Positions 1 to 44,127 of a stretch of 44,127 nt of DNA are shown here, in pieces (positions within the stretch are counted from its first letter, which is position 1; the number at the start of each line of letters is the position of its first letter). The stretch is from a virus, in IMG/VR virus record IMGVR_UViG_3300038701_000417, positions 1 through 44,127 of that record, one strand, 5' to 3'. Position numbers and translations under genes: made by a program. Under the pieces are notes generated by a model. It made no database searches. It saw nothing but the letters and a program-made list of their open reading frames with translations, and was not told the DNA's origin.

Positions 1-2
1 AG

Positions 3-1904
3 GGCACAGGATTGCGCGATGATTTCATTCAACGCGTGTACGTCGAGACGTTCTTAGAATACTGGGGCGATAACCCTATAATGAACGGCGGTACCCCGCT
101 CACCAGTACCGACAACATGTTTATATGGACATGGGATGCTCGACCATTCCCTGATTACCCGGCTCGTACAAACGTGTGGTCTGACGGCGATCTATGGTAC
201 TTCGGCCACTGGCTGACTGGTCGTATCGAAGCGATACCGTTGCCGCGTCTCGTCGCGTTGCTTTGCGAAATGGCTGGCCTGACCTCCGACCAATATGACG
301 TATCCGGCCTATATGGACCCGGCGCTCTTGTACGCGGGTACCTCGTAGATAGCACGAGTACAGTGCGTGAGATCATTCGCACGCTTATGAAAGCATACCA
401 ATTCGACGCGTTTGAAAGCGAGGGCAAGATCAAGTTCTTACTTCGCATCAACACCAAACGCGTAACAGTGAGCGATGCAGACTACGTTGTAAATGAAGAT
501 GACCCTGTTGGTGTTACGCTGAAGCGAGGGCAAGAAACTGAATTACCCACAAGTGTTAAAGTCAAGTTTGTTGATGAAAAGAATGACCACCAGAACGCCT
601 GTGTTGACGGTAAGACATCGAAGGGTTATTCGCAGAATATCGAAGAGGTCGATCTGCCATTGATATTGCCGATCAGTTACGCACGATCACTGGCCGACAG
701 TATTGTGCAGCAAGCGTGGATTGAGCGCGAGAGCGGAACCATGCGACTTGGGCCGGAGATGCTACGCCTAGAACCCGGCGATGCGCTGGCAATAACTGTG
801 GGCAACCGCACAAAAGACGTACGCCTGACGCAGATCAACATAGGCGAAATACTAGACATAGAGTTCAACACATTCGACATCGGCATGTTCACTCTGCCGT
901 CCTCGCCTGAGACAGAGAAGATACCGCCGATTGGAGATTTATTCGGTAGCGTACAGGTCGAATTTTTGGACATACCGTTGTTCACCGGGGGCGAGGATTT
1001 GCCGTGGTCGCCACGCATAGCCGCGCAATCGAACCCGTGGCCGGGAGCCGTTGACATCTATCGTCAATCCTCCGATAGTAGCTACGTTTTCTCGACCAAG
1101 CACGAAGTTCGGAACGCTATGGGGCGGCTGGTATCCCCGCTATATAGTGGCCCGGTGAACACCTATGATCGAGGTAATACCCTGATTGTAGAATTTGATT
1201 ATGGTGCTATCAGTTCGACGGACGAAGTGACAGCGCTCGAACGCGCTGTTGCGCTGGCTGTGTGGAACGGTGACGACGAATGGGAAATCATACAGTTTGC
1301 CACGGCCACGCTTGTTGCTACCAACAAATATGAAGTAACAGACCTTATTCGCGGCGCTCTCGGCAGTGAACATGCCATGCGCGACCCGGTACCGACGGGC
1401 AGTGTTGTTGTGTTATTAGAACCAGCGCAGTTGTCAGCCTTGGCCGTAACAAAAGAACTCGTTACCGAAGAGATCAATTATCGCTGGGGTCCAGCGCGTT
1501 ACGCACAAACTGACGCATCGTATCAAAGCGGCACGCGGCAAATGAAGATGGTCGGTCTGCGCCCATACTCACCTGCTGACGTTTATTTGCATCGTGAAAG
1601 CGACGGCGCATTAACAATCAACTGGAAGCGTCGTACACGTTATCAGGGCGATTCTTGGAACGTTGAAGACATACCGCTAAACGAAGAGTTCGAGCAGTAC
1701 AGAATACAGATCATGGACGGAAGCACAGTTCTCCGTACGATAGAGCAGGAAGCAAGCACCTATACTTACGCCGCAGCCGACCAAACAACAGATTTTGGTG
1801 GACTTCAGACGCAACTAAAGGTATCTATAGAGCAATACGGGTCTGATTTCGGCGGATACGGAATAGCCAATGTAGGCACACACGGAATTAGGAGTTCAAA
1901 CTAA
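3..1904 (+). CDS. Tail tip hub protein (GTA TIM-barrel type), C-terminal part
   Basis: This is the 3' part of the gene that starts at 42016; joined across the terminal repeat it encodes about 1294 residues. The TTG near position 12 is not a real start, because the same codon is an internal Leu in the right-hand copy. This part carries the end of the TIM-barrel domain, a beta-rich region of the phage tail hub type (positions about 450-950), and a C-terminal stretch with fibronectin-like strands (about 1580-1830). Known relatives (RcGTA gp15-like 'megatron' proteins) sit at the tail tip and contact the host envelope. The stop codon overlaps the ATG of the DUF2793 gene, so the two are probably translationally coupled. 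Family assignment rests on recalled motifs and on synteny with the three preceding genes. Confidence 0.85.
   Translation, partial: GTGLRDDFIQRVYVETFLEYWGDNPIMNGGTPLTSTDNMFIWTWDARPFPDYPARTNVWSDGDLWYFGHWLTGRIEAIPLPRLVALLCEMAGLTSDQYDVSGLYGPGALVRGYLVDSTSTVREIIRTLMKAYQFDAFESEGKIKFLLRINTKRVTVSDADYVVNEDDPVGVTLKRGQETELPTSVKVKFVDEKNDHQNACVDGKTSKGYSQNIEEVDLPLILPISYARSLADSIVQQAWIERESGTMRLGPEMLRLEPGDALAITVGNRTKDVRLTQINIGEILDIEFNTFDIGMFTLPSSPETEKIPPIGDLFGSVQVEFLDIPLFTGGEDLPWSPRIAAQSNPWPGAVDIYRQSSDSSYVFSTKHEVRNAMGRLVSPLYSGPVNTYDRGNTLIVEFDYGAISSTDEVTALERAVALAVWNGDDEWEIIQFATATLVATNKYEVTDLIRGALGSEHAMRDPVPTGSVVVLLEPAQLSALAVTKELVTEEINYRWGPARYAQTDASYQSGTRQMKMVGLRPYSPADVYLHRESDGALTINWKRRTRYQGDSWNVEDIPLNEEFEQYRIQIMDGSTVLRTIEQEASTYTYAAADQTTDFGGLQTQLKVSIEQYGSDFGGYGIANVGTHGIRSSN
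4..128. repeat. Terminal direct repeat, left copy
   Basis: These 125 bases are identical to 44000-44124. The three bases outside the repeat at each end (1-3 and 44125-44127) do not match the other copy. The repeat lies inside one coding sequence that reads straight through the junction, so this is best explained as the overlap of a circular or circularly permuted assembly, not as a biological terminal repeat. The non-matching three bases at each end are probably assembly or read-end errors. Confidence 0.9.
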
Positions 1905-2632
1905 TGACAACACCACGTTACGGATTACCAGAGATAGCGGCTTCCCAGTCGCAGAAGCATGTTACCCACAATCAGGCCATCAATGGATTTGATGCGCTGG
2001 TCAATGCGGTTGCGTTGGATAAAGACCTTACCGCACCTCCGGGTTCTCCGAGCGAAGGTGACGGCTACATTGTTGGCTCAAGCGCTACAGGTGCATGGGC
2101 TGGTAAAGACTTGAATTTTGTATCGTATAATAGCGGGGCTTGGTACTTTTATGTGCCGCCTGTCGGGATGCGTGTCTACGTATCAGACGAATCATTATAT
2201 TACCGCTGGTCTGGGTCTGCATGGGTCCAAGAACCTGCTAGTGCGGTAGGAACCGTTTTAAGAGCCGCTGAGACACCAAACGGCGCATTTATGGACGTGT
2301 ATACCGAGGAAGAGCTTTTGAGCGGCCTGAGCGGTGCCTCTGTCGTTTCTACGCTACAGATACCATCACGCGCTATCGTGCTTGGTGTATCTACGCGCAC
2401 AGTCGTAGCAATCACAGGCGCTACTTCGTACGACGCTGGTGACGGTTCAACAGTAGATCGGTTTGGCGGCTCACTGAGCATATCTGCTGGTGGAACCAAC
2501 GTCGGTGTGATCGGGCCAACAGCTATTTATTCTCCGATGAACATTACCCTGACGGCCAACGGCAGTAATTTCACTGGTGGTGATGTTCGTATTGCTACAC
2601 ACTACCTCCTGCCGGGTGCGCCAACCGCCTAA
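1904..2632 (+). CDS. DUF2793 tail/fibre-associated protein
   Basis: The 242-residue product starts with a region typical of DUF2793: a GLPEIAASQSQKHVTHNQA stretch near residues 7-25, then Asp-Ala-Leu-Val, PPGSPSEGDGYIV, and two Gly-Ala-Trp motifs. The family is found mostly in alphaproteobacterial phages and prophage remnants next to the tail hub gene, as here, and is thought to be a tail fibre or receptor-contact component; no reaction is known. The second half is Thr/Ser/Gly-rich and looks like beta structure. It is the last gene of the late operon: its stop is two bases from the stop of the converging polymerase gene. Confidence 0.8.
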   Translation: MTTPRYGLPEIAASQSQKHVTHNQAINGFDALVNAVALDKDLTAPPGSPSEGDGYIVGSSATGAWAGKDLNFVSYNSGAWYFYVPPVGMRVYVSDESLYYRWSGSAWVQEPASAVGTVLRAAETPNGAFMDVYTEEELLSGLSGASVVSTLQIPSRAIVLGVSTRTVVAITGATSYDAGDGSTVDRFGGSLSISAGGTNVGVIGPTAIYSPMNITLTANGSNFTGGDVRIATHYLLPGAPTA

Positions 2633-2634
2633 TA

Positions 2635-4659
2635 CTATTCTACGTCGCCCCAGTTTGGTCCGCGCTCAGAATCGACCAAGATCGGTACACTCACATCTAA
2701 CGATTCTGCAAGCAATCGACGCATCTCAGCGAAGCCTTCGCGCATCTGTGGGCTATCGTCAGGAACGCTGAAGTCGAGTTCATCGTGTACTTGTAGTTTA
2801 GGCACACCAATAACATCGAACACACCAGCCTTATAGCACGCGTGCATTCCTTTCTTGATAGCGTCTGCTGCACTGCCCTGTAATTTTCGGTTGATGGCCT
2901 TGTGCGTGTGCGCTCGTTGTATTTTGTACCCCCAACGTCCAATAGCGTCTTCGTAACGAACTGGCATCGCTCTGTTCTGGTAATCTACGTCGGCAGGTTC
3001 CCATTTCTCGAACCAACTTCTACGATTTAATATAGTCTCAATATACCCGTTGTTCTGCGCGAACCCGGCCACCGAGTCCATCGTATCTTTTACGTACGGA
3101 TTTGCGTTGTGGTATGCGTCGAAAAGCGCGTCGATGTCTTTCTGCGATAGATTACCTTTGAAGTATTCCATTATTGATCGACCCAGTTTTGCTTTTCCCA
3201 TACCGTACAACAAGCCGAAGTTAATGTTTTTTACAGGCTTGCGGAACTTCTTACGCGTAGCGTCGTCATCCTCAGCCCAGCCCATAAACGGGCATAGTCG
3301 ATAGTATGTATTGTCGTGGTAATCGGTGCGTGGATTTGCGTTGTATTCAGCGCGTAGTTCGTCTGAGCCGGGGCCAGTCGCGAAGTGCGCTAACATTCGA
3401 TATTCGATCTGCGAGTAATCGTCTTGTTCCCAGCAGAGATGGCCGTCGTCAGGTACAAACAGCGTACGTATACGCTTGCCTAACTCTGTTCTGACAGGGA
3501 TATTCTGTAAATTCGGGTGGGATGATGCAAAACGTCCTGATCGAGTACCCCCTGCGTCTCCGCGTAGCGGATGAAACTGACCATGCACCCGCCCATAAAT
3601 ACTCTTCTCTAACAGATAAGATTTGATGAACGTTTCTCGTATCTTGATATGCTCGCGTATGTCGCGAATCATCTCGGCGACAGGGTGTTCAACACTCTGT
3701 AGGAACTCTTTGCGAAAGCTGGGGTTTCCTGCCTTTGTTCTGTTATACCCTATACCAACCGCGTCAAATACTTTAGCGAGATCATGGCTGGAATTAACGT
3801 TAGCCCATACGCCTGTCAGGTCTTTCAGTTGTTGGTTCTTTGTGTCGATTATCGGTCCGAGATCGTGATAGAGTTTTTCTGCTTTAGGCATGTCAATACG
3901 TACGCCTGTATAGCGCATATCAACCATTAACGGTATCATATCGCATTCCATTCGGTACACATCATATAGCCCCATCTGGTGCAGCGCAGGAAATTGCTTC
4001 TCTAATACACGCAGCGGTAAATCAGCGTCACTCTCGCCGTACATGCCCACAGTGAGCGGCGATGCTCGATAGATATTTGCTCGTTGCTTGCCGTTTGCAT
4101 CACCGCCGTAAGCGTCCGCAAGCCATTGGTACATCTCGTCGCTTTCCTTGCCCATGCCGCAGTATTTTTGTCCGAGATATTCTAACCCAACTTTGCCATC
4201 TTCTTTCAGTAGCGCCTCGGCAAACTGTACGTCGTGCAACTCGCCCTGAAGCCTTATGTTTGCTGTCATTAACCAACCCATATCGTAAATAAGGTTGGCA
4301 CCTACTTTTGGTATGTGCGGTGTTTCCATTACCGTCTTCAACCATGCGAGGCATGTGTTGGGGTCTAGGTTATATTCGGGCTGAAACTCGTGGCGTAATG
4401 GGAAGTACCAAGCGCCTCTATTGCCGTGCGCGTCAATTGCACCAACAGAAAATCCTACCATGTGGCCTTTTCCACGACCCCAGCCGGGGCCGTGATCGAA
4501 GTCAGGCTCTTTTGTCTCGGTATCTATTGACAGCGATACTGCTGACGACAGATTTGGGAACGAGGTCGGTGGTCGCCATCCGTTATCGGGCGGCGGTGGC
4601 GGTACGCGCAAAGCCGTATTTTTGCGTAGTTTGGAGAAATCTTCTTCATCAAATAACAT
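2635..4659 (-). CDS. polA-like: Family A DNA polymerase with 3'-5' exonuclease domain
   Basis: This 674-residue protein has a proofreading exonuclease domain followed by a polymerase domain, and no 5' nuclease, the usual phage layout. Exo motif I is Asp46-Thr-Glu48, and an exo III-like GESDAD lies near residue 195. Polymerase motif A (DDYSQIEYR) is near residue 412, motif B (RKPVKNINFGLLYG) near 477, and motif C (VHDE) near 626, so all catalytic carboxylates appear present. The motif B residue equivalent to Phe762 of E. coli Pol I is Phe. It replicates the phage genome. It is the last gene of the minus-strand replication operon, directly after the clamp-like gene, and its stop is only two bases from the stop of the late operon. 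Confidence 0.95.
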   Translation of the reverse strand: MLFDEEDFSKLRKNTALRVPPPPPDNGWRPPTSFPNLSSAVSLSIDTETKEPDFDHGPGWGRGKGHMVGFSVGAIDAHGNRGAWYFPLRHEFQPEYNLDPNTCLAWLKTVMETPHIPKVGANLIYDMGWLMTANIRLQGELHDVQFAEALLKEDGKVGLEYLGQKYCGMGKESDEMYQWLADAYGGDANGKQRANIYRASPLTVGMYGESDADLPLRVLEKQFPALHQMGLYDVYRMECDMIPLMVDMRYTGVRIDMPKAEKLYHDLGPIIDTKNQQLKDLTGVWANVNSSHDLAKVFDAVGIGYNRTKAGNPSFRKEFLQSVEHPVAEMIRDIREHIKIRETFIKSYLLEKSIYGRVHGQFHPLRGDAGGTRSGRFASSHPNLQNIPVRTELGKRIRTLFVPDDGHLCWEQDDYSQIEYRMLAHFATGPGSDELRAEYNANPRTDYHDNTYYRLCPFMGWAEDDDATRKKFRKPVKNINFGLLYGMGKAKLGRSIMEYFKGNLSQKDIDALFDAYHNANPYVKDTMDSVAGFAQNNGYIETILNRRSWFEKWEPADVDYQNRAMPVRYEDAIGRWGYKIQRAHTHKAINRKLQGSAADAIKKGMHACYKAGVFDVIGVPKLQVHDELDFSVPDDSPQMREGFAEMRRLLAESLDVSVPILVDSERGPNWGDVE

Positions 4660-4668
4660 ATTGCTGTC

Positions 4669-5715
4669 CTAAAATGGTATGTCGTCATCTTTTGGTTGTT
4701 CGTCGTCGGGTACGCCTTCCATGATCTTCGACACACAGCCGCGCATGTTAGCACCAGAGAAAAATATCGCTCGATCACTGCTATGTGCATCCATATACTC
4801 TGCCAACTTGGACATGATCTCTAAGTGTTTGATACGTATTGTTTGTATTGCCATAAGGCCCGGTACGTCATAGTTTGCGCCCTGTAGCTTTGTCGGATGC
4901 GTTTGCATTCTACCGAGCCGCAGTCGCAACTTCTTATCCTCTGGGAAATCTGACAGGGCTTCTACCGCCTCAAAAAATCCATCGGGGATAGGTGCCAGCG
5001 ACAACTCTTGATCGAGTATCTTAGCAATGTCAGGATACTTTTCGTTGTATAGTTGGGTCTTGACCCAACTACTGTCCGAATAATACACAGTGAACGAACC
5101 AGTTGAGAAACCAAATCCGACTAACTCTTTGGAAATCTTGTCAATTCTAGCTCTGTTCTCTATCTTCTGTAGCGCGTCAAAGAACTTGCAGGGAACCATT
5201 AAACCCTTGGGCATATCAATACCGTGCCAATACTCAACCAGCACAGCATTATCCGTGGCTGCAACGCTTCCGCCATTGACCAATATTGAACTGGCGATCA
5301 AGCGTTCTGCCTTTGTATTGGTGATCGGAAGCACTGCTTTAGCAGCGTCAAGAAACCGCTGATCGAGATGCCCAACCATAGGGTCGGGCCAAAGCACCGG
5401 AATCTCAGCCGTACCCAAGCAGGGTATCTTCGCTTCAAACTTGTTTGAGCGTATTGTCAAACTCTGGTTTTGGTTCACCAGAATCGACAACGGCGAAGAG
5501 CAACGCTTCAGCGCTTTGACGAGCGTACCAGTGTGGGCAACTGTATCTAGTTGATCTTCAATAAGATGACCAGCGGTTATGATACCATCGTTAGCTGTCA
5601 CTGTTCCATTACACAATTTGACGTGTGTTTTATACGCGGGTCCGCTGTCTTCCTGCCCCATTTTCACAAATTCGAGGGCAGATAACAGCTTTGGTTTTTC
5701 TTTCTTTTTAGCCAT
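4669..5715 (-). CDS. Sliding-clamp-like protein (beta clamp fold) ending in an SSB-type tip
   Basis: The 348-residue product resembles DnaN beta clamps in length and in pattern: repeated strands such as GSVAATDNAVLVEY, a KFFDALQKI helix and a C-terminal SGANMRGCVSKIME segment recalling the DnaN end. It would tether the adjacent family A polymerase. The last six residues are DDDIPF, the conserved acidic tip of bacterial SSB, after an acidic, flexible-looking tail (PDDEQPKDDDIPF). No clamp-loader gene is visible, so the host loader or self-loading would be needed. I chose the ATG at 5715 because AAGGAT lies about 10 bases upstream; an in-frame ATG at 5724 sits too close to it. The gene overlaps the helicase by 8 bases. 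The clamp call is by remote pattern, not by a diagnostic motif. Confidence 0.7.
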   Translation of the reverse strand: MAKKKEKPKLLSALEFVKMGQEDSGPAYKTHVKLCNGTVTANDGIITAGHLIEDQLDTVAHTGTLVKALKRCSSPLSILVNQNQSLTIRSNKFEAKIPCLGTAEIPVLWPDPMVGHLDQRFLDAAKAVLPITNTKAERLIASSILVNGGSVAATDNAVLVEYWHGIDMPKGLMVPCKFFDALQKIENRARIDKISKELVGFGFSTGSFTVYYSDSSWVKTQLYNEKYPDIAKILDQELSLAPIPDGFFEAVEALSDFPEDKKLRLRLGRMQTHPTKLQGANYDVPGLMAIQTIRIKHLEIMSKLAEYMDAHSSDRAIFFSGANMRGCVSKIMEGVPDDEQPKDDDIPF

Positions 5716-7303
5716 AGAACTCATATCCTTTTATCTCTGGGTGTGGTCGATTAACATGCACACTGATAGTGTGCGGTACCTTCAATTGCGTGATTGCGTG
5801 TAAAGCCTCTTCTGTAGTCTTCGGAACATAGTCTCCGGGGAAGCGTTTACGCCACCAGTCACGCGACCATTTGCCCCTAAAGTTAGTAAGCTCTAGTTGG
5901 ACAAATTCGTTGAACAAGTGCAATCCGTTTTCACACTGGTATGATACGCGTATCTGAGGTGGACTGCCGACTTTGTTGTGCGGATAATAAAACACCTGAT
6001 CTACTTTGAATTTCTCAATTACAGGTGTGTTTTCACGGACTAGCTCTTGCGTGCTGGCTTGCGTAACAATCTTGGTGGCAAACTCAAACTCTTCCCCACA
6101 GAATGTGCAGAATCGTACCTTAGTATGGTTGTATGTGCCGCATGATTCGCATATCTTCACGGGCGCGTCTCCGCCGCCTTTGCCTTTCTTCCGTGGTATC
6201 ACAGGGTCGTTGATCGGGCCAAGTCGCTTCGTATTCCCGGCGAAATCCAGCACTAGACAGTCTTGCTTGCCTGTCTCTGGCGACGGCCTCGTACCCCTCC
6301 CAAGCATCTGCACCCATAGCCCCGGTGACATTGTTGGTCGCAACATGCCGATGAAGTCGAGCGGTGGATGATCGAAGCCAGTTGTCAAAATGTTGTTGTT
6401 GACCACACATCGTAATTCTCCCTCTTTATACATTGCGATTCGTCGATCTCGTTCTTTGTTTGGCATACCAGAATGCACAGCCGCAGACGCTACGCCGAAA
6501 CTGTTTAACATCTCAGCTACGTCCTCAGCATGTTCGTTACCTGAAGCAAATATCAACCAACTCTGCCTGTCTGCTGCGTGCGTACACATCTCTTCCAGTG
6601 CGCGTTGTGTGACATCTTTTTTGTTGACTGCTGCCTGAAGAGCGCCCTTTGCAAAATCGCCGTTGGAAGTGGTGACGGCGGACACATCAAGCTCTGTTTT
6701 CGTACGACGCGGCACGAGCGGTGCGAGATAACCTTCGGTGATAAATCTGTTAAACGCCTCAACACCTGTCATATCACAGCAAATATCTGTGAACAGGCCA
6801 TCATCGGTAAGCATTCCTTGCCCCAGCCTGAAGGGGGTAGCCGATAACCCGACCACGCGCAGATACGGATTTACCTCTTTTAATTCAGCTATGATGCTCT
6901 GGTAGGTGCTGGCGCTGCGTGGCGACAGTAGGTGGCATTCGTCAATAAACAGAATGTCGCGATGACCAAATGCCTCGACACAATTACGCACGCTGGCCGC
7001 AGAACCAAATATAACGCTCATGTGAGTGTCACGACGCTTCAGCCCTGCCGAGTATACCCCCAAGGGTATTTCTGGTGCCATACGTTCAAGTTTGGCGGCA
7101 TTCTGCTCAACTAATTCCTTTACATGGGTCAGCATTATTGCACGACGCGTCGGCCACATGTGCATCATCTGCTTGATGAAACCAGCGATCACCAACGACT
7201 TGCCTGTACCTGTGGGCATCGCAATGACAGGGTTCCCCTTTGCCACAGACAGGTAATTCAAGGTAGAATCTACCGCCTCTTGCTGATAGTCGCGTAGTTG
7301 CAC
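5708..7303 (-). CDS. SF2 DEAD/DEAH-box helicase with C-terminal zinc finger
   Basis: The 531-residue protein has an N-terminal Q-like motif (LRDYQQEAV), Walker A PTGTGKS (about residues 30-36), a DECH box near 122, SATPFR near 155, and motifs V-VI (LTTGFDHPP, QMLGRGTRPS). This is the Ssl2/RadD-like SF2 layout common in phages. After the helicase core a four-cysteine knuckle (CESCG...CTFCG, about residues 386-402) probably binds zinc, and a basic domain follows. It should use ATP to move along or remodel DNA in replication or recombination. It lies between a small unknown gene and the clamp gene, three bases after the former, and is clearly part of the operon. Confidence 0.92.
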   Translation of the reverse strand: MQLRDYQQEAVDSTLNYLSVAKGNPVIAMPTGTGKSLVIAGFIKQMMHMWPTRRAIMLTHVKELVEQNAAKLERMAPEIPLGVYSAGLKRRDTHMSVIFGSAASVRNCVEAFGHRDILFIDECHLLSPRSASTYQSIIAELKEVNPYLRVVGLSATPFRLGQGMLTDDGLFTDICCDMTGVEAFNRFITEGYLAPLVPRRTKTELDVSAVTTSNGDFAKGALQAAVNKKDVTQRALEEMCTHAADRQSWLIFASGNEHAEDVAEMLNSFGVASAAVHSGMPNKERDRRIAMYKEGELRCVVNNNILTTGFDHPPLDFIGMLRPTMSPGLWVQMLGRGTRPSPETGKQDCLVLDFAGNTKRLGPINDPVIPRKKGKGGGDAPVKICESCGTYNHTKVRFCTFCGEEFEFATKIVTQASTQELVRENTPVIEKFKVDQVFYYPHNKVGSPPQIRVSYQCENGLHLFNEFVQLELTNFRGKWSRDWWRKRFPGDYVPKTTEEALHAITQLKVPHTISVHVNRPHPEIKGYEFYG

Positions 7304-7305
7304 GG

Positions 7306-7581
7306 CTAATCCTCACCTCTAACAATTTTCTCTTCGTACTTGGTTAGTTTGCCGCCCCAACCGCTGAATATAAATTCACAATTTTCACCTGTTATATCTT
7401 TGAATGCTTTTGCTATAGCATCGCGCATTGGCGCGTCTGCGCCGCCCGGAAGATTAACGACGGTTTCTGGTAGTACCCCTATTTTACAATCCCATACGGC
7501 TCCGGCTCGCTTCTCTGTTGGTGCAGTTAAATCAACTGTGTCGAAGCCAGCCTTCTGTAGTTCATTCCGTAGTTCGTTCAT
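7306..7581 (-). CDS. Small protein of unknown function, 91 residues
   Basis: I do not recognise this product. It is a compact protein with an N-terminal helix (MNELRNELQKAGFDTVDL), a Gly-Gly-Ala-Asp-Ala-Pro turn near residue 47, an amphipathic helix (MRDAIAKAFKDITG) and a C-terminal FSGWGGKLTKYE segment. There is no membrane segment or cysteine cluster. GGAG lies about 10 bases before the ATG at 7581; an ATG five bases upstream is out of frame and stops after two codons. It is followed at once by the helicase gene (two-base gap), so a helper role in replication is possible but only inferred from position. Confidence 0.75.
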   Translation of the reverse strand: MNELRNELQKAGFDTVDLTAPTEKRAGAVWDCKIGVLPETVVNLPGGADAPMRDAIAKAFKDITGENCEFIFSGWGGKLTKYEEKIVRGED

Positions 7582-7612
7582 TTCATGCTCCTTGTTTGTT
7601 GGTGGTTAAGTT

Positions 7613-7843
7613 TCATCGCTCTATGTCATCCTCTATAGTTCGGCGTAAATCAACGACAGCACCTAGCAATGTATATATCTGGTCGTCGTAACAAGAGCCT
7701 GTTAGGACATGTCCATCTTTCGTAACTGCTGCTACAGCGAACCCGTCAATATCGCCTTGTTTAACTCGTTCGGTTAAGTCTTCCAAGGTTGCCAGTAGAT
7801 TGTTCGATGTAGTGTTCAATCTTACGACTTTGCTGCTGTCCAT
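7613..7843 (-). CDS. Small protein of unknown function, about 76 residues
   Basis: The product begins MDSSKVVRLN and contains an alternating strand pattern (DGFAVAAVTKDGHVLTGS) followed by a helix (YTLLGAVVDLRRTIEDD). It is not assigned to a family. Two starts are possible: ATG 7852 (three residues longer) and ATG 7843. The second has AAGGAT at a better distance and is preferred. It overlaps the end of the nuclease gene by about 22 bases, which points to coupled translation within the replication operon. Confidence 0.7.
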   Translation of the reverse strand: MDSSKVVRLNTTSNNLLATLEDLTERVKQGDIDGFAVAAVTKDGHVLTGSCYDDQIYTLLGAVVDLRRTIEDDIER

Positions 7844-8985
7844 TGTCCACATCCTTGTTCGATTGTTTGTTCATCCAATACTTGCTTATGAACATTGCAC
7901 ATCCATTGTCCGTTGTCAACAGGTATCGAGTATAGGCATGAACGGCAGTTTTTATCGTACGGCATACCGTTGTGGCACACACCTGCAAAATCACAGAAAC
8001 GACACTTCCAATAGGACGGGTCTTCCGATAGCTTCTTAGGAGGGTAGAAACTTCCGATTATCTCTGTGGCTTTTTCCGTCATCTTATCAGCCATATTCCA
8101 ATCGAGCCAAACTATCTCTGGGTATATTTCATCCGTGTCTTTGTTCACCGATAGGTACAGGGCATATTCTAGGTTATAACGTTTGCCATAAGTACACATT
8201 TGAGCGTAGTGTTGTTCCTTGTTTAATTCAACACCCTCTTCTGTTAGCTTCTTAAAATACTTTTGCCCACTGGTTTTGAACTCCAACAGCATCCGGGGTA
8301 TAGGGCTGTATCCTTCGGGAAATTCTACAATTCCATCCATAGAGCCGCCGAAGTGTCCGCCGACATCCTTGAATCTGTACTGTTTACCTGTTGCCGGGTC
8401 GATTTCGGTTACGACTAAACCGGCCTTGGTCAACCACTCTATGAATCGCAGTTCTTCTTTGTGTCCGCGATTCCACAGGCGATACATACGGGGGTCGTGC
8501 GTGATCTTCTTAACCCATTTGAATCCATACCATAGCTTGCGTTTGCAGCTATCACCTATGATAGACGCGCCTAAGTGTTTACGGTGGCCGTCATCGTACA
8601 TCTCTATGCACACGCGATCAATATCGGCCATTATTTTATTGGCTAGATCGCCTTTTTCTTTGGGAGTCAGGTCGCCTTTTTTCTGTATCTCAAATATAGT
8701 TTCTTGCATTGTCCGGCGTTCCTTAATCTGTTTATATATGTGAGCAATTTTGTGCTTCTCAGGATGGTTGTGTATCCACATACCTGTGTCCGGCTGAAAA
8801 TGCTTTTTGAACCAGTTGTCGAGCTTACGATTACCCGTTTTTATGGATGTATCGACGGCTAGTGCCTCGGCATCGAATCGGCTGTCCTGCACCAGACTGT
8901 CGTTCTCGATCTCGTAGGCGTACGCCCACACTGCTAGGAGTATCCTGCGGCGGCGTTCTATCTCTATCGGTGTTCCCCATGCCAT
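7822..8985 (-). CDS. Cas4/RecB-like PD-(D/E)XK nuclease with Fe-S cluster signature
   Basis: The 387-residue protein has the nuclease core MDGIV (Asp near 216) and LLEFKTSG (Glu-x-Lys near 234). A lone Cys near 145 (DSCKRKLWYGF) plus a C-x2-C-x5-C set near 327-336 is the arrangement that holds a 4Fe-4S cluster in Cas4 and AddB nucleases. A second group of cysteines (NCRSC, WMC, GC) follows and may bind zinc. It probably processes DNA ends for the neighbouring SSB-like and RecA-fold proteins. The ATG lies in a long palindrome and has no clear ribosome binding site, unlike its neighbours. Confidence 0.85.
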   Translation of the reverse strand: MAWGTPIEIERRRRILLAVWAYAYEIENDSLVQDSRFDAEALAVDTSIKTGNRKLDNWFKKHFQPDTGMWIHNHPEKHKIAHIYKQIKERRTMQETIFEIQKKGDLTPKEKGDLANKIMADIDRVCIEMYDDGHRKHLGASIIGDSCKRKLWYGFKWVKKITHDPRMYRLWNRGHKEELRFIEWLTKAGLVVTEIDPATGKQYRFKDVGGHFGGSMDGIVEFPEGYSPIPRMLLEFKTSGQKYFKKLTEEGVELNKEQHYAQMCTYGKRYNLEYALYLSVNKDTDEIYPEIVWLDWNMADKMTEKATEIIGSFYPPKKLSEDPSYWKCRFCDFAGVCHNGMPYDKNCRSCLYSIPVDNGQWMCNVHKQVLDEQTIEQGCGQWTAAKS

Positions 8986-9043
8986 GAGCGGTGGTACCGG
9001 GAGGATTTGACCCCTCCCGGCACTTGGTATCCTTACCGCTCAT
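8984..9043. promoter_or_regulatory. 60-bp intergenic palindrome covering the nuclease start codon
   Basis: Outer arms ATGAGCGGT (8984-8992) and ACCGCTCAT (9035-9043) are exact inverted copies, and an inner perfect 8-bp stem CCGGGAGG/CCTCCCGG (8997-9004 and 9013-9020) closes an 8-base loop. In the minus-strand mRNA the structure runs from the stop of the SSB-like gene to the start codon of the nuclease, and the start codon is part of the outer stem. It could limit nuclease translation or protect an mRNA end. There is no T-run, so it is not a standard terminator. Confidence 0.75.
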
Positions 9044-9759
9044 TATTGAGCAGCAGGGGGTGGCGCTTGGTTCCAGCTCGGTGCAGGTGCAGCCGGGGCT
9101 TGGTTCCATGCCTCTTGCGCTGCCGCTGGTGCTGCGGCAGGAGCCGGAGCAGCCGGGGCTGGTGCAGTTGGCGCAGCAGCGGCAGGAGCGGGTGCTACTG
9201 GTGCGGCTGGCGGCGCATAAGCGGCGGTAGGTGCCGCTGGTGCCGGAGCCGCCGCTGCTGGCGCGGGTGCTGCCGGAGCGGTTGGTGCTGCAACTGCTGC
9301 TGGGGTGGCCGCAGGAGCCGGAGCCGCAACGCCTCCGCCACCTTTCTGCGGTGGATTACCTGCTGCATCATAAACCATTGACTGATTATTGTATTTACCG
9401 TCGTTGGTTACTTTGATCTGTAGGGTAGCACCACGCAGATTTGCTGCTGCGTTACGCGGGTCGCCGCTCGGCATTTCGAGTTTGAATACGCCTGTTACGA
9501 AGCAGACAGATGTAAGTTGCGAATTAGAAATACGCACGTTCTCTGCACTGGTTCCCCAGATGTTGTATCCAATAACAATCTTACGCCCGGCATACGTGCC
9601 TTGCATAATCTCGTAAGTGACAGACAAGCGGTGGCCTTTGTCGCCGCTGTTGCCATTCTCTTTCTTTTCTGTATCAGCTACACGTACAGAGTAAGTGTCC
9701 GCTGGTACGGGGTCCAGTCCTACATCGGGTTCGTACTGGGTTGCGTCAAAAAGTTCCAT
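9043..9759 (-). CDS. DUF669-like ssDNA-binding protein with long Ala/Pro tail
   Basis: The first ~140 of 238 residues match the DUF669 pattern: start MELFDATQYEP, PADTYSVRVADTEKKENGNSG, GHRLSVTYEI, GRKIVIGYNIWG, and LRGATLQIKVTNDG. This family is thought to be a phage single-strand DNA-binding or replication-associated protein. The remaining ~95 residues are almost only Ala and Pro, with two WNQAP motifs near the end, and form a flexible tail that could bind partners. It sits between the RecA-fold protein and the nuclease. An ACCAACCAACCAAC leader and AGAGG lie before the ATG. The tip does not end in DDIPF. Confidence 0.8.
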   Translation of the reverse strand: MELFDATQYEPDVGLDPVPADTYSVRVADTEKKENGNSGDKGHRLSVTYEIMQGTYAGRKIVIGYNIWGTSAENVRISNSQLTSVCFVTGVFKLEMPSGDPRNAAANLRGATLQIKVTNDGKYNNQSMVYDAAGNPPQKGGGGVAAPAPAATPAAVAAPTAPAAPAPAAAAPAPAAPTAAYAPPAAPVAPAPAAAAPTAPAPAAPAPAAAPAAAQEAWNQAPAAPAPSWNQAPPPAAQ

Positions 9760-9775
9760 AATAGTACCTCTTTAG

Positions 9776-9789
9776 TTGGTTGGTTGGTT
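9776..9789 (-). promoter_or_regulatory. (CCAA)n leader before ribosome binding site
   Basis: On the minus strand the leader of the SSB-like gene reads AACCAACCAACCAA and is followed by AGAGG and the ATG at 9759. A near-identical CCAACCAACCAAAGAGG precedes the gene at 18367 (18341-18357), and weaker CAACCAA or CCACCAAC forms precede the genes starting at 11121 and 7581. It looks like an unstructured translation leader. Confidence 0.5.
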
Positions 9790-9793
9790 AAAG

Positions 9794-10483
9794 TTACGAA
9801 AGTATCTTGTTAAAGATACTCGATAGGTTAGACGGCTCATATTCGGCTAACTTACCACTGCGATCACGTCCAAGCGAGTCATACGACGGCTTGCAGTGAA
9901 GCGCAGATACAGCACCTTGCCCCGGAACATTGTGGGTATCAAGGTGGAGTATTTGGTCGAAAAGGTGTGGTACCTTAACATTCAGGTCTTGGCCCGGAAA
10001 GAACGGACATCGTTTTTTAACGCCGCCTTGCTCAACGTAGCCTTGTTTAGCCAGCAGCACGCAATTGCGGTTGCGAACAAAGAACAGATAATTTAAGTGG
10101 CGCATCATCTCTTCAGACATCTTCCCGTAGGCTGCGCGACCATCTTTTTTCTTGTTAGGTCCGAGCAACCAGTAATCGAGGTATAGCTCTGCCATCTGAC
10201 TCACACTATCAACGCATATCGTGTGGTACTGCTTACCTACAGGGTCGTTCTGCACCCAGTTGAAAAATGCTTCTATGCTGTCACGATCATAACATTCTAC
10301 CCCAACAACCTCAGTGTTCATACCGCGAAGCGATAATGTTCCCGGTTCTGTAATGCAAACTACAGTTCCAGCGGGAAGCGTAGCAAGCATCGGAGTTTTG
10401 CCCGAACCCGGAGGCCCATAAATTACAGCTTTAACACCAGATGCGGTGGCAACACTGCCAAGTGGTTGGGGGTTAATCTGCAT
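9794..10483 (-). CDS. RecA-fold P-loop NTPase (AAA_24 / Sak4-like recombination protein)
   Basis: The 229-residue protein has Walker A GPPGSGKT at residues 23-30 and a Walker B-like HTICVDS ending near Asp92, followed by a Gln/Lys-rich region and no extra domain. This size and layout fit the phage P-loop proteins of the AAA_24 type, which include Sak4-like single-strand annealing or recombination proteins. The downstream neighbours are an SSB-like protein and an end-processing nuclease, a common recombination trio in phages. It would bind ATP and single-stranded DNA. Its start overlaps the preceding small gene by 11 bases. Confidence 0.8.
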   Translation of the reverse strand: MQINPQPLGSVATASGVKAVIYGPPGSGKTPMLATLPAGTVVCITEPGTLSLRGMNTEVVGVECYDRDSIEAFFNWVQNDPVGKQYHTICVDSVSQMAELYLDYWLLGPNKKKDGRAAYGKMSEEMMRHLNYLFFVRNRNCVLLAKQGYVEQGGVKKRCPFFPGQDLNVKVPHLFDQILHLDTHNVPGQGAVSALHCKPSYDSLGRDRSGKLAEYEPSNLSSIFNKILS

Positions 10484-10700
10484 TTTCGTCTTTTCCTTCT
10501 CTGTAGCCGTCTGCGTAACCGTCTTCGCGTCCTTCCTTCATGCCGCGAGCGAACGCCTCTTCTAGCGATTCGCCTAATTGTGCGTCATTAAGGAACTCTT
10601 CTAGGCGATCACGTAACGTGCTGGTTCCGATTAGAATTTTGGCAACGGGCTGATAATCGCATTCGATTATATCACCTATGATACGGATACGGTCTGGCAT
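10473..10700 (-). CDS. Small charged protein of unknown function, 75 residues
   Basis: The product begins MPDRIRIIGDIIECDYQPVAKI and has a C-terminal half very rich in Glu, Arg, Gly and Tyr, with a repeated EGREDGYADGYREGK-like pattern, which is likely a charged helix. I do not recognise a family. AAAGGAATA lies ahead of the ATG at 10700. It is co-transcribed with and overlaps the RecA-fold gene, so it may act with it; that is inference from position only. Confidence 0.7.
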   Translation of the reverse strand: MPDRIRIIGDIIECDYQPVAKILIGTSTLRDRLEEFLNDAQLGESLEEAFARGMKEGREDGYADGYREGKDENAD

Positions 10701-10704
10701 GGCT

Positions 10705-11121
10705 CTATTCCTTTGGTTCTATCATTGAGAACGAAGGCGTGCTGTCTTTAACTTCGATAAACGGCGCAAGCACTGCTTTCAGTTCAGGGGTTAGGTTCTT
10801 ATACGCGGCCATAGACATCTTTGGCTCGTATGTGAACAGGGTAGCCAACGCAGGGTTTTGCTGCACAAGCTGCTGTATAGCTGCGCCATTGTTTTCTTTG
10901 GCTTCTTTAGTAAGCGAAGTGGATTGTTTTATCTCAGCCTTGAACTTATAGCCGCCACCTAATTGAACATTGTGGGTACCGACGGGCGCTTCAGAAAAAC
11001 ATTTTTGTTTTACCTCTTTACGCAGCTTCGACTCTTCTTTTTTAGCGTCAGCTAGTTTGCGGTCTGCGGCCCACCAGTTGTTTACCAGTTCCATGTTGTT
11101 AGATATTGTCTGTCCGTCCAT
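10705..11121 (-). CDS. Conserved phage-type protein of unknown function, 138 residues
   Basis: This is the first gene of the minus-strand replication operon. The N-terminal half is a charged helix (WWAADRKLADAKKEESKLRKEVKQ) followed by a GTHNVQLGGGYKFKAEIKQS strand region and a helical C-terminus with LTPELKAVLAPF. Similar proteins commonly lie upstream of RecA-fold recombination genes in phages, but I know no function. The promoter at 11153-11181 lies about 30-60 bases upstream. Confidence 0.75.
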   Translation of the reverse strand: MDGQTISNNMELVNNWWAADRKLADAKKEESKLRKEVKQKCFSEAPVGTHNVQLGGGYKFKAEIKQSTSLTKEAKENNGAAIQQLVQQNPALATLFTYEPKMSMAAYKNLTPELKAVLAPFIEVKDSTPSFSMIEPKE

Positions 11122-11152
11122 AGTGCTAATCCTTCGTTGGTTGATGAATCCA

Positions 11153-11181
11153 ACAATACGCTCAGATATTTTTTATGTCAA
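11153..11181 (-). promoter_or_regulatory. Sigma70-like promoter for the minus-strand replication operon
   Basis: On the minus strand TTGACA (11181-11176), a 17-base spacer and TATTGT (11158-11153) form a good match to the sigma70 consensus (6/6 and 4/6). Transcription would start near 11146 and run into the gene at 11121. The -35 box is part of the left palindrome arm described at 11177-11206. Confidence 0.7.
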
Positions 11182-11206
11182 TGACTAATTTCGTCATTGA
11201 CGAAAT
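11177..11206. promoter_or_regulatory. Nested palindromes between divergent promoters (probable operator)
   Basis: GTCAATGAC (11177-11185) and GTCATTGAC (11193-11201) are perfect inverted copies. The right arm is also the centre of a second perfect palindrome, ATTTCGTCA (11188-11196), T, TGACGAAAT (11198-11206). Only one of the two hairpins can form at once. The site overlaps the -35 boxes of both divergent promoters. A palindrome with the same TGACGAA/TTCGTCA half-sites occurs at 18306-18322 over another promoter. Confidence 0.75.
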
Positions 11207-11225
11207 AATTTTTGCAGCGTATGTT
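11197..11225 (+). promoter_or_regulatory. Sigma70-like promoter for the regulator and primase genes
   Basis: TTGACG (11197-11202), a 17-base spacer and TATGTT (11220-11225) give 5/6 and 4/6 matches to consensus. The -35 box lies within the palindrome that also covers the opposite promoter. The transcript would begin near 11232 and carry the genes at 11260 and 11445. Confidence 0.6.
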
Positions 11226-11259
11226 AGTTTTTGCCGCCCAACACAAATGGAGTATCAGA

Positions 11260-11457
11260 ATGAGTGATAATAGCGAATCTAAACCGAATGTAAACCGCCG
11301 TATTCCTGTTGTGCTGAATGAAGAGGACAACCGCATTGTAACGGAGCTTCAGTACGTGCTTTCACGCCGCGCTGGTAGGCAGCTTCCGATTACGGAGATC
11401 GTGCGTACAAGTCTTCGCATTTTAGCAGAGCAGGAGGGTCTACTGTGTCAGAAATAA
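11260..11457 (+). CDS. Small ribbon-helix-helix-like regulator, 65 residues
   Basis: The protein MSDNSESKPNVNRRIPVVL... has one predicted strand (RRIPVVLN) followed by two helices (EEDNRIVTELQYVLSRRAG and PITEIVRTSLRILAEQ), the strand-helix-helix order of Arc/MetJ-type DNA-binding proteins. This is a fold guess from pattern only. The ATG at 11260 has GGAG seven bases upstream, so the longer reading from 11212 is not needed. It lies directly downstream of a palindrome shared by two divergent promoters, and an autoregulatory role is a natural inference. It overlaps the primase gene by 13 bases. Confidence 0.65.
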   Translation: MSDNSESKPNVNRRIPVVLNEEDNRIVTELQYVLSRRAGRQLPITEIVRTSLRILAEQEGLLCQK

Positions 11458-13838
11458 TTGTACCTAACCATCAACTATTGCAGATACCCAGCGATCTTCG
11501 TACGATTGATCGTTGGACGAACTGGCGTTATGTTGATCGCGGCGACGGTAAGAAGCCGACAAAGCCGCCGATCAACCCAAATACAGGCCAATTAGCCAGT
11601 GTTACCGACCCTACAACATGGGGTACCTTCGAGCAATGCGTTCGTAATTTTGAAACATACCCGGACTATTATTCGGGTGTGGGTTTCATGTTTTCGAGCC
11701 TTGATGATTATGCGTTGCTGGATATGGACGGCACCAAGGGCGACCCGGAGAAAGAGCGCCTTCAGCAAGAGATCATTGACTGGTTTGGAAGCTACACCGA
11801 ACTAAGTCCGTCCGGCAATGGGGTGCATATAATCGTACGTACTAAACAGAAAGCCAAAGGTGCGCGTAAAGATTGGATAGAGATGTATACCCAAGAGCGT
11901 TTTGGCACGTTCACAGGTAATAGCATCGGCCCTGTTGATTATATTACCGACAAAGACAGCGAGTGGAAGGCGATGTTCGACAGAATATCAGCCGACAGAC
12001 AACAAAATAATTATGAGCAAGCGGCCAAGACCGATTTACCTCAGACAGACGATGATCGTACGATCTACGACAGAGCCGCCGGAGCAACCAATGGTACTAA
12101 ATTTTTAGACCTATGGAACGGTGACTGGAAGAAACACTACGGGTCACAATCAGAGGCCGATATAGCCTTGATGAACATGTTTTGCTACTACACTAAAAAC
12201 AGAGAACAATGCGCCAGATTATTCCGCACGTCAGCGTTAGGAAAACGCGATAAAGCACAACGCGAAGATTATGTCCAAGGTATGATTACCAAAGGCTTTG
12301 ACAACGATCTACCGCCTGTCGATATTAGCGCAATGTCAGCAGACATGGAACAGCACAAGGAAGAAATAAAAGAAGAACTCAGTAAGTTTTCCGGCACCAT
12401 CGGAAGCCAGAAGAAACGCGAGGCATGGACCCTAAGCAAGATACACGACTTCATTGATAACCTGTGGGAAGTAAAGGCACCGGGCCGTCCGCCAGAGGGG
12501 TTAGTAGCTGAAATCGCTGACTACATTCAATCTTCGTCGTACCTTCCAATGTACGAGTCTAGCTTACTTTCGGCCTTTGGTATGGTGGCGGGTATGACAG
12601 GATGTGCGTACAATGTCAATGGTACTGGCCTCAATTTGTTTCAGCTTTTGGTAATGCCTACAGGGTTCGGCAAAGAGCAGGTTTCGTCGGGTATATCTAG
12701 CATTTATAAGGCTGTCATAGATAGTGGCGAATGCCCGTCTGCCGACCTGTTTAGTGGCCCTGCGGACTTCTCGTCTGGCCAAGCCCTGATTAAGCATGTT
12801 GAGCAGCAAAAATCGTTTTGCTCTATCATGGATGAATTTGGTTTGACGCTTCAGCGCATGACAGGCCGCAACGCACGCGACACGCAGATTGAATTTCGTA
12901 AGCAATTGTTGCAGCTATACAACAAGTCAGGCTACGGCAACGTGATGGAGTGTAAGGCTTACGCGCAGTTAAAAGATAACATCGTGAAGATAGAAAATCC
13001 GGGGGTATCCCTCATTGGTATGTCAACGCCGGAGACTTTCTACGCAGCAGTGACGGAAGAGCTTGTAGAAGATGGTCTGCTGCCTCGTATGGATGTGCTG
13101 GAATACGACGGATTGAAGCAACTAGGTCGCGACGGTATGGTGCGCGTTCCTCCGTCAAAAGAGTTGGTGAGCGCCATTGCTACGCTGGCCGACACATGCC
13201 ATAAGATCATCGAAAAGAAGTTGGTTACTGACGTTAAATTTGACGATCAGGCACGCGAATTTTTCCGCTGGATTAACGAGCAAATGCTGATAATCGAAAA
13301 TTATTCTCCCAGCCACATCACGCAGAAAATGTTTACTAGGGTAGGTATGCGTACCATTAGACGAGCGGCCATTTTAGCTGTGTCGCGTAGTTTTTATAAC
13401 CCTATCATTACACTGGCCGATATGCACTACGCTTTTAATATGGTATGGTATATGACTTTGGGGGTATATGCTCGTTTTCGCGAGGGTACCTATGGAGATA
13501 TGACGCATGATGACAATAAAGTTCGTGAAATTATGAGAATGTGCTTGGCGTGGCACGAGTCGTCGTACGCAGATGTCAAGGACTACTTCAACAATGAAGA
13601 CATGCACAAAGCACACATTATACCGCGATCTTATCTGCAACGAAGACTATCAACTAACAAAGCATTCAGACACAACCACAAGCCGTCGTCGCAGGTGTTG
13701 AAGGAAACAGTGAATGATATGGTTGATCGTGGTGACTTAGTTCGCATCGACCAAAAGATAACCATAGATAAGTTCGGCTTCCGTGGTGATTCTTTGGCAA
13801 TACCCAACATAGATCGTATACGCGAAGTTTTGAAGTAG
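11445..13838 (+). CDS. Primase-helicase (prim-pol-like N-terminus plus DUF3987-like ATPase)
   Basis: The 797-residue protein starts at GTG 11445 with AGGAGGG 7 bases upstream. The N-terminal region resembles archaeo-eukaryotic primase-polymerases: LLDMD near 91-95, SPSGNGVHI near 121-129, and an EMYTQERFGTFTG segment near 146-158. A KPTKPPINPNTG motif near 38-48 is typical of this group of phage proteins. The middle has an ATPase-like region with PTGFGKE (about 405-411, a weak Walker A) and SIMDEFG (about 460-466, Walker B-like), as in DUF3987 proteins. It should lay primers and perhaps unwind DNA for the phage polymerase. It is encoded on the opposite strand from the other replication genes. 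Confidence 0.8.
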   Translation: MSEIIVPNHQLLQIPSDLRTIDRWTNWRYVDRGDGKKPTKPPINPNTGQLASVTDPTTWGTFEQCVRNFETYPDYYSGVGFMFSSLDDYALLDMDGTKGDPEKERLQQEIIDWFGSYTELSPSGNGVHIIVRTKQKAKGARKDWIEMYTQERFGTFTGNSIGPVDYITDKDSEWKAMFDRISADRQQNNYEQAAKTDLPQTDDDRTIYDRAAGATNGTKFLDLWNGDWKKHYGSQSEADIALMNMFCYYTKNREQCARLFRTSALGKRDKAQREDYVQGMITKGFDNDLPPVDISAMSADMEQHKEEIKEELSKFSGTIGSQKKREAWTLSKIHDFIDNLWEVKAPGRPPEGLVAEIADYIQSSSYLPMYESSLLSAFGMVAGMTGCAYNVNGTGLNLFQLLVMPTGFGKEQVSSGISSIYKAVIDSGECPSADLFSGPADFSSGQALIKHVEQQKSFCSIMDEFGLTLQRMTGRNARDTQIEFRKQLLQLYNKSGYGNVMECKAYAQLKDNIVKIENPGVSLIGMSTPETFYAAVTEELVEDGLLPRMDVLEYDGLKQLGRDGMVRVPPSKELVSAIATLADTCHKIIEKKLVTDVKFDDQAREFFRWINEQMLIIENYSPSHITQKMFTRVGMRTIRRAAILAVSRSFYNPIITLADMHYAFNMVWYMTLGVYARFREGTYGDMTHDDNKVREIMRMCLAWHESSYADVKDYFNNEDMHKAHIIPRSYLQRRLSTNKAFRHNHKPSSQVLKETVNDMVDRGDLVRIDQKITIDKFGFRGDSLAIPNIDRIREVLK

Positions 13839-13851
13839 CAGAATTGCCGGA

Positions 13852-13951
13852 CATAAGCGGCGGTACCTCGGACATGAGCGGAGGTACCTGCATAAGCGGC
13901 GGTACCTTCACAACATTAAACAGAGGTACCTAAGCATTAAACAGAGGTACC
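13852..13951. repeat. Array of five 16-17 bp repeats with GGTACC core
   Basis: Units: CATAAGCGGCGGTACC (13852), CATGAGCGGAGGTACC (13873), CATAAGCGGCGGTACC (13891), CATTAAACAGAGGTACC (13914) and CATTAAACAGAGGTACC (13935). The GGTACC cores are 21, 18, 24 and 21 bases apart, all multiples of three. Related single copies lie at 8983-8998 and 18979-18995. The array follows the primase gene with no gene of its own. Iterons, regulator sites or a small mobile repeat are all possible; the sequence does not decide. Confidence 0.85.
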
Positions 13952-13963
13952 TCAATCGAGCGC

Positions 13964-13989
13964 TATTTTGGTTAATAAAAGCCAAAATA
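13964..13989. other. Perfect 8-bp hairpin TATTTTGG / CCAAAATA
   Basis: Arms 13964-13971 and 13982-13989 enclose a 10-base AT-rich loop. It directly follows the GGTACC array and has no T-run on either strand, so it is a weak candidate as a terminator for the primase transcript. Together with the array and the AT-rich sequence to about 14040 it could belong to a replication or control site. Confidence 0.6.
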
Positions 13990-14091
13990 TGCTTAACTTT
14001 CGTTAATACATCGTGATATTTATGCAACATAGCGATTGCTGGCGTTTTAAGCCTCTCTCAGCGCTTTCTATTGTCTAGGCTATGTTAGTAT

Positions 14092-14111
14092 ATAAAAGGC
14101 GCGTTTCGCCT
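14092..14111 (-). terminator. Third minus-strand hairpin with T-run
   Basis: On the minus strand AGGCG, a five-base loop and CGCCT are followed by TTTATA. The stem is only five pairs, so it is the weakest of three successive minus-strand hairpins beyond the unknown operon. Confidence 0.4.
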
Positions 14112-14174
14112 CTCAGCGTGCAGATATGAAGGCCGATTTTTGCCCCGTCGTGCTTTGTGTTGCGTGCGAGCATG

Positions 14175-14203
14175 ACAAAACCGCTTGCAGATCAAACAAG
14201 CGG
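14175..14203 (-). terminator. Second minus-strand intrinsic terminator
   Basis: CCGCTTG and CAAGCGG (14181-14187 and 14197-14203) form a perfect 7-bp stem with a 9-base loop, followed on the minus strand by TTTTGTC. It backs up the terminator at 14214-14242. Confidence 0.7.
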
Positions 14204-14213
14204 CCAAGTGATA

Positions 14214-14242
14214 GACAAAGAAAAGGCCGCATAAAGCGGCCT
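14214..14242 (-). terminator. Intrinsic terminator of the unknown minus-strand operon
   Basis: On the minus strand a perfect 7-bp stem AGGCCGC/GCGGCCT with a 5-base loop (14224-14242) is followed by TTTTCTTTG. It lies about 27 bases beyond the stop of the last gene (14269) and is a convincing rho-independent terminator. Confidence 0.85.
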
Positions 14243-14268
14243 AAGTCCAAGGGGTTATTTGTTGCGGT

Positions 14269-14547
14269 TTATTCTGCTTTATTGAGCGCCTTTAATATGT
14301 CCTTTGTTTCTTCGCTCAAGTCGTGCTTAACGCTCTGTTTCTGCAAGTCGTCTATTCTATCGTGCAACGCGTCAAACTCTTGCATAGTGCTTAGTCGTGT
14401 TTCTTTTGTTGGTTTTGTTAGGTATAGCAAACAAAGCAACCATAAATAATGAGGCTCATAGAAGAGCCAAGCCATACACCCGGCAAGCGCTAGAATGCCC
14501 ACACGCGTTAAAGCGTTTGCCATTGGGTTCGCGTTAATGTGTCTCAT
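14269..14547 (-). CDS. Small membrane protein of unknown function, 92 residues
   Basis: The ATG at 14547 has GGAGGGT six bases upstream; an earlier in-frame ATG at 14571 would overlap the preceding gene and lacks such a site. After MRHINANPMANALTRV comes a hydrophobic stretch of about 30 residues (VGILALAGCMAWLFYEPHYLWLLCLLYL, read in parts), enough for one or two membrane passes. The C-terminal half is a charged coiled-coil-like helix (TMQEFDALHDRIDDLQKQ...). It is the last gene of the unknown operon, and the terminator follows. The function is not known; membrane anchoring of a partner is one guess. Confidence 0.7.
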   Translation of the reverse strand: MRHINANPMANALTRVGILALAGCMAWLFYEPHYLWLLCLLYLTKPTKETRLSTMQEFDALHDRIDDLQKQSVKHDLSEETKDILKALNKAE

Positions 14548-14551
14548 GTTG

Positions 14552-15100
14552 TTACCCTCCAAACATTGCAAAGGCGGCTTGCGCGTTGCCTTTTGTGTTG
14601 TAAACGTCTATGCGGCGGCTTGTGTCGCTTATTATTAGCAAGCTACCATCGTCAAAATAATATGCCGTTGCGTGTTGGTTTAGTTTACGCTTTCCGGCTT
14701 TGCCTTCTATATTAAAGGCTGATAGCGTTTTAATGCGCTTTGCCTCCGCATAGGCTTTATTGTGCCACACTTCCGGCGTTATGCGTTCGCTGTATGCCTC
14801 AACTGTTATTGCAAGCTCAATCAAACGATTATGCGGTTTGCAACCTGTAGGCATATTGTTAGTTAAGTCTTTCAGGTTTTCGCGTATGTTCTCTATAAAA
14901 CATAGCTCTTGCAGTTCTGCCGCTCCGCTTAGGTTTTCCGTTGCTGGAACAATTGCACCATTAAACAAGCGTGCTTTCTTTTTCGCTTCATGCCTGTTTG
15001 TGTAAATGGCGCGTTTGCCGCTCAATGTGCATTGCAAAAACCCGTCTTTATATTCTGGCCGCTCTTCTTGGCCTTCCCGTGCTTGAATCCAATAATACAT
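14552..15100 (-). CDS. Protein of unknown function, 182 residues
   Basis: I do not recognise this soluble-looking protein. It begins MYYWIQAREG, has a basic stretch (RHEAKKKARLF, about 37-47), a helical middle and a C-terminal half with short strands (TAYYFDDGSLLIISDTSRR). Three Cys are scattered without a CxxC pair. The leader AGAGGATTAAAACTATG is identical over 17 bases to that of the gene at 18367 on the other strand. It lies four bases after the 84-residue gene. Codon use in the block (frequent GCA, TTG, AAA, GCG) differs from the flanking genes by eye. Confidence 0.7.
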   Translation of the reverse strand: MYYWIQAREGQEERPEYKDGFLQCTLSGKRAIYTNRHEAKKKARLFNGAIVPATENLSGAAELQELCFIENIRENLKDLTNNMPTGCKPHNRLIELAITVEAYSERITPEVWHNKAYAEAKRIKTLSAFNIEGKAGKRKLNQHATAYYFDDGSLLIISDTSRRIDVYNTKGNAQAAFAMFGG

Positions 15101-15104
15101 AGTT

Positions 15105-15359
15105 TTAATCCTCTTCTTGTTCGTATTGTTCTAGCGCGTTATGCTCTTCGCGCCACGCAACATATTCATAGATTGCCTTGTCATGCTTCTTATTGATTAC
15201 AATATCAAGTAGCATGTTATAGACAAACTGATAGTTGCTTTTGTCAAATGCGAAGTTGCGAAGCTCCGCGCCCATCATTTCATTGCAATGCTCTTTTGCT
15301 TTCTCTATGCAATCGTGTTTAGAGCCGTCGCGCAATGTGAAGTTTATTATTGCTTTCAT
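15105..15359 (-). CDS. Protein of unknown function, 84 residues
   Basis: The product MKAIINFTLRDGSKHDCIE... is a small mostly helical protein with a short N-terminal strand pair, a Cys-rich helix (DCIEKAKEHCNEMMG) and an acidic end (EQYEQEED). GGGGGA lies at normal distance from the ATG at 15359. No family is recognised. Close packing (four and nine-base gaps) shows it belongs to the same transcript as its neighbours. Confidence 0.7.
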   Translation of the reverse strand: MKAIINFTLRDGSKHDCIEKAKEHCNEMMGAELRNFAFDKSNYQFVYNMLLDIVINKKHDKAIYEYVAWREEHNALEQYEQEED

Positions 15360-15368
15360 GCTTCCCCC

Positions 15369-16334
15369 TTATGGATAAATTTCTAGTTGCCGCGCAACGC
15401 GTTCGACTTCCTGCCACTCTATGAAGTGGCAACCCGCTGTAACGTCACCATTTGCCGCAATCTTATCAACTGCATAATGCCCTAAGTGTATGCTTTTTCC
15501 GTTGCGTATCCATTGCGCTTTGTTTTCGCGTGCAAGGCGGATAAACTTAAATGCTTTCTTTCCATGCTCAATAGGAAAGATTGCGCCTTTAGTGGTGTAT
15601 ATGTTGCCGTCACTTTCAGGCCGCATATATACCTTTTTAACCTTAAATAGCGCGTTTGTTTGCTCATAGTTAAGTTTATCGCCGCGCTTGAATGCTTCTA
15701 TTGCATCCTTTGCCGCTTCCTCAAGTTCCGCTTGTCGCTTCTTTTCAGCCTTGGCGCGTTTAGCGTTTTCGCGTTTAATGTCCGCCGCGTGCTTTGCAAT
15801 GACGCTTTCGTGATCGTTCTGCAACTCTTCTATGCGACGTGCTACAATAGCGGGCATTTTAAGGCCGTAAAACTCTAACACGGTTTTTGCTTGATCGTAT
15901 GCCTTGCAAGCCTCGTTTATGTCATCGTGTAACAATTCAGCTTTGCGACGCTTTGCCGCGCTCTTTGCTTGCGTTGTGATTGTTTCAAGCAAGTATTGCT
16001 GAATAGTCTTTTTTAAGTCACGCTTAAAGTGTGTCATGTGCTTATACTCAAAGCACTTTAACACCTCTGTAGGCAAATAGACTTGCGTATAGTGCATAGT
16101 TGCACGCCAAGCATGTGACTGATGTTTGCATGTGCTAACGCTGTAACTTGTGTTATTCAGTAATGCCAGTTCGCCGCCTTTGTCATTCTTTGCAATAACG
16201 CCTAGCGGGTAGTGATTGCCATAGCTATACACTATTGCGCCGTCAAAGTAGATATTACTTGCTTCGCCGTATGGTTGATTTTGTTGCGCCCAAACGTGGC
16301 AAACTTCTGCATGTGATGAAAATTTACGTTTCAT
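15369..16334 (-). CDS. Protein of unknown function with long coiled coil, 321 residues
   Basis: This is the largest gene of the block. The N-terminal ~90 residues (FSSHAEVCHVWAQQNQPYGEAS, read in parts, then NIYFDGAIVYSYGNHYPLG) resemble a domain I have seen in many phage hypothetical proteins but cannot name safely. The middle (about 120-225) is a Lys/Glu/Ala-rich coiled coil. The C-terminal part has a repeat of the same type of short motif (SDGNIYTTKGAIFPIEHGKK). No enzyme motif is visible. AAGGGG precedes the ATG. A structural or inhibitor role is possible; nothing in the sequence decides. Confidence 0.75.
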   Translation of the reverse strand: MKRKFSSHAEVCHVWAQQNQPYGEASNIYFDGAIVYSYGNHYPLGVIAKNDKGGELALLNNTSYSVSTCKHQSHAWRATMHYTQVYLPTEVLKCFEYKHMTHFKRDLKKTIQQYLLETITTQAKSAAKRRKAELLHDDINEACKAYDQAKTVLEFYGLKMPAIVARRIEELQNDHESVIAKHAADIKRENAKRAKAEKKRQAELEEAAKDAIEAFKRGDKLNYEQTNALFKVKKVYMRPESDGNIYTTKGAIFPIEHGKKAFKFIRLARENKAQWIRNGKSIHLGHYAVDKIAANGDVTAGCHFIEWQEVERVARQLEIYP

Positions 16335-16362
16335 AATAAACCCCTTTATATATGATTAGTAG

Positions 16363-16500
16363 TTAATTGATATTATGTGCTGCAAGGCATGTTTCATAAC
16401 TAACTTGCGTTTGCGCCTTGCAATCCTCAAACGCTTGCCCTTCAATCATGCCTACAATGATTATGCAAGCAATTATGATTATCGTGATTATTGTATTCAT
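16363..16500 (-). CDS. 45-residue membrane peptide
   Basis: The ATG at 16500 has AGGAGG eight bases upstream. The product begins MNTIITIIIIACIIIVGM, a single very hydrophobic helix, followed by a short polar tail with two Cys (EDCKAQ...YETCLAAHNIN). It may be a membrane peptide or a small secreted peptide. It lies between the 52-residue gene and the 321-residue gene in the same orientation. The strong ribosome binding site is the main evidence that it is real. Confidence 0.65.
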   Translation of the reverse strand: MNTIITIIIIACIIIVGMIEGQAFEDCKAQTQVSYETCLAAHNIN

Positions 16501-16511
16501 GGTTAAGCCTC

Positions 16512-16670
16512 CTATTTTGTTACGCTGCAAACGTCGCCTAATTCAATTATGGCAATGCCTGTTTGGTTTGGTTTATGCTTTGCAATCCATTGCTTTGCTT
16601 CCCATTCCCAATTAAAGCGCTTTGTGCTTAGTAGTTTATCATTTGTTTGATCTAGTATTATATAACCCAT
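16512..16670 (-). CDS. 52-residue protein of unknown function, first gene of the block
   Basis: The product MGYIILDQTNDKLLSTKRFNW... continues with WEAKQWIAKHKPNQTGIAIIELGD, a small strand-helix-strand unit of the type often seen as an independent phage protein. AAGGG lies 9-10 bases before the ATG at 16670. It is the first gene downstream of a consensus promoter at 16706-16734, and only 11 bases separate it from the next gene's start. Confidence 0.65.
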   Translation of the reverse strand: MGYIILDQTNDKLLSTKRFNWEWEAKQWIAKHKPNQTGIAIIELGDVCSVTK

Positions 16671-16705
16671 TGTTAAAACCCTTGTTTGTGTTATTCAATA
16701 AAGCT

Positions 16706-16734
16706 AGTATATAACGTACGTTCTAGCATGTCAA
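16706..16734 (-). promoter_or_regulatory. Near-consensus sigma70 promoter of the unknown operon
   Basis: On the minus strand TTGACA (16734-16729), a 17-base spacer and TATACT (16711-16706) match consensus at 6/6 and 5/6. Transcription would begin near 16699 and read the six genes down to 14269. This strong unregulated-looking promoter suggests expression independent of the phage programme. Confidence 0.85.
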
Positions 16735-16740
16735 TAGTTT

Positions 16741-17340
16741 ATTTGCATATAATGCGTTTTTATTTGTACGATGTAACTATGCTTTTATAGTGTTCGATAT
16801 AGAGTATTCTATAACTGAATTATTGTTATATATCAATAGCTTATAATAGAAATATAGAATATATAGAAATATAGACACATCGAACACGCTGCATAAGCTC
16901 TTAGTGTTCGGATGAAGGATAATTTTTGTTTGCGCTCTAATGTTCGCTTAAATGTTCAAATGACACTGATAAAAATCTATAAAATCTATATAATCTATAT
17001 ATATGTAAATAACACTTGTAAAACAGTCACTTAGCTATGATCGTACTTCTATACTAATTCTATACAGCAACTATATAAACGGCCTTAGCTATGTGCTATG
17101 TAGCGCATGTGCTGAGTGTGGCGCGTGCCGCATGTGTGGGCATATTGGATAGCGCTTAATGTTTGTTGCATTGCATCACATAAATTAAATAACGTACAAT
17201 AAACAAAGCCTCTTGCCTTGCCCCCTATGCCCTTGCCTTATGTCGTACGCTGCACCCCCCTACACCCCGAAACTGGCACGCATCTTGCTCCCCCCTGCTA
17301 CCGAAATAGAGAGCGAGATTCAAAACCTTTATCGTATATT
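16741..17340. other. AT-rich non-coding region, candidate origin or control region
   Basis: No open reading frame with a ribosome binding site is visible. The first 320 bases are very AT-rich, with tandem ATCTATA-like runs (about 16975-17005) and TATAGAA runs (16850-16875). TGTTCG or its complement occurs at 16791, 16881 (CGAACA), 16905 and 16941, with TGTTCA at 16953. From 17221 to 17295 there are four runs of 4-6 C. Such a mix of AT-rich DNA and short repeats is common in origins, but no initiator gene adjoins it, so the call is tentative. Confidence 0.45.
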
Positions 17341-17345
17341 ACATA

Positions 17346-17429
17346 GTATCGAACGAAAAATAGAGGGGAGGACGAAATAAAGTATTGACAATAGAATCGA
17401 ACGTAGTAAAGTATGTCGTATCGAACGAA
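17346..17429. repeat. Three TCGAACG repeats around an early promoter
   Basis: TCGAACG occurs at 17349, 17397 and 17421, spaced 48 and 24 bases. The outer two are part of an identical 12-mer GTATCGAACGAA (17346-17357 and 17418-17429). They flank the TTGACA box at 17385, so they may be regulator sites. Confidence 0.55.
17385..17412 (+). promoter_or_regulatory. Probable early promoter
   Basis: TTGACA (17385-17390), a 16-base spacer and TAAAGT (17407-17412) match consensus at 6/6 and 4/6. It would drive the small genes from 17461 onward. Confidence 0.55.
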
Positions 17430-17460
17430 TAACCGTACGATAAAACAAAGGATGATTATT

Positions 17461-17655
17461 ATGGATGCTATAACATTTAAGAACGGAGTCGTGGCTGCCT
17501 CCTACGAAGCACAGGACGAAGTTAGTGACGAACGATACGAGATAGCCATTAACGAACAGACCATACGAATGAGTGCCGCTGAGTGGCGACAGTTCGTACA
17601 ACTGACGAATACGCTTACCAATTATGTTAAGCGCGAACTGAAAAACGATAAGTAG
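17461..17655 (+). CDS. Small early protein of unknown function, 64 residues
   Basis: The product MDAITFKNGVVAASYEAQDE... has an N-terminal strand region and a C-terminal helix (AEWRQFVQLTNTLTNYVKREL). In-frame ATGs also exist at 17413 and 17452, but AAAGG at 17447-17451 is placed best for 17461. No family recognised. It is the first gene of a plus-strand early cluster. Confidence 0.7.
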   Translation: MDAITFKNGVVAASYEAQDEVSDERYEIAINEQTIRMSAAEWRQFVQLTNTLTNYVKRELKNDK

Positions 17656-17663
17656 GGGGAGGT

Positions 17664-17864
17664 ATGATCGACGCTACTTTAATAACGAATGCCTTTAAGC
17701 AATTCGAGGCGGAAAGCGAGGTAAAAAATTTCGCTCCGCATTATGTTTCTGTCAACGTACAGCGTGCGAGTGACGGACGTGTTATCATGGACATCGAGGG
17801 CCGACGTGATAATATGACTGAGTATGTGTCCTCACCAACCATAATCGTACCAGAGAAGGAATAA
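17664..17864 (+). CDS. Small early protein of unknown function, 66 residues
   Basis: The gene has a strong GGGGGAGG site just before the ATG and starts nine bases after its neighbour's stop. The product MIDATLITNAFKQFEAESEV... has a helix then two strands (YVSVNVQRASDGRVIMDIEG). No family is recognised. Its position suggests early expression. Confidence 0.7.
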   Translation: MIDATLITNAFKQFEAESEVKNFAPHYVSVNVQRASDGRVIMDIEGRRDNMTEYVSSPTIIVPEKE

Positions 17865-17868
17865 GACC

Positions 17869-18309
17869 ATGAAAACGACTACCTACATCTATAACGAAAA
17901 GTATGAAGTTGAATATAACGAAGAACGCGACGAATGGGAGGCGTGCGGACTACATATCTCAGCGCCATCACTCAAAGCGCTCAAAAAGAAGATAATGGAG
18001 CTTGATAAGTCAGCACGTCGTGTGGGCAAGATACCATTACTTTATCTGGGCGGGTATCGTGGCGTTGAAGAGGTCAAGGCCACGTTGTTGTCTGAAGATC
18101 GGAAAGAGGTCTTCGTAATAGACAGCGACGGAGATCGGCGCAAACGTACGCTTAATAACATGATTGCAGATACCGAAGAAAACCGGGCCACGATAAAAGA
18201 GGCGGCTGCACTGCAATGCGAGGCTGATCGGCTGCGTAGACAGTCGAGCGAGCTTAAAGATAGTATTGTTCGTGTATCTGTTGAAGACCTGCTCGAAAAT
18301 AAGTCTTGA
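17869..18309 (+). CDS. Early protein of unknown function, 146 residues
   Basis: The N-terminus (TTTYIYNEKYEVEYNEERDEW, in parts, then ACGLHISAPSLKALKKKI) looks like a small HicB-like strand-strand-helix unit; this is a loose impression. The C-terminal ~50 residues are a charged coiled coil (EENRATIKEAAALQCEADRLRRQ, in parts). No enzyme motif. The stop lies within the palindrome/promoter that serves the next gene. Confidence 0.7.
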   Translation: MKTTTYIYNEKYEVEYNEERDEWEACGLHISAPSLKALKKKIMELDKSARRVGKIPLLYLGGYRGVEEVKATLLSEDRKEVFVIDSDGDRRKRTLNNMIADTEENRATIKEAAALQCEADRLRRQSSELKDSIVRVSVEDLLENKS

Positions 18310-18333
18310 CGAATTTCGTCAAACGTATATTAT
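18306..18333 (+). promoter_or_regulatory. Promoter overlapped by a TGACGAA/TTCGTCA palindrome
   Basis: TTGACG (18306-18311), a 16-base spacer and TATTAT (18328-18333) form a good promoter (5/6 and 5/6). TTGACGAA-T-TTCGTCAA (18306-18322) is a perfect 17-base palindrome over the -35 box and spacer. The half-sites are the same as in the divergent control region at 11188-11206. A common regulator is likely. Confidence 0.7.
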
Positions 18334-18366
18334 CCAGTTTCCAACCAACCAAAGAGGATTAAAACT

Positions 18367-18807
18367 ATGAATAAAATAAATGTAAGTCTGAAGGTATTAC
18401 GCAGCGTTCCGTTGGACATTGTGCCTGAAGAGTACAAAGATGTCATTGAGCAGTTGCTTCAAGACATGGAGGGTAAGGACGATGCCCTATTAACTATCGC
18501 CACTAACGACGAAGTGTTCAAAGCATTCGTACAACGCGCTGAAAAAACTTTCTTCGCGGCCAAAGAAGAGGCGAAGCAGGATGTCGCTGCAAAGTATCTC
18601 TGCACATGTGTAGTGGCTTACTCTTGCCAGTCCTGCGGCGTGGAATACGAGGACGAACCAGTATCAGCTATTGCCGATACACCCCAGAAGGCGCAGCACG
18701 AATTATTACAAACTGTTATGACGGGGATTATTGCCTCACGACTCGTGCAGTGTGAGCAGGGCTATATTAAAACACTAACAACAGAAGAGGTGAAAGAAAA
18801 CGCATGA
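18367..18807 (+). CDS. Early protein of unknown function with cysteine motif, 146 residues
   Basis: The product is mainly helical, with a central YLCTCVVAYSCQSCGVEY segment (about residues 78-95) holding four Cys that could bind a metal ion. No family is recognised. The leader CCAACCAACCAAAGAGG is shared with the SSB-like gene on the other strand, and AGAGGATTAAAACTATG is identical to the leader of the gene at 15100. Its own operator-promoter precedes it, so it heads a transcript running to about 21290. Confidence 0.72.
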   Translation: MNKINVSLKVLRSVPLDIVPEEYKDVIEQLLQDMEGKDDALLTIATNDEVFKAFVQRAEKTFFAAKEEAKQDVAAKYLCTCVVAYSCQSCGVEYEDEPVSAIADTPQKAQHELLQTVMTGIIASRLVQCEQGYIKTLTTEEVKENA

Positions 18808-19013
18808 ACGGTAAGAAAGCAAAGCGCTTACGCGCAGAGGCACAACGGCTAACTGTCGGACTGCCTTGGGAACGGTACCAACGCAATAAACGCAAGGGTA
18901 TGAATAAAGAGGGCAAAGAATTAGCCTTGCCCGGCACCGTTCGTTTAGACCCAACCTGCGGTAAAGGTGTTTACCGCGCATTAAAGCGAGGTACCCATGT
19001 CCAAGCATCCTAA
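18804..19013 (+). CDS. Small basic protein, 69 residues
   Basis: The start overlaps the preceding stop as ATGA. The product is strongly basic (GKKAKRLRAEAQRL, ERYQRNKRKG, RALKRGTH), so nucleic acid binding is plausible, but no family is recognised. A copy of the GGTACC repeat (18979-18995) is embedded in its last codons, where its GAGG doubles as the ribosome binding site for the next gene. It overlaps that gene by 17 bases. Confidence 0.7.
   Translation: MNGKKAKRLRAEAQRLTVGLPWERYQRNKRKGMNKEGKELALPGTVRLDPTCGKGVYRALKRGTHVQAS
18979..18995. repeat. Seventh copy of the CATTAAA-GGTACC repeat
   Basis: CATTAAAGCGAGGTACC differs from units 4 and 5 of the 13852-13951 array at two of 17 bases. It lies just upstream of the ATG at 18997. 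The copy at 8983-8998 also touches a start codon, on the other strand. Confidence 0.75.
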
Positions 19014-19221
19014 CGCAAAATGGTTGGCCAAGTGCGAATTTGCCACGCTGGTCCACCAAAACGGTAAAATGGTCAAAGAGATCGTTGTGGGTAACTGGGA
19101 GTACGAATCCCATAGCTTATACGATCTCTGCGATGAAATTAACGCTTACGCACGTCAAGAGGAAATATCGGCTGGTCGGCCAGTATTCCCACACGATGTG
19201 ATGATACGGGAGTTGAAGTGA
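18997..19221 (+). CDS. Small early protein of unknown function, 74 residues
   Basis: The product MSKHPNAKWLAKCEFATLVHQNGKM (in parts) has two short strands and a helix with YDLCDEINAYARQEEI. No family recognised. It overlaps the genes on both sides (17 bases upstream, one base downstream), so all three are probably translated from one message. Confidence 0.7.
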   Translation: MSKHPNAKWLAKCEFATLVHQNGKMVKEIVVGNWEYESHSLYDLCDEINAYARQEEISAGRPVFPHDVMIRELK

Positions 19222-20126
19222 TGTATAAACAATACAAAAACCACAAGTTCCGACCAAGCACGTTAGAGCTTATTGAGAAGGCCGAAGCAATCATTCAGGA
19301 GTACGCAGAACAGGGCTACACGCTAACGCTCCGTCAATTGTATTATCAGTTTGTATCGTTGAACGCCATCGAGAATAGTGAGCGAAGTTACAAGCGTCTG
19401 GGCAACACGATAACGAAGGCACGCGAGGCCGGGATACTCAGTTGGACATCAATTGAAGATCGTAACCGAACCGCGCATCGTCCTTACGTCGAGGAGAGCG
19501 TGCAGCGGATATTGAACGATCTTCCTTACGAATTTCATGCCGATTTCTGGGCCGACCAGCCTTATTATATTGAGGTTTGGGTTGAGAAGGAAGCACTGGG
19601 CAATGTTCTCGAACGTGCGTGCCAGAAGTGGAAACTGCCACGTATGGCGTGTAAGGGATACCTGTCTGCATCCGAGGCGTGGCGAGCGGGGCAGCGATTC
19701 CAGCAAGCCATCGCAGAGGGTAAGGAAACCCTGCTTATTCACTTAGGCGACCATGACCCATCAGGTTTAGACATGACCCGCGATAATCAGGAGCGAGCTT
19801 CGCTGTTTGCTGAGGATTTTGTAGGTGTGAACCGTTTGGCCCTTAACATGGAACAGGTTACACGTTATCGGCCACCGCCCAACCCCACAAAGGTCACTGA
19901 CAGCCGGGCTGCGGATTATATGCAGCGGTACGGTGAGACATCGTGGGAGTTAGACGCGCTGAAGCCGCAGGTCATCGTTGATCTGGTGAATGATGCTGTA
20001 ACCCCGCTGATCGACATGGAAGCATGGGATGCCGCACAGGATAAGCAGGACCACAACCGCGAACTGCTTTCCGGGGTCGGCGACCACTGGGAAGAGATCA
20101 AGGATATGATCTCGGATGGCGCGTAA
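19221..20126 (+). CDS. TOPRIM-domain protein related to topoisomerase VI A-type folds
   Basis: The 301-residue product has an N-terminal winged-helix-like region with LTLRQLYYQFVSLN (about 36-49) and TKAREAGILSWTSIEDRNR (about 69-87), then a TOPRIM pattern: a conserved Glu in YIEVWVEKEAL (about 115-125) and Asp-x-Asp in LGDHDPSGLDM (about 174-184). Many phages carry proteins of this form, whose role is not settled; the fold is shared with Topo VI A, Spo11 and JetD-type nucleases. It may cut or rejoin DNA. The start at ATG 19221 (GGGAG 8 bases upstream) is preferred to GTG 19218. No TopVIB-like ATPase partner is present. Confidence 0.75.
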   Translation: MYKQYKNHKFRPSTLELIEKAEAIIQEYAEQGYTLTLRQLYYQFVSLNAIENSERSYKRLGNTITKAREAGILSWTSIEDRNRTAHRPYVEESVQRILNDLPYEFHADFWADQPYYIEVWVEKEALGNVLERACQKWKLPRMACKGYLSASEAWRAGQRFQQAIAEGKETLLIHLGDHDPSGLDMTRDNQERASLFAEDFVGVNRLALNMEQVTRYRPPPNPTKVTDSRAADYMQRYGETSWELDALKPQVIVDLVNDAVTPLIDMEAWDAAQDKQDHNRELLSGVGDHWEEIKDMISDGA

Positions 20127-20490
20127 CGGCGCTGATAAGGTGCGGTGGCACCGCGTAACCGAACACTGGCTACGACAACGGCATGATAGCAACGTCAAAG
20201 CTGGATACTCTAATATGGCGAAGTGGATTGAGTTCTGCTTCGTCCTATTAGAGAAAGGTTATTGCGTATGGGTTACTGAGTCCTTGTCCACAAAGTCAAA
20301 ATATGTTTATATAGCTGAGACAGTTAGAGGAAACCGATATAAGGTACGTTTTAGCGACCATAGACCGAACAAGTGGGCGGAACAACAGAACGACTGCGAT
20401 TTCTACGTCGGCATAGGACATCGCGGCACAAACACAACACTCGGAGCAATAAGGTCGGTTGATCTATTCTTTAAGGGAGTATCGAAATGA
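20116..20490 (+). CDS. Early protein of unknown function, 124 residues
   Basis: The product MARNGADKVRWHRVTEHWLRQ... begins with a basic helix and has a strand-rich second half (KYVYIAETVRGNRYKVRFSDH). A GIGHRGTNTTLGAI segment near residue 100 resembles a small conserved unit in phage hypotheticals, with no known function. It overlaps the TOPRIM gene by 11 bases and ends in ATGA shared with the next small gene. Confidence 0.7.
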   Translation: MARNGADKVRWHRVTEHWLRQRHDSNVKAGYSNMAKWIEFCFVLLEKGYCVWVTESLSTKSKYVYIAETVRGNRYKVRFSDHRPNKWAEQQNDCDFYVGIGHRGTNTTLGAIRSVDLFFKGVSK

Positions 20491-20618
20491 AAGAGGTAGT
20501 GGTAGGATTGATTTTAGGGTTGGCTCTAATCAACGGCTTTGGTCTTTCCACCACTACAGCTATTATAGTTGCCTTTATTATTGCTTTGGTCTATTACATC
20601 GTACAGAGGATAACATGA
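20487..20618 (+). CDS. 43-residue two-helix membrane peptide
   Basis: This small gene has AAGGGAG eight bases before its ATG, which overlaps the previous stop as ATGA, and its own stop overlaps the next start in the same way. The product MKEVVVGLILGLALINGFG... has two hydrophobic stretches (VVVGLILGLALI and TAIIVAFIIALVYYIV) with a short polar turn. It is placed in the early cluster, far from the lysis genes, so it is not an obvious holin. Function unknown. Confidence 0.65.
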   Translation: MKEVVVGLILGLALINGFGLSTTTAIIVAFIIALVYYIVQRIT

Positions 20619-21082
20619 ACCCAGAAGAGTTAGCGAAGAAGGGTAGCGAACACGCTCACCAGACTGCTATATTTGCTTGGCGCAATATGGCCTTAATGCA
20701 CGGCATCGCGGCGGCTTATGATATGAAGTGCTACGATAGCCAAGAGTATGCCATGTCTGCTTACGGCACACATGACCGCGTAGACGACTTCGAGACGATC
20801 ATCGCTATACCGAACGGCGGCGCACGACATAAGGCTGTCGCAGCCAAGATGAAAGCCGAAGGACAGAAGAAAGGCGTGTCAGATATATTCTGGCCTCAAC
20901 CTGTAGGCACAAAACACGGACTATGGATTGAGTTAAAGCCGGACAGTAAAAAACCGATGAAGAAAGAGCAAGTTGAGTGGCTTGAGAAAATGAATAATAA
21001 ATTGTATGTCGGCGTTCGGTGTGATGGCTGGCAACAAGCGGTGGCAACATTAACTGCATATATGGATGGTAACTATGGGTAA
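20615..21082 (+). CDS. VRR-NUC domain nuclease
   Basis: The 155-residue product starts at ATG 20615, with AGAGG six bases upstream; a longer reading upstream would run through the membrane peptide gene. It has the VRR-NUC pattern: IPNGGARHKAVAAKMKAEG (about 65-83), KKGVSDIFW with Asp90, and LWIELK with Glu106 and Lys108, the PD-(D/E)XK catalytic set, followed by a QVEWLEKM helix. Such small proteins act as structure-specific or Holliday-junction nucleases. It probably helps resolve DNA before packaging or during replication. Confidence 0.87.
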   Translation: MNPEELAKKGSEHAHQTAIFAWRNMALMHGIAAAYDMKCYDSQEYAMSAYGTHDRVDDFETIIAIPNGGARHKAVAAKMKAEGQKKGVSDIFWPQPVGTKHGLWIELKPDSKKPMKKEQVEWLEKMNNKLYVGVRCDGWQQAVATLTAYMDGNYG

Positions 21083-21290
21083 CAATGATAATATAAAAGA
21101 GTTGACGGATTTACAGCAAGACCCGATAAAAGGTTCGTTAGAGGTAATGCGTCGTCACTTTCAAGAATATATTGAATACAACGTGTTGCTGGCGCAGTTG
21201 CGTCGTAAAGCATACGAGGCTTATTTGGCAGAAGGCTTTTCCGAGAGCGAGTCGCTAATTTTATGCCAAAACATGAATATGCTGGGTTGA
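21075..21290 (+). CDS. Small conserved phage-type protein, 71 residues
   Basis: The product MGNNDNIKELTDLQQDPIK... ends with a helix pattern LLAQLRRKAYEAYLAEGFSESE, in parts, which recurs in many phage genomes next to VRR-NUC genes, with no known role. ATG 21075 is preferred to 21066 because GGATGG lies at a proper distance. Its stop TGA is part of the -35 box of the next promoter. Confidence 0.7.
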   Translation: MGNNDNIKELTDLQQDPIKGSLEVMRRHFQEYIEYNVLLAQLRRKAYEAYLAEGFSESESLILCQNMNMLG

Positions 21291-21315
21291 CAGGCTTTGT
21301 TGGCTGGCATATATT
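21287..21315 (+). promoter_or_regulatory. Strong sigma70 promoter for the Ala/Pro-linker protein
   Basis: TTGACA (21287-21292), a 17-base spacer and TATATT (21310-21315) match at 6/6 and 5/6. The -35 box overlaps the stop of the previous gene. A 6-bp hairpin ACTCGC/GCGAGT (21320-21336) would lie at the very 5' end of the transcript and may stabilise it. Confidence 0.8.
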
Positions 21316-21366
21316 AAAGACTCGCAATAAGCGAGTTATCACTAACCTAACCTAATGAGGATTATT

Positions 21367-22059
21367 ATGGACGAGAAAACAACACAACTATTGAACGAAG
21401 CGGTGAACGCTACGCAGACTAATTCTGTCGCACATTGTTTCCCTAATGACGTACAGGCACTTGTCACACAAGGTCTGATCGAAGTCAACGACAGTATTCG
21501 CGAGACGCGTGAAGACGGTCAGTTCACCGGGCGTGTAGCAATGCGTGCTACTCAGGCTGGTATCGCTGCTGCTCAGAATCAAGTGGCTGCTACTGCTGAG
21601 GTACCTGCACCCGCGCCTGTGGCACCTGCTCCGGCTCCCGTCGCACCCGCACCTGTTGCTGCTCCTGTGGCACCTGCTGCTGTTGAGCCAGCGGTAGAGG
21701 CTGCTGCTGCTGCGCCAGCCGAAGGCGGTACAGGCGGTTTTGCTATTGTGAGCGGTTTTGTACCGCCTAAGAAGCAGACGCGTCGTGTCGTTAAAGCTAA
21801 GTACCCATTTGCTGATTTGGATAATGGCGGAGCATTCTTTGTGCCAGCCACGGAAGAGCGCCCAGACCCTAAAAAGTCAATGGCATCTACCATTTCCAGC
21901 GCTAACAACAAATTCAAAGAATTTGAGCCTTCTCGTTACTTCAAGTCGTTTGCGGTACTGAAGGGCGAAAAGTTCGGCGACGTTGTTGCTGACCAAGATG
22001 GCTGCTATGTTGTTCGTATGGACGAAGCACGCCCGGCAACTGTTGAAGCTGCCGAATAA
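21367..22059 (+). CDS. Two-domain protein with Ala/Pro linker, highly expressed, function unknown
   Basis: The 230-residue product has an N-terminal helical domain (about 1-78), a linker of about 45 residues made almost only of Ala, Pro and Val, and a C-terminal domain (about 125-225) with GGFAIVSGFVPPKKQTRR, KYPFADLDNGGAFFVP and SSANNKFKEFEPSRYFKSFAV, read in parts. The basic, aromatic C-terminal half resembles DNA-binding domains of small phage SSB-like or transcription-coactivator-like proteins by impression only. It has its own strong promoter and strong terminator, so it is a monocistronic, probably abundant protein. GAGG precedes ATG 21367; ATG 21355 is less likely. Confidence 0.7.
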   Translation: MDEKTTQLLNEAVNATQTNSVAHCFPNDVQALVTQGLIEVNDSIRETREDGQFTGRVAMRATQAGIAAAQNQVAATAEVPAPAPVAPAPAPVAPAPVAAPVAPAAVEPAVEAAAAAPAEGGTGGFAIVSGFVPPKKQTRRVVKAKYPFADLDNGGAFFVPATEERPDPKKSMASTISSANNKFKEFEPSRYFKSFAVLKGEKFGDVVADQDGCYVVRMDEARPATVEAAE

Positions 22060-22084
22060 GCATTGCCCACAGGGTAATATGAGA

Positions 22085-22117
22085 GGGAAGTCCTTTTGGG
22101 CTTCCCTTTTTGTTTTT
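22085..22117 (+). terminator. Strong intrinsic terminator
   Basis: GGGAAGTCC and GGGCTTCCC (22085-22093 and 22098-22106) form a 9-pair stem with one G-T pair and a TTTT loop, followed by TTTTTGTTTTT. It ends the transcript of the Ala/Pro-linker gene and separates early from late genes. Confidence 0.92.
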
Positions 22118-22120
22118 ATG

Positions 22121-22129
22121 TGCTACTAT
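22121..22129 (+). promoter_or_regulatory. Possible extended -10 promoter of the late operon
   Basis: TGCTACTAT fits an extended -10 element (TGn then a 4/6 -10 box) with no recognisable -35. It is the only promoter-like signal between the terminator and the first late gene, and a phage-specific activator may be needed. Confidence 0.3.
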
Positions 22130-22141
22130 ATGTTTGATCGA

Positions 22142-22179
22142 ACCCGCCAAGCCTATCCGCGATGCTCAAATTGGCGGGT
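22142..22179. other. 9-bp hairpin in the leader of the late operon
   Basis: ACCCGCCAA (22142-22150) and TTGGCGGGT (22171-22179) are perfect inverted copies with a 20-base loop, followed by CTTTCT. It may be a second weak terminator or a 5' leader element of the late mRNA. Confidence 0.6.
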
Positions 22180-22209
22180 CTTTCTGTAAACCAATCTTAG
22201 GAGGTTCTT

Positions 22210-22470
22210 ATGGCTAATGCTGATGAAGTGGCTAAATATGCCAAGCCCGGAGGTGGTACAACGGCAGTAGATGTTATTCTTATCACAGCAGGGGCAAGCC
22301 CCTTGGCCAAACCTGTTCGCGCTATTCGCGCTAACGGCGCAGGAACCGTGACGGTGACAACATTCGCTGGTAATTCTGTTGTGTGTAATTTTGCCGCAGG
22401 TGAGACTCGTTTCATCGGCGCTACGCACGTAACAGCCGCTACCGCAACTGGACTTGAAGGTATGGTATAA
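22210..22470 (+). CDS. Small beta-rich spike-base-like protein, 86 residues
   Basis: The product MANADEVAKYAKPGGG... is nearly all short strands with Ala/Gly/Thr (AIRANGAGTVTVTTFAGN, CNFAAGETRFIGATHV, ATGLEGMV). The pattern and size recall the small spike-base protein of gene transfer agents (Rcc01079 type). A strong AGGAGG precedes the ATG. It is the first late gene, and its stop overlaps the next start by one base, so it probably makes a complex with the lectin-like protein that follows. Assignment is by resemblance only. Confidence 0.55.
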   Translation: MANADEVAKYAKPGGGTTAVDVILITAGASPLAKPVRAIRANGAGTVTVTTFAGNSVVCNFAAGETRFIGATHVTAATATGLEGMV

Positions 22471-23234
22471 TGTACGGGCTAGGCTTGAACAACAGCGATG
22501 TGATGACGCTTCAGGCGGCTATTCCCGGTGGTGGTCCTGTTGAGCCGGGCCTAGCGATGTGGATTGACGCATCGGATACCGACACCATGCTGAAGGAAGG
22601 CGATAACGGAAATCCACCGTTGGGCTTTGAGGTTGATACTTGCTTAGATAAATCGGGCAACGGCAACGACTGGACAGAACTCAGTGCATCGCGCAATCCG
22701 CTGCTGACGACTGACGGCGGACGGCAGGTGTTGGACTTCCAAACAACGTCAGATTACATGGGTATCAATGCACTGGGCGACATGGGTACTATATTCATGG
22801 TCTACAGGGGCCACGTCGAGGTAGATGCCGCCACAGGGAACGGCGACTGGTTGCGTGATATGACTACGGGAGATTCTATTAAGAGCGGACCCGGAACTTC
22901 AACATTGACGGACGAAATACTCTGGGTTGCTTTTGGTAGCGGTCCGTCTGAGCGATCAGGCTGGGAGTCTGCCGTCGATAGTATCGACAACACCGACTAC
23001 CATCTGTATACCTTCGTCTACAACGCCACAGACGAACGTTATGACATATATTTAGATGGCGTATTTAAGACTACTGGCACAACCACACATTCAATTTGGA
23101 CTATGGCGAATGGTGGCCGTGTTGCAAACAATCAGGCGGGGCGTTACGCTGAAGTTCTCGTTTACAACGATGTCAAGGATTCCGCTTTCATTGCAGCGAA
23201 GGAAGCGGCCCTCACAACAAAATGGAACCTGTGA
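22470..23234 (+). CDS. LamG/concanavalin-like lectin domain protein (spike or fibre)
   Basis: The 254-residue protein shows the LamG-like jelly-roll pattern: PGLAMWIDASDTDTM, DKSGNGNDWTE, RQVLDFQTTSDYM, GTIFMVYRG, YHLYTFVYNATDERYDIYLDGV, and RYAEVLVYNDV near the end. This fold binds sugars in phage spikes and fibres. The position at the head of the late operon, next to the spike-base-like gene, supports a receptor-binding role at the virion surface. It has no catalytic residues that I can recognise. Confidence 0.75.
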   Translation: MYGLGLNNSDVMTLQAAIPGGGPVEPGLAMWIDASDTDTMLKEGDNGNPPLGFEVDTCLDKSGNGNDWTELSASRNPLLTTDGGRQVLDFQTTSDYMGINALGDMGTIFMVYRGHVEVDAATGNGDWLRDMTTGDSIKSGPGTSTLTDEILWVAFGSGPSERSGWESAVDSIDNTDYHLYTFVYNATDERYDIYLDGVFKTTGTTTHSIWTMANGGRVANNQAGRYAEVLVYNDVKDSAFIAAKEAALTTKWNL

Positions 23235-23941
23235 TGGACATACTGTGGGTACAGAAGAGACTAGCATATCATGGTTTCAATCCCGGTCCGCTGGACGGGA
23301 TAATCGGACCAAAAACTAAATCTGCACTTATCAGCTTCAAACGATCTGTTGGGCTAAAGGCGCGGTGGTATGTTGGTCCAATTACGACTGCTGCCTTGCG
23401 ACAGGACCGTAAAGCAGGTAATGATTATACACAAGATAGCGACCCTATCTGGCTAAAGGTTGCGTTGTCATATCTTGGCTTGAAAGAGATAAAAGGGCCA
23501 CATCACGAACAACAGATACTATCGTGGTGGGAGAAAATAAAGATGCCGTTCCGTGATGACGAAACGCCTTGGTGCGCTGCTTACGTTGGCGGCGTGCTGG
23601 AAGAGTGTGGTATTCGTTCTACGCGATCTGGTATGGCGCGTTCTTACACTAAATTTGGCATGGAGCTTGACAATCCGGCGCGTGGCGCAATCGTGACGTT
23701 CTGGCGCGGTAAGCGTAATGGCCCTTCGGGACACGTTGGGTTTGTTATGGGCAAGGATGCTAATAACAACATTATGGTACTCGGCGGAAACCAAGGAAAC
23801 GAAGTTTCAATTAAACCTTTTGCAATTAACAGAGTTTTGTCGTATCATTGGCCTCGGACGCACTCGTTGGATACCGTGGCTGGTTACAGTCAACTAGCTT
23901 TGCTAGACTCCGATGGCGTTGTTTCCACAAACGAAGCATAG
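23234..23941 (+). CDS. Endolysin: peptidoglycan-binding domain plus CHAP/NlpC-like cysteine peptidase
   Basis: The 235-residue protein has an N-terminal peptidoglycan-binding domain (WVQKRLAYHGFNPGPLDGIIG, in parts, about 5-50) and a C-terminal cysteine peptidase/amidase of the TIGR02594 type: Cys114 in TPWCAAYVGG, His near 166 in SGHVGF, and an Asn in GGNQGNEVS near 185. It would cut peptidoglycan at the end of infection. There is no signal peptide, so it depends on the holin. The start at 23234 shares TGATG with the previous stop; an in-frame ATG at 23222 is also possible. The holin and spanin genes follow at once. Confidence 0.9.
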   Translation: MDILWVQKRLAYHGFNPGPLDGIIGPKTKSALISFKRSVGLKARWYVGPITTAALRQDRKAGNDYTQDSDPIWLKVALSYLGLKEIKGPHHEQQILSWWEKIKMPFRDDETPWCAAYVGGVLEECGIRSTRSGMARSYTKFGMELDNPARGAIVTFWRGKRNGPSGHVGFVMGKDANNNIMVLGGNQGNEVSIKPFAINRVLSYHWPRTHSLDTVAGYSQLALLDSDGVVSTNEA

Positions 23942-23950
23942 GAGCATATC

Positions 23951-24133
23951 ATGTTACCAGAAGTAGTAGGAAGTACCGTACGCACCATTGCAGCAGCAGG
24001 TGCAGGTTATCTCGTGAATAAGGGATTTATTGACGCTGCCAGCACAGAAGTTGTCGTTGGTATTGTCATCGGTGTTGTCACGTTGGCTTGGTCCATCTGG
24101 CAGAAGAAACGCGCTAAAGACGCAGCAAGTTAA
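23951..24133 (+). CDS. Holin, two transmembrane segments, 60 residues
   Basis: The product has a first hydrophobic segment (about residues 8-25, rich in Ala/Gly), a second (VVVGIVIGVVTLAWSIW, about 34-50) and a basic C-terminal end (QKKRAKDAAS), typical of small class II holins. GGAGC precedes the ATG. It follows the endolysin and its stop overlaps the start of the spanin gene. It should form lesions in the inner membrane to release the endolysin. Confidence 0.85.
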   Translation: MLPEVVGSTVRTIAAAGAGYLVNKGFIDAASTEVVVGIVIGVVTLAWSIWQKKRAKDAAS

Positions 24134-24360
24134 TGTGGGTCGCAGCGATCAAGCTCGCTCTCGCTGTTGCCGCGTTCTTAACAGAACGCGCCCGGCAACG
24201 AGGTGCGCTGCTTGACGCTGAGGCTAAACTTTTAGCGGGGCAGATGAATGTATCACTTGACACACTTGAAGCGGTGCGTAATGCGCGTAATGCTGCTGAG
24301 TCTGATTTCGACCAGTCTGGCGGGTTGCCTAAAGACGACGACCCCAACCTCCGCGATTGA
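24133..24360 (+). CDS. Rz-like: Inner-membrane spanin (Rz-like), 75 residues
   Basis: An N-terminal membrane segment (VAAIKLALAVAAFL) is followed by a charged helix with coiled-coil character (TERARQRGALLDAEAKLLAG and TLEAVRNARNAAESDF, in parts), as in i-spanins. It is shorter than lambda Rz. The o-spanin gene begins inside it in another frame, the classical overlapping Rz/Rz1 layout. The two proteins together fuse the inner and outer membranes in the last step of lysis. Confidence 0.8.
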   Translation: MWVAAIKLALAVAAFLTERARQRGALLDAEAKLLAGQMNVSLDTLEAVRNARNAAESDFDQSGGLPKDDDPNLRD

Positions 24361-24526
24361 AATAACTGACTACGACGACACGGTTTTTATTGACAAACGT
24401 GTTGTTTGTGCGTCTTTTAGTAATATAAGTTATTCGCGTAACGATACGGAGATAACACGTCGTGAAATCGTATCGCATAACGCAGCATACAAAACATTCG
24501 GGTGCGGAGGCCCAACTTTACCATGA
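24281..24526 (+). CDS. Rz1-like: Outer-membrane spanin (Rz1-like lipoprotein), overlapping Rz
   Basis: The reading from ATG 24281 gives MRVMLLSLISTSLAGC, a lipoprotein signal with lipobox LAGC, then a short mature protein with a Pro/Thr-rich start and VCASFSNISYSRNDTEITRRE, in parts, followed by HNAAYKTFGC, a pattern common to many phage o-spanin-type proteins. It starts inside the Rz-like gene and runs past its end, with an ATGA overlap to the next gene. ATG 24290 is an alternative start. No strong ribosome binding site is seen; translation may be coupled. Confidence 0.78.
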   Translation: MRVMLLSLISTSLAGCLKTTTPTSAIEITDYDDTVFIDKRVVCASFSNISYSRNDTEITRREIVSHNAAYKTFGCGGPTLP

Positions 24527-25092
24527 AATTCATAACAGCTATATTTCTTCTTGTCCTCGCTGCTTGCGGCCCCGTGTACGCCCACGATGATGTGACTGAG
24601 ACAAACCGTGTTGATATAACCGCAGACAGCGGCAGTGACAATGTGTCAGATCGTTCCGCCAAACTTATGCTACATCCGACTGTCGAATATCCTTACGGAT
24701 TGATCGGCTGGAAAAACGAGTTCAAGTGCGCGAACAAATACATGGCGACTATTACAGCGCACGGCCTTACTAACGTGAAAGAAGGCGGCGTACGTTACGC
24801 GCATGACCATTTCTCTATCTATACCGCCGATGGCGACTGCAAGATGCTGGGGCGCATAGATATACCGTGGGGTCACGACCACACGCAAATTCAAGTAGAA
24901 AATGCTGACCTTGTGATGAAAGGTGCCGGAACGCGTATTATTATGCGTGATGGCAATGGCTACTGTGAACAGGTTATTGACCCGGAAACCCGTGTTGTAA
25001 CTTGCCAGTCCATTTCCAGCAGCCAAATTATAAAGGCAAATGTAACTCCGTCTGATCGCGGTTATCCTGCCGAATTAAACGTAGGTGACTAA
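24523..25092 (+). CDS. Secreted or lipid-anchored protein of unknown function
   Basis: The product starts MKFITAIFLLVLAACGPVYAHDD, read in parts. The signal has a lipobox-like LAAC and also a possible signal peptidase I site (VYA), so it is exported either way. The mature ~170 residues are mostly strands with two Cys pairs (FKCANKY, DGDCKM, YCEQVI, VTCQS), probably disulfide-bonded, and several His (YAHDHF, GHDHTQ). I do not recognise it. Placed among the lysis genes, it may act in the envelope in lysis or exclusion. GGAGG lies 12 bases upstream of ATG 24523. Confidence 0.7.
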   Translation: MKFITAIFLLVLAACGPVYAHDDVTETNRVDITADSGSDNVSDRSAKLMLHPTVEYPYGLIGWKNEFKCANKYMATITAHGLTNVKEGGVRYAHDHFSIYTADGDCKMLGRIDIPWGHDHTQIQVENADLVMKGAGTRIIMRDGNGYCEQVIDPETRVVTCQSISSSQIIKANVTPSDRGYPAELNVGD

Positions 25093-25112
25093 ATGACAGG
25101 GGGTTACACCAA

Positions 25113-25430
25113 ATGGAGATGGACTTTGCAACGATAATAATTGGTTGGATAATTTCGATGGTTACGCTGGTTGGCGGCATCATTGCGCGAGATCGGTATA
25201 TATCCGCCAGCATATCAACTGGGGATAAGGCTGTGCGAGACGAAATGGATAAGAAAGTCGGTGTGTTGCATGAACGCGTGAATAACACGCGTGATGAATT
25301 TGTACGTCGTGACGATCTTGACGGACACTTGGGCCGCATAGAGAAAACCATAAATAGTATGCACGAAGAGCAGAAAGAGACAAATAAACGTATTGATGGC
25401 TTTATGGCCGAGATGGTGAAGAAAAAGTAA
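25113..25430 (+). CDS. Membrane-anchored coiled-coil protein, 105 residues
   Basis: A single N-terminal membrane segment (TIIIGWIISMVTLVGGIIA, about 7-25) is followed by a charged helix of 70 residues with Glu/Lys/Asp repeats. This is like a second i-spanin or an accessory holin, and like small phage proteins before terminase genes. The ribosome binding site AGGGGG precedes it. In-frame ATGs at 25113 and 25119 are both possible. The stop overlaps the start of the small terminase gene. Confidence 0.65.
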   Translation: MEMDFATIIIGWIISMVTLVGGIIARDRYISASISTGDKAVRDEMDKKVGVLHERVNNTRDEFVRRDDLDGHLGRIEKTINSMHEEQKETNKRIDGFMAEMVKKK

Positions 25431-25918
25431 TGGTAGACCAGCAGATAGACATAACAACCGAGGAAGGGCAAAAGCGACTGTTTGCTTACGAGCTTCTGTG
25501 TAATCCCGATGACGCGTTCAAAGCGGCCTTGGCCGTTTTTGGTGACGACACAGGAAAAGCACTGCAACTATCGACGCAGTGGAAGAACGATCAGGAAGTG
25601 GCTCGGTATGTGCAGGAGTACAAAGAAGAGTTAGGTGACGAGCATTTCCTGCCGTCTAAAGCCGATTCTGCCATGATTGCATATAAGATAGCTAACGATG
25701 CCAAAGTACCCGCTGAGGATAGATTAAAGGCGCTGCGCCTTTATGCGGACATACGTGGCTTTATTGAGAAGCAGGGTACCACTGTGAACAATAACATTCT
25801 AACGTCAAACAAAGTCATGGTTGTTAAAGACCACGGCACTGACGATGAATGGGAAGATAAAATTGCAGCGCAACAGGCAAAATTGATTGAGACTGCCCAT
25901 GCGCCAAGTCCAAACTGA
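25430..25918 (+). CDS. terS: Terminase small subunit
   Basis: The 162-residue acidic protein has a helical N-terminal region with LFAYELLCNPDDAFKAALAVFGDD, in parts, then repeated helices, and a C-terminal end rich in Asp/Glu (DHGTDDEWEDKIAAQQAK), similar to small terminase subunits of siphophages. It directly precedes and overlaps (20 bases) the large terminase gene. It should recognise phage DNA for packaging. The call depends mainly on position, size and helical content. Confidence 0.78.
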   Translation: MVDQQIDITTEEGQKRLFAYELLCNPDDAFKAALAVFGDDTGKALQLSTQWKNDQEVARYVQEYKEELGDEHFLPSKADSAMIAYKIANDAKVPAEDRLKALRLYADIRGFIEKQGTTVNNNILTSNKVMVVKDHGTDDEWEDKIAAQQAKLIETAHAPSPN

Positions 25919-27449
25919 TATATCGTCGGTATGGGAGCCGATACCGGGTTCCTCACAAGAGTTTGCGCTCGATACGCGGTGCAACCATACACTCTATACA
26001 GGTGCGCGTGGACCGGGTAAGACCGACACACAGCTAATGCGCTTTCGCCGCCGTGTGGGTATCGGTTATGGCTCATTCTGGCGCGGTATTATATTTGACC
26101 GCGAATACAAAAACCTTGATGATTTGGTGCATAAATCAAAACGCTGGTTCCCACAGTTTGATGATGGGGCCAAATTCCTAGAAGCTGCAAAGGATTATAA
26201 ATGGGTGTGGCCGACAGGGGAAGAGTTGATGTTCCGTGTCGCCAAAAAAGAAGCCGACTACTGGAACTACCACGGACAAGAGTTTCCATTTATCGGATGG
26301 AACGAGCTTACAAAGTATCCATCGCCCAAGCTGTACGACGACATGATGTCAACAAACCGTTCGTCGTTCTTGCCGTCAAAACATACGCCGAAGAAACGTA
26401 ATAAGGCAGGACGCGAGACTGGCTACGATACCCCGGACGGTTTACCGTTGCCCGAAATACCACTAGAGGTGTTTTCGACAACTAACCCCTTTGGTTCTGG
26501 TCACGGCTGGGTGAAGCGTCGCTTTATCGACCCTGCGTCTTATGGCAACGTTGTACGCGCTACTACGCGTGTATTCAACCCGCGCACGCAGAAAGACGAA
26601 GATATTGTCAAGACTCAAGTTGCGATATTTGGTTCGTACCGTGAGAATATCTACCTGTCGCCTGAGTATGTAGCCGAGTTGGAGAATATAACTGACGAGA
26701 ATAAAAGGGCTGCTTGGTTGCGCGGTGACTGGGATATTGTGGCGGGTGGTGCGCTCGACGACGTTTGGCGACGACATATCCACGTCTTGCCGCGATTTAA
26801 GGTGCCGGACACATGGTTCATCAATCGCTGTTTTGACTGGGGTTCTACACACCCGTTTTCCGTTGGTTGGTTCGCCGAGGCCAATGGCGAGGAAGCTGTG
26901 CTGCCCGATGGTCGCGTGTTCTGTCCGCCGCCGGGTACGTTAATTCAACTTGACGAGTGGTACGGCACAAAAGAGATCGGCTCGAACCAAGGACTGAAGA
27001 TGTCTGCACCCGATATAGCTGTCGGTGTAAAGAAGCAAGATAACAAATTACTTGAACTCGGCTGGGTTAAGGGGTCGATCTGGCCGGGTCCGGCGGACAA
27101 TCAGATACGCGATGTGCGCGAACGCGATGTGGACACTATTGAGACTAAAATGGCCAAAAAGGGTGTACGTTGGACTGACAGCGATAAATCGCCCGGTTCA
27201 CGTCGCAACGGTTTACAGTTGATTCGAGATAGATTACAGGCTAGTATGGAGGGCGAAGGTCCGGGTTTGTATTTTATGGATAACTGTGTTGCATCTATTA
27301 GTACGCTCCCGACGCTACCGCGTGACGAAGATAAACTTGATGACGTAGACACCGAAGCGGAAGATCACCCGTACGATATGATTCGGTACCGCGTTCTTCA
27401 AGGGAGTAATCGTTTAGCGAAAACATTAAACGTCGAATATGCGAGTTAG
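25899..27449 (+). CDS. terL: Terminase large subunit (TerL)
   Basis: From ATG 25899 the product has 516 residues. Walker A is GARGPGKT (about 35-42); Walker B-type residues are in FPFIGWNEL (about 129-137); the C-terminal nuclease domain has CFDWGSTHPF (Asp near 312) and further Asp residues later. It is the ATP-driven packaging motor that also cuts concatemers. It is followed three bases later by the portal gene. The upstream TTG at 25887 would add four residues but is unnecessary. Confidence 0.93.
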   Translation: MRQVQTDISSVWEPIPGSSQEFALDTRCNHTLYTGARGPGKTDTQLMRFRRRVGIGYGSFWRGIIFDREYKNLDDLVHKSKRWFPQFDDGAKFLEAAKDYKWVWPTGEELMFRVAKKEADYWNYHGQEFPFIGWNELTKYPSPKLYDDMMSTNRSSFLPSKHTPKKRNKAGRETGYDTPDGLPLPEIPLEVFSTTNPFGSGHGWVKRRFIDPASYGNVVRATTRVFNPRTQKDEDIVKTQVAIFGSYRENIYLSPEYVAELENITDENKRAAWLRGDWDIVAGGALDDVWRRHIHVLPRFKVPDTWFINRCFDWGSTHPFSVGWFAEANGEEAVLPDGRVFCPPPGTLIQLDEWYGTKEIGSNQGLKMSAPDIAVGVKKQDNKLLELGWVKGSIWPGPADNQIRDVRERDVDTIETKMAKKGVRWTDSDKSPGSRRNGLQLIRDRLQASMEGEGPGLYFMDNCVASISTLPTLPRDEDKLDDVDTEAEDHPYDMIRYRVLQGSNRLAKTLNVEYAS

Positions 27450-27451
27450 CC

Positions 27452-28933
27452 ATGCCAAACGTAACATACAAACGAAAAGAACTAAAGACGGTACAATCGC
27501 AATATACGATCATACGCGACTGTCTGGCTGGCGAGCAGCAAATTAAAGCACAGAGTACAAAGTACCTGCCGATGCCGAACGAGAATGACGAAAGCGAGGC
27601 AGCAGAGCAGCGCTATTCATCATATAAGAAACGCGCCGTATTCTACGGTGCAACCAATCGGACCCTTCGCGGCCTCTGTGGGCAGATATTCATGCGTGAC
27701 CCGATTGCTGAGTTCCCAACCGAGTTAGAGGTGATCGAAAAGGATGCCGATGGTTCGGGCGTTAGTCTAATACAGTTGGCCAAGCGTGGCGCTCGTATGG
27801 TTCTGGGCTATGGCCGTCTTGGTCTTTTCGCTGACTATCCTGCGGTGGACGGGAAGATAACCCGTGAACAATTAGACAATGGCGATGTACGTCCGACAAT
27901 TACAGCATACGAACCTTGGCGCATCATAAACTGGCGAACCAAAACACGCGGCGCTCGTGTGTTGTTGGAGTTGGTTGTCCTAGAAGAAGACTATATAACC
28001 TCAGACGATGGATTTGAGGCCAAGAAAGAGAAGCAGTATCGTGTTCTGCGGCTCACCGATAAAGACGAATATACTGTGACAATATATCGACGTACAGCTA
28101 AAGGTAGCGGTAGTTACGCAGTTCACAGTAGCTTTACACCAACACTGGCTGACGGCACTACGCTGGACGAAATACCATTCACGTTTGTTGGTTCCGAGAA
28201 TAATGACAGTTCGGTAGATGAACCGCCAATGTACGACATTGCGTCGTTGAATGTGGCGCACTATCGAAACTCTGCGGATTACGAGGAAAGCTCTTTCATG
28301 GTAGGGCAACCAACGCCTGTATTTGCTGGGCTGACTGAAGACTGGGTACAGAACGTACTCAAAGGTAAGGTGATGCTGGGAAGCCGGGGCGCTGTCATGC
28401 TGCCAGAGAATGCGTCTGCTGATCTACTACAGGCTGGCGCAAATACTATGCCTTACGAGGCCATGCAGCACAAAGAGCGTCAAATGATTGCGCTGGGTGC
28501 GCGATTAGTTGAGCAAAAACGCGTGGCGCGTACAGCAACCGAGACAGCCATTGATAATACGTCCGAGAACTCCGTTCTGGCTTCCACCGCTAAGAATTTG
28601 TCGGCTGGTATCATGTGGTGCCTACAGTGGTGCGCTAAGTTCGCTGGGGTCGCGCCTACCGAGGAAGACCTGAAGTTTGTCCTCAACACGGACTTCGACA
28701 TCGCTAAGATGTCTCCTGAAGATCGTCGCCAACTTATTGAAGAGTGGCAGCAAGGTGCTATCGCGTTTGAAGAGATGCGAGCTAATCTCCGCAAGTCTGG
28801 TATTGCTACCCTGAAGGATGACGACGCACGCGATGCTATCGAAATCGACCAAGCCCAAATACCCGGAGCCGAAGATACCGGGGAGGGGAACATAAACGAG
28901 GGCGATGGTGATGGTGACTCAAACGACGAATGA
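27452..28933 (+). CDS. Portal protein (DUF4055 type)
   Basis: The 493-residue protein matches the DUF4055 portal pattern: YTIIRDCLAGEQQIKAQ, YLPMPNENDESEAAEQRYSS, YKKRAVFYGATNRTLRGLCG, in parts, and the later DWVQNVLKGKVMLGSRGA region. Twelve copies would form the ring through which DNA enters the head. The last ~25 residues are very acidic and overlap the next gene. Position between terminase and the minor head protein agrees. Confidence 0.9.
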   Translation: MPNVTYKRKELKTVQSQYTIIRDCLAGEQQIKAQSTKYLPMPNENDESEAAEQRYSSYKKRAVFYGATNRTLRGLCGQIFMRDPIAEFPTELEVIEKDADGSGVSLIQLAKRGARMVLGYGRLGLFADYPAVDGKITREQLDNGDVRPTITAYEPWRIINWRTKTRGARVLLELVVLEEDYITSDDGFEAKKEKQYRVLRLTDKDEYTVTIYRRTAKGSGSYAVHSSFTPTLADGTTLDEIPFTFVGSENNDSSVDEPPMYDIASLNVAHYRNSADYEESSFMVGQPTPVFAGLTEDWVQNVLKGKVMLGSRGAVMLPENASADLLQAGANTMPYEAMQHKERQMIALGARLVEQKRVARTATETAIDNTSENSVLASTAKNLSAGIMWCLQWCAKFAGVAPTEEDLKFVLNTDFDIAKMSPEDRRQLIEEWQQGAIAFEEMRANLRKSGIATLKDDDARDAIEIDQAQIPGAEDTGEGNINEGDGDGDSNDE

Positions 28934-29915
28934 GCTAAAGCTGACGGACGCTATAACGCGTCACCAAGCATACCTCGAAGGACTAAAGCTACACCAAGGC
29001 GCTAAGTTCCGTGTTGTCATCGAACAGCTACGCGATGAACTGCGTCGTATCTTCTTTGAGATTGATTATGACGATCTAGGTCAGATGTCACGCCGTGAAT
29101 TAGAGGACTTCGTGCGGCAACTTCGCACGTCGCAAATACAGAATTATAGTACGTTCCGGCAGCAGTTGTTGAATGACCTACGCTCGTTTGTGGATGCAGA
29201 CAAGCAGATAACCAAGGCCATTGTCGATGAAGCAAAGCCAGAGGATGATAACGGCATACCTGCAATACTGGCATCGACAGGTGCTATATGGGCGTTGTAT
29301 AATTCAACACGCGTTCCGGCTAATGGCAAGCTGCCATCTGAGTTCATGGACGCGTTTGAGCAAGCAAGTGTTGAAGATATTGTGCAAACGTTACGCCAAG
29401 CACACGCCGCCAAGTTGTCGGTGACAGAGGCCAAACGATTGTTCTTCGGATTCAAAGGACGTGGCGGCTCTGTGCGTAAATTGAACAACTGGGCCAACGC
29501 AATGATAGCGACATTGTTGCAACACTCGACAAGTATCGTAAATCAGTCAGTGGCCGGAGCTATATTCGAGCGGTACCAATGGGTAGCTATACTCGACAAC
29601 GCTACGTCAGATATTTGCAGATCACGACACGAGAAGATATACCGATACGGCGAGGGTCCGCTACCGCCAGCCCACATGCACTGCCGAAGTCGCGTAATAC
29701 CTGTGGGCAACGCAGCCGAGGATGTTCCTGATACATTTTACGCGTGGATACGCCAACAGCCAGTTATTGTCCAAAACGATCTGCTTGGGCGCAAGAAAGC
29801 GCAGGACTTACGAGCAGGACGCTTAGGCGCAACAAGAGTCCGTAAATTTGATGACGCAAAACCGTTGACTCTTGCTCAGTTCGTAGATAAACTACGATTC
29901 ATGCTTGCTACTTAG
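28905..29915 (+). CDS. Minor head protein (SPP1 gp7 / Mu gpF-like)
   Basis: The 336-residue protein has a helical N-terminal part and, near residues 225-265, the F-like motif: WVAILDNATSDICRSRHEK, in parts, then PPAHMHCRSRVIPV, with Cys and His at the expected positions. These proteins bind the portal and are packed into the head. The start overlaps the portal gene by 29 bases; ATGs at 28905 and 28911 are both possible. It is followed by an intergenic stretch with two hairpins before the scaffold gene. Confidence 0.88.
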   Translation: MVMVTQTTNELKLTDAITRHQAYLEGLKLHQGAKFRVVIEQLRDELRRIFFEIDYDDLGQMSRRELEDFVRQLRTSQIQNYSTFRQQLLNDLRSFVDADKQITKAIVDEAKPEDDNGIPAILASTGAIWALYNSTRVPANGKLPSEFMDAFEQASVEDIVQTLRQAHAAKLSVTEAKRLFFGFKGRGGSVRKLNNWANAMIATLLQHSTSIVNQSVAGAIFERYQWVAILDNATSDICRSRHEKIYRYGEGPLPPAHMHCRSRVIPVGNAAEDVPDTFYAWIRQQPVIVQNDLLGRKKAQDLRAGRLGATRVRKFDDAKPLTLAQFVDKLRFMLAT

Positions 29916-29953
29916 CGGTGCTAAGATTTCAATTAACCCGGAACAGTGTTCCG
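29911..29953. promoter_or_regulatory. Two short perfect hairpins before the scaffold gene
   Basis: CTTAGC-GGT-GCTAAG (29911-29925, including the stop of the minor head gene) and CGGAAC-AGT-GTTCCG (29939-29953) are perfect 6-bp stems with 3-base loops. No T-run follows. They may mark an RNA processing site or an operator before the highly expressed scaffold and capsid genes. Confidence 0.6.
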
Positions 29954-29972
29954 ATCAGCAAAGGATACCACA

Positions 29973-30713
29973 ATGAAACTCAAAGCAAAAATAAATAAAG
30001 ATGATTACGAAAAGCTGTCAGAAGAGCTAAAGAAGCTGTACTGGGCCAATGGTGATGAATACCAACTTCAAGTCGAAGGTATGAAAACCGAAGACGATAT
30101 TGCAGCGCTGAAGCGTGCAAAAGATCGTGAAGCGCAGGAAAAGCGCGATGCGGTTAAAGAACTAAACGAGCTAAAAGCGGCGCAGGATAAAGACAAAGAC
30201 GACAATGCGCGTAAAGCTGGCGACATTGATACGCTAACTCGTTCGTATGAAGAGAAGTTGGCCAATCAAAAGACTGAGTACGACACCAAACTGGGAACGA
30301 AAGATCAGTTCATTCGTGATACGCTCGTGGACAGCAAAGCTAATGAACTTGCGTCTAAGCTCTTTACTGTTCCTTCGGCCATGTTGTCGTATGTTAAGTC
30401 GCGTCTATCCGTAGATTTTGAGGGTGAAACCCCCACACTGCGTATTATGGACGCAGCAGGAAAAGTGTCCGCAGCTAGCGTTGACGACCTGCAAAAAGAA
30501 ATACTTGCTAACAAGGAATTTTCGTCTATACTTGTAGGAAGTAAGGCTTCAGGCAGCGGTGCTGGTACTGGGTCGGACGGGCAAAAAGGACAAAGCAGTG
30601 CTAATTTCCTCAATGCCGAGGGGCAACCGAAGTCGATGCGTGAAATGAACGCAAAGGAAAAGGTCGCATATTTGAAATCTAAACGTGAGGAAAACGAAAA
30701 TGGCACTGAGTGA
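29973..30713 (+). CDS. Scaffolding protein
   Basis: From ATG 29973 (AAGGAT seven bases upstream) the product has 246 residues. It is highly charged and helical, with a long coiled coil (about 35-110) rich in Lys, Glu, Asp and Ala, then a more ordered region and a C-terminal basic/acidic tail with Ser/Gly spacer. This form and its place before the major capsid gene are typical of phage scaffolds, which guide capsid assembly and leave the head. It overlaps the capsid gene by 14 bases. Confidence 0.85.
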   Translation: MKLKAKINKDDYEKLSEELKKLYWANGDEYQLQVEGMKTEDDIAALKRAKDREAQEKRDAVKELNELKAAQDKDKDDNARKAGDIDTLTRSYEEKLANQKTEYDTKLGTKDQFIRDTLVDSKANELASKLFTVPSAMLSYVKSRLSVDFEGETPTLRIMDAAGKVSAASVDDLQKEILANKEFSSILVGSKASGSGAGTGSDGQKGQSSANFLNAEGQPKSMREMNAKEKVAYLKSKREENENGTE

Positions 30714-31674
30714 TTTTGCAGTATTCTCGGAATGGGCCTATGAGACTATGACCGAGACGGTTGCCCAAGAGGTTGATAAATTCAACGCGGCCTCTGGTGG
30801 AACCATTACCCTTGTAACAGCTCCTATTACTGGTGATTACAGTGATACGGCTTTCTACAAGAAAATTAACGGATTAGTTCGTCGTCGTAACCCGTATGGT
30901 ACGGGCGCTATTACGAACAAGGTACTCGAACACTTGACCGATACTATGGTCAAAGTTGCTGCGGGTGCTGGTCCTGTTGACATTAAACCATCTATGTTCC
31001 GCTGGATTCAAAAGAACCCAGAAGAAGCAGGTGTTGTTCTTGGCGAACAGCTTGCTGGTGACATGCTGGCTGACATGCTCAACACGGCTGTTCTTGGTGG
31101 CTATGCTGCTATGGTGCAGAATACAGACATCCTGTATGATGCAACTGGTGACACGCCTGATACACTGACTTACAGCGCAATGAATAAAGCTGAAGCTAAG
31201 ATGGGTGATCGCTCTCAGGATATTGCGGCATGGGTAACACACTCCCTACCGTTCCATAACCTGATCGGCGGTAATCTGGCTAACGCGGAACGCTTGTTCA
31301 CGTACGAGACAGTTTCGGTACTGGCTGACTATAAAGGTCGTCCATTTATCATCACCGACTCACCGTCGTTGATTGATACTACGCCGAACCCTGACACGTA
31401 TCACTTGCTGGGTCTTGTACCAAACGCGTTGTCTGTCGAGCAGAATGCCGATTACGACTCTAATGTTGAAAACTCCAACGGAGACGAAAACATTGAGCGT
31501 ACATGGCAAGCTGAATGGTCTTACAACTTGGGCGTAAAAGGCTACGCTTGGGATAAGACCAACGGCGGCAAAGCGCCAACGGACGCAGCAATCGCAACGT
31601 CTACTAACTGGGATAAATACGCATCGTCCGATAAAGACGGTCCGGGCGTTATCCTTAAAGTTGACGCAAGCTAA
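30700..31674 (+). CDS. Major capsid protein
   Basis: The 324-residue protein begins MALSDFAVFSEWAYETMTE. GTGAGGA lies at proper distance from ATG 30700. It shows the usual mix of an N-terminal helix, a Gly/Thr-rich stretch (FNAASGGTITLV), MLADMLNTAVLGGYAAM, VTHSLPFHNLIG, and a C-terminal strand region (RTWQAEWSYNLGVKGYAWD), common to one group of siphophage capsid proteins of the HK97 fold class. Position after scaffold and before a strong hairpin supports the call. It forms the head shell. Confidence 0.87.
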   Translation: MALSDFAVFSEWAYETMTETVAQEVDKFNAASGGTITLVTAPITGDYSDTAFYKKINGLVRRRNPYGTGAITNKVLEHLTDTMVKVAAGAGPVDIKPSMFRWIQKNPEEAGVVLGEQLAGDMLADMLNTAVLGGYAAMVQNTDILYDATGDTPDTLTYSAMNKAEAKMGDRSQDIAAWVTHSLPFHNLIGGNLANAERLFTYETVSVLADYKGRPFIITDSPSLIDTTPNPDTYHLLGLVPNALSVEQNADYDSNVENSNGDENIERTWQAEWSYNLGVKGYAWDKTNGGKAPTDAAIATSTNWDKYASSDKDGPGVILKVDAS

Positions 31675-31683
31675 CTGACGGGC

Positions 31684-31710
31684 TGAGGGGTCGCTTCTAG
31701 CGGCCCCTCA
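31684..31710 (+). promoter_or_regulatory. Strong 11-bp hairpin after the capsid gene
   Basis: TGAGGGGTCGC and GCGGCCCCTCA (31684-31694 and 31700-31710) form an 11-pair stem with one T-G pair and a TTCTA loop. No T-run follows, so it is more likely an mRNA stabiliser or partial terminator that sets the ratio of capsid to downstream products. Confidence 0.7.
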
Positions 31711-31734
31711 AACCGAACTTTGAAGGATACCACC

Positions 31735-32130
31735 ATGAAAAAGAAGTCCGACCAAATTCTCTATTTCACCAAAGGCGCAGTACCCACAGAAGCGGAGTAT
31801 GCTGCTGCCGAGCAACTAACGGGCAAGGTCGTTTTCCGAAACGCTGCGTTCGTAAGTCCTGACCTCTCTATTGAGCGTTGTGACGGCGTTGCTGGCTCAG
31901 TACCCGAAGTTTACGCAAAAAAGTATAAACGCGTGGATGCTGAAGCACAGGTTGAGGAAAGCACAGAAGAAAGCACCGAAGCTGACGACGCACAGGTAGA
32001 AACTCCCGAAGCTCCGCAGACGGAAGAAACACCTGCTGCACCCGAAGCTCCTGTAGCGACACCTGAAGTGCCAACACAGCCCGTTGCAGATGCTACCGTG
32101 AATGGGGGCGATGGTTGGCCTCAACAATAG
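31735..32130 (+). CDS. Capsid-proximal protein with shared N-terminal domain and acidic tail (possible decoration protein)
   Basis: The 131-residue product has an N-terminal domain (about 1-67) with LYFTKGAVPTEAEY, GKVVFRNAAF, and VAGSVPEVYAKKY, and then a tail of Glu, Pro, Ala, Thr and Val. The same N-terminal domain recurs in the next gene (GATPTAGEL, TVHVRSAL, VAGSPPADYLAAY). The leader AAGGATACCACCATG is almost the same as that of the scaffold gene. A head decoration or anchoring role is inferred from position and the repeat of the domain. Not recognised as a named family. Confidence 0.68.
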   Translation: MKKKSDQILYFTKGAVPTEAEYAAAEQLTGKVVFRNAAFVSPDLSIERCDGVAGSVPEVYAKKYKRVDAEAQVEESTEESTEADDAQVETPEAPQTEETPAAPEAPVATPEVPTQPVADATVNGGDGWPQQ

Positions 32131-32142
32131 GAGAGCCAAGTC

Positions 32143-33603
32143 ATGCGCTTATCAGACACTACTACTCTGTTCTTTATAGCAGGGGCTACCCCAACAGCGG
32201 GTGAACTGGCCCTTATCGAAGGTATCGAAGGTACCGTACACGTCCGTAGCGCATTGAAGGATGCAGACTACTCAAACGGTACGTTATTGGAGGCCGCAGA
32301 TTATGTCGCTGGCTCACCGCCAGCCGATTATCTGGCCGCATACCCATTTGTCAAGGCGATCTATCCTACTGTGGGTACGATAAACGCGGTTGGCGACAGT
32401 CGGTCTAACGGTACAATTACTGTAACGGCTGACGATTATTATGCTGAAGCTAATTACCCGCTTACATGGGCTATTACACACGCAGGGGGCCGCGCTCGTA
32501 TTGTGTCGGCTGACGACTTGGGTGTTGGCGGTGACGATACCGCAGATGTGCTTGCGCGGATTGCTACCATTGTTGCTGACCCTGCCGAATCGTTCTTCCT
32601 GCTTGCAGGTGCGAATGATCGCGGAAGTTCTGATCTAACCTACGCTCAGTCTGTATCCAACATGGAAGCTATTTTGGACGCAATGGGCGCTGCTGGTAAG
32701 CGTGTATTCTTAGCAAACGAGTTACCATACGAAGCGCTGACAGGTACGCAGTTGGCTAACCATCTCGCTTTTCATCGCTGGTTGGGCGACCCTAATGGTG
32801 CGTTGTACCAGCGCCCGTATGTTTTCCCTGTAGACACATGGGGAGCAGTCGCAGACGATACGAATGAAAACGAGTTCCGCACAGGTGATGATGTCGATGG
32901 TTTACACCTAGCTGTCATCGGTGCCGAACGTATTGGCCGTGTACTTGGCGCTGCATTACGTGCCGCGCTCAACAGCGTATCACCGTTCATCTTAGACGCT
33001 GCGGGTACTGACAGCTTTGACGCTACGACCAATCCGGGCGGTAATTTAACCCCTAATCCTACGATGTCTGGTACAGGTGGGTCGGGCGGTACAGGCTCTT
33101 CTGGTGACTTTGCCGACGACTTTTCGGTATCGTTGACAAGTACGGCTGCAAACCTGACTGTTGTAGGCTCCAAAGAGACGGACTCTGCGGGTAAAGAATG
33201 GCAGGTGCTTACTATCGGTGGTACGCCTGACAGTGATTCTGGCCGTGTTGAGTTCCGTAACGAACTTGATCTCAGCGAGTTCTCCGAAGGTGATCGCTAT
33301 GAAGTGGCCGCTTTGGTTCAATGGGAAGATTTAGTGAATATGGGAGGATTGTGGGTAGAAACGTATATCGACGACGGCCCTACAACTTATCGCTCACGCT
33401 CGAATGACCCGTACAATTATACGCGGCCATTCCCAACAAATAGTAAGGGAACAGTTATGCTGATCTCTCCGCAAAGTTTTGTGGTGCCAGCAGGAACTAT
33501 GGATAATATCCGCGCTGTCGTGAACATCATGTCAGGACAAGGTGCAGTAGCATCGAGTGGTGTTATCAAGATCGCGGATATAACAGCACGCAAGGTAAGT
33601 TAA
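32143..33603 (+). CDS. SGNH/GDSL hydrolase-like virion protein with capsid-proximal N-terminal domain
   Basis: The 486-residue protein has three parts. Residues 1-72 repeat the domain of the preceding gene. Residues about 78-275 carry SGNH hydrolase blocks: VGDSRS with Ser86, AGANDR (Gly156-Asn158-Asp159) and DGLHL with Asp252 and His255, the full Ser-Asp-His set plus the oxyanion Asn. After a Gly/Ser/Thr linker (about 300-322) comes a beta-rich domain to the end, likely a carbohydrate-binding or structural module. A sugar-ester (for example acetyl) hydrolase on the head surface is the inference. The hydrolase call is good; the location on the head rests on gene order and on the shared domain. 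Confidence 0.78.
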   Translation: MRLSDTTTLFFIAGATPTAGELALIEGIEGTVHVRSALKDADYSNGTLLEAADYVAGSPPADYLAAYPFVKAIYPTVGTINAVGDSRSNGTITVTADDYYAEANYPLTWAITHAGGRARIVSADDLGVGGDDTADVLARIATIVADPAESFFLLAGANDRGSSDLTYAQSVSNMEAILDAMGAAGKRVFLANELPYEALTGTQLANHLAFHRWLGDPNGALYQRPYVFPVDTWGAVADDTNENEFRTGDDVDGLHLAVIGAERIGRVLGAALRAALNSVSPFILDAAGTDSFDATTNPGGNLTPNPTMSGTGGSGGTGSSGDFADDFSVSLTSTAANLTVVGSKETDSAGKEWQVLTIGGTPDSDSGRVEFRNELDLSEFSEGDRYEVAALVQWEDLVNMGGLWVETYIDDGPTTYRSRSNDPYNYTRPFPTNSKGTVMLISPQSFVVPAGTMDNIRAVVNIMSGQGAVASSGVIKIADITARKVS

Positions 33604-33604
33604 G

Positions 33605-34105
33605 ATGGCTCTAACGGTTGAAGATGGAACGGGTGTTAGCGGGGCTGATAGTTATATCAGTCTTGCTGACGCACGCACGTACGCAACATCGCGTGGTTTG
33701 ACTATATCTTCAGACGACACCACAGCCGAACAACAATTGCGCCAAGGTTTTGACTATATTGAAGCCCGACGTGGTGATTTTCAGGGAACCAAAACACTCA
33801 GCACACAGCCGAACCAATGGCCGCGTGACGGGGTATACGTGGATGGCGTTGAGTTGGCCACAAATTTAATTCCCACAGAGTTGCAGTACGCACAGGTGCA
33901 GATCGCATCCGCTGTCGAGGGTGGTTCCGACTTGAACCCGGTAGGGGGTTCGTCGTTTGTCACTGAAGAGGTGGTTGGACCAATCGAGACGAAGTATTCT
34001 GAAAAAGTCAACACGACGGGTATACCGATCATACGTGCGGCGGAAAAGCTGATCGCTCCGTTCCTCGTGTCTGGCGGCTATGCAGTCGCTACGATGCGAG
34101 CGTGA
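33605..34105 (+). CDS. Head-tail connector (DnaT-like / adaptor)
   Basis: The 166-residue product begins MALTVEDGTGVSGADSYISL, then DARTYATSRGL, AEQQLRQGFDYIEAR, and NQWPRDGVYVDG, the recurring pattern of phage adaptor proteins that are often annotated as DnaT-like. They bind the portal ring from below. It lies directly after the SGNH gene and before the head-closure gene, as expected for the connector block. Confidence 0.82.
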   Translation: MALTVEDGTGVSGADSYISLADARTYATSRGLTISSDDTTAEQQLRQGFDYIEARRGDFQGTKTLSTQPNQWPRDGVYVDGVELATNLIPTELQYAQVQIASAVEGGSDLNPVGGSSFVTEEVVGPIETKYSEKVNTTGIPIIRAAEKLIAPFLVSGGYAVATMRA

Positions 34106-34106
34106 T

Positions 34107-34487
34107 ATGGGTGTTTACGACAGACAAATAGCAACGGCGCAACGCCTAATAAAAGAAAAGGGCCAGACGATCATCTGGCGCTCTATGACTGACGGTGCGC
34201 CTTCAGACTCAGACCAGCCGTGGAAGCCCAGCGCTGCTACGCAGACCGATTACATGGCGGATGTGCTATTCCTGCCACGTAATCGACGTAATCAAGAGTT
34301 TCTAAGCCTTATGGAAGGCATAGAGGTACCGAAAGGCGATATTGTTGGCTACATGGGCGGAGTTACGTTCACGCCTACGCTGAAGGACACGATAATCCGA
34401 GGTGGTGAGACATACACAATAGCATCGCTCGATCACCTGTCGCCGAATGGTGAGTCAATACTATGGGTAATGGGGCTTGAACGATGA
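34107..34487 (+). CDS. Head closure protein
   Basis: From ATG 34107 the product has 126 residues. It has a helix (YDRQIATAQRLIKEKGQ), then strands (TIIWRSM, ADVLFLP, GDIVGYMGGV) and ends in GGETYTIASLDHLSP, the pattern of the stopper or closure proteins of long-tailed phages. It should seal the head below the adaptor. The stop overlaps the start of the next gene by four bases. Confidence 0.72.
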   Translation: MGVYDRQIATAQRLIKEKGQTIIWRSMTDGAPSDSDQPWKPSAATQTDYMADVLFLPRNRRNQEFLSLMEGIEVPKGDIVGYMGGVTFTPTLKDTIIRGGETYTIASLDHLSPNGESILWVMGLER

Positions 34488-34939
34488 CAACATTCACTGA
34501 AGCGATAGATCAAATGTTCGCCCTGTTTCATACTGCATGGGATAGCGGCTCAACACCAATTGTGGGCAGTGTTCCCGCTGTTCACTGGCCGGGGGTTGAA
34601 CCAAAACAGCCACCGGGTAAAAGCGATTTTTGGGCGCGTATCTCAACACAGCACGTTGATGATACACTTGCGTCGCATCGTTCCGGCGATTTGCCGGAGC
34701 ATAAACAGAGGTACACCGTTAGCGGTTTGTTGTTCATTCAAGTGTTTGGCCCAGCCAACGACTCTGAAGCTATGGACAAGGCTCGACGACTGGCGATGGT
34801 GGCACGCGACGCGTTTAGAGGCGTTGAAACTAGCGGTAATGTTTGGTTTCGTGATTCGCGCATAAATGAGTTGCCTTCTGAAGAGGATTGGTATAGATTC
34901 AATGTAATTGTCGAGTTCGAGTACGACGACTTTATCTAA
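34484..34939 (+). CDS. Tail terminator / tail completion protein
   Basis: The 151-residue product has a helix (FTEAIDQMFALFHTAW), VHWPGVEPKQPPGKSDFWARI, in parts, strands such as RYTVSGLLFIQVFGP, and a C-terminal FNVIVEFEYDDF. Proteins of this form and position cap the tail tube and join it to the head. GGAGG precedes the next gene. Confidence 0.77.
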   Translation: MTTFTEAIDQMFALFHTAWDSGSTPIVGSVPAVHWPGVEPKQPPGKSDFWARISTQHVDDTLASHRSGDLPEHKQRYTVSGLLFIQVFGPANDSEAMDKARRLAMVARDAFRGVETSGNVWFRDSRINELPSEEDWYRFNVIVEFEYDDFI

Positions 34940-34950
34940 CGGAGGTAAAC

Positions 34951-36474
34951 ATGCCTAATAAAATTGACAGTAATGTTACTGGTCTTGCTATCGCGGAAGA
35001 GGTCTTCGGTACTCCTAAAACGTTGCCCGGCACGCCAGATTGGTACGAACAAGAACCAAATTCGTACAACGACTTTGGTAGCGAAATAACCACTGTTGCT
35101 CGTAATGCGATCAACGCATCACGTCAGCGTCAACGCGGTACTGTGACCGATCTCGATGCCAGCGGCGGATACAACACAGACATTACACAGAACAACTCAA
35201 CACGTTTGTTGCAAGGCTTTTTGTTCTCTGACGGCCACGAGAAATTTGGTACGTCAACATTGAACAGTGCGGCCATCGCTATAACCACTGTTGACGGAAC
35301 TAACGACGAATACGACGCTGCAAGCGGACTGGACGACCTAGAAGTAGGCGATCTGGTGTTTGCCAGCGGATTCGGTAATGCCAGCAATAACGGGCTGAAA
35401 AGTGTTGCCAGCGCGTCGGCAACGGCGCTCGGAGTTGACCAAGACCTTGCGTCTGAAGGCTCACCTCCTGCGGCTGCTTCTTTGGAGCATGTAGGCTTTG
35501 AGTTTGCAACAGCAGACGCTACGCTCACAGTTTCCAGCGGTGTGCTGACACTTGGTGCTACCGCTAAGGATTTGACCGAACTTGGGCTACAGGTTGGTGA
35601 GTGGTTATTCATCGGCGGCGACGCAGCGGCCAATCAGTTTAGCGCAACAGGTTATGCACGCGTGAAGAGCGTGACAGCCAACACAATCACTTTCGATAAG
35701 GTATCTGGCACATTCAGCACTGACGCTGGAACAGGCAAAGATATTCATATCTTCTTTGGAACATTCATTCGTAACGAAAAAACCACGTCGTTAATCAAGA
35801 CCCGTACGTACCAGTTGGAACGTCAAATGGGCAACGACGGCAGTGGCACACAGGCTGAATATGTCCGTGGCGGTGTGGCGAATGAACTAACTATCAATGT
35901 ACCGACTGCCGATAAGCTAAACGCGGACATGGCTTTTGTTGGTATGGATAGTGAAACTCGTGACGGTACGGCTGGCTTGAAGTCAGGTAATCGTATTAGC
36001 GCAGGTGGGGAAGCCGCGTTTAACACATCTTCAAATGTATACCGTCAGAAGATGAACATTATTGATGCTGCAACACTCGTACCAACGCCATTGTTTGCGT
36101 ACGTGTCTGAAGCAAGTATCACAATCAACAACAACGCTTCCGGGGCTAAAGCCGTAGGCGTGTTGGGAGCCTTCGATGTCACTGTGGGTACCTTTGAAGT
36201 TGGTGGCGCTGTCACCGCTTATTTCAGTGATGTTGCGGCTATTAACGCTGTGAAAAATAACGCAGAGGTAACTTATGACGTTATCATGGCGAAAGGTAAT
36301 GCGGGTATTGTTTACGATATTCCGTCAATGAGTTTAGGTAATGGTCGTGCCAACGTTGAGCAAGATCAGCCGATTACTATTCCTCTCGACATGCTGGCTA
36401 ACGAAGGTGCCGAAGGTTATACGCTTGGTGTAACTGTCATGCCTTATTTGCCCACAGTGGCTATGCCAACCTAA
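34951..36474 (+). CDS. Major tail tube protein with inserted repeat domains
   Basis: The 507-residue protein starts MPNKIDSNVTGLAIAEEV and has the tail tube patterns PGTPDWYEQEPNSYNDFG, RQRQRGTVTDLDASGG and RLLQGFLF, then EYVRGGVANELTINVP and YVSEASITINNNASG, in parts, in the second half. Between about residues 105 and 275 two beta-rich segments of similar layout (DLEVGDLVFASG... and LQVGEWLFIGG...) appear inserted. Most tail tube proteins are shorter, so the insert may project from the tail surface. It forms the hollow tail. Confidence 0.85.
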   Translation: MPNKIDSNVTGLAIAEEVFGTPKTLPGTPDWYEQEPNSYNDFGSEITTVARNAINASRQRQRGTVTDLDASGGYNTDITQNNSTRLLQGFLFSDGHEKFGTSTLNSAAIAITTVDGTNDEYDAASGLDDLEVGDLVFASGFGNASNNGLKSVASASATALGVDQDLASEGSPPAAASLEHVGFEFATADATLTVSSGVLTLGATAKDLTELGLQVGEWLFIGGDAAANQFSATGYARVKSVTANTITFDKVSGTFSTDAGTGKDIHIFFGTFIRNEKTTSLIKTRTYQLERQMGNDGSGTQAEYVRGGVANELTINVPTADKLNADMAFVGMDSETRDGTAGLKSGNRISAGGEAAFNTSSNVYRQKMNIIDAATLVPTPLFAYVSEASITINNNASGAKAVGVLGAFDVTVGTFEVGGAVTAYFSDVAAINAVKNNAEVTYDVIMAKGNAGIVYDIPSMSLGNGRANVEQDQPITIPLDMLANEGAEGYTLGVTVMPYLPTVAMPT

Positions 36475-36502
36475 TTACTAACCTGACATTGAGAGGATTG
36501 CT

Positions 36503-36946
36503 ATGTCATTGAAATCACAGTTTAAGACTGACGTTAATGCCGCACGCGATGGCGTGTGGTTCAACTATCCGGCTAACCCTGACGGTACGGTGCCGCGCTT
36601 TAAGCTGCGCCGTGCGGGTCCGCAGAACAAAGACTTTCAAGCGGCTGTTCGAGAGGTTAATCGTCACTTCACGGACGAAGTAACTGGTGAGGTGGACATT
36701 GATGCCCTGACAGGCGAAGAGGGTACTGTGAAGTCACGCGAGGCGTTCTTGCGTACGGTTATTGCAGACTGGGATAACTTCCAGCCAGAAGAGGACGGAA
36801 ACTCCGTTGCATTCTCTCCTGAAGCCGCTGTGTCTATTCTCGGTGCGCCTGAGTGGATTGATCTGGTAAACGATCTGACTATGAAATCGAATAAGGGCAA
36901 CAACTACCGCATGAAAGAGTTGGAGAGTTCCGCAAAAAACTCGTAG
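36503..36946 (+). CDS. Tail assembly chaperone, short form (G)
   Basis: The 147-residue product MSLKSQFKTDVNAARDGVWF... is a soluble protein with conserved order RFKLRRAGPQNKDFQAAV and SREAFLRTVIADWDNF, as in tail assembly chaperones between the tube and tape measure genes. The gene ends with the slippery heptamer A AAA AAC (36934-36940) two codons before its stop. Most ribosomes would make this short form. GAGAGG precedes the ATG. Confidence 0.85.
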   Translation: MSLKSQFKTDVNAARDGVWFNYPANPDGTVPRFKLRRAGPQNKDFQAAVREVNRHFTDEVTGEVDIDALTGEEGTVKSREAFLRTVIADWDNFQPEEDGNSVAFSPEAAVSILGAPEWIDLVNDLTMKSNKGNNYRMKELESSAKNS

Positions 36947-37272
36947 ATGTTCTTTTCTACCAACTGGAAATCGCGCCTATTGAGAAGAACATCGTTAAGC
37001 AAGCCCGGCGCGAGGGAATGCCCATACCTGCCCGAATGCGAAACAAGCCACGGTTAAAGCCGGGCTTGTCCGTATTTCTTAATGCCTTCTTTGAGTTGGA
37101 GCATGATCGTCAATGGATTGTCGGTGACAAAGCCATACCACAGCCTATTCCGTGGCGTGTGATAAATGATTACGCGCAAGCATTCAATTTTGCTGGCGAT
37201 TTGCACGAAGAACTGGTATTCTTTGTCAGGCACCTTGACGAAGCCTACATTAAAAAGGTGGCAAAGAAATGA
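36503..37272 (+). CDS. Tail assembly chaperone, frameshifted long form (GT)
   Basis: A -1 shift at A AAA AAC (36934-36940) joins the short form to the reading frame that is open from 36895 to the stop at 37272. The product would have about 256 residues, continuing ...SSAKKLVDVLFYQLEIA. The downstream part has the helical, aromatic composition of T domains (VFLNAFFELEHDRQWI, DLHEELVFFVRHLDEAY). An ATG at 37018 lies inside and need not be used as a start. The long form would recruit tail tube protein to the tape measure. The stop overlaps the next start. Confidence 0.82.
36934..36940 (+). promoter_or_regulatory. -1 programmed ribosomal frameshift site
   Basis: The heptamer AAAAAAC is in the A AAA AAC phase of the upstream frame. 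The zero frame stops at 36944-36946; the -1 frame is open from 36895. A short GTAGA/TCTAC stem (36942-36959 region) follows and may help pausing. Confidence 0.82.
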
Positions 37273-37694
37273 CAACGTTTGGCCAATTTGCACTAGAAAT
37301 GGACAAGCTCGTTGGTAAGCTCGATGATCGAGCTAACGAGCGATCAAAAACTGCGGCCAAATTATTGCTGCGCGAGTTAGTCTACGCAACCCCTGTTGAT
37401 ACATCCGACGCACTTTCAAACTGGCAAATCGGTCTTGGCCAAAGACCAGCCGCCCGTCGTGGCCCGTTCTACGCAGGGTTCAAAGGCTCAACACGCGAGT
37501 CCAGCGCTGCGGCTGCAATAGCTGTGGGCATGAAGCGCATCGAAGCAAAGAAGCCCGGAGAAGTGCTGTACTTATCGAACTTAATACCGTATATTGTAGA
37601 TTTGAACAGAGGTAGTTCCGCGCAAGCCCCCGCTGGCTTTGTAGAAGCTGCCATAATGCTAACCCGTAACCGAATCAAGGCGAACCCAAGATGA
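37269..37694 (+). CDS. HK97 gp10-like tail or minor structural protein
   Basis: The 141-residue product begins with a helix (FALEMDKLVGKLDDRANERSK, in parts), then ATPVDTSDALSNWQIGLGQ, a pattern typical of HK97 gp10-like proteins, and ends in helices with YIVDLNRGSSAQAP and EAAIMLTRNRIK. Such proteins are usually placed among connectors; here it lies between the chaperone and tape measure genes. It may be a tail completion factor or a tape-measure partner. Confidence 0.65.
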   Translation: MTTFGQFALEMDKLVGKLDDRANERSKTAAKLLLRELVYATPVDTSDALSNWQIGLGQRPAARRGPFYAGFKGSTRESSAAAAIAVGMKRIEAKKPGEVLYLSNLIPYIVDLNRGSSAQAPAGFVEAAIMLTRNRIKANPR

Positions 37695-40072
37695 CAGATG
37701 GTCGTATAGATGTCGAAATAAATGACAAGGTATCGTCAGGAGTCGAAAAGAAGATTCGGGGCATAGCGTCTGCTGCGCGTGAAGCAGAGGGCAGTCTCAA
37801 CGCGCTTAAAGCTCAAATAGCAAACATAAATAACACAGGTATAAATAAACTGGCATCCGACGTTGCGAAGGCCACTAACGCACAGGCTCGCCAGACTAGC
37901 GCCCAAGCGCGATTGAACAATTCAAATGCAAAGTTACAGGCTTCGACCACTAAAGCGGCGATAGCCCAGCAGAAACTTGCCACAGAGACGGCGCGTACTC
38001 AGGCTGCACAATCACGAGCGAATGCTGCTACATCGCGTGCTGCTGCGGCTGCTACGGCCCAAGAGATCGCTGTTAGCCGCCTTGCTGTTGCCAAACAACG
38101 AGAGGCCATCGCTACCGATCAGGTATCGAACGCGCAGCGCCGTAATAATCGTATTCGTCAAACTGGCTCGCGGTCACGCCGTCAGCAGCTACAACAGACG
38201 CAAAACTTAATCTTCCAGTTGAACGACGTTGTGGTTGGTCTTGCTTCCGGGCAGAAACCGCTAACTGTTTTGATTCAACAGGGTTCACAAATATCTACGA
38301 TCTTCGGGCCGGGTAACGGCGTGCTAGGTACGCTACGACTGCTCGGTGGAACACTGGCCAGTATTCTTATTCCATTGCTGCCAATCGTGGCTGTTGTTGG
38401 TGCTATCGGTGCAGGTGTTGCATTGCTGAGTAATGAGATAAACAAATCAACTAAGGTTAGCGTGTCGTTCGGCGACACATTCAAAGCGGTATTCCAAGTT
38501 GCCTACAGTCAGATCAAAGACCTGTTCTTGCCAGCCATCGAGAGCGTCGCGCCTGTGTTTAAGACTGTGTATAATTTTGTGATTGATACAACCAAGAGCG
38601 TCATCAACGGCGTGATAGGCTTCTGGGTTGGCGCGTTCAACTCAGTTACTAAGGCTTGGGGATTATTTCCTGCTGCCATGAAGGACTTAGGCGTAACTGC
38701 CATGAACGGTATTATTGGTGTTGTCGAGAGTGGCGTTAATGCTATTCTGAATGCTGTCGGCGATCTGTTGGAGTTCATCGGACGTGCTGCGGAACTTGTG
38801 GGCAGAGACAATCCGTTCGAGGGCTTGCTTGATGGCAAAGTTGTTGACCTCGACTCGTTCAAAGGTGAGGTGACAGGTGCCGCACAGGAAGTTGGTAATA
38901 TCTTTGCTGAAGAGTTTACCAAAGCAGCCAGCACCGATTTTGCTGGTCAGGCGTTCGACGCTATTCGCAATCAGGCTATAGAGAACGCGAAGAAACGCGC
39001 AGCAGAACAGGCAAAAGCTGAAGGCGGGGCGAATAAACAACTGTCCGAGAAAGAGAAGTTGTTACAGCGCATTAAAGCGCCATTGACTGAGTATACGACG
39101 ACACTCGCTAATTTGAACGCACTGCTGGCAGAGGGCAAGATCAGCCTTGCTGAGTATAACACAGCGCTGTCGAACACTACGTTGTCTACTGATCTACGCG
39201 GTGTTGATTCGTCGCTAGAAGGTACGGGCTTCCAAGAGGACGCGCAGTTGGAGGAACTACGCATTCAACAGCAGGAACGCATTGCGATCATACAGCAAGC
39301 AGCAGAGGCGCGTATTATAACCGAAGAGCAAGCAGCAGCCCGTATTCGTGCGGTAAACGAGCAGTTGGCGCGTGACACGGTGAATATCGAAGCGCAACGT
39401 AACAGCATGATATTACAGAATGCCCAAAGCACCTTTGACAGTTTGGCTAGTGTTGCTGCTGGCTTCGCTGGTGAGCAGTCGGGCATATACAAAGCAATGT
39501 TTGTAACGTCTAAAGCGTTTGCCATTGCGGACAGTATCATCAAAATACAGCAGGGTATAGCTAATGCGCTGTCTCTTCCGTTCCCGGCCAATTTGGGCGC
39601 GGCGGCGGCAGTAGCGGCACAGGCAGCGAGTATTGTGTCTACAATTCAGTCTATCCAGTTTACGGCTGGCGGGGGCAACGGCGGACAGCAACTTGCTGAC
39701 GGTGGCCCTGTACGTGGACCCGGCGGACCGCGTGACGATATGATTCCAGCTATGTTGAGTAATGGTGAATTTGTCGTGAACGCGAACAGCACGCGTCGCC
39801 ACAGAGCGCTTTTAGAGGCTATAAACGACAATGCCCCTACTCCGCGCTTCAGAGACGGCGGTTTGGTGCCTACAGGTCCGCGACAGGTGCAGAATGCGGC
39901 TGCTGCGCGTGGCTCGGTAGGTGGACAGCCAGTAGGCGGCGGCAACCCTTCGCAACGCAGTCAGGTAGTAATCAACATTAACGCACAGGACGCTAAGAGC
40001 GTCATTGCATCGAAGGGCCAAGTGGCCGCTGCATTGACGCGTGAAGTGAACCGAGGATACAGGAATTTATAA
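37691..40072 (+). CDS. Tape measure protein
   Basis: The 793-residue protein begins with a long Ala/Gln/Thr/Arg coiled coil (about 30-155), then QNLIFQLNDVVVGLASGQKPLTVLIQQG, in parts, a conserved tape-measure motif, and hydrophobic segments (about 215-250) such as LASILIPLLPIVAVVGAIGAGVALL, in parts. The C-terminal part is helical and ends in ADGGPVRGPGGPRDDMIPAML, in parts, typical of lambda-type tape measures. At about 0.15 nm per residue the tail would be near 120 nm. It overlaps its neighbours by four bases and one base. Confidence 0.93.
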   Translation: MTDGRIDVEINDKVSSGVEKKIRGIASAAREAEGSLNALKAQIANINNTGINKLASDVAKATNAQARQTSAQARLNNSNAKLQASTTKAAIAQQKLATETARTQAAQSRANAATSRAAAAATAQEIAVSRLAVAKQREAIATDQVSNAQRRNNRIRQTGSRSRRQQLQQTQNLIFQLNDVVVGLASGQKPLTVLIQQGSQISTIFGPGNGVLGTLRLLGGTLASILIPLLPIVAVVGAIGAGVALLSNEINKSTKVSVSFGDTFKAVFQVAYSQIKDLFLPAIESVAPVFKTVYNFVIDTTKSVINGVIGFWVGAFNSVTKAWGLFPAAMKDLGVTAMNGIIGVVESGVNAILNAVGDLLEFIGRAAELVGRDNPFEGLLDGKVVDLDSFKGEVTGAAQEVGNIFAEEFTKAASTDFAGQAFDAIRNQAIENAKKRAAEQAKAEGGANKQLSEKEKLLQRIKAPLTEYTTTLANLNALLAEGKISLAEYNTALSNTTLSTDLRGVDSSLEGTGFQEDAQLEELRIQQQERIAIIQQAAEARIITEEQAAARIRAVNEQLARDTVNIEAQRNSMILQNAQSTFDSLASVAAGFAGEQSGIYKAMFVTSKAFAIADSIIKIQQGIANALSLPFPANLGAAAAVAAQAASIVSTIQSIQFTAGGGNGGQQLADGGPVRGPGGPRDDMIPAMLSNGEFVVNANSTRRHRALLEAINDNAPTPRFRDGGLVPTGPRQVQNAAAARGSVGGQPVGGGNPSQRSQVVININAQDAKSVIASKGQVAAALTREVNRGYRNL

Positions 40073-40698
40073 TGGCATTTGACGAAGTACAGTTCCCAGA
40101 AAGTATATCGTACGGCTCTTCGGGCGGTCCGCGTCGTTTGACGCAGATCGTACCGCTGAAGTCAGGATACGAGAAGCGCAACCAAGTGTGGGAAAACTCA
40201 CGCAGACAGTATGACGCTGGTGTTGGTATTCGTGACATAAACGCCTGTCACGATGTCATAGAGTTTTGGGAAGCTCGATCAGGGCCGTTGCACGGATTCC
40301 GTTGGAAAGACTGGGCTGATTATAAGTCGTGCCGACCAACGGAAACACCTGCATTTGACGATGTTATTATTGCAACAGGCGATGGTGTGGACACGACCTT
40401 CCAATTGGTGAAGCGTTATGTTTCTTCAGGCCGTGAATATGTGCGGCCTATTAAAAAGCCTGTTGCTGGCTCTGTGTTGATAGGACTCGGTGGGGTCGCC
40501 CAAGGGAGCGGTTGGACGCTGGACTCGACAACGGGTATAATCACGTTTAGCTCGGCTCCGGGCAACGGTGTAAACATATCCGCAGGTTTCGAGTTCGACG
40601 TACCCGTACGTTTTGACAATAACGAAGTGGACGTGAGCATAGAGGGCTTTGAAGCTGGTGCGGTACCTTCCATTAAGATCGTGGAGATTCAGGTATGA
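40072..40698 (+). CDS. Distal tail protein (DUF2460)
   Basis: The 208-residue product shows the DUF2460 order: FDEVQFPESISYGSSGGP, VPLKSGYEKRNQVW, RRQYDAGVGIRD, FWEARSGPLHGFRWKDWADY, and ends in a strand region with GFEFDVPVRFDNNEVDV. This is the gene equivalent to RcGTA gp12, the distal tail ring. It starts the four-gene tail-tip block whose order is the same as in gene transfer agents. Confidence 0.9.
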   Translation: MAFDEVQFPESISYGSSGGPRRLTQIVPLKSGYEKRNQVWENSRRQYDAGVGIRDINACHDVIEFWEARSGPLHGFRWKDWADYKSCRPTETPAFDDVIIATGDGVDTTFQLVKRYVSSGREYVRPIKKPVAGSVLIGLGGVAQGSGWTLDSTTGIITFSSAPGNGVNISAGFEFDVPVRFDNNEVDVSIEGFEAGAVPSIKIVEIQV

Positions 40699-41591
40699 GA
40701 ACGATTCCAGCGGCTTTACAGACACATCTCGAAGGCGATGCCCACACTATGTGCTACTGCTGGCGCATCACGCGTAAAGACGGCACTGTGCTTGGGTTTA
40801 CTAATCACGACAATGATCTTACATTTGACAGTACGACTTTCGAGGCCGCGACGGGGTTTGAAGCATCGGCTATCCAACAATCACTCGGACTCTCGGTTGA
40901 CAATATGGAATTGTTGAGCGCGTTCGACAGCGCAACGATAACTGAAGAGGACTTAGGTGCAGGAAAGTACGACGATGCTTTCTTAGAGATGTTCTGGCTT
41001 AACTGGCAGGATGTAGCGCAGCGTATTATCGTAATGAACGGCTATGTTGGCGAGATCGAAGAGAACGGCATCGCATTTACAGCCGAATTTCGCAGCCTGA
41101 GTAGTCGCCTTAATCAGAAAATAGGTCGTGTCTATCAGCGCACATGCGATGCGGTATTTGGCGACGAACGATGCAAGGTGAACCGTGCCTCGTTTACATA
41201 CGCTGGAACTGTAGCGGCAGTGAATACACAGCGCTCTATTAGCGTATCAGGTGCGGCGGTGACAGCGCTCGACAATGATTATCTTTCGCGTGGTGTGTTG
41301 ACATGGCTGACAGGCAACAATGCTGGTGTTTCTTACGACGTTAAGGTGCATTCAAGCGGTTCGCCAAATCATGTATTAGAGTTATGGAGTCCGGCGGCAG
41401 CAGAGGTGCAGGTAGGCGACACGTTTAACGTGGTGGCTGGCTGCAAGCAGACGTTCGACGTGTGTAAGAGTAAATTCAGCAATGCAGTGAATTTCCAAGG
41501 ATTCCCTTACATGCCCGGAAGTGATATTGTGCAGACGTACCCGGAACAAGGCGGCTCAAATCAGTCCGGGGGTTCGTTGTTCAATGGTTAA
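40695..41591 (+). CDS. Tail tip hub component (DUF2163)
   Basis: The 298-residue product begins MRTIPAALQTHLEGDAHTMCYCWRI, in parts, then GTVLGFTNHDNDLTFD, AIQQSLGLSVDNMEL, and QRTCDAVFGDERCKVN, matching DUF2163 proteins of the RcGTA gp13 type. Cys residues in CDAVFGDERC and in GCKQTFDVCKSKF fit the metal-binding or disulfide sites of this family (the structurally known RcGTA member binds an iron-sulfur cluster, as I recall). It overlaps the next gene by eight bases. Confidence 0.9.
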   Translation: MRTIPAALQTHLEGDAHTMCYCWRITRKDGTVLGFTNHDNDLTFDSTTFEAATGFEASAIQQSLGLSVDNMELLSAFDSATITEEDLGAGKYDDAFLEMFWLNWQDVAQRIIVMNGYVGEIEENGIAFTAEFRSLSSRLNQKIGRVYQRTCDAVFGDERCKVNRASFTYAGTVAAVNTQRSISVSGAAVTALDNDYLSRGVLTWLTGNNAGVSYDVKVHSSGSPNHVLELWSPAAAEVQVGDTFNVVAGCKQTFDVCKSKFSNAVNFQGFPYMPGSDIVQTYPEQGGSNQSGGSLFNG

Positions 41592-42015
41592 TTGGTCTAG
41601 GCAGGATGTGGTTAAGGAAGCGTTAAGTTGGGAGGGTACCCCCTACCACCATCAAGCGCACCTAAAGAATGTTGGTGTTGATTGCGCTGGCCTGATAACT
41701 GGTGTGTACGGCGCTATAACTGGTACGCAGCCAGTGTTGCCGAAGTATTCGCCGCGATGGGCTGAAGCAAATACGAACGAGATGTTGCTTTTACACGCAA
41801 GAAAGTATTTAATAGAGCGGCATGACGGCATCTGGGAGCCGGGGGATGTTCTTGTTTTTCGCGTCAAGAATGCACTATCAGCGAAGCATTGCGGTATCGT
41901 AACTGCGGACAACCAGATGATTCATGCTATCTGGGAGCGTAAAGCACAAGTGACCTGTATCGGCGCTTGGGCTGATCGTTTGGCGGGTATATTTAGTTTT
42001 CCGGGGGTCGAGTAA
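41584..42015 (+). CDS. NlpC/P60 cell wall peptidase of the tail tip
   Basis: From ATG 41584 the product has 143 residues: GTPYHHQAHLKNVGVDCAGL, in parts, contains catalytic Cys34, and AKHCGIVTAD near 100-109 holds the catalytic His. This is the RcGTA gp14 type peptidase that opens peptidoglycan locally at DNA entry. It sits between the DUF2163 and hub genes and abuts the latter with no gap. Confidence 0.9.
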   Translation: MVNWSRQDVVKEALSWEGTPYHHQAHLKNVGVDCAGLITGVYGAITGTQPVLPKYSPRWAEANTNEMLLLHARKYLIERHDGIWEPGDVLVFRVKNALSAKHCGIVTADNQMIHAIWERKAQVTCIGAWADRLAGIFSFPGVE

Positions 42016-44127
42016 ATGGCACAGTTTGCAATAGCAGCCGCAGTCGGAGCCGTAGTAGCAGTAGGTGCTTACCTGCTTGCGCCACGGCCACGTACACCTG
42101 CGTCTTCTAATAGCGGACCGCGCCTTAAAGAGTCGCGCCTCACTGCGTCTACTGAAGGCGACCCAATACAAAAACTCTTCGGACGAATGCGAGTCGAAGG
42201 CGAGGTGATATGGGCAACCCAGTTCAAAGAGACAGTAAATACGGAAACAACCACCACACAAACAGGCGGTAAAGGCGGTGGCGGCGGTGGTTCGCAAACG
42301 ACGACGACTACAACATACTCATATTCAATATCACTGGCCGTAGCCTTCTGCGAAGGCAACGAGAAAGCCACGCTATCAAGAGTGTGGGCAGACGGCAAAG
42401 AACTGGATGCGTCACTATTGACCTTGCGTTTCTATAATGGTTCCGAAACACAAACGGCTGACCCGTTGATAGAGACAACTGAAGGTGCTGGTAATACGCC
42501 TTCCTACAGGGGTGTTTGCTACGCTGTGTTTGAAGATTTACAGCTTGAAGCATTCGGTAATCGTGTACCACAAATAACGGCAGAGATTGTTGTGCCGCAC
42601 GTTACCGACGACCCAGCCGATATACAAAACTCAGGTAAAGCATTTACGCTCATTCCGGCGACAGGCGAGACAGTTTATGGCACGCAGCAGTACAATCAGG
42701 ACTATGAAACCGGGGATTCACAATACGATCTTCAGCGGGTAACAACGCCAGACAACGTACACAACGCATTTCGCCAGCCCGACGTAGTAGTTTCGCTCGA
42801 CAATCTCTATCGAATGCAGGGCAGTAATCTTGACGCAGTTGAGATCGTTTACTCGTGGTTTGGCGACGATCTGCGTGCAGGTAATTGTCGTGTAATACCG
42901 AAGCAGGAAGACACACAACGATCAATCGCACCTACGGCTTGGAGTGTTGGTTCTTACAACAGATCGAACGCTGAAGAGGTGAGCAAGGACGCAGAAGGTC
43001 GGCCTATATTTGGTGGAACTCCAGGCGACGCACAGGTTATTGAACTCATACAAAAGCTAAAAGCCGACGGCAAGCGTGTGGTGTTCTATCCGTTTATTTT
43101 GATGGATATACCATCCGGCAATACGCTACCAAATCCCTACAGTGACAATGCGGCTACGGCAGGTCAGGACGTATTCCCTTGGCGGGGGCGTATTACATGT
43201 AGCCCGGCTCCCGGCTACGCAGGTGCGGTAGACAAGACGGCGGCTGTTACGACACAAATAAACAATTTCTTCAACGGTGCGGAAGGTTACAACGCTTTTG
43301 TAACGCACTGTGCGAATATATGTGCCTCAGCCGGAGGGGTAGATGCCTTTATTGTGGGTACTGAATTACGAGAATTAACGTTCTCTCGTAGTAGCGCAGG
43401 TGTGTATCCATTCGTCAGCCATCTTGTTACGTTGGCTGGTACTGTTGCAGGAATACTACCATCGGCAAAAATAAGTTATGCGGCAGATTGGTCCGAGTTT
43501 GTTCACGATGTTAGTGACGGCTTGTGGTTCCATCTCGACCCTTTCTGGTCTAATGCAAATGTAGATTTTGTTGGTATCGACAACTACTTGCCGATGTCTG
43601 ATTGGCGCGATGGTGGTGGACATTTAGACTACGATGCAGTCAACGGACCTGTTACGGAATTTGACGTTGATTACCTGAAGAGCCAGATCGAAGGTGGTGA
43701 ATATTACGATTATTTTTACGCATCTCAGGCTGATCGAGAATCACAAACACGCACACCAATAACCGACGGTACCTATGGTAAGCCTTGGGTCTATCGTCGT
43801 AAAGATTATCGCAATTGGATGGCCAATCAGCATTATAATCGTCCGGGCGGCGTGGAAGATGCCAGCCCCACCGCGTGGGTTCCTAACAGCAAGCCGATAT
43901 GGTTTACTGAATTTGGATGTCCGGCTGTGAACAAGGGTACGAATCAACCAAACGTGTTCTACGACCCTAAGTCTAGCGAGAGTTTCTTCCCTTATTTCAG
44001 CACAGGATTGCGCGATGATTTCATTCAACGCGTGTACGTCGAGACGTTCTTAGAATACTGGGGCGATAACCCTATAATGAACGGCGGTACCCCGCTCACC
44101 AGTACCGACAACATGTTTATATGGCCC
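42016..44127 (+). CDS. Tail tip hub protein (GTA TIM-barrel type), N-terminal part
   Basis: This gene runs off the window and continues at 3-1904; full length is about 1294 residues. The N-terminus has a hydrophobic helix (FAIAAAVGAVVAVGAYLL), then the hub region DPIQKLFGRMRVEGEVIWAT, in parts, with a Gly-rich loop. From about residue 280 a TIM-barrel glycoside-hydrolase-like domain follows; Glu450 in VGTELREL and Glu632 in WFTEFGCPA stand where retaining glycosidases have acid/base and nucleophile. In RcGTA this protein is the tip 'megatron' that contacts the host. Cleavage of host glycans is plausible but inferred. Confidence 0.9.
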   Translation, partial: MAQFAIAAAVGAVVAVGAYLLAPRPRTPASSNSGPRLKESRLTASTEGDPIQKLFGRMRVEGEVIWATQFKETVNTETTTTQTGGKGGGGGGSQTTTTTTYSYSISLAVAFCEGNEKATLSRVWADGKELDASLLTLRFYNGSETQTADPLIETTEGAGNTPSYRGVCYAVFEDLQLEAFGNRVPQITAEIVVPHVTDDPADIQNSGKAFTLIPATGETVYGTQQYNQDYETGDSQYDLQRVTTPDNVHNAFRQPDVVVSLDNLYRMQGSNLDAVEIVYSWFGDDLRAGNCRVIPKQEDTQRSIAPTAWSVGSYNRSNAEEVSKDAEGRPIFGGTPGDAQVIELIQKLKADGKRVVFYPFILMDIPSGNTLPNPYSDNAATAGQDVFPWRGRITCSPAPGYAGAVDKTAAVTTQINNFFNGAEGYNAFVTHCANICASAGGVDAFIVGTELRELTFSRSSAGVYPFVSHLVTLAGTVAGILPSAKISYAADWSEFVHDVSDGLWFHLDPFWSNANVDFVGIDNYLPMSDWRDGGGHLDYDAVNGPVTEFDVDYLKSQIEGGEYYDYFYASQADRESQTRTPITDGTYGKPWVYRRKDYRNWMANQHYNRPGGVEDASPTAWVPNSKPIWFTEFGCPAVNKGTNQPNVFYDPKSSESFFPYFSTGLRDDFIQRVYVETFLEYWGDNPIMNGGTPLTSTDNMFIWP
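44000..44124. repeat. Terminal direct repeat, right copy
   Basis: Identical to 4-128; see the left copy. After 44124 the last three bases (CCC) disagree with 129-131 (ACA), which would change one codon if taken literally. The junction should be closed by removing one repeat copy. Confidence 0.9.

Follow-up and report, generated by a model that had tools for sequence, protein, structure and literature searches.

In the virus record IMGVR_UViG_3300038701_000417, a gene placed near the major capsid gene joins a small domain, a putative attachment part, to an enzyme predicted to act on sugar esters. The window (the entire record, 44,127 nt) has 125 identical bases common to its two ends (1-128 and 44000-44127), and the ORF for a GTA_TIM tail protein continues over the joined ends, so the record very likely holds an entire genome of ~44.0 kb in circularly permuted form. 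Its structural module reads in the order terminase, portal, head morphogenesis, scaffold-like, capsid, A, B, head-tail adaptor, head closure, tail terminator, and tail tube, where the names head morphogenesis and scaffold-like are assigned by synteny. GTA-type domains are present among the tail proteins. All features described here lie on the plus strand. The major capsid gene (30700..31674) encodes a Gp13-like protein (PF20036, 5.5e-121) and is the upstream neighbour of gene A, in agreement with the sequence-only reading that both genes follow it. The nearest solved relative of this protein is that of Acinetobacter phage SH-Ab 15497 (PDB 8xb6/9k4g; phmmer 1e-96), and the capsid protein of the window shares 54-61% identity with capsid proteins of phages that infect Pseudomonas (phage 73), Paracoccus, Sphingomonas, Rhodobacter, Brenneria, and Xanthomonas. 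The downstream neighbour that closes the slot is the head-tail adaptor gene Ad1 (33605..34105; phrog_477, 2.4e-48). Defence-system profiles gave no match, and a search of bacterial genomes with the capsid profile yielded one locus only.

Gene A (31735..32130) encodes a type A protein of 131 amino acids, which profile matches and an AlphaFold2 model divide into a docking-type domain and a disordered acidic tail. Its start is the ATG at 31735, within an ORF that opens at a TTG at 31720. Gene B (32143..33603) encodes a type B protein of 486 amino acids that, according to profile matches, alignments, and a model, comprises an N-terminal domain, an SGNH hydrolase, and a C-terminal sandwich. The N-termini of the two proteins are 38% identical across 72 residues (E=1e-7). 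Both match phrog_9062 (A, 3e-21; B, 1.5e-4) and phrog_10405 (A, 1.6e-4; B, 2.5e-3), the latter of which is labelled 'virion structural protein'; a search for an experimental basis of this label found none. The proposal that A and B share an N-terminal domain of ~65-70 residues was confirmed with an HMM for which 98 copies of the domain were taken from phages other than the window. Among the 325 ORFs of the window this profile recognizes solely A (4.7e-26) and B (9.8e-17, residues 1-68, 32143..32346), with the next ORF at 0.87 and the best of 400 shuffled controls at 0.09.

The genomic setting of this domain was surveyed in contigs chosen by their capsid protein rather than by the domain. Counting the window, 71 distinct capsid sequences were followed downstream by 1.6 kb or more and make up the set. 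One or two domain genes directly follow the major capsid gene in 69 of the 71 contigs (two genes in 35, one in 34), and two contigs have none. All domain matches in the surveyed loci fall within the 1.8 kb downstream of the capsid gene; the loci reach 4-5 kb to either side and would miss copies located farther away. These results support a genuine domain family tied to the post-capsid slot, and A and B, by domain and by slot, belong to the phrog_9062/phrog_10405 post-capsid family.

Structurally, the N-terminal domain of A (residues 1-66, 31735..31932) is modelled with a pLDDT of ~90-96 as a beta-alpha-beta-beta-alpha fold. A fold search with this model returned no match among solved structures in the PDB, including known decoration proteins, and a PDB sequence search with the domain gave a single chance match of 21 residues. 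An alignment of the domain proved too weakly conserved to serve as a query. Significant matches in a viral structure library are confined to the domain's own family, and include proteins of Xanthomonas phage Suba ('virion structural protein') and RcTitan (uncharacterized). A suspected kinship with B. subtilis YqbF received no support from the fold search. The remainder of A (31933..32127) is a low-complexity tail predicted to be disordered (pLDDT ~55-70), and its composition of 15 D/E, 9 P, 10 A, and 0 K/R in 61 residues bears out its earlier description as an acidic Pro/Ala tail. It ends in GWPQQ (32113-32127), a variant of the C-terminal W-x-P-N motif of the family. For gene B, the N-terminal domain has low pLDDT because the alignment used for the model had no domain rows; a combined alignment (A9), which placed the GDS block of SGNH proteins under the N-terminal domain, was left out. 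The evidence for a structural match between type A and type B domains comes from other proteins of this family.

The enzyme portion of B is well defined. The SGNH domain (residues 77-280, 32371..32982) matches Pfam GDSL_2 at 4.9e-7 with 30.9 bits, slightly under the cut-off of 32.9, and residues 74-485 match the phrog_6102 'lipase' family at 1.6e-49. Ser86 of block I (GDS, 32398..32400), Asn158 of block III (AND, 32614..32616), and Asp252 and His255 of block V (DGLH, 32896..32907) are all located where the sequence-only reading had placed them. These four residues are invariant in two alignments of SGNH sequences (A10 with 14 sequences, A4 with eight), and A10 also has invariant GDS84-86 and GVGG127-130, the latter carrying the block II glycine. 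The model of residues 77-280 is mostly confident and has an alpha/beta SGNH fold, with Foldseek probabilities of 1.00 to GDSL lipases, CE3 enzymes, and sialate O-acetylesterases. The hydrolase is intact, and by motif and fold B belongs to the SGNH/GDSL hydrolase superfamily. The C-terminal module (~residues 300-486, 33040..33600), correctly anticipated to be beta-rich, is a sandwich with a pLDDT mostly of 80-95 and lower values at residues 421-450, which resembles carbohydrate-binding modules (CBM16, CBM61, and the CBM of 2c26). No signal-peptide-like stretch was seen in B by crude hydropathy, and whole gene B has no close relatives in IMG/VR.

Members of the domain family fall into two types. 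Type A proteins consist of the N-terminal domain and a low-complexity disordered tail, and most of them end in a tryptophan motif, the commonest forms being WKPN, WTPN, WNPN, and WQPN. A tryptophan is found within the last 15 residues of 67 of 114 distinct complete domain proteins, compared with 213 of 1885 control ORFs; the division into types A and B partly used that tryptophan and is therefore not independent evidence. In most type A proteins (e.g. L017, L018, L047, L142) the conserved W-x-P-N-like peptide lies behind a disordered linker and resembles a tethered docking peptide. Type B proteins carry the N-terminal domain and a folded outer module that varies among members: short beta or Ig-like modules (~50 residues in Septimatrevirus, to which phage 73 with its type B ORF012 belongs), Big_2, beta repeats (in tandem in L014, judged by eye), a 200-residue module of unknown kind in Axy19, a CE4 deacetylase, or the SGNH hydrolase. 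The order of the two genes is reversed, with type B first, in L035, L059, and L074.

Enzyme modules are rare in this family, occurring in two of the 71 surveyed contigs and additionally in the cultured phage Lebethron, whose host is Pseudomonas taiwanensis. The second surveyed case, L035, has a gene directly after the capsid gene in which a stretch of unknown fold separates the N-terminal domain from a CE4 polysaccharide deacetylase (PF01522, 3.7e-10); a short type A gene comes next. The nearest NCBIfam models of this deacetylase are IcaB and HfsH, whose cut-offs lie well above its scores. Its metal site was judged by eye and the second histidine motif has non-canonical spacing; the protein has no match among PDB sequences. 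The Lebethron protein, of 536 amino acids, joins a type B domain (phrog_10405, 9e-9) to a beta region and a GDSL domain (2.7e-12). Outside the N-terminal domain it gives no significant alignment with gene B, and a protein of Pseudomonas phage phiK7A1 matches it at 51% identity over residues 114-535 but not over the domain. It had no match when used as an IMG/VR query. The three fusions look independent because the enzyme or the order of domains differs among them; enzymes that modify polysaccharides were apparently joined to the domain on no fewer than three separate occasions.

The SGNH cassette of the window is itself found in other settings. Relatives are present in ~30 other IMG/VR contigs with varied N-termini, and none of these carries the N-terminal domain of A and B. 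The N-terminus thus differs from one setting to another, as expected of a docking part. Mass spectrometry of PhiPsa374 virions detected a homologue of the cassette, gp053, through 42 unique peptides (PMC9796965). In Caulobacter phage Kuura, a related SGNH gene is the first one behind the capsid gene (L001, 4905-6299) and so represents a further, separate instance of a post-capsid esterase; the protein lacks the A/B domain and found no match as an IMG/VR query, and the Kuura capsid gene is not recognized by the capsid profile of the window family. An Aeromonas 'phosphoesterase' match (E=4) was antisense to an annotated gene and was rejected as chance.

Taken with the post-capsid slot, the interchangeable outer modules and the repeated enzyme fusions make the N-terminal domain look like a virion tether, and its most likely role is to attach exchangeable modules to the particle. 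For gene B, we give a probability of about 0.5 to the reading that its product is a virion-borne, head-mounted carbohydrate O-acyl esterase with the N-terminal domain docked in a head-proximal position. In this mechanism, the first ~68 residues would dock at a head-proximal site, for which the outside of the capsid is the likeliest candidate, and the SGNH domain and the carbohydrate-binding-like sandwich would be exposed. The enzyme would then remove O-acyl, probably O-acetyl, groups from exopolysaccharide, capsule, or O-antigen as the phage nears a cell. A broader proposal, which we hold more tentatively, is that this previously undescribed domain is a phage-head platform that has acquired enzymes on at least three separate occasions: an SGNH esterase, a different GDSL hydrolase, and a CE4 deacetylase. 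Of the sequence-only reading, which had the shared domain dock the enzyme on the capsid, the part strengthened here is the adaptor-like behaviour of the domain with its exchangeable and repeatedly enzymatic modules; docking on the capsid shell is plausible and putative.

Published virion analyses bear on type A proteins, and not directly on type B. The proteome of phiAxp-1 virions comprises 18 proteins, with an emPAI of 757 for the capsid protein; the product of the single type A gene of this phage (AKJ71370, orf45) was not detected, whereas the neighbour-encoded AKJ71371 was, with an emPAI of 0.18 (PMC4764938). This result counts against capsid docking because a stoichiometric decoration should be seen, though small proteins can be missed. 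In SH-Ab 15497, a 90-residue protein encoded after the capsid protein appears by eye to be a divergent type A member. It has no PHROG match and is absent among PDB chains, although the capsid protein has been solved. Virions of phage Loki, whose type A protein is expected at ~12 kDa, gave 11 bands of 12 to 108 kDa that were not identified by sequencing (PMC5313236). Such escape of type A from both mass spectrometry and icosahedral maps would be explained if the domain docked in low copy number at the neck or head-tail connector, in which case B would be an appendage of the neck or collar. Lactococcal phages have neck appendages that bind carbohydrate, and it is the head-tail adaptor gene that bounds the slot downstream. 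However, no neck partner was found for the domain, and the Ig-like and Big_2 modules of type B proteins resemble known decorations of capsids, among them Moo19 gp28, which is Hoc-like (PMC11654681), so that we regard a neck location as possible but unlikely. The phiAxp-1 result would also fit assembly factors that are absent from the mature virion, in which case the enzyme of B would not be particle-borne, and the W-x-P-N peptide behind a disordered linker does resemble a bridging or chaperone device. This explanation is improbable given that type B proteins are separate from A and bear surface-type modules, that phrog_10405 is labelled a virion structural protein, and that a chaperone confined to the cytoplasm would hardly be expected to acquire glycan enzymes again and again.

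The Lebethron fusion speaks against head mounting, since its gene lies outside the capsid slot and adjoins endolysin and holin genes; a type A gene (L212, 4301-4750, by eye) is kept after the capsid gene of this phage. Its position would suit an enzyme that is released free at lysis, a route that requires no secretion signal, and that helps progeny to escape or spread through acylated polysaccharide, with the N-terminal domain being incidental. Retention of the same domain in three enzyme fusions and the presence of the homologous cassette in PhiPsa374 virions (PMC9796965) make this very improbable. We give just as little credence to B being a tail-attached esterase whose place after the capsid gene is mere gene order. 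Most described cassette relatives are indeed annotated as tail fibres or lie near tail genes, and esterase tailspikes are the known kind of such enzymes (PMC11654681, PMC9569702), but the N-terminus of B is the post-capsid domain rather than a tail-docking one, and its gene lies between those for capsid and adaptor.

Comparison with described systems helps to place the head-mounted reading of B. The phrog_10405/phrog_9062 proteins of the Septimatrevirus gp012/gp011 type share the N-terminal domain, gene order, and post-capsid slot of the window and have no described function beyond the 'virion structural protein' label. Their type B protein has the short beta module only, whereas 421 residues including the enzyme are found in the window. 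Otagovirus SGNH proteins (PhiPsa374 gp053, VCM, psageK4; phrog_6102) are homologous to B in the SGNH domain and sandwich and have the same catalytic residues, but they are without the A/B domain and are often annotated as tail fibres, and the psageK4 gene, unlike B, is near tRNA and terminase genes. Esterase or deacetylase tailspikes and fibres that act on surface polysaccharides as virion proteins are known from Shigella phages Moo19 (gp82) and B2 (gp48/49) and from Pectobacterium phage Possum (PMC11654681, PMC9569702). The Moo19 and B2 spikes match the B model in Foldseek; these enzymes are tail-attached, in Moo19 and B2 as homotrimeric spikes, and none is fused to this post-capsid domain. 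Capsid decorations such as T4 Hoc, T5 pb10, and Moo19 gp28 combine a small anchor with exposed Ig-like modules, as the type B proteins of many relatives would. None has a structural match to the N-terminal domain, whose capsid binding is putative, and enzyme modules such as that of B are atypical for them.

Glycan-active enzymes of phages are usually sought on tailspikes and fibres. If the head-mounted reading holds, some phage heads, and not tails alone, would carry enzymes against the glycans of host surfaces or biofilms, and head decorations would have a role beyond stability or passive binding. The domain, to which many relatives have Ig-like modules attached and a few have enzymes, would then serve as a simple sequence handle for finding head-mounted enzymes. 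Lebethron, as a cultured phage, would allow a direct test.

Several annotations at these loci merit comment. Type A proteins in Septimatrevirus-type records (PV641625, OK094665, OR714918) are annotated as 'DNA polymerase III' (subunits gamma and tau), in all probability wrongly, the Pro/Ala-rich tail having misled the assignment. In Pseudomonas phage AUS531phi (L010, 2986-3468), the domain is fused to a HeH/LEM-like helical region and the PHROG of the gene is named Arc-like repressor, a doubtful name for a post-capsid gene. In Lebethron (L212, 2531-4480), the deposited annotation starts type A too late and has a minus-strand ORF over the true plus-strand scaffold-like and capsid genes (2540-3262 and 3266-4237). 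In phiK7A1 (L214, 28472-32925), an annotated SGNH gene (_059) is followed after ~1.7 kb of small hypothetical genes by the gene (_064) for the relative of the Lebethron GDSL fusion, in a region just before terminase.
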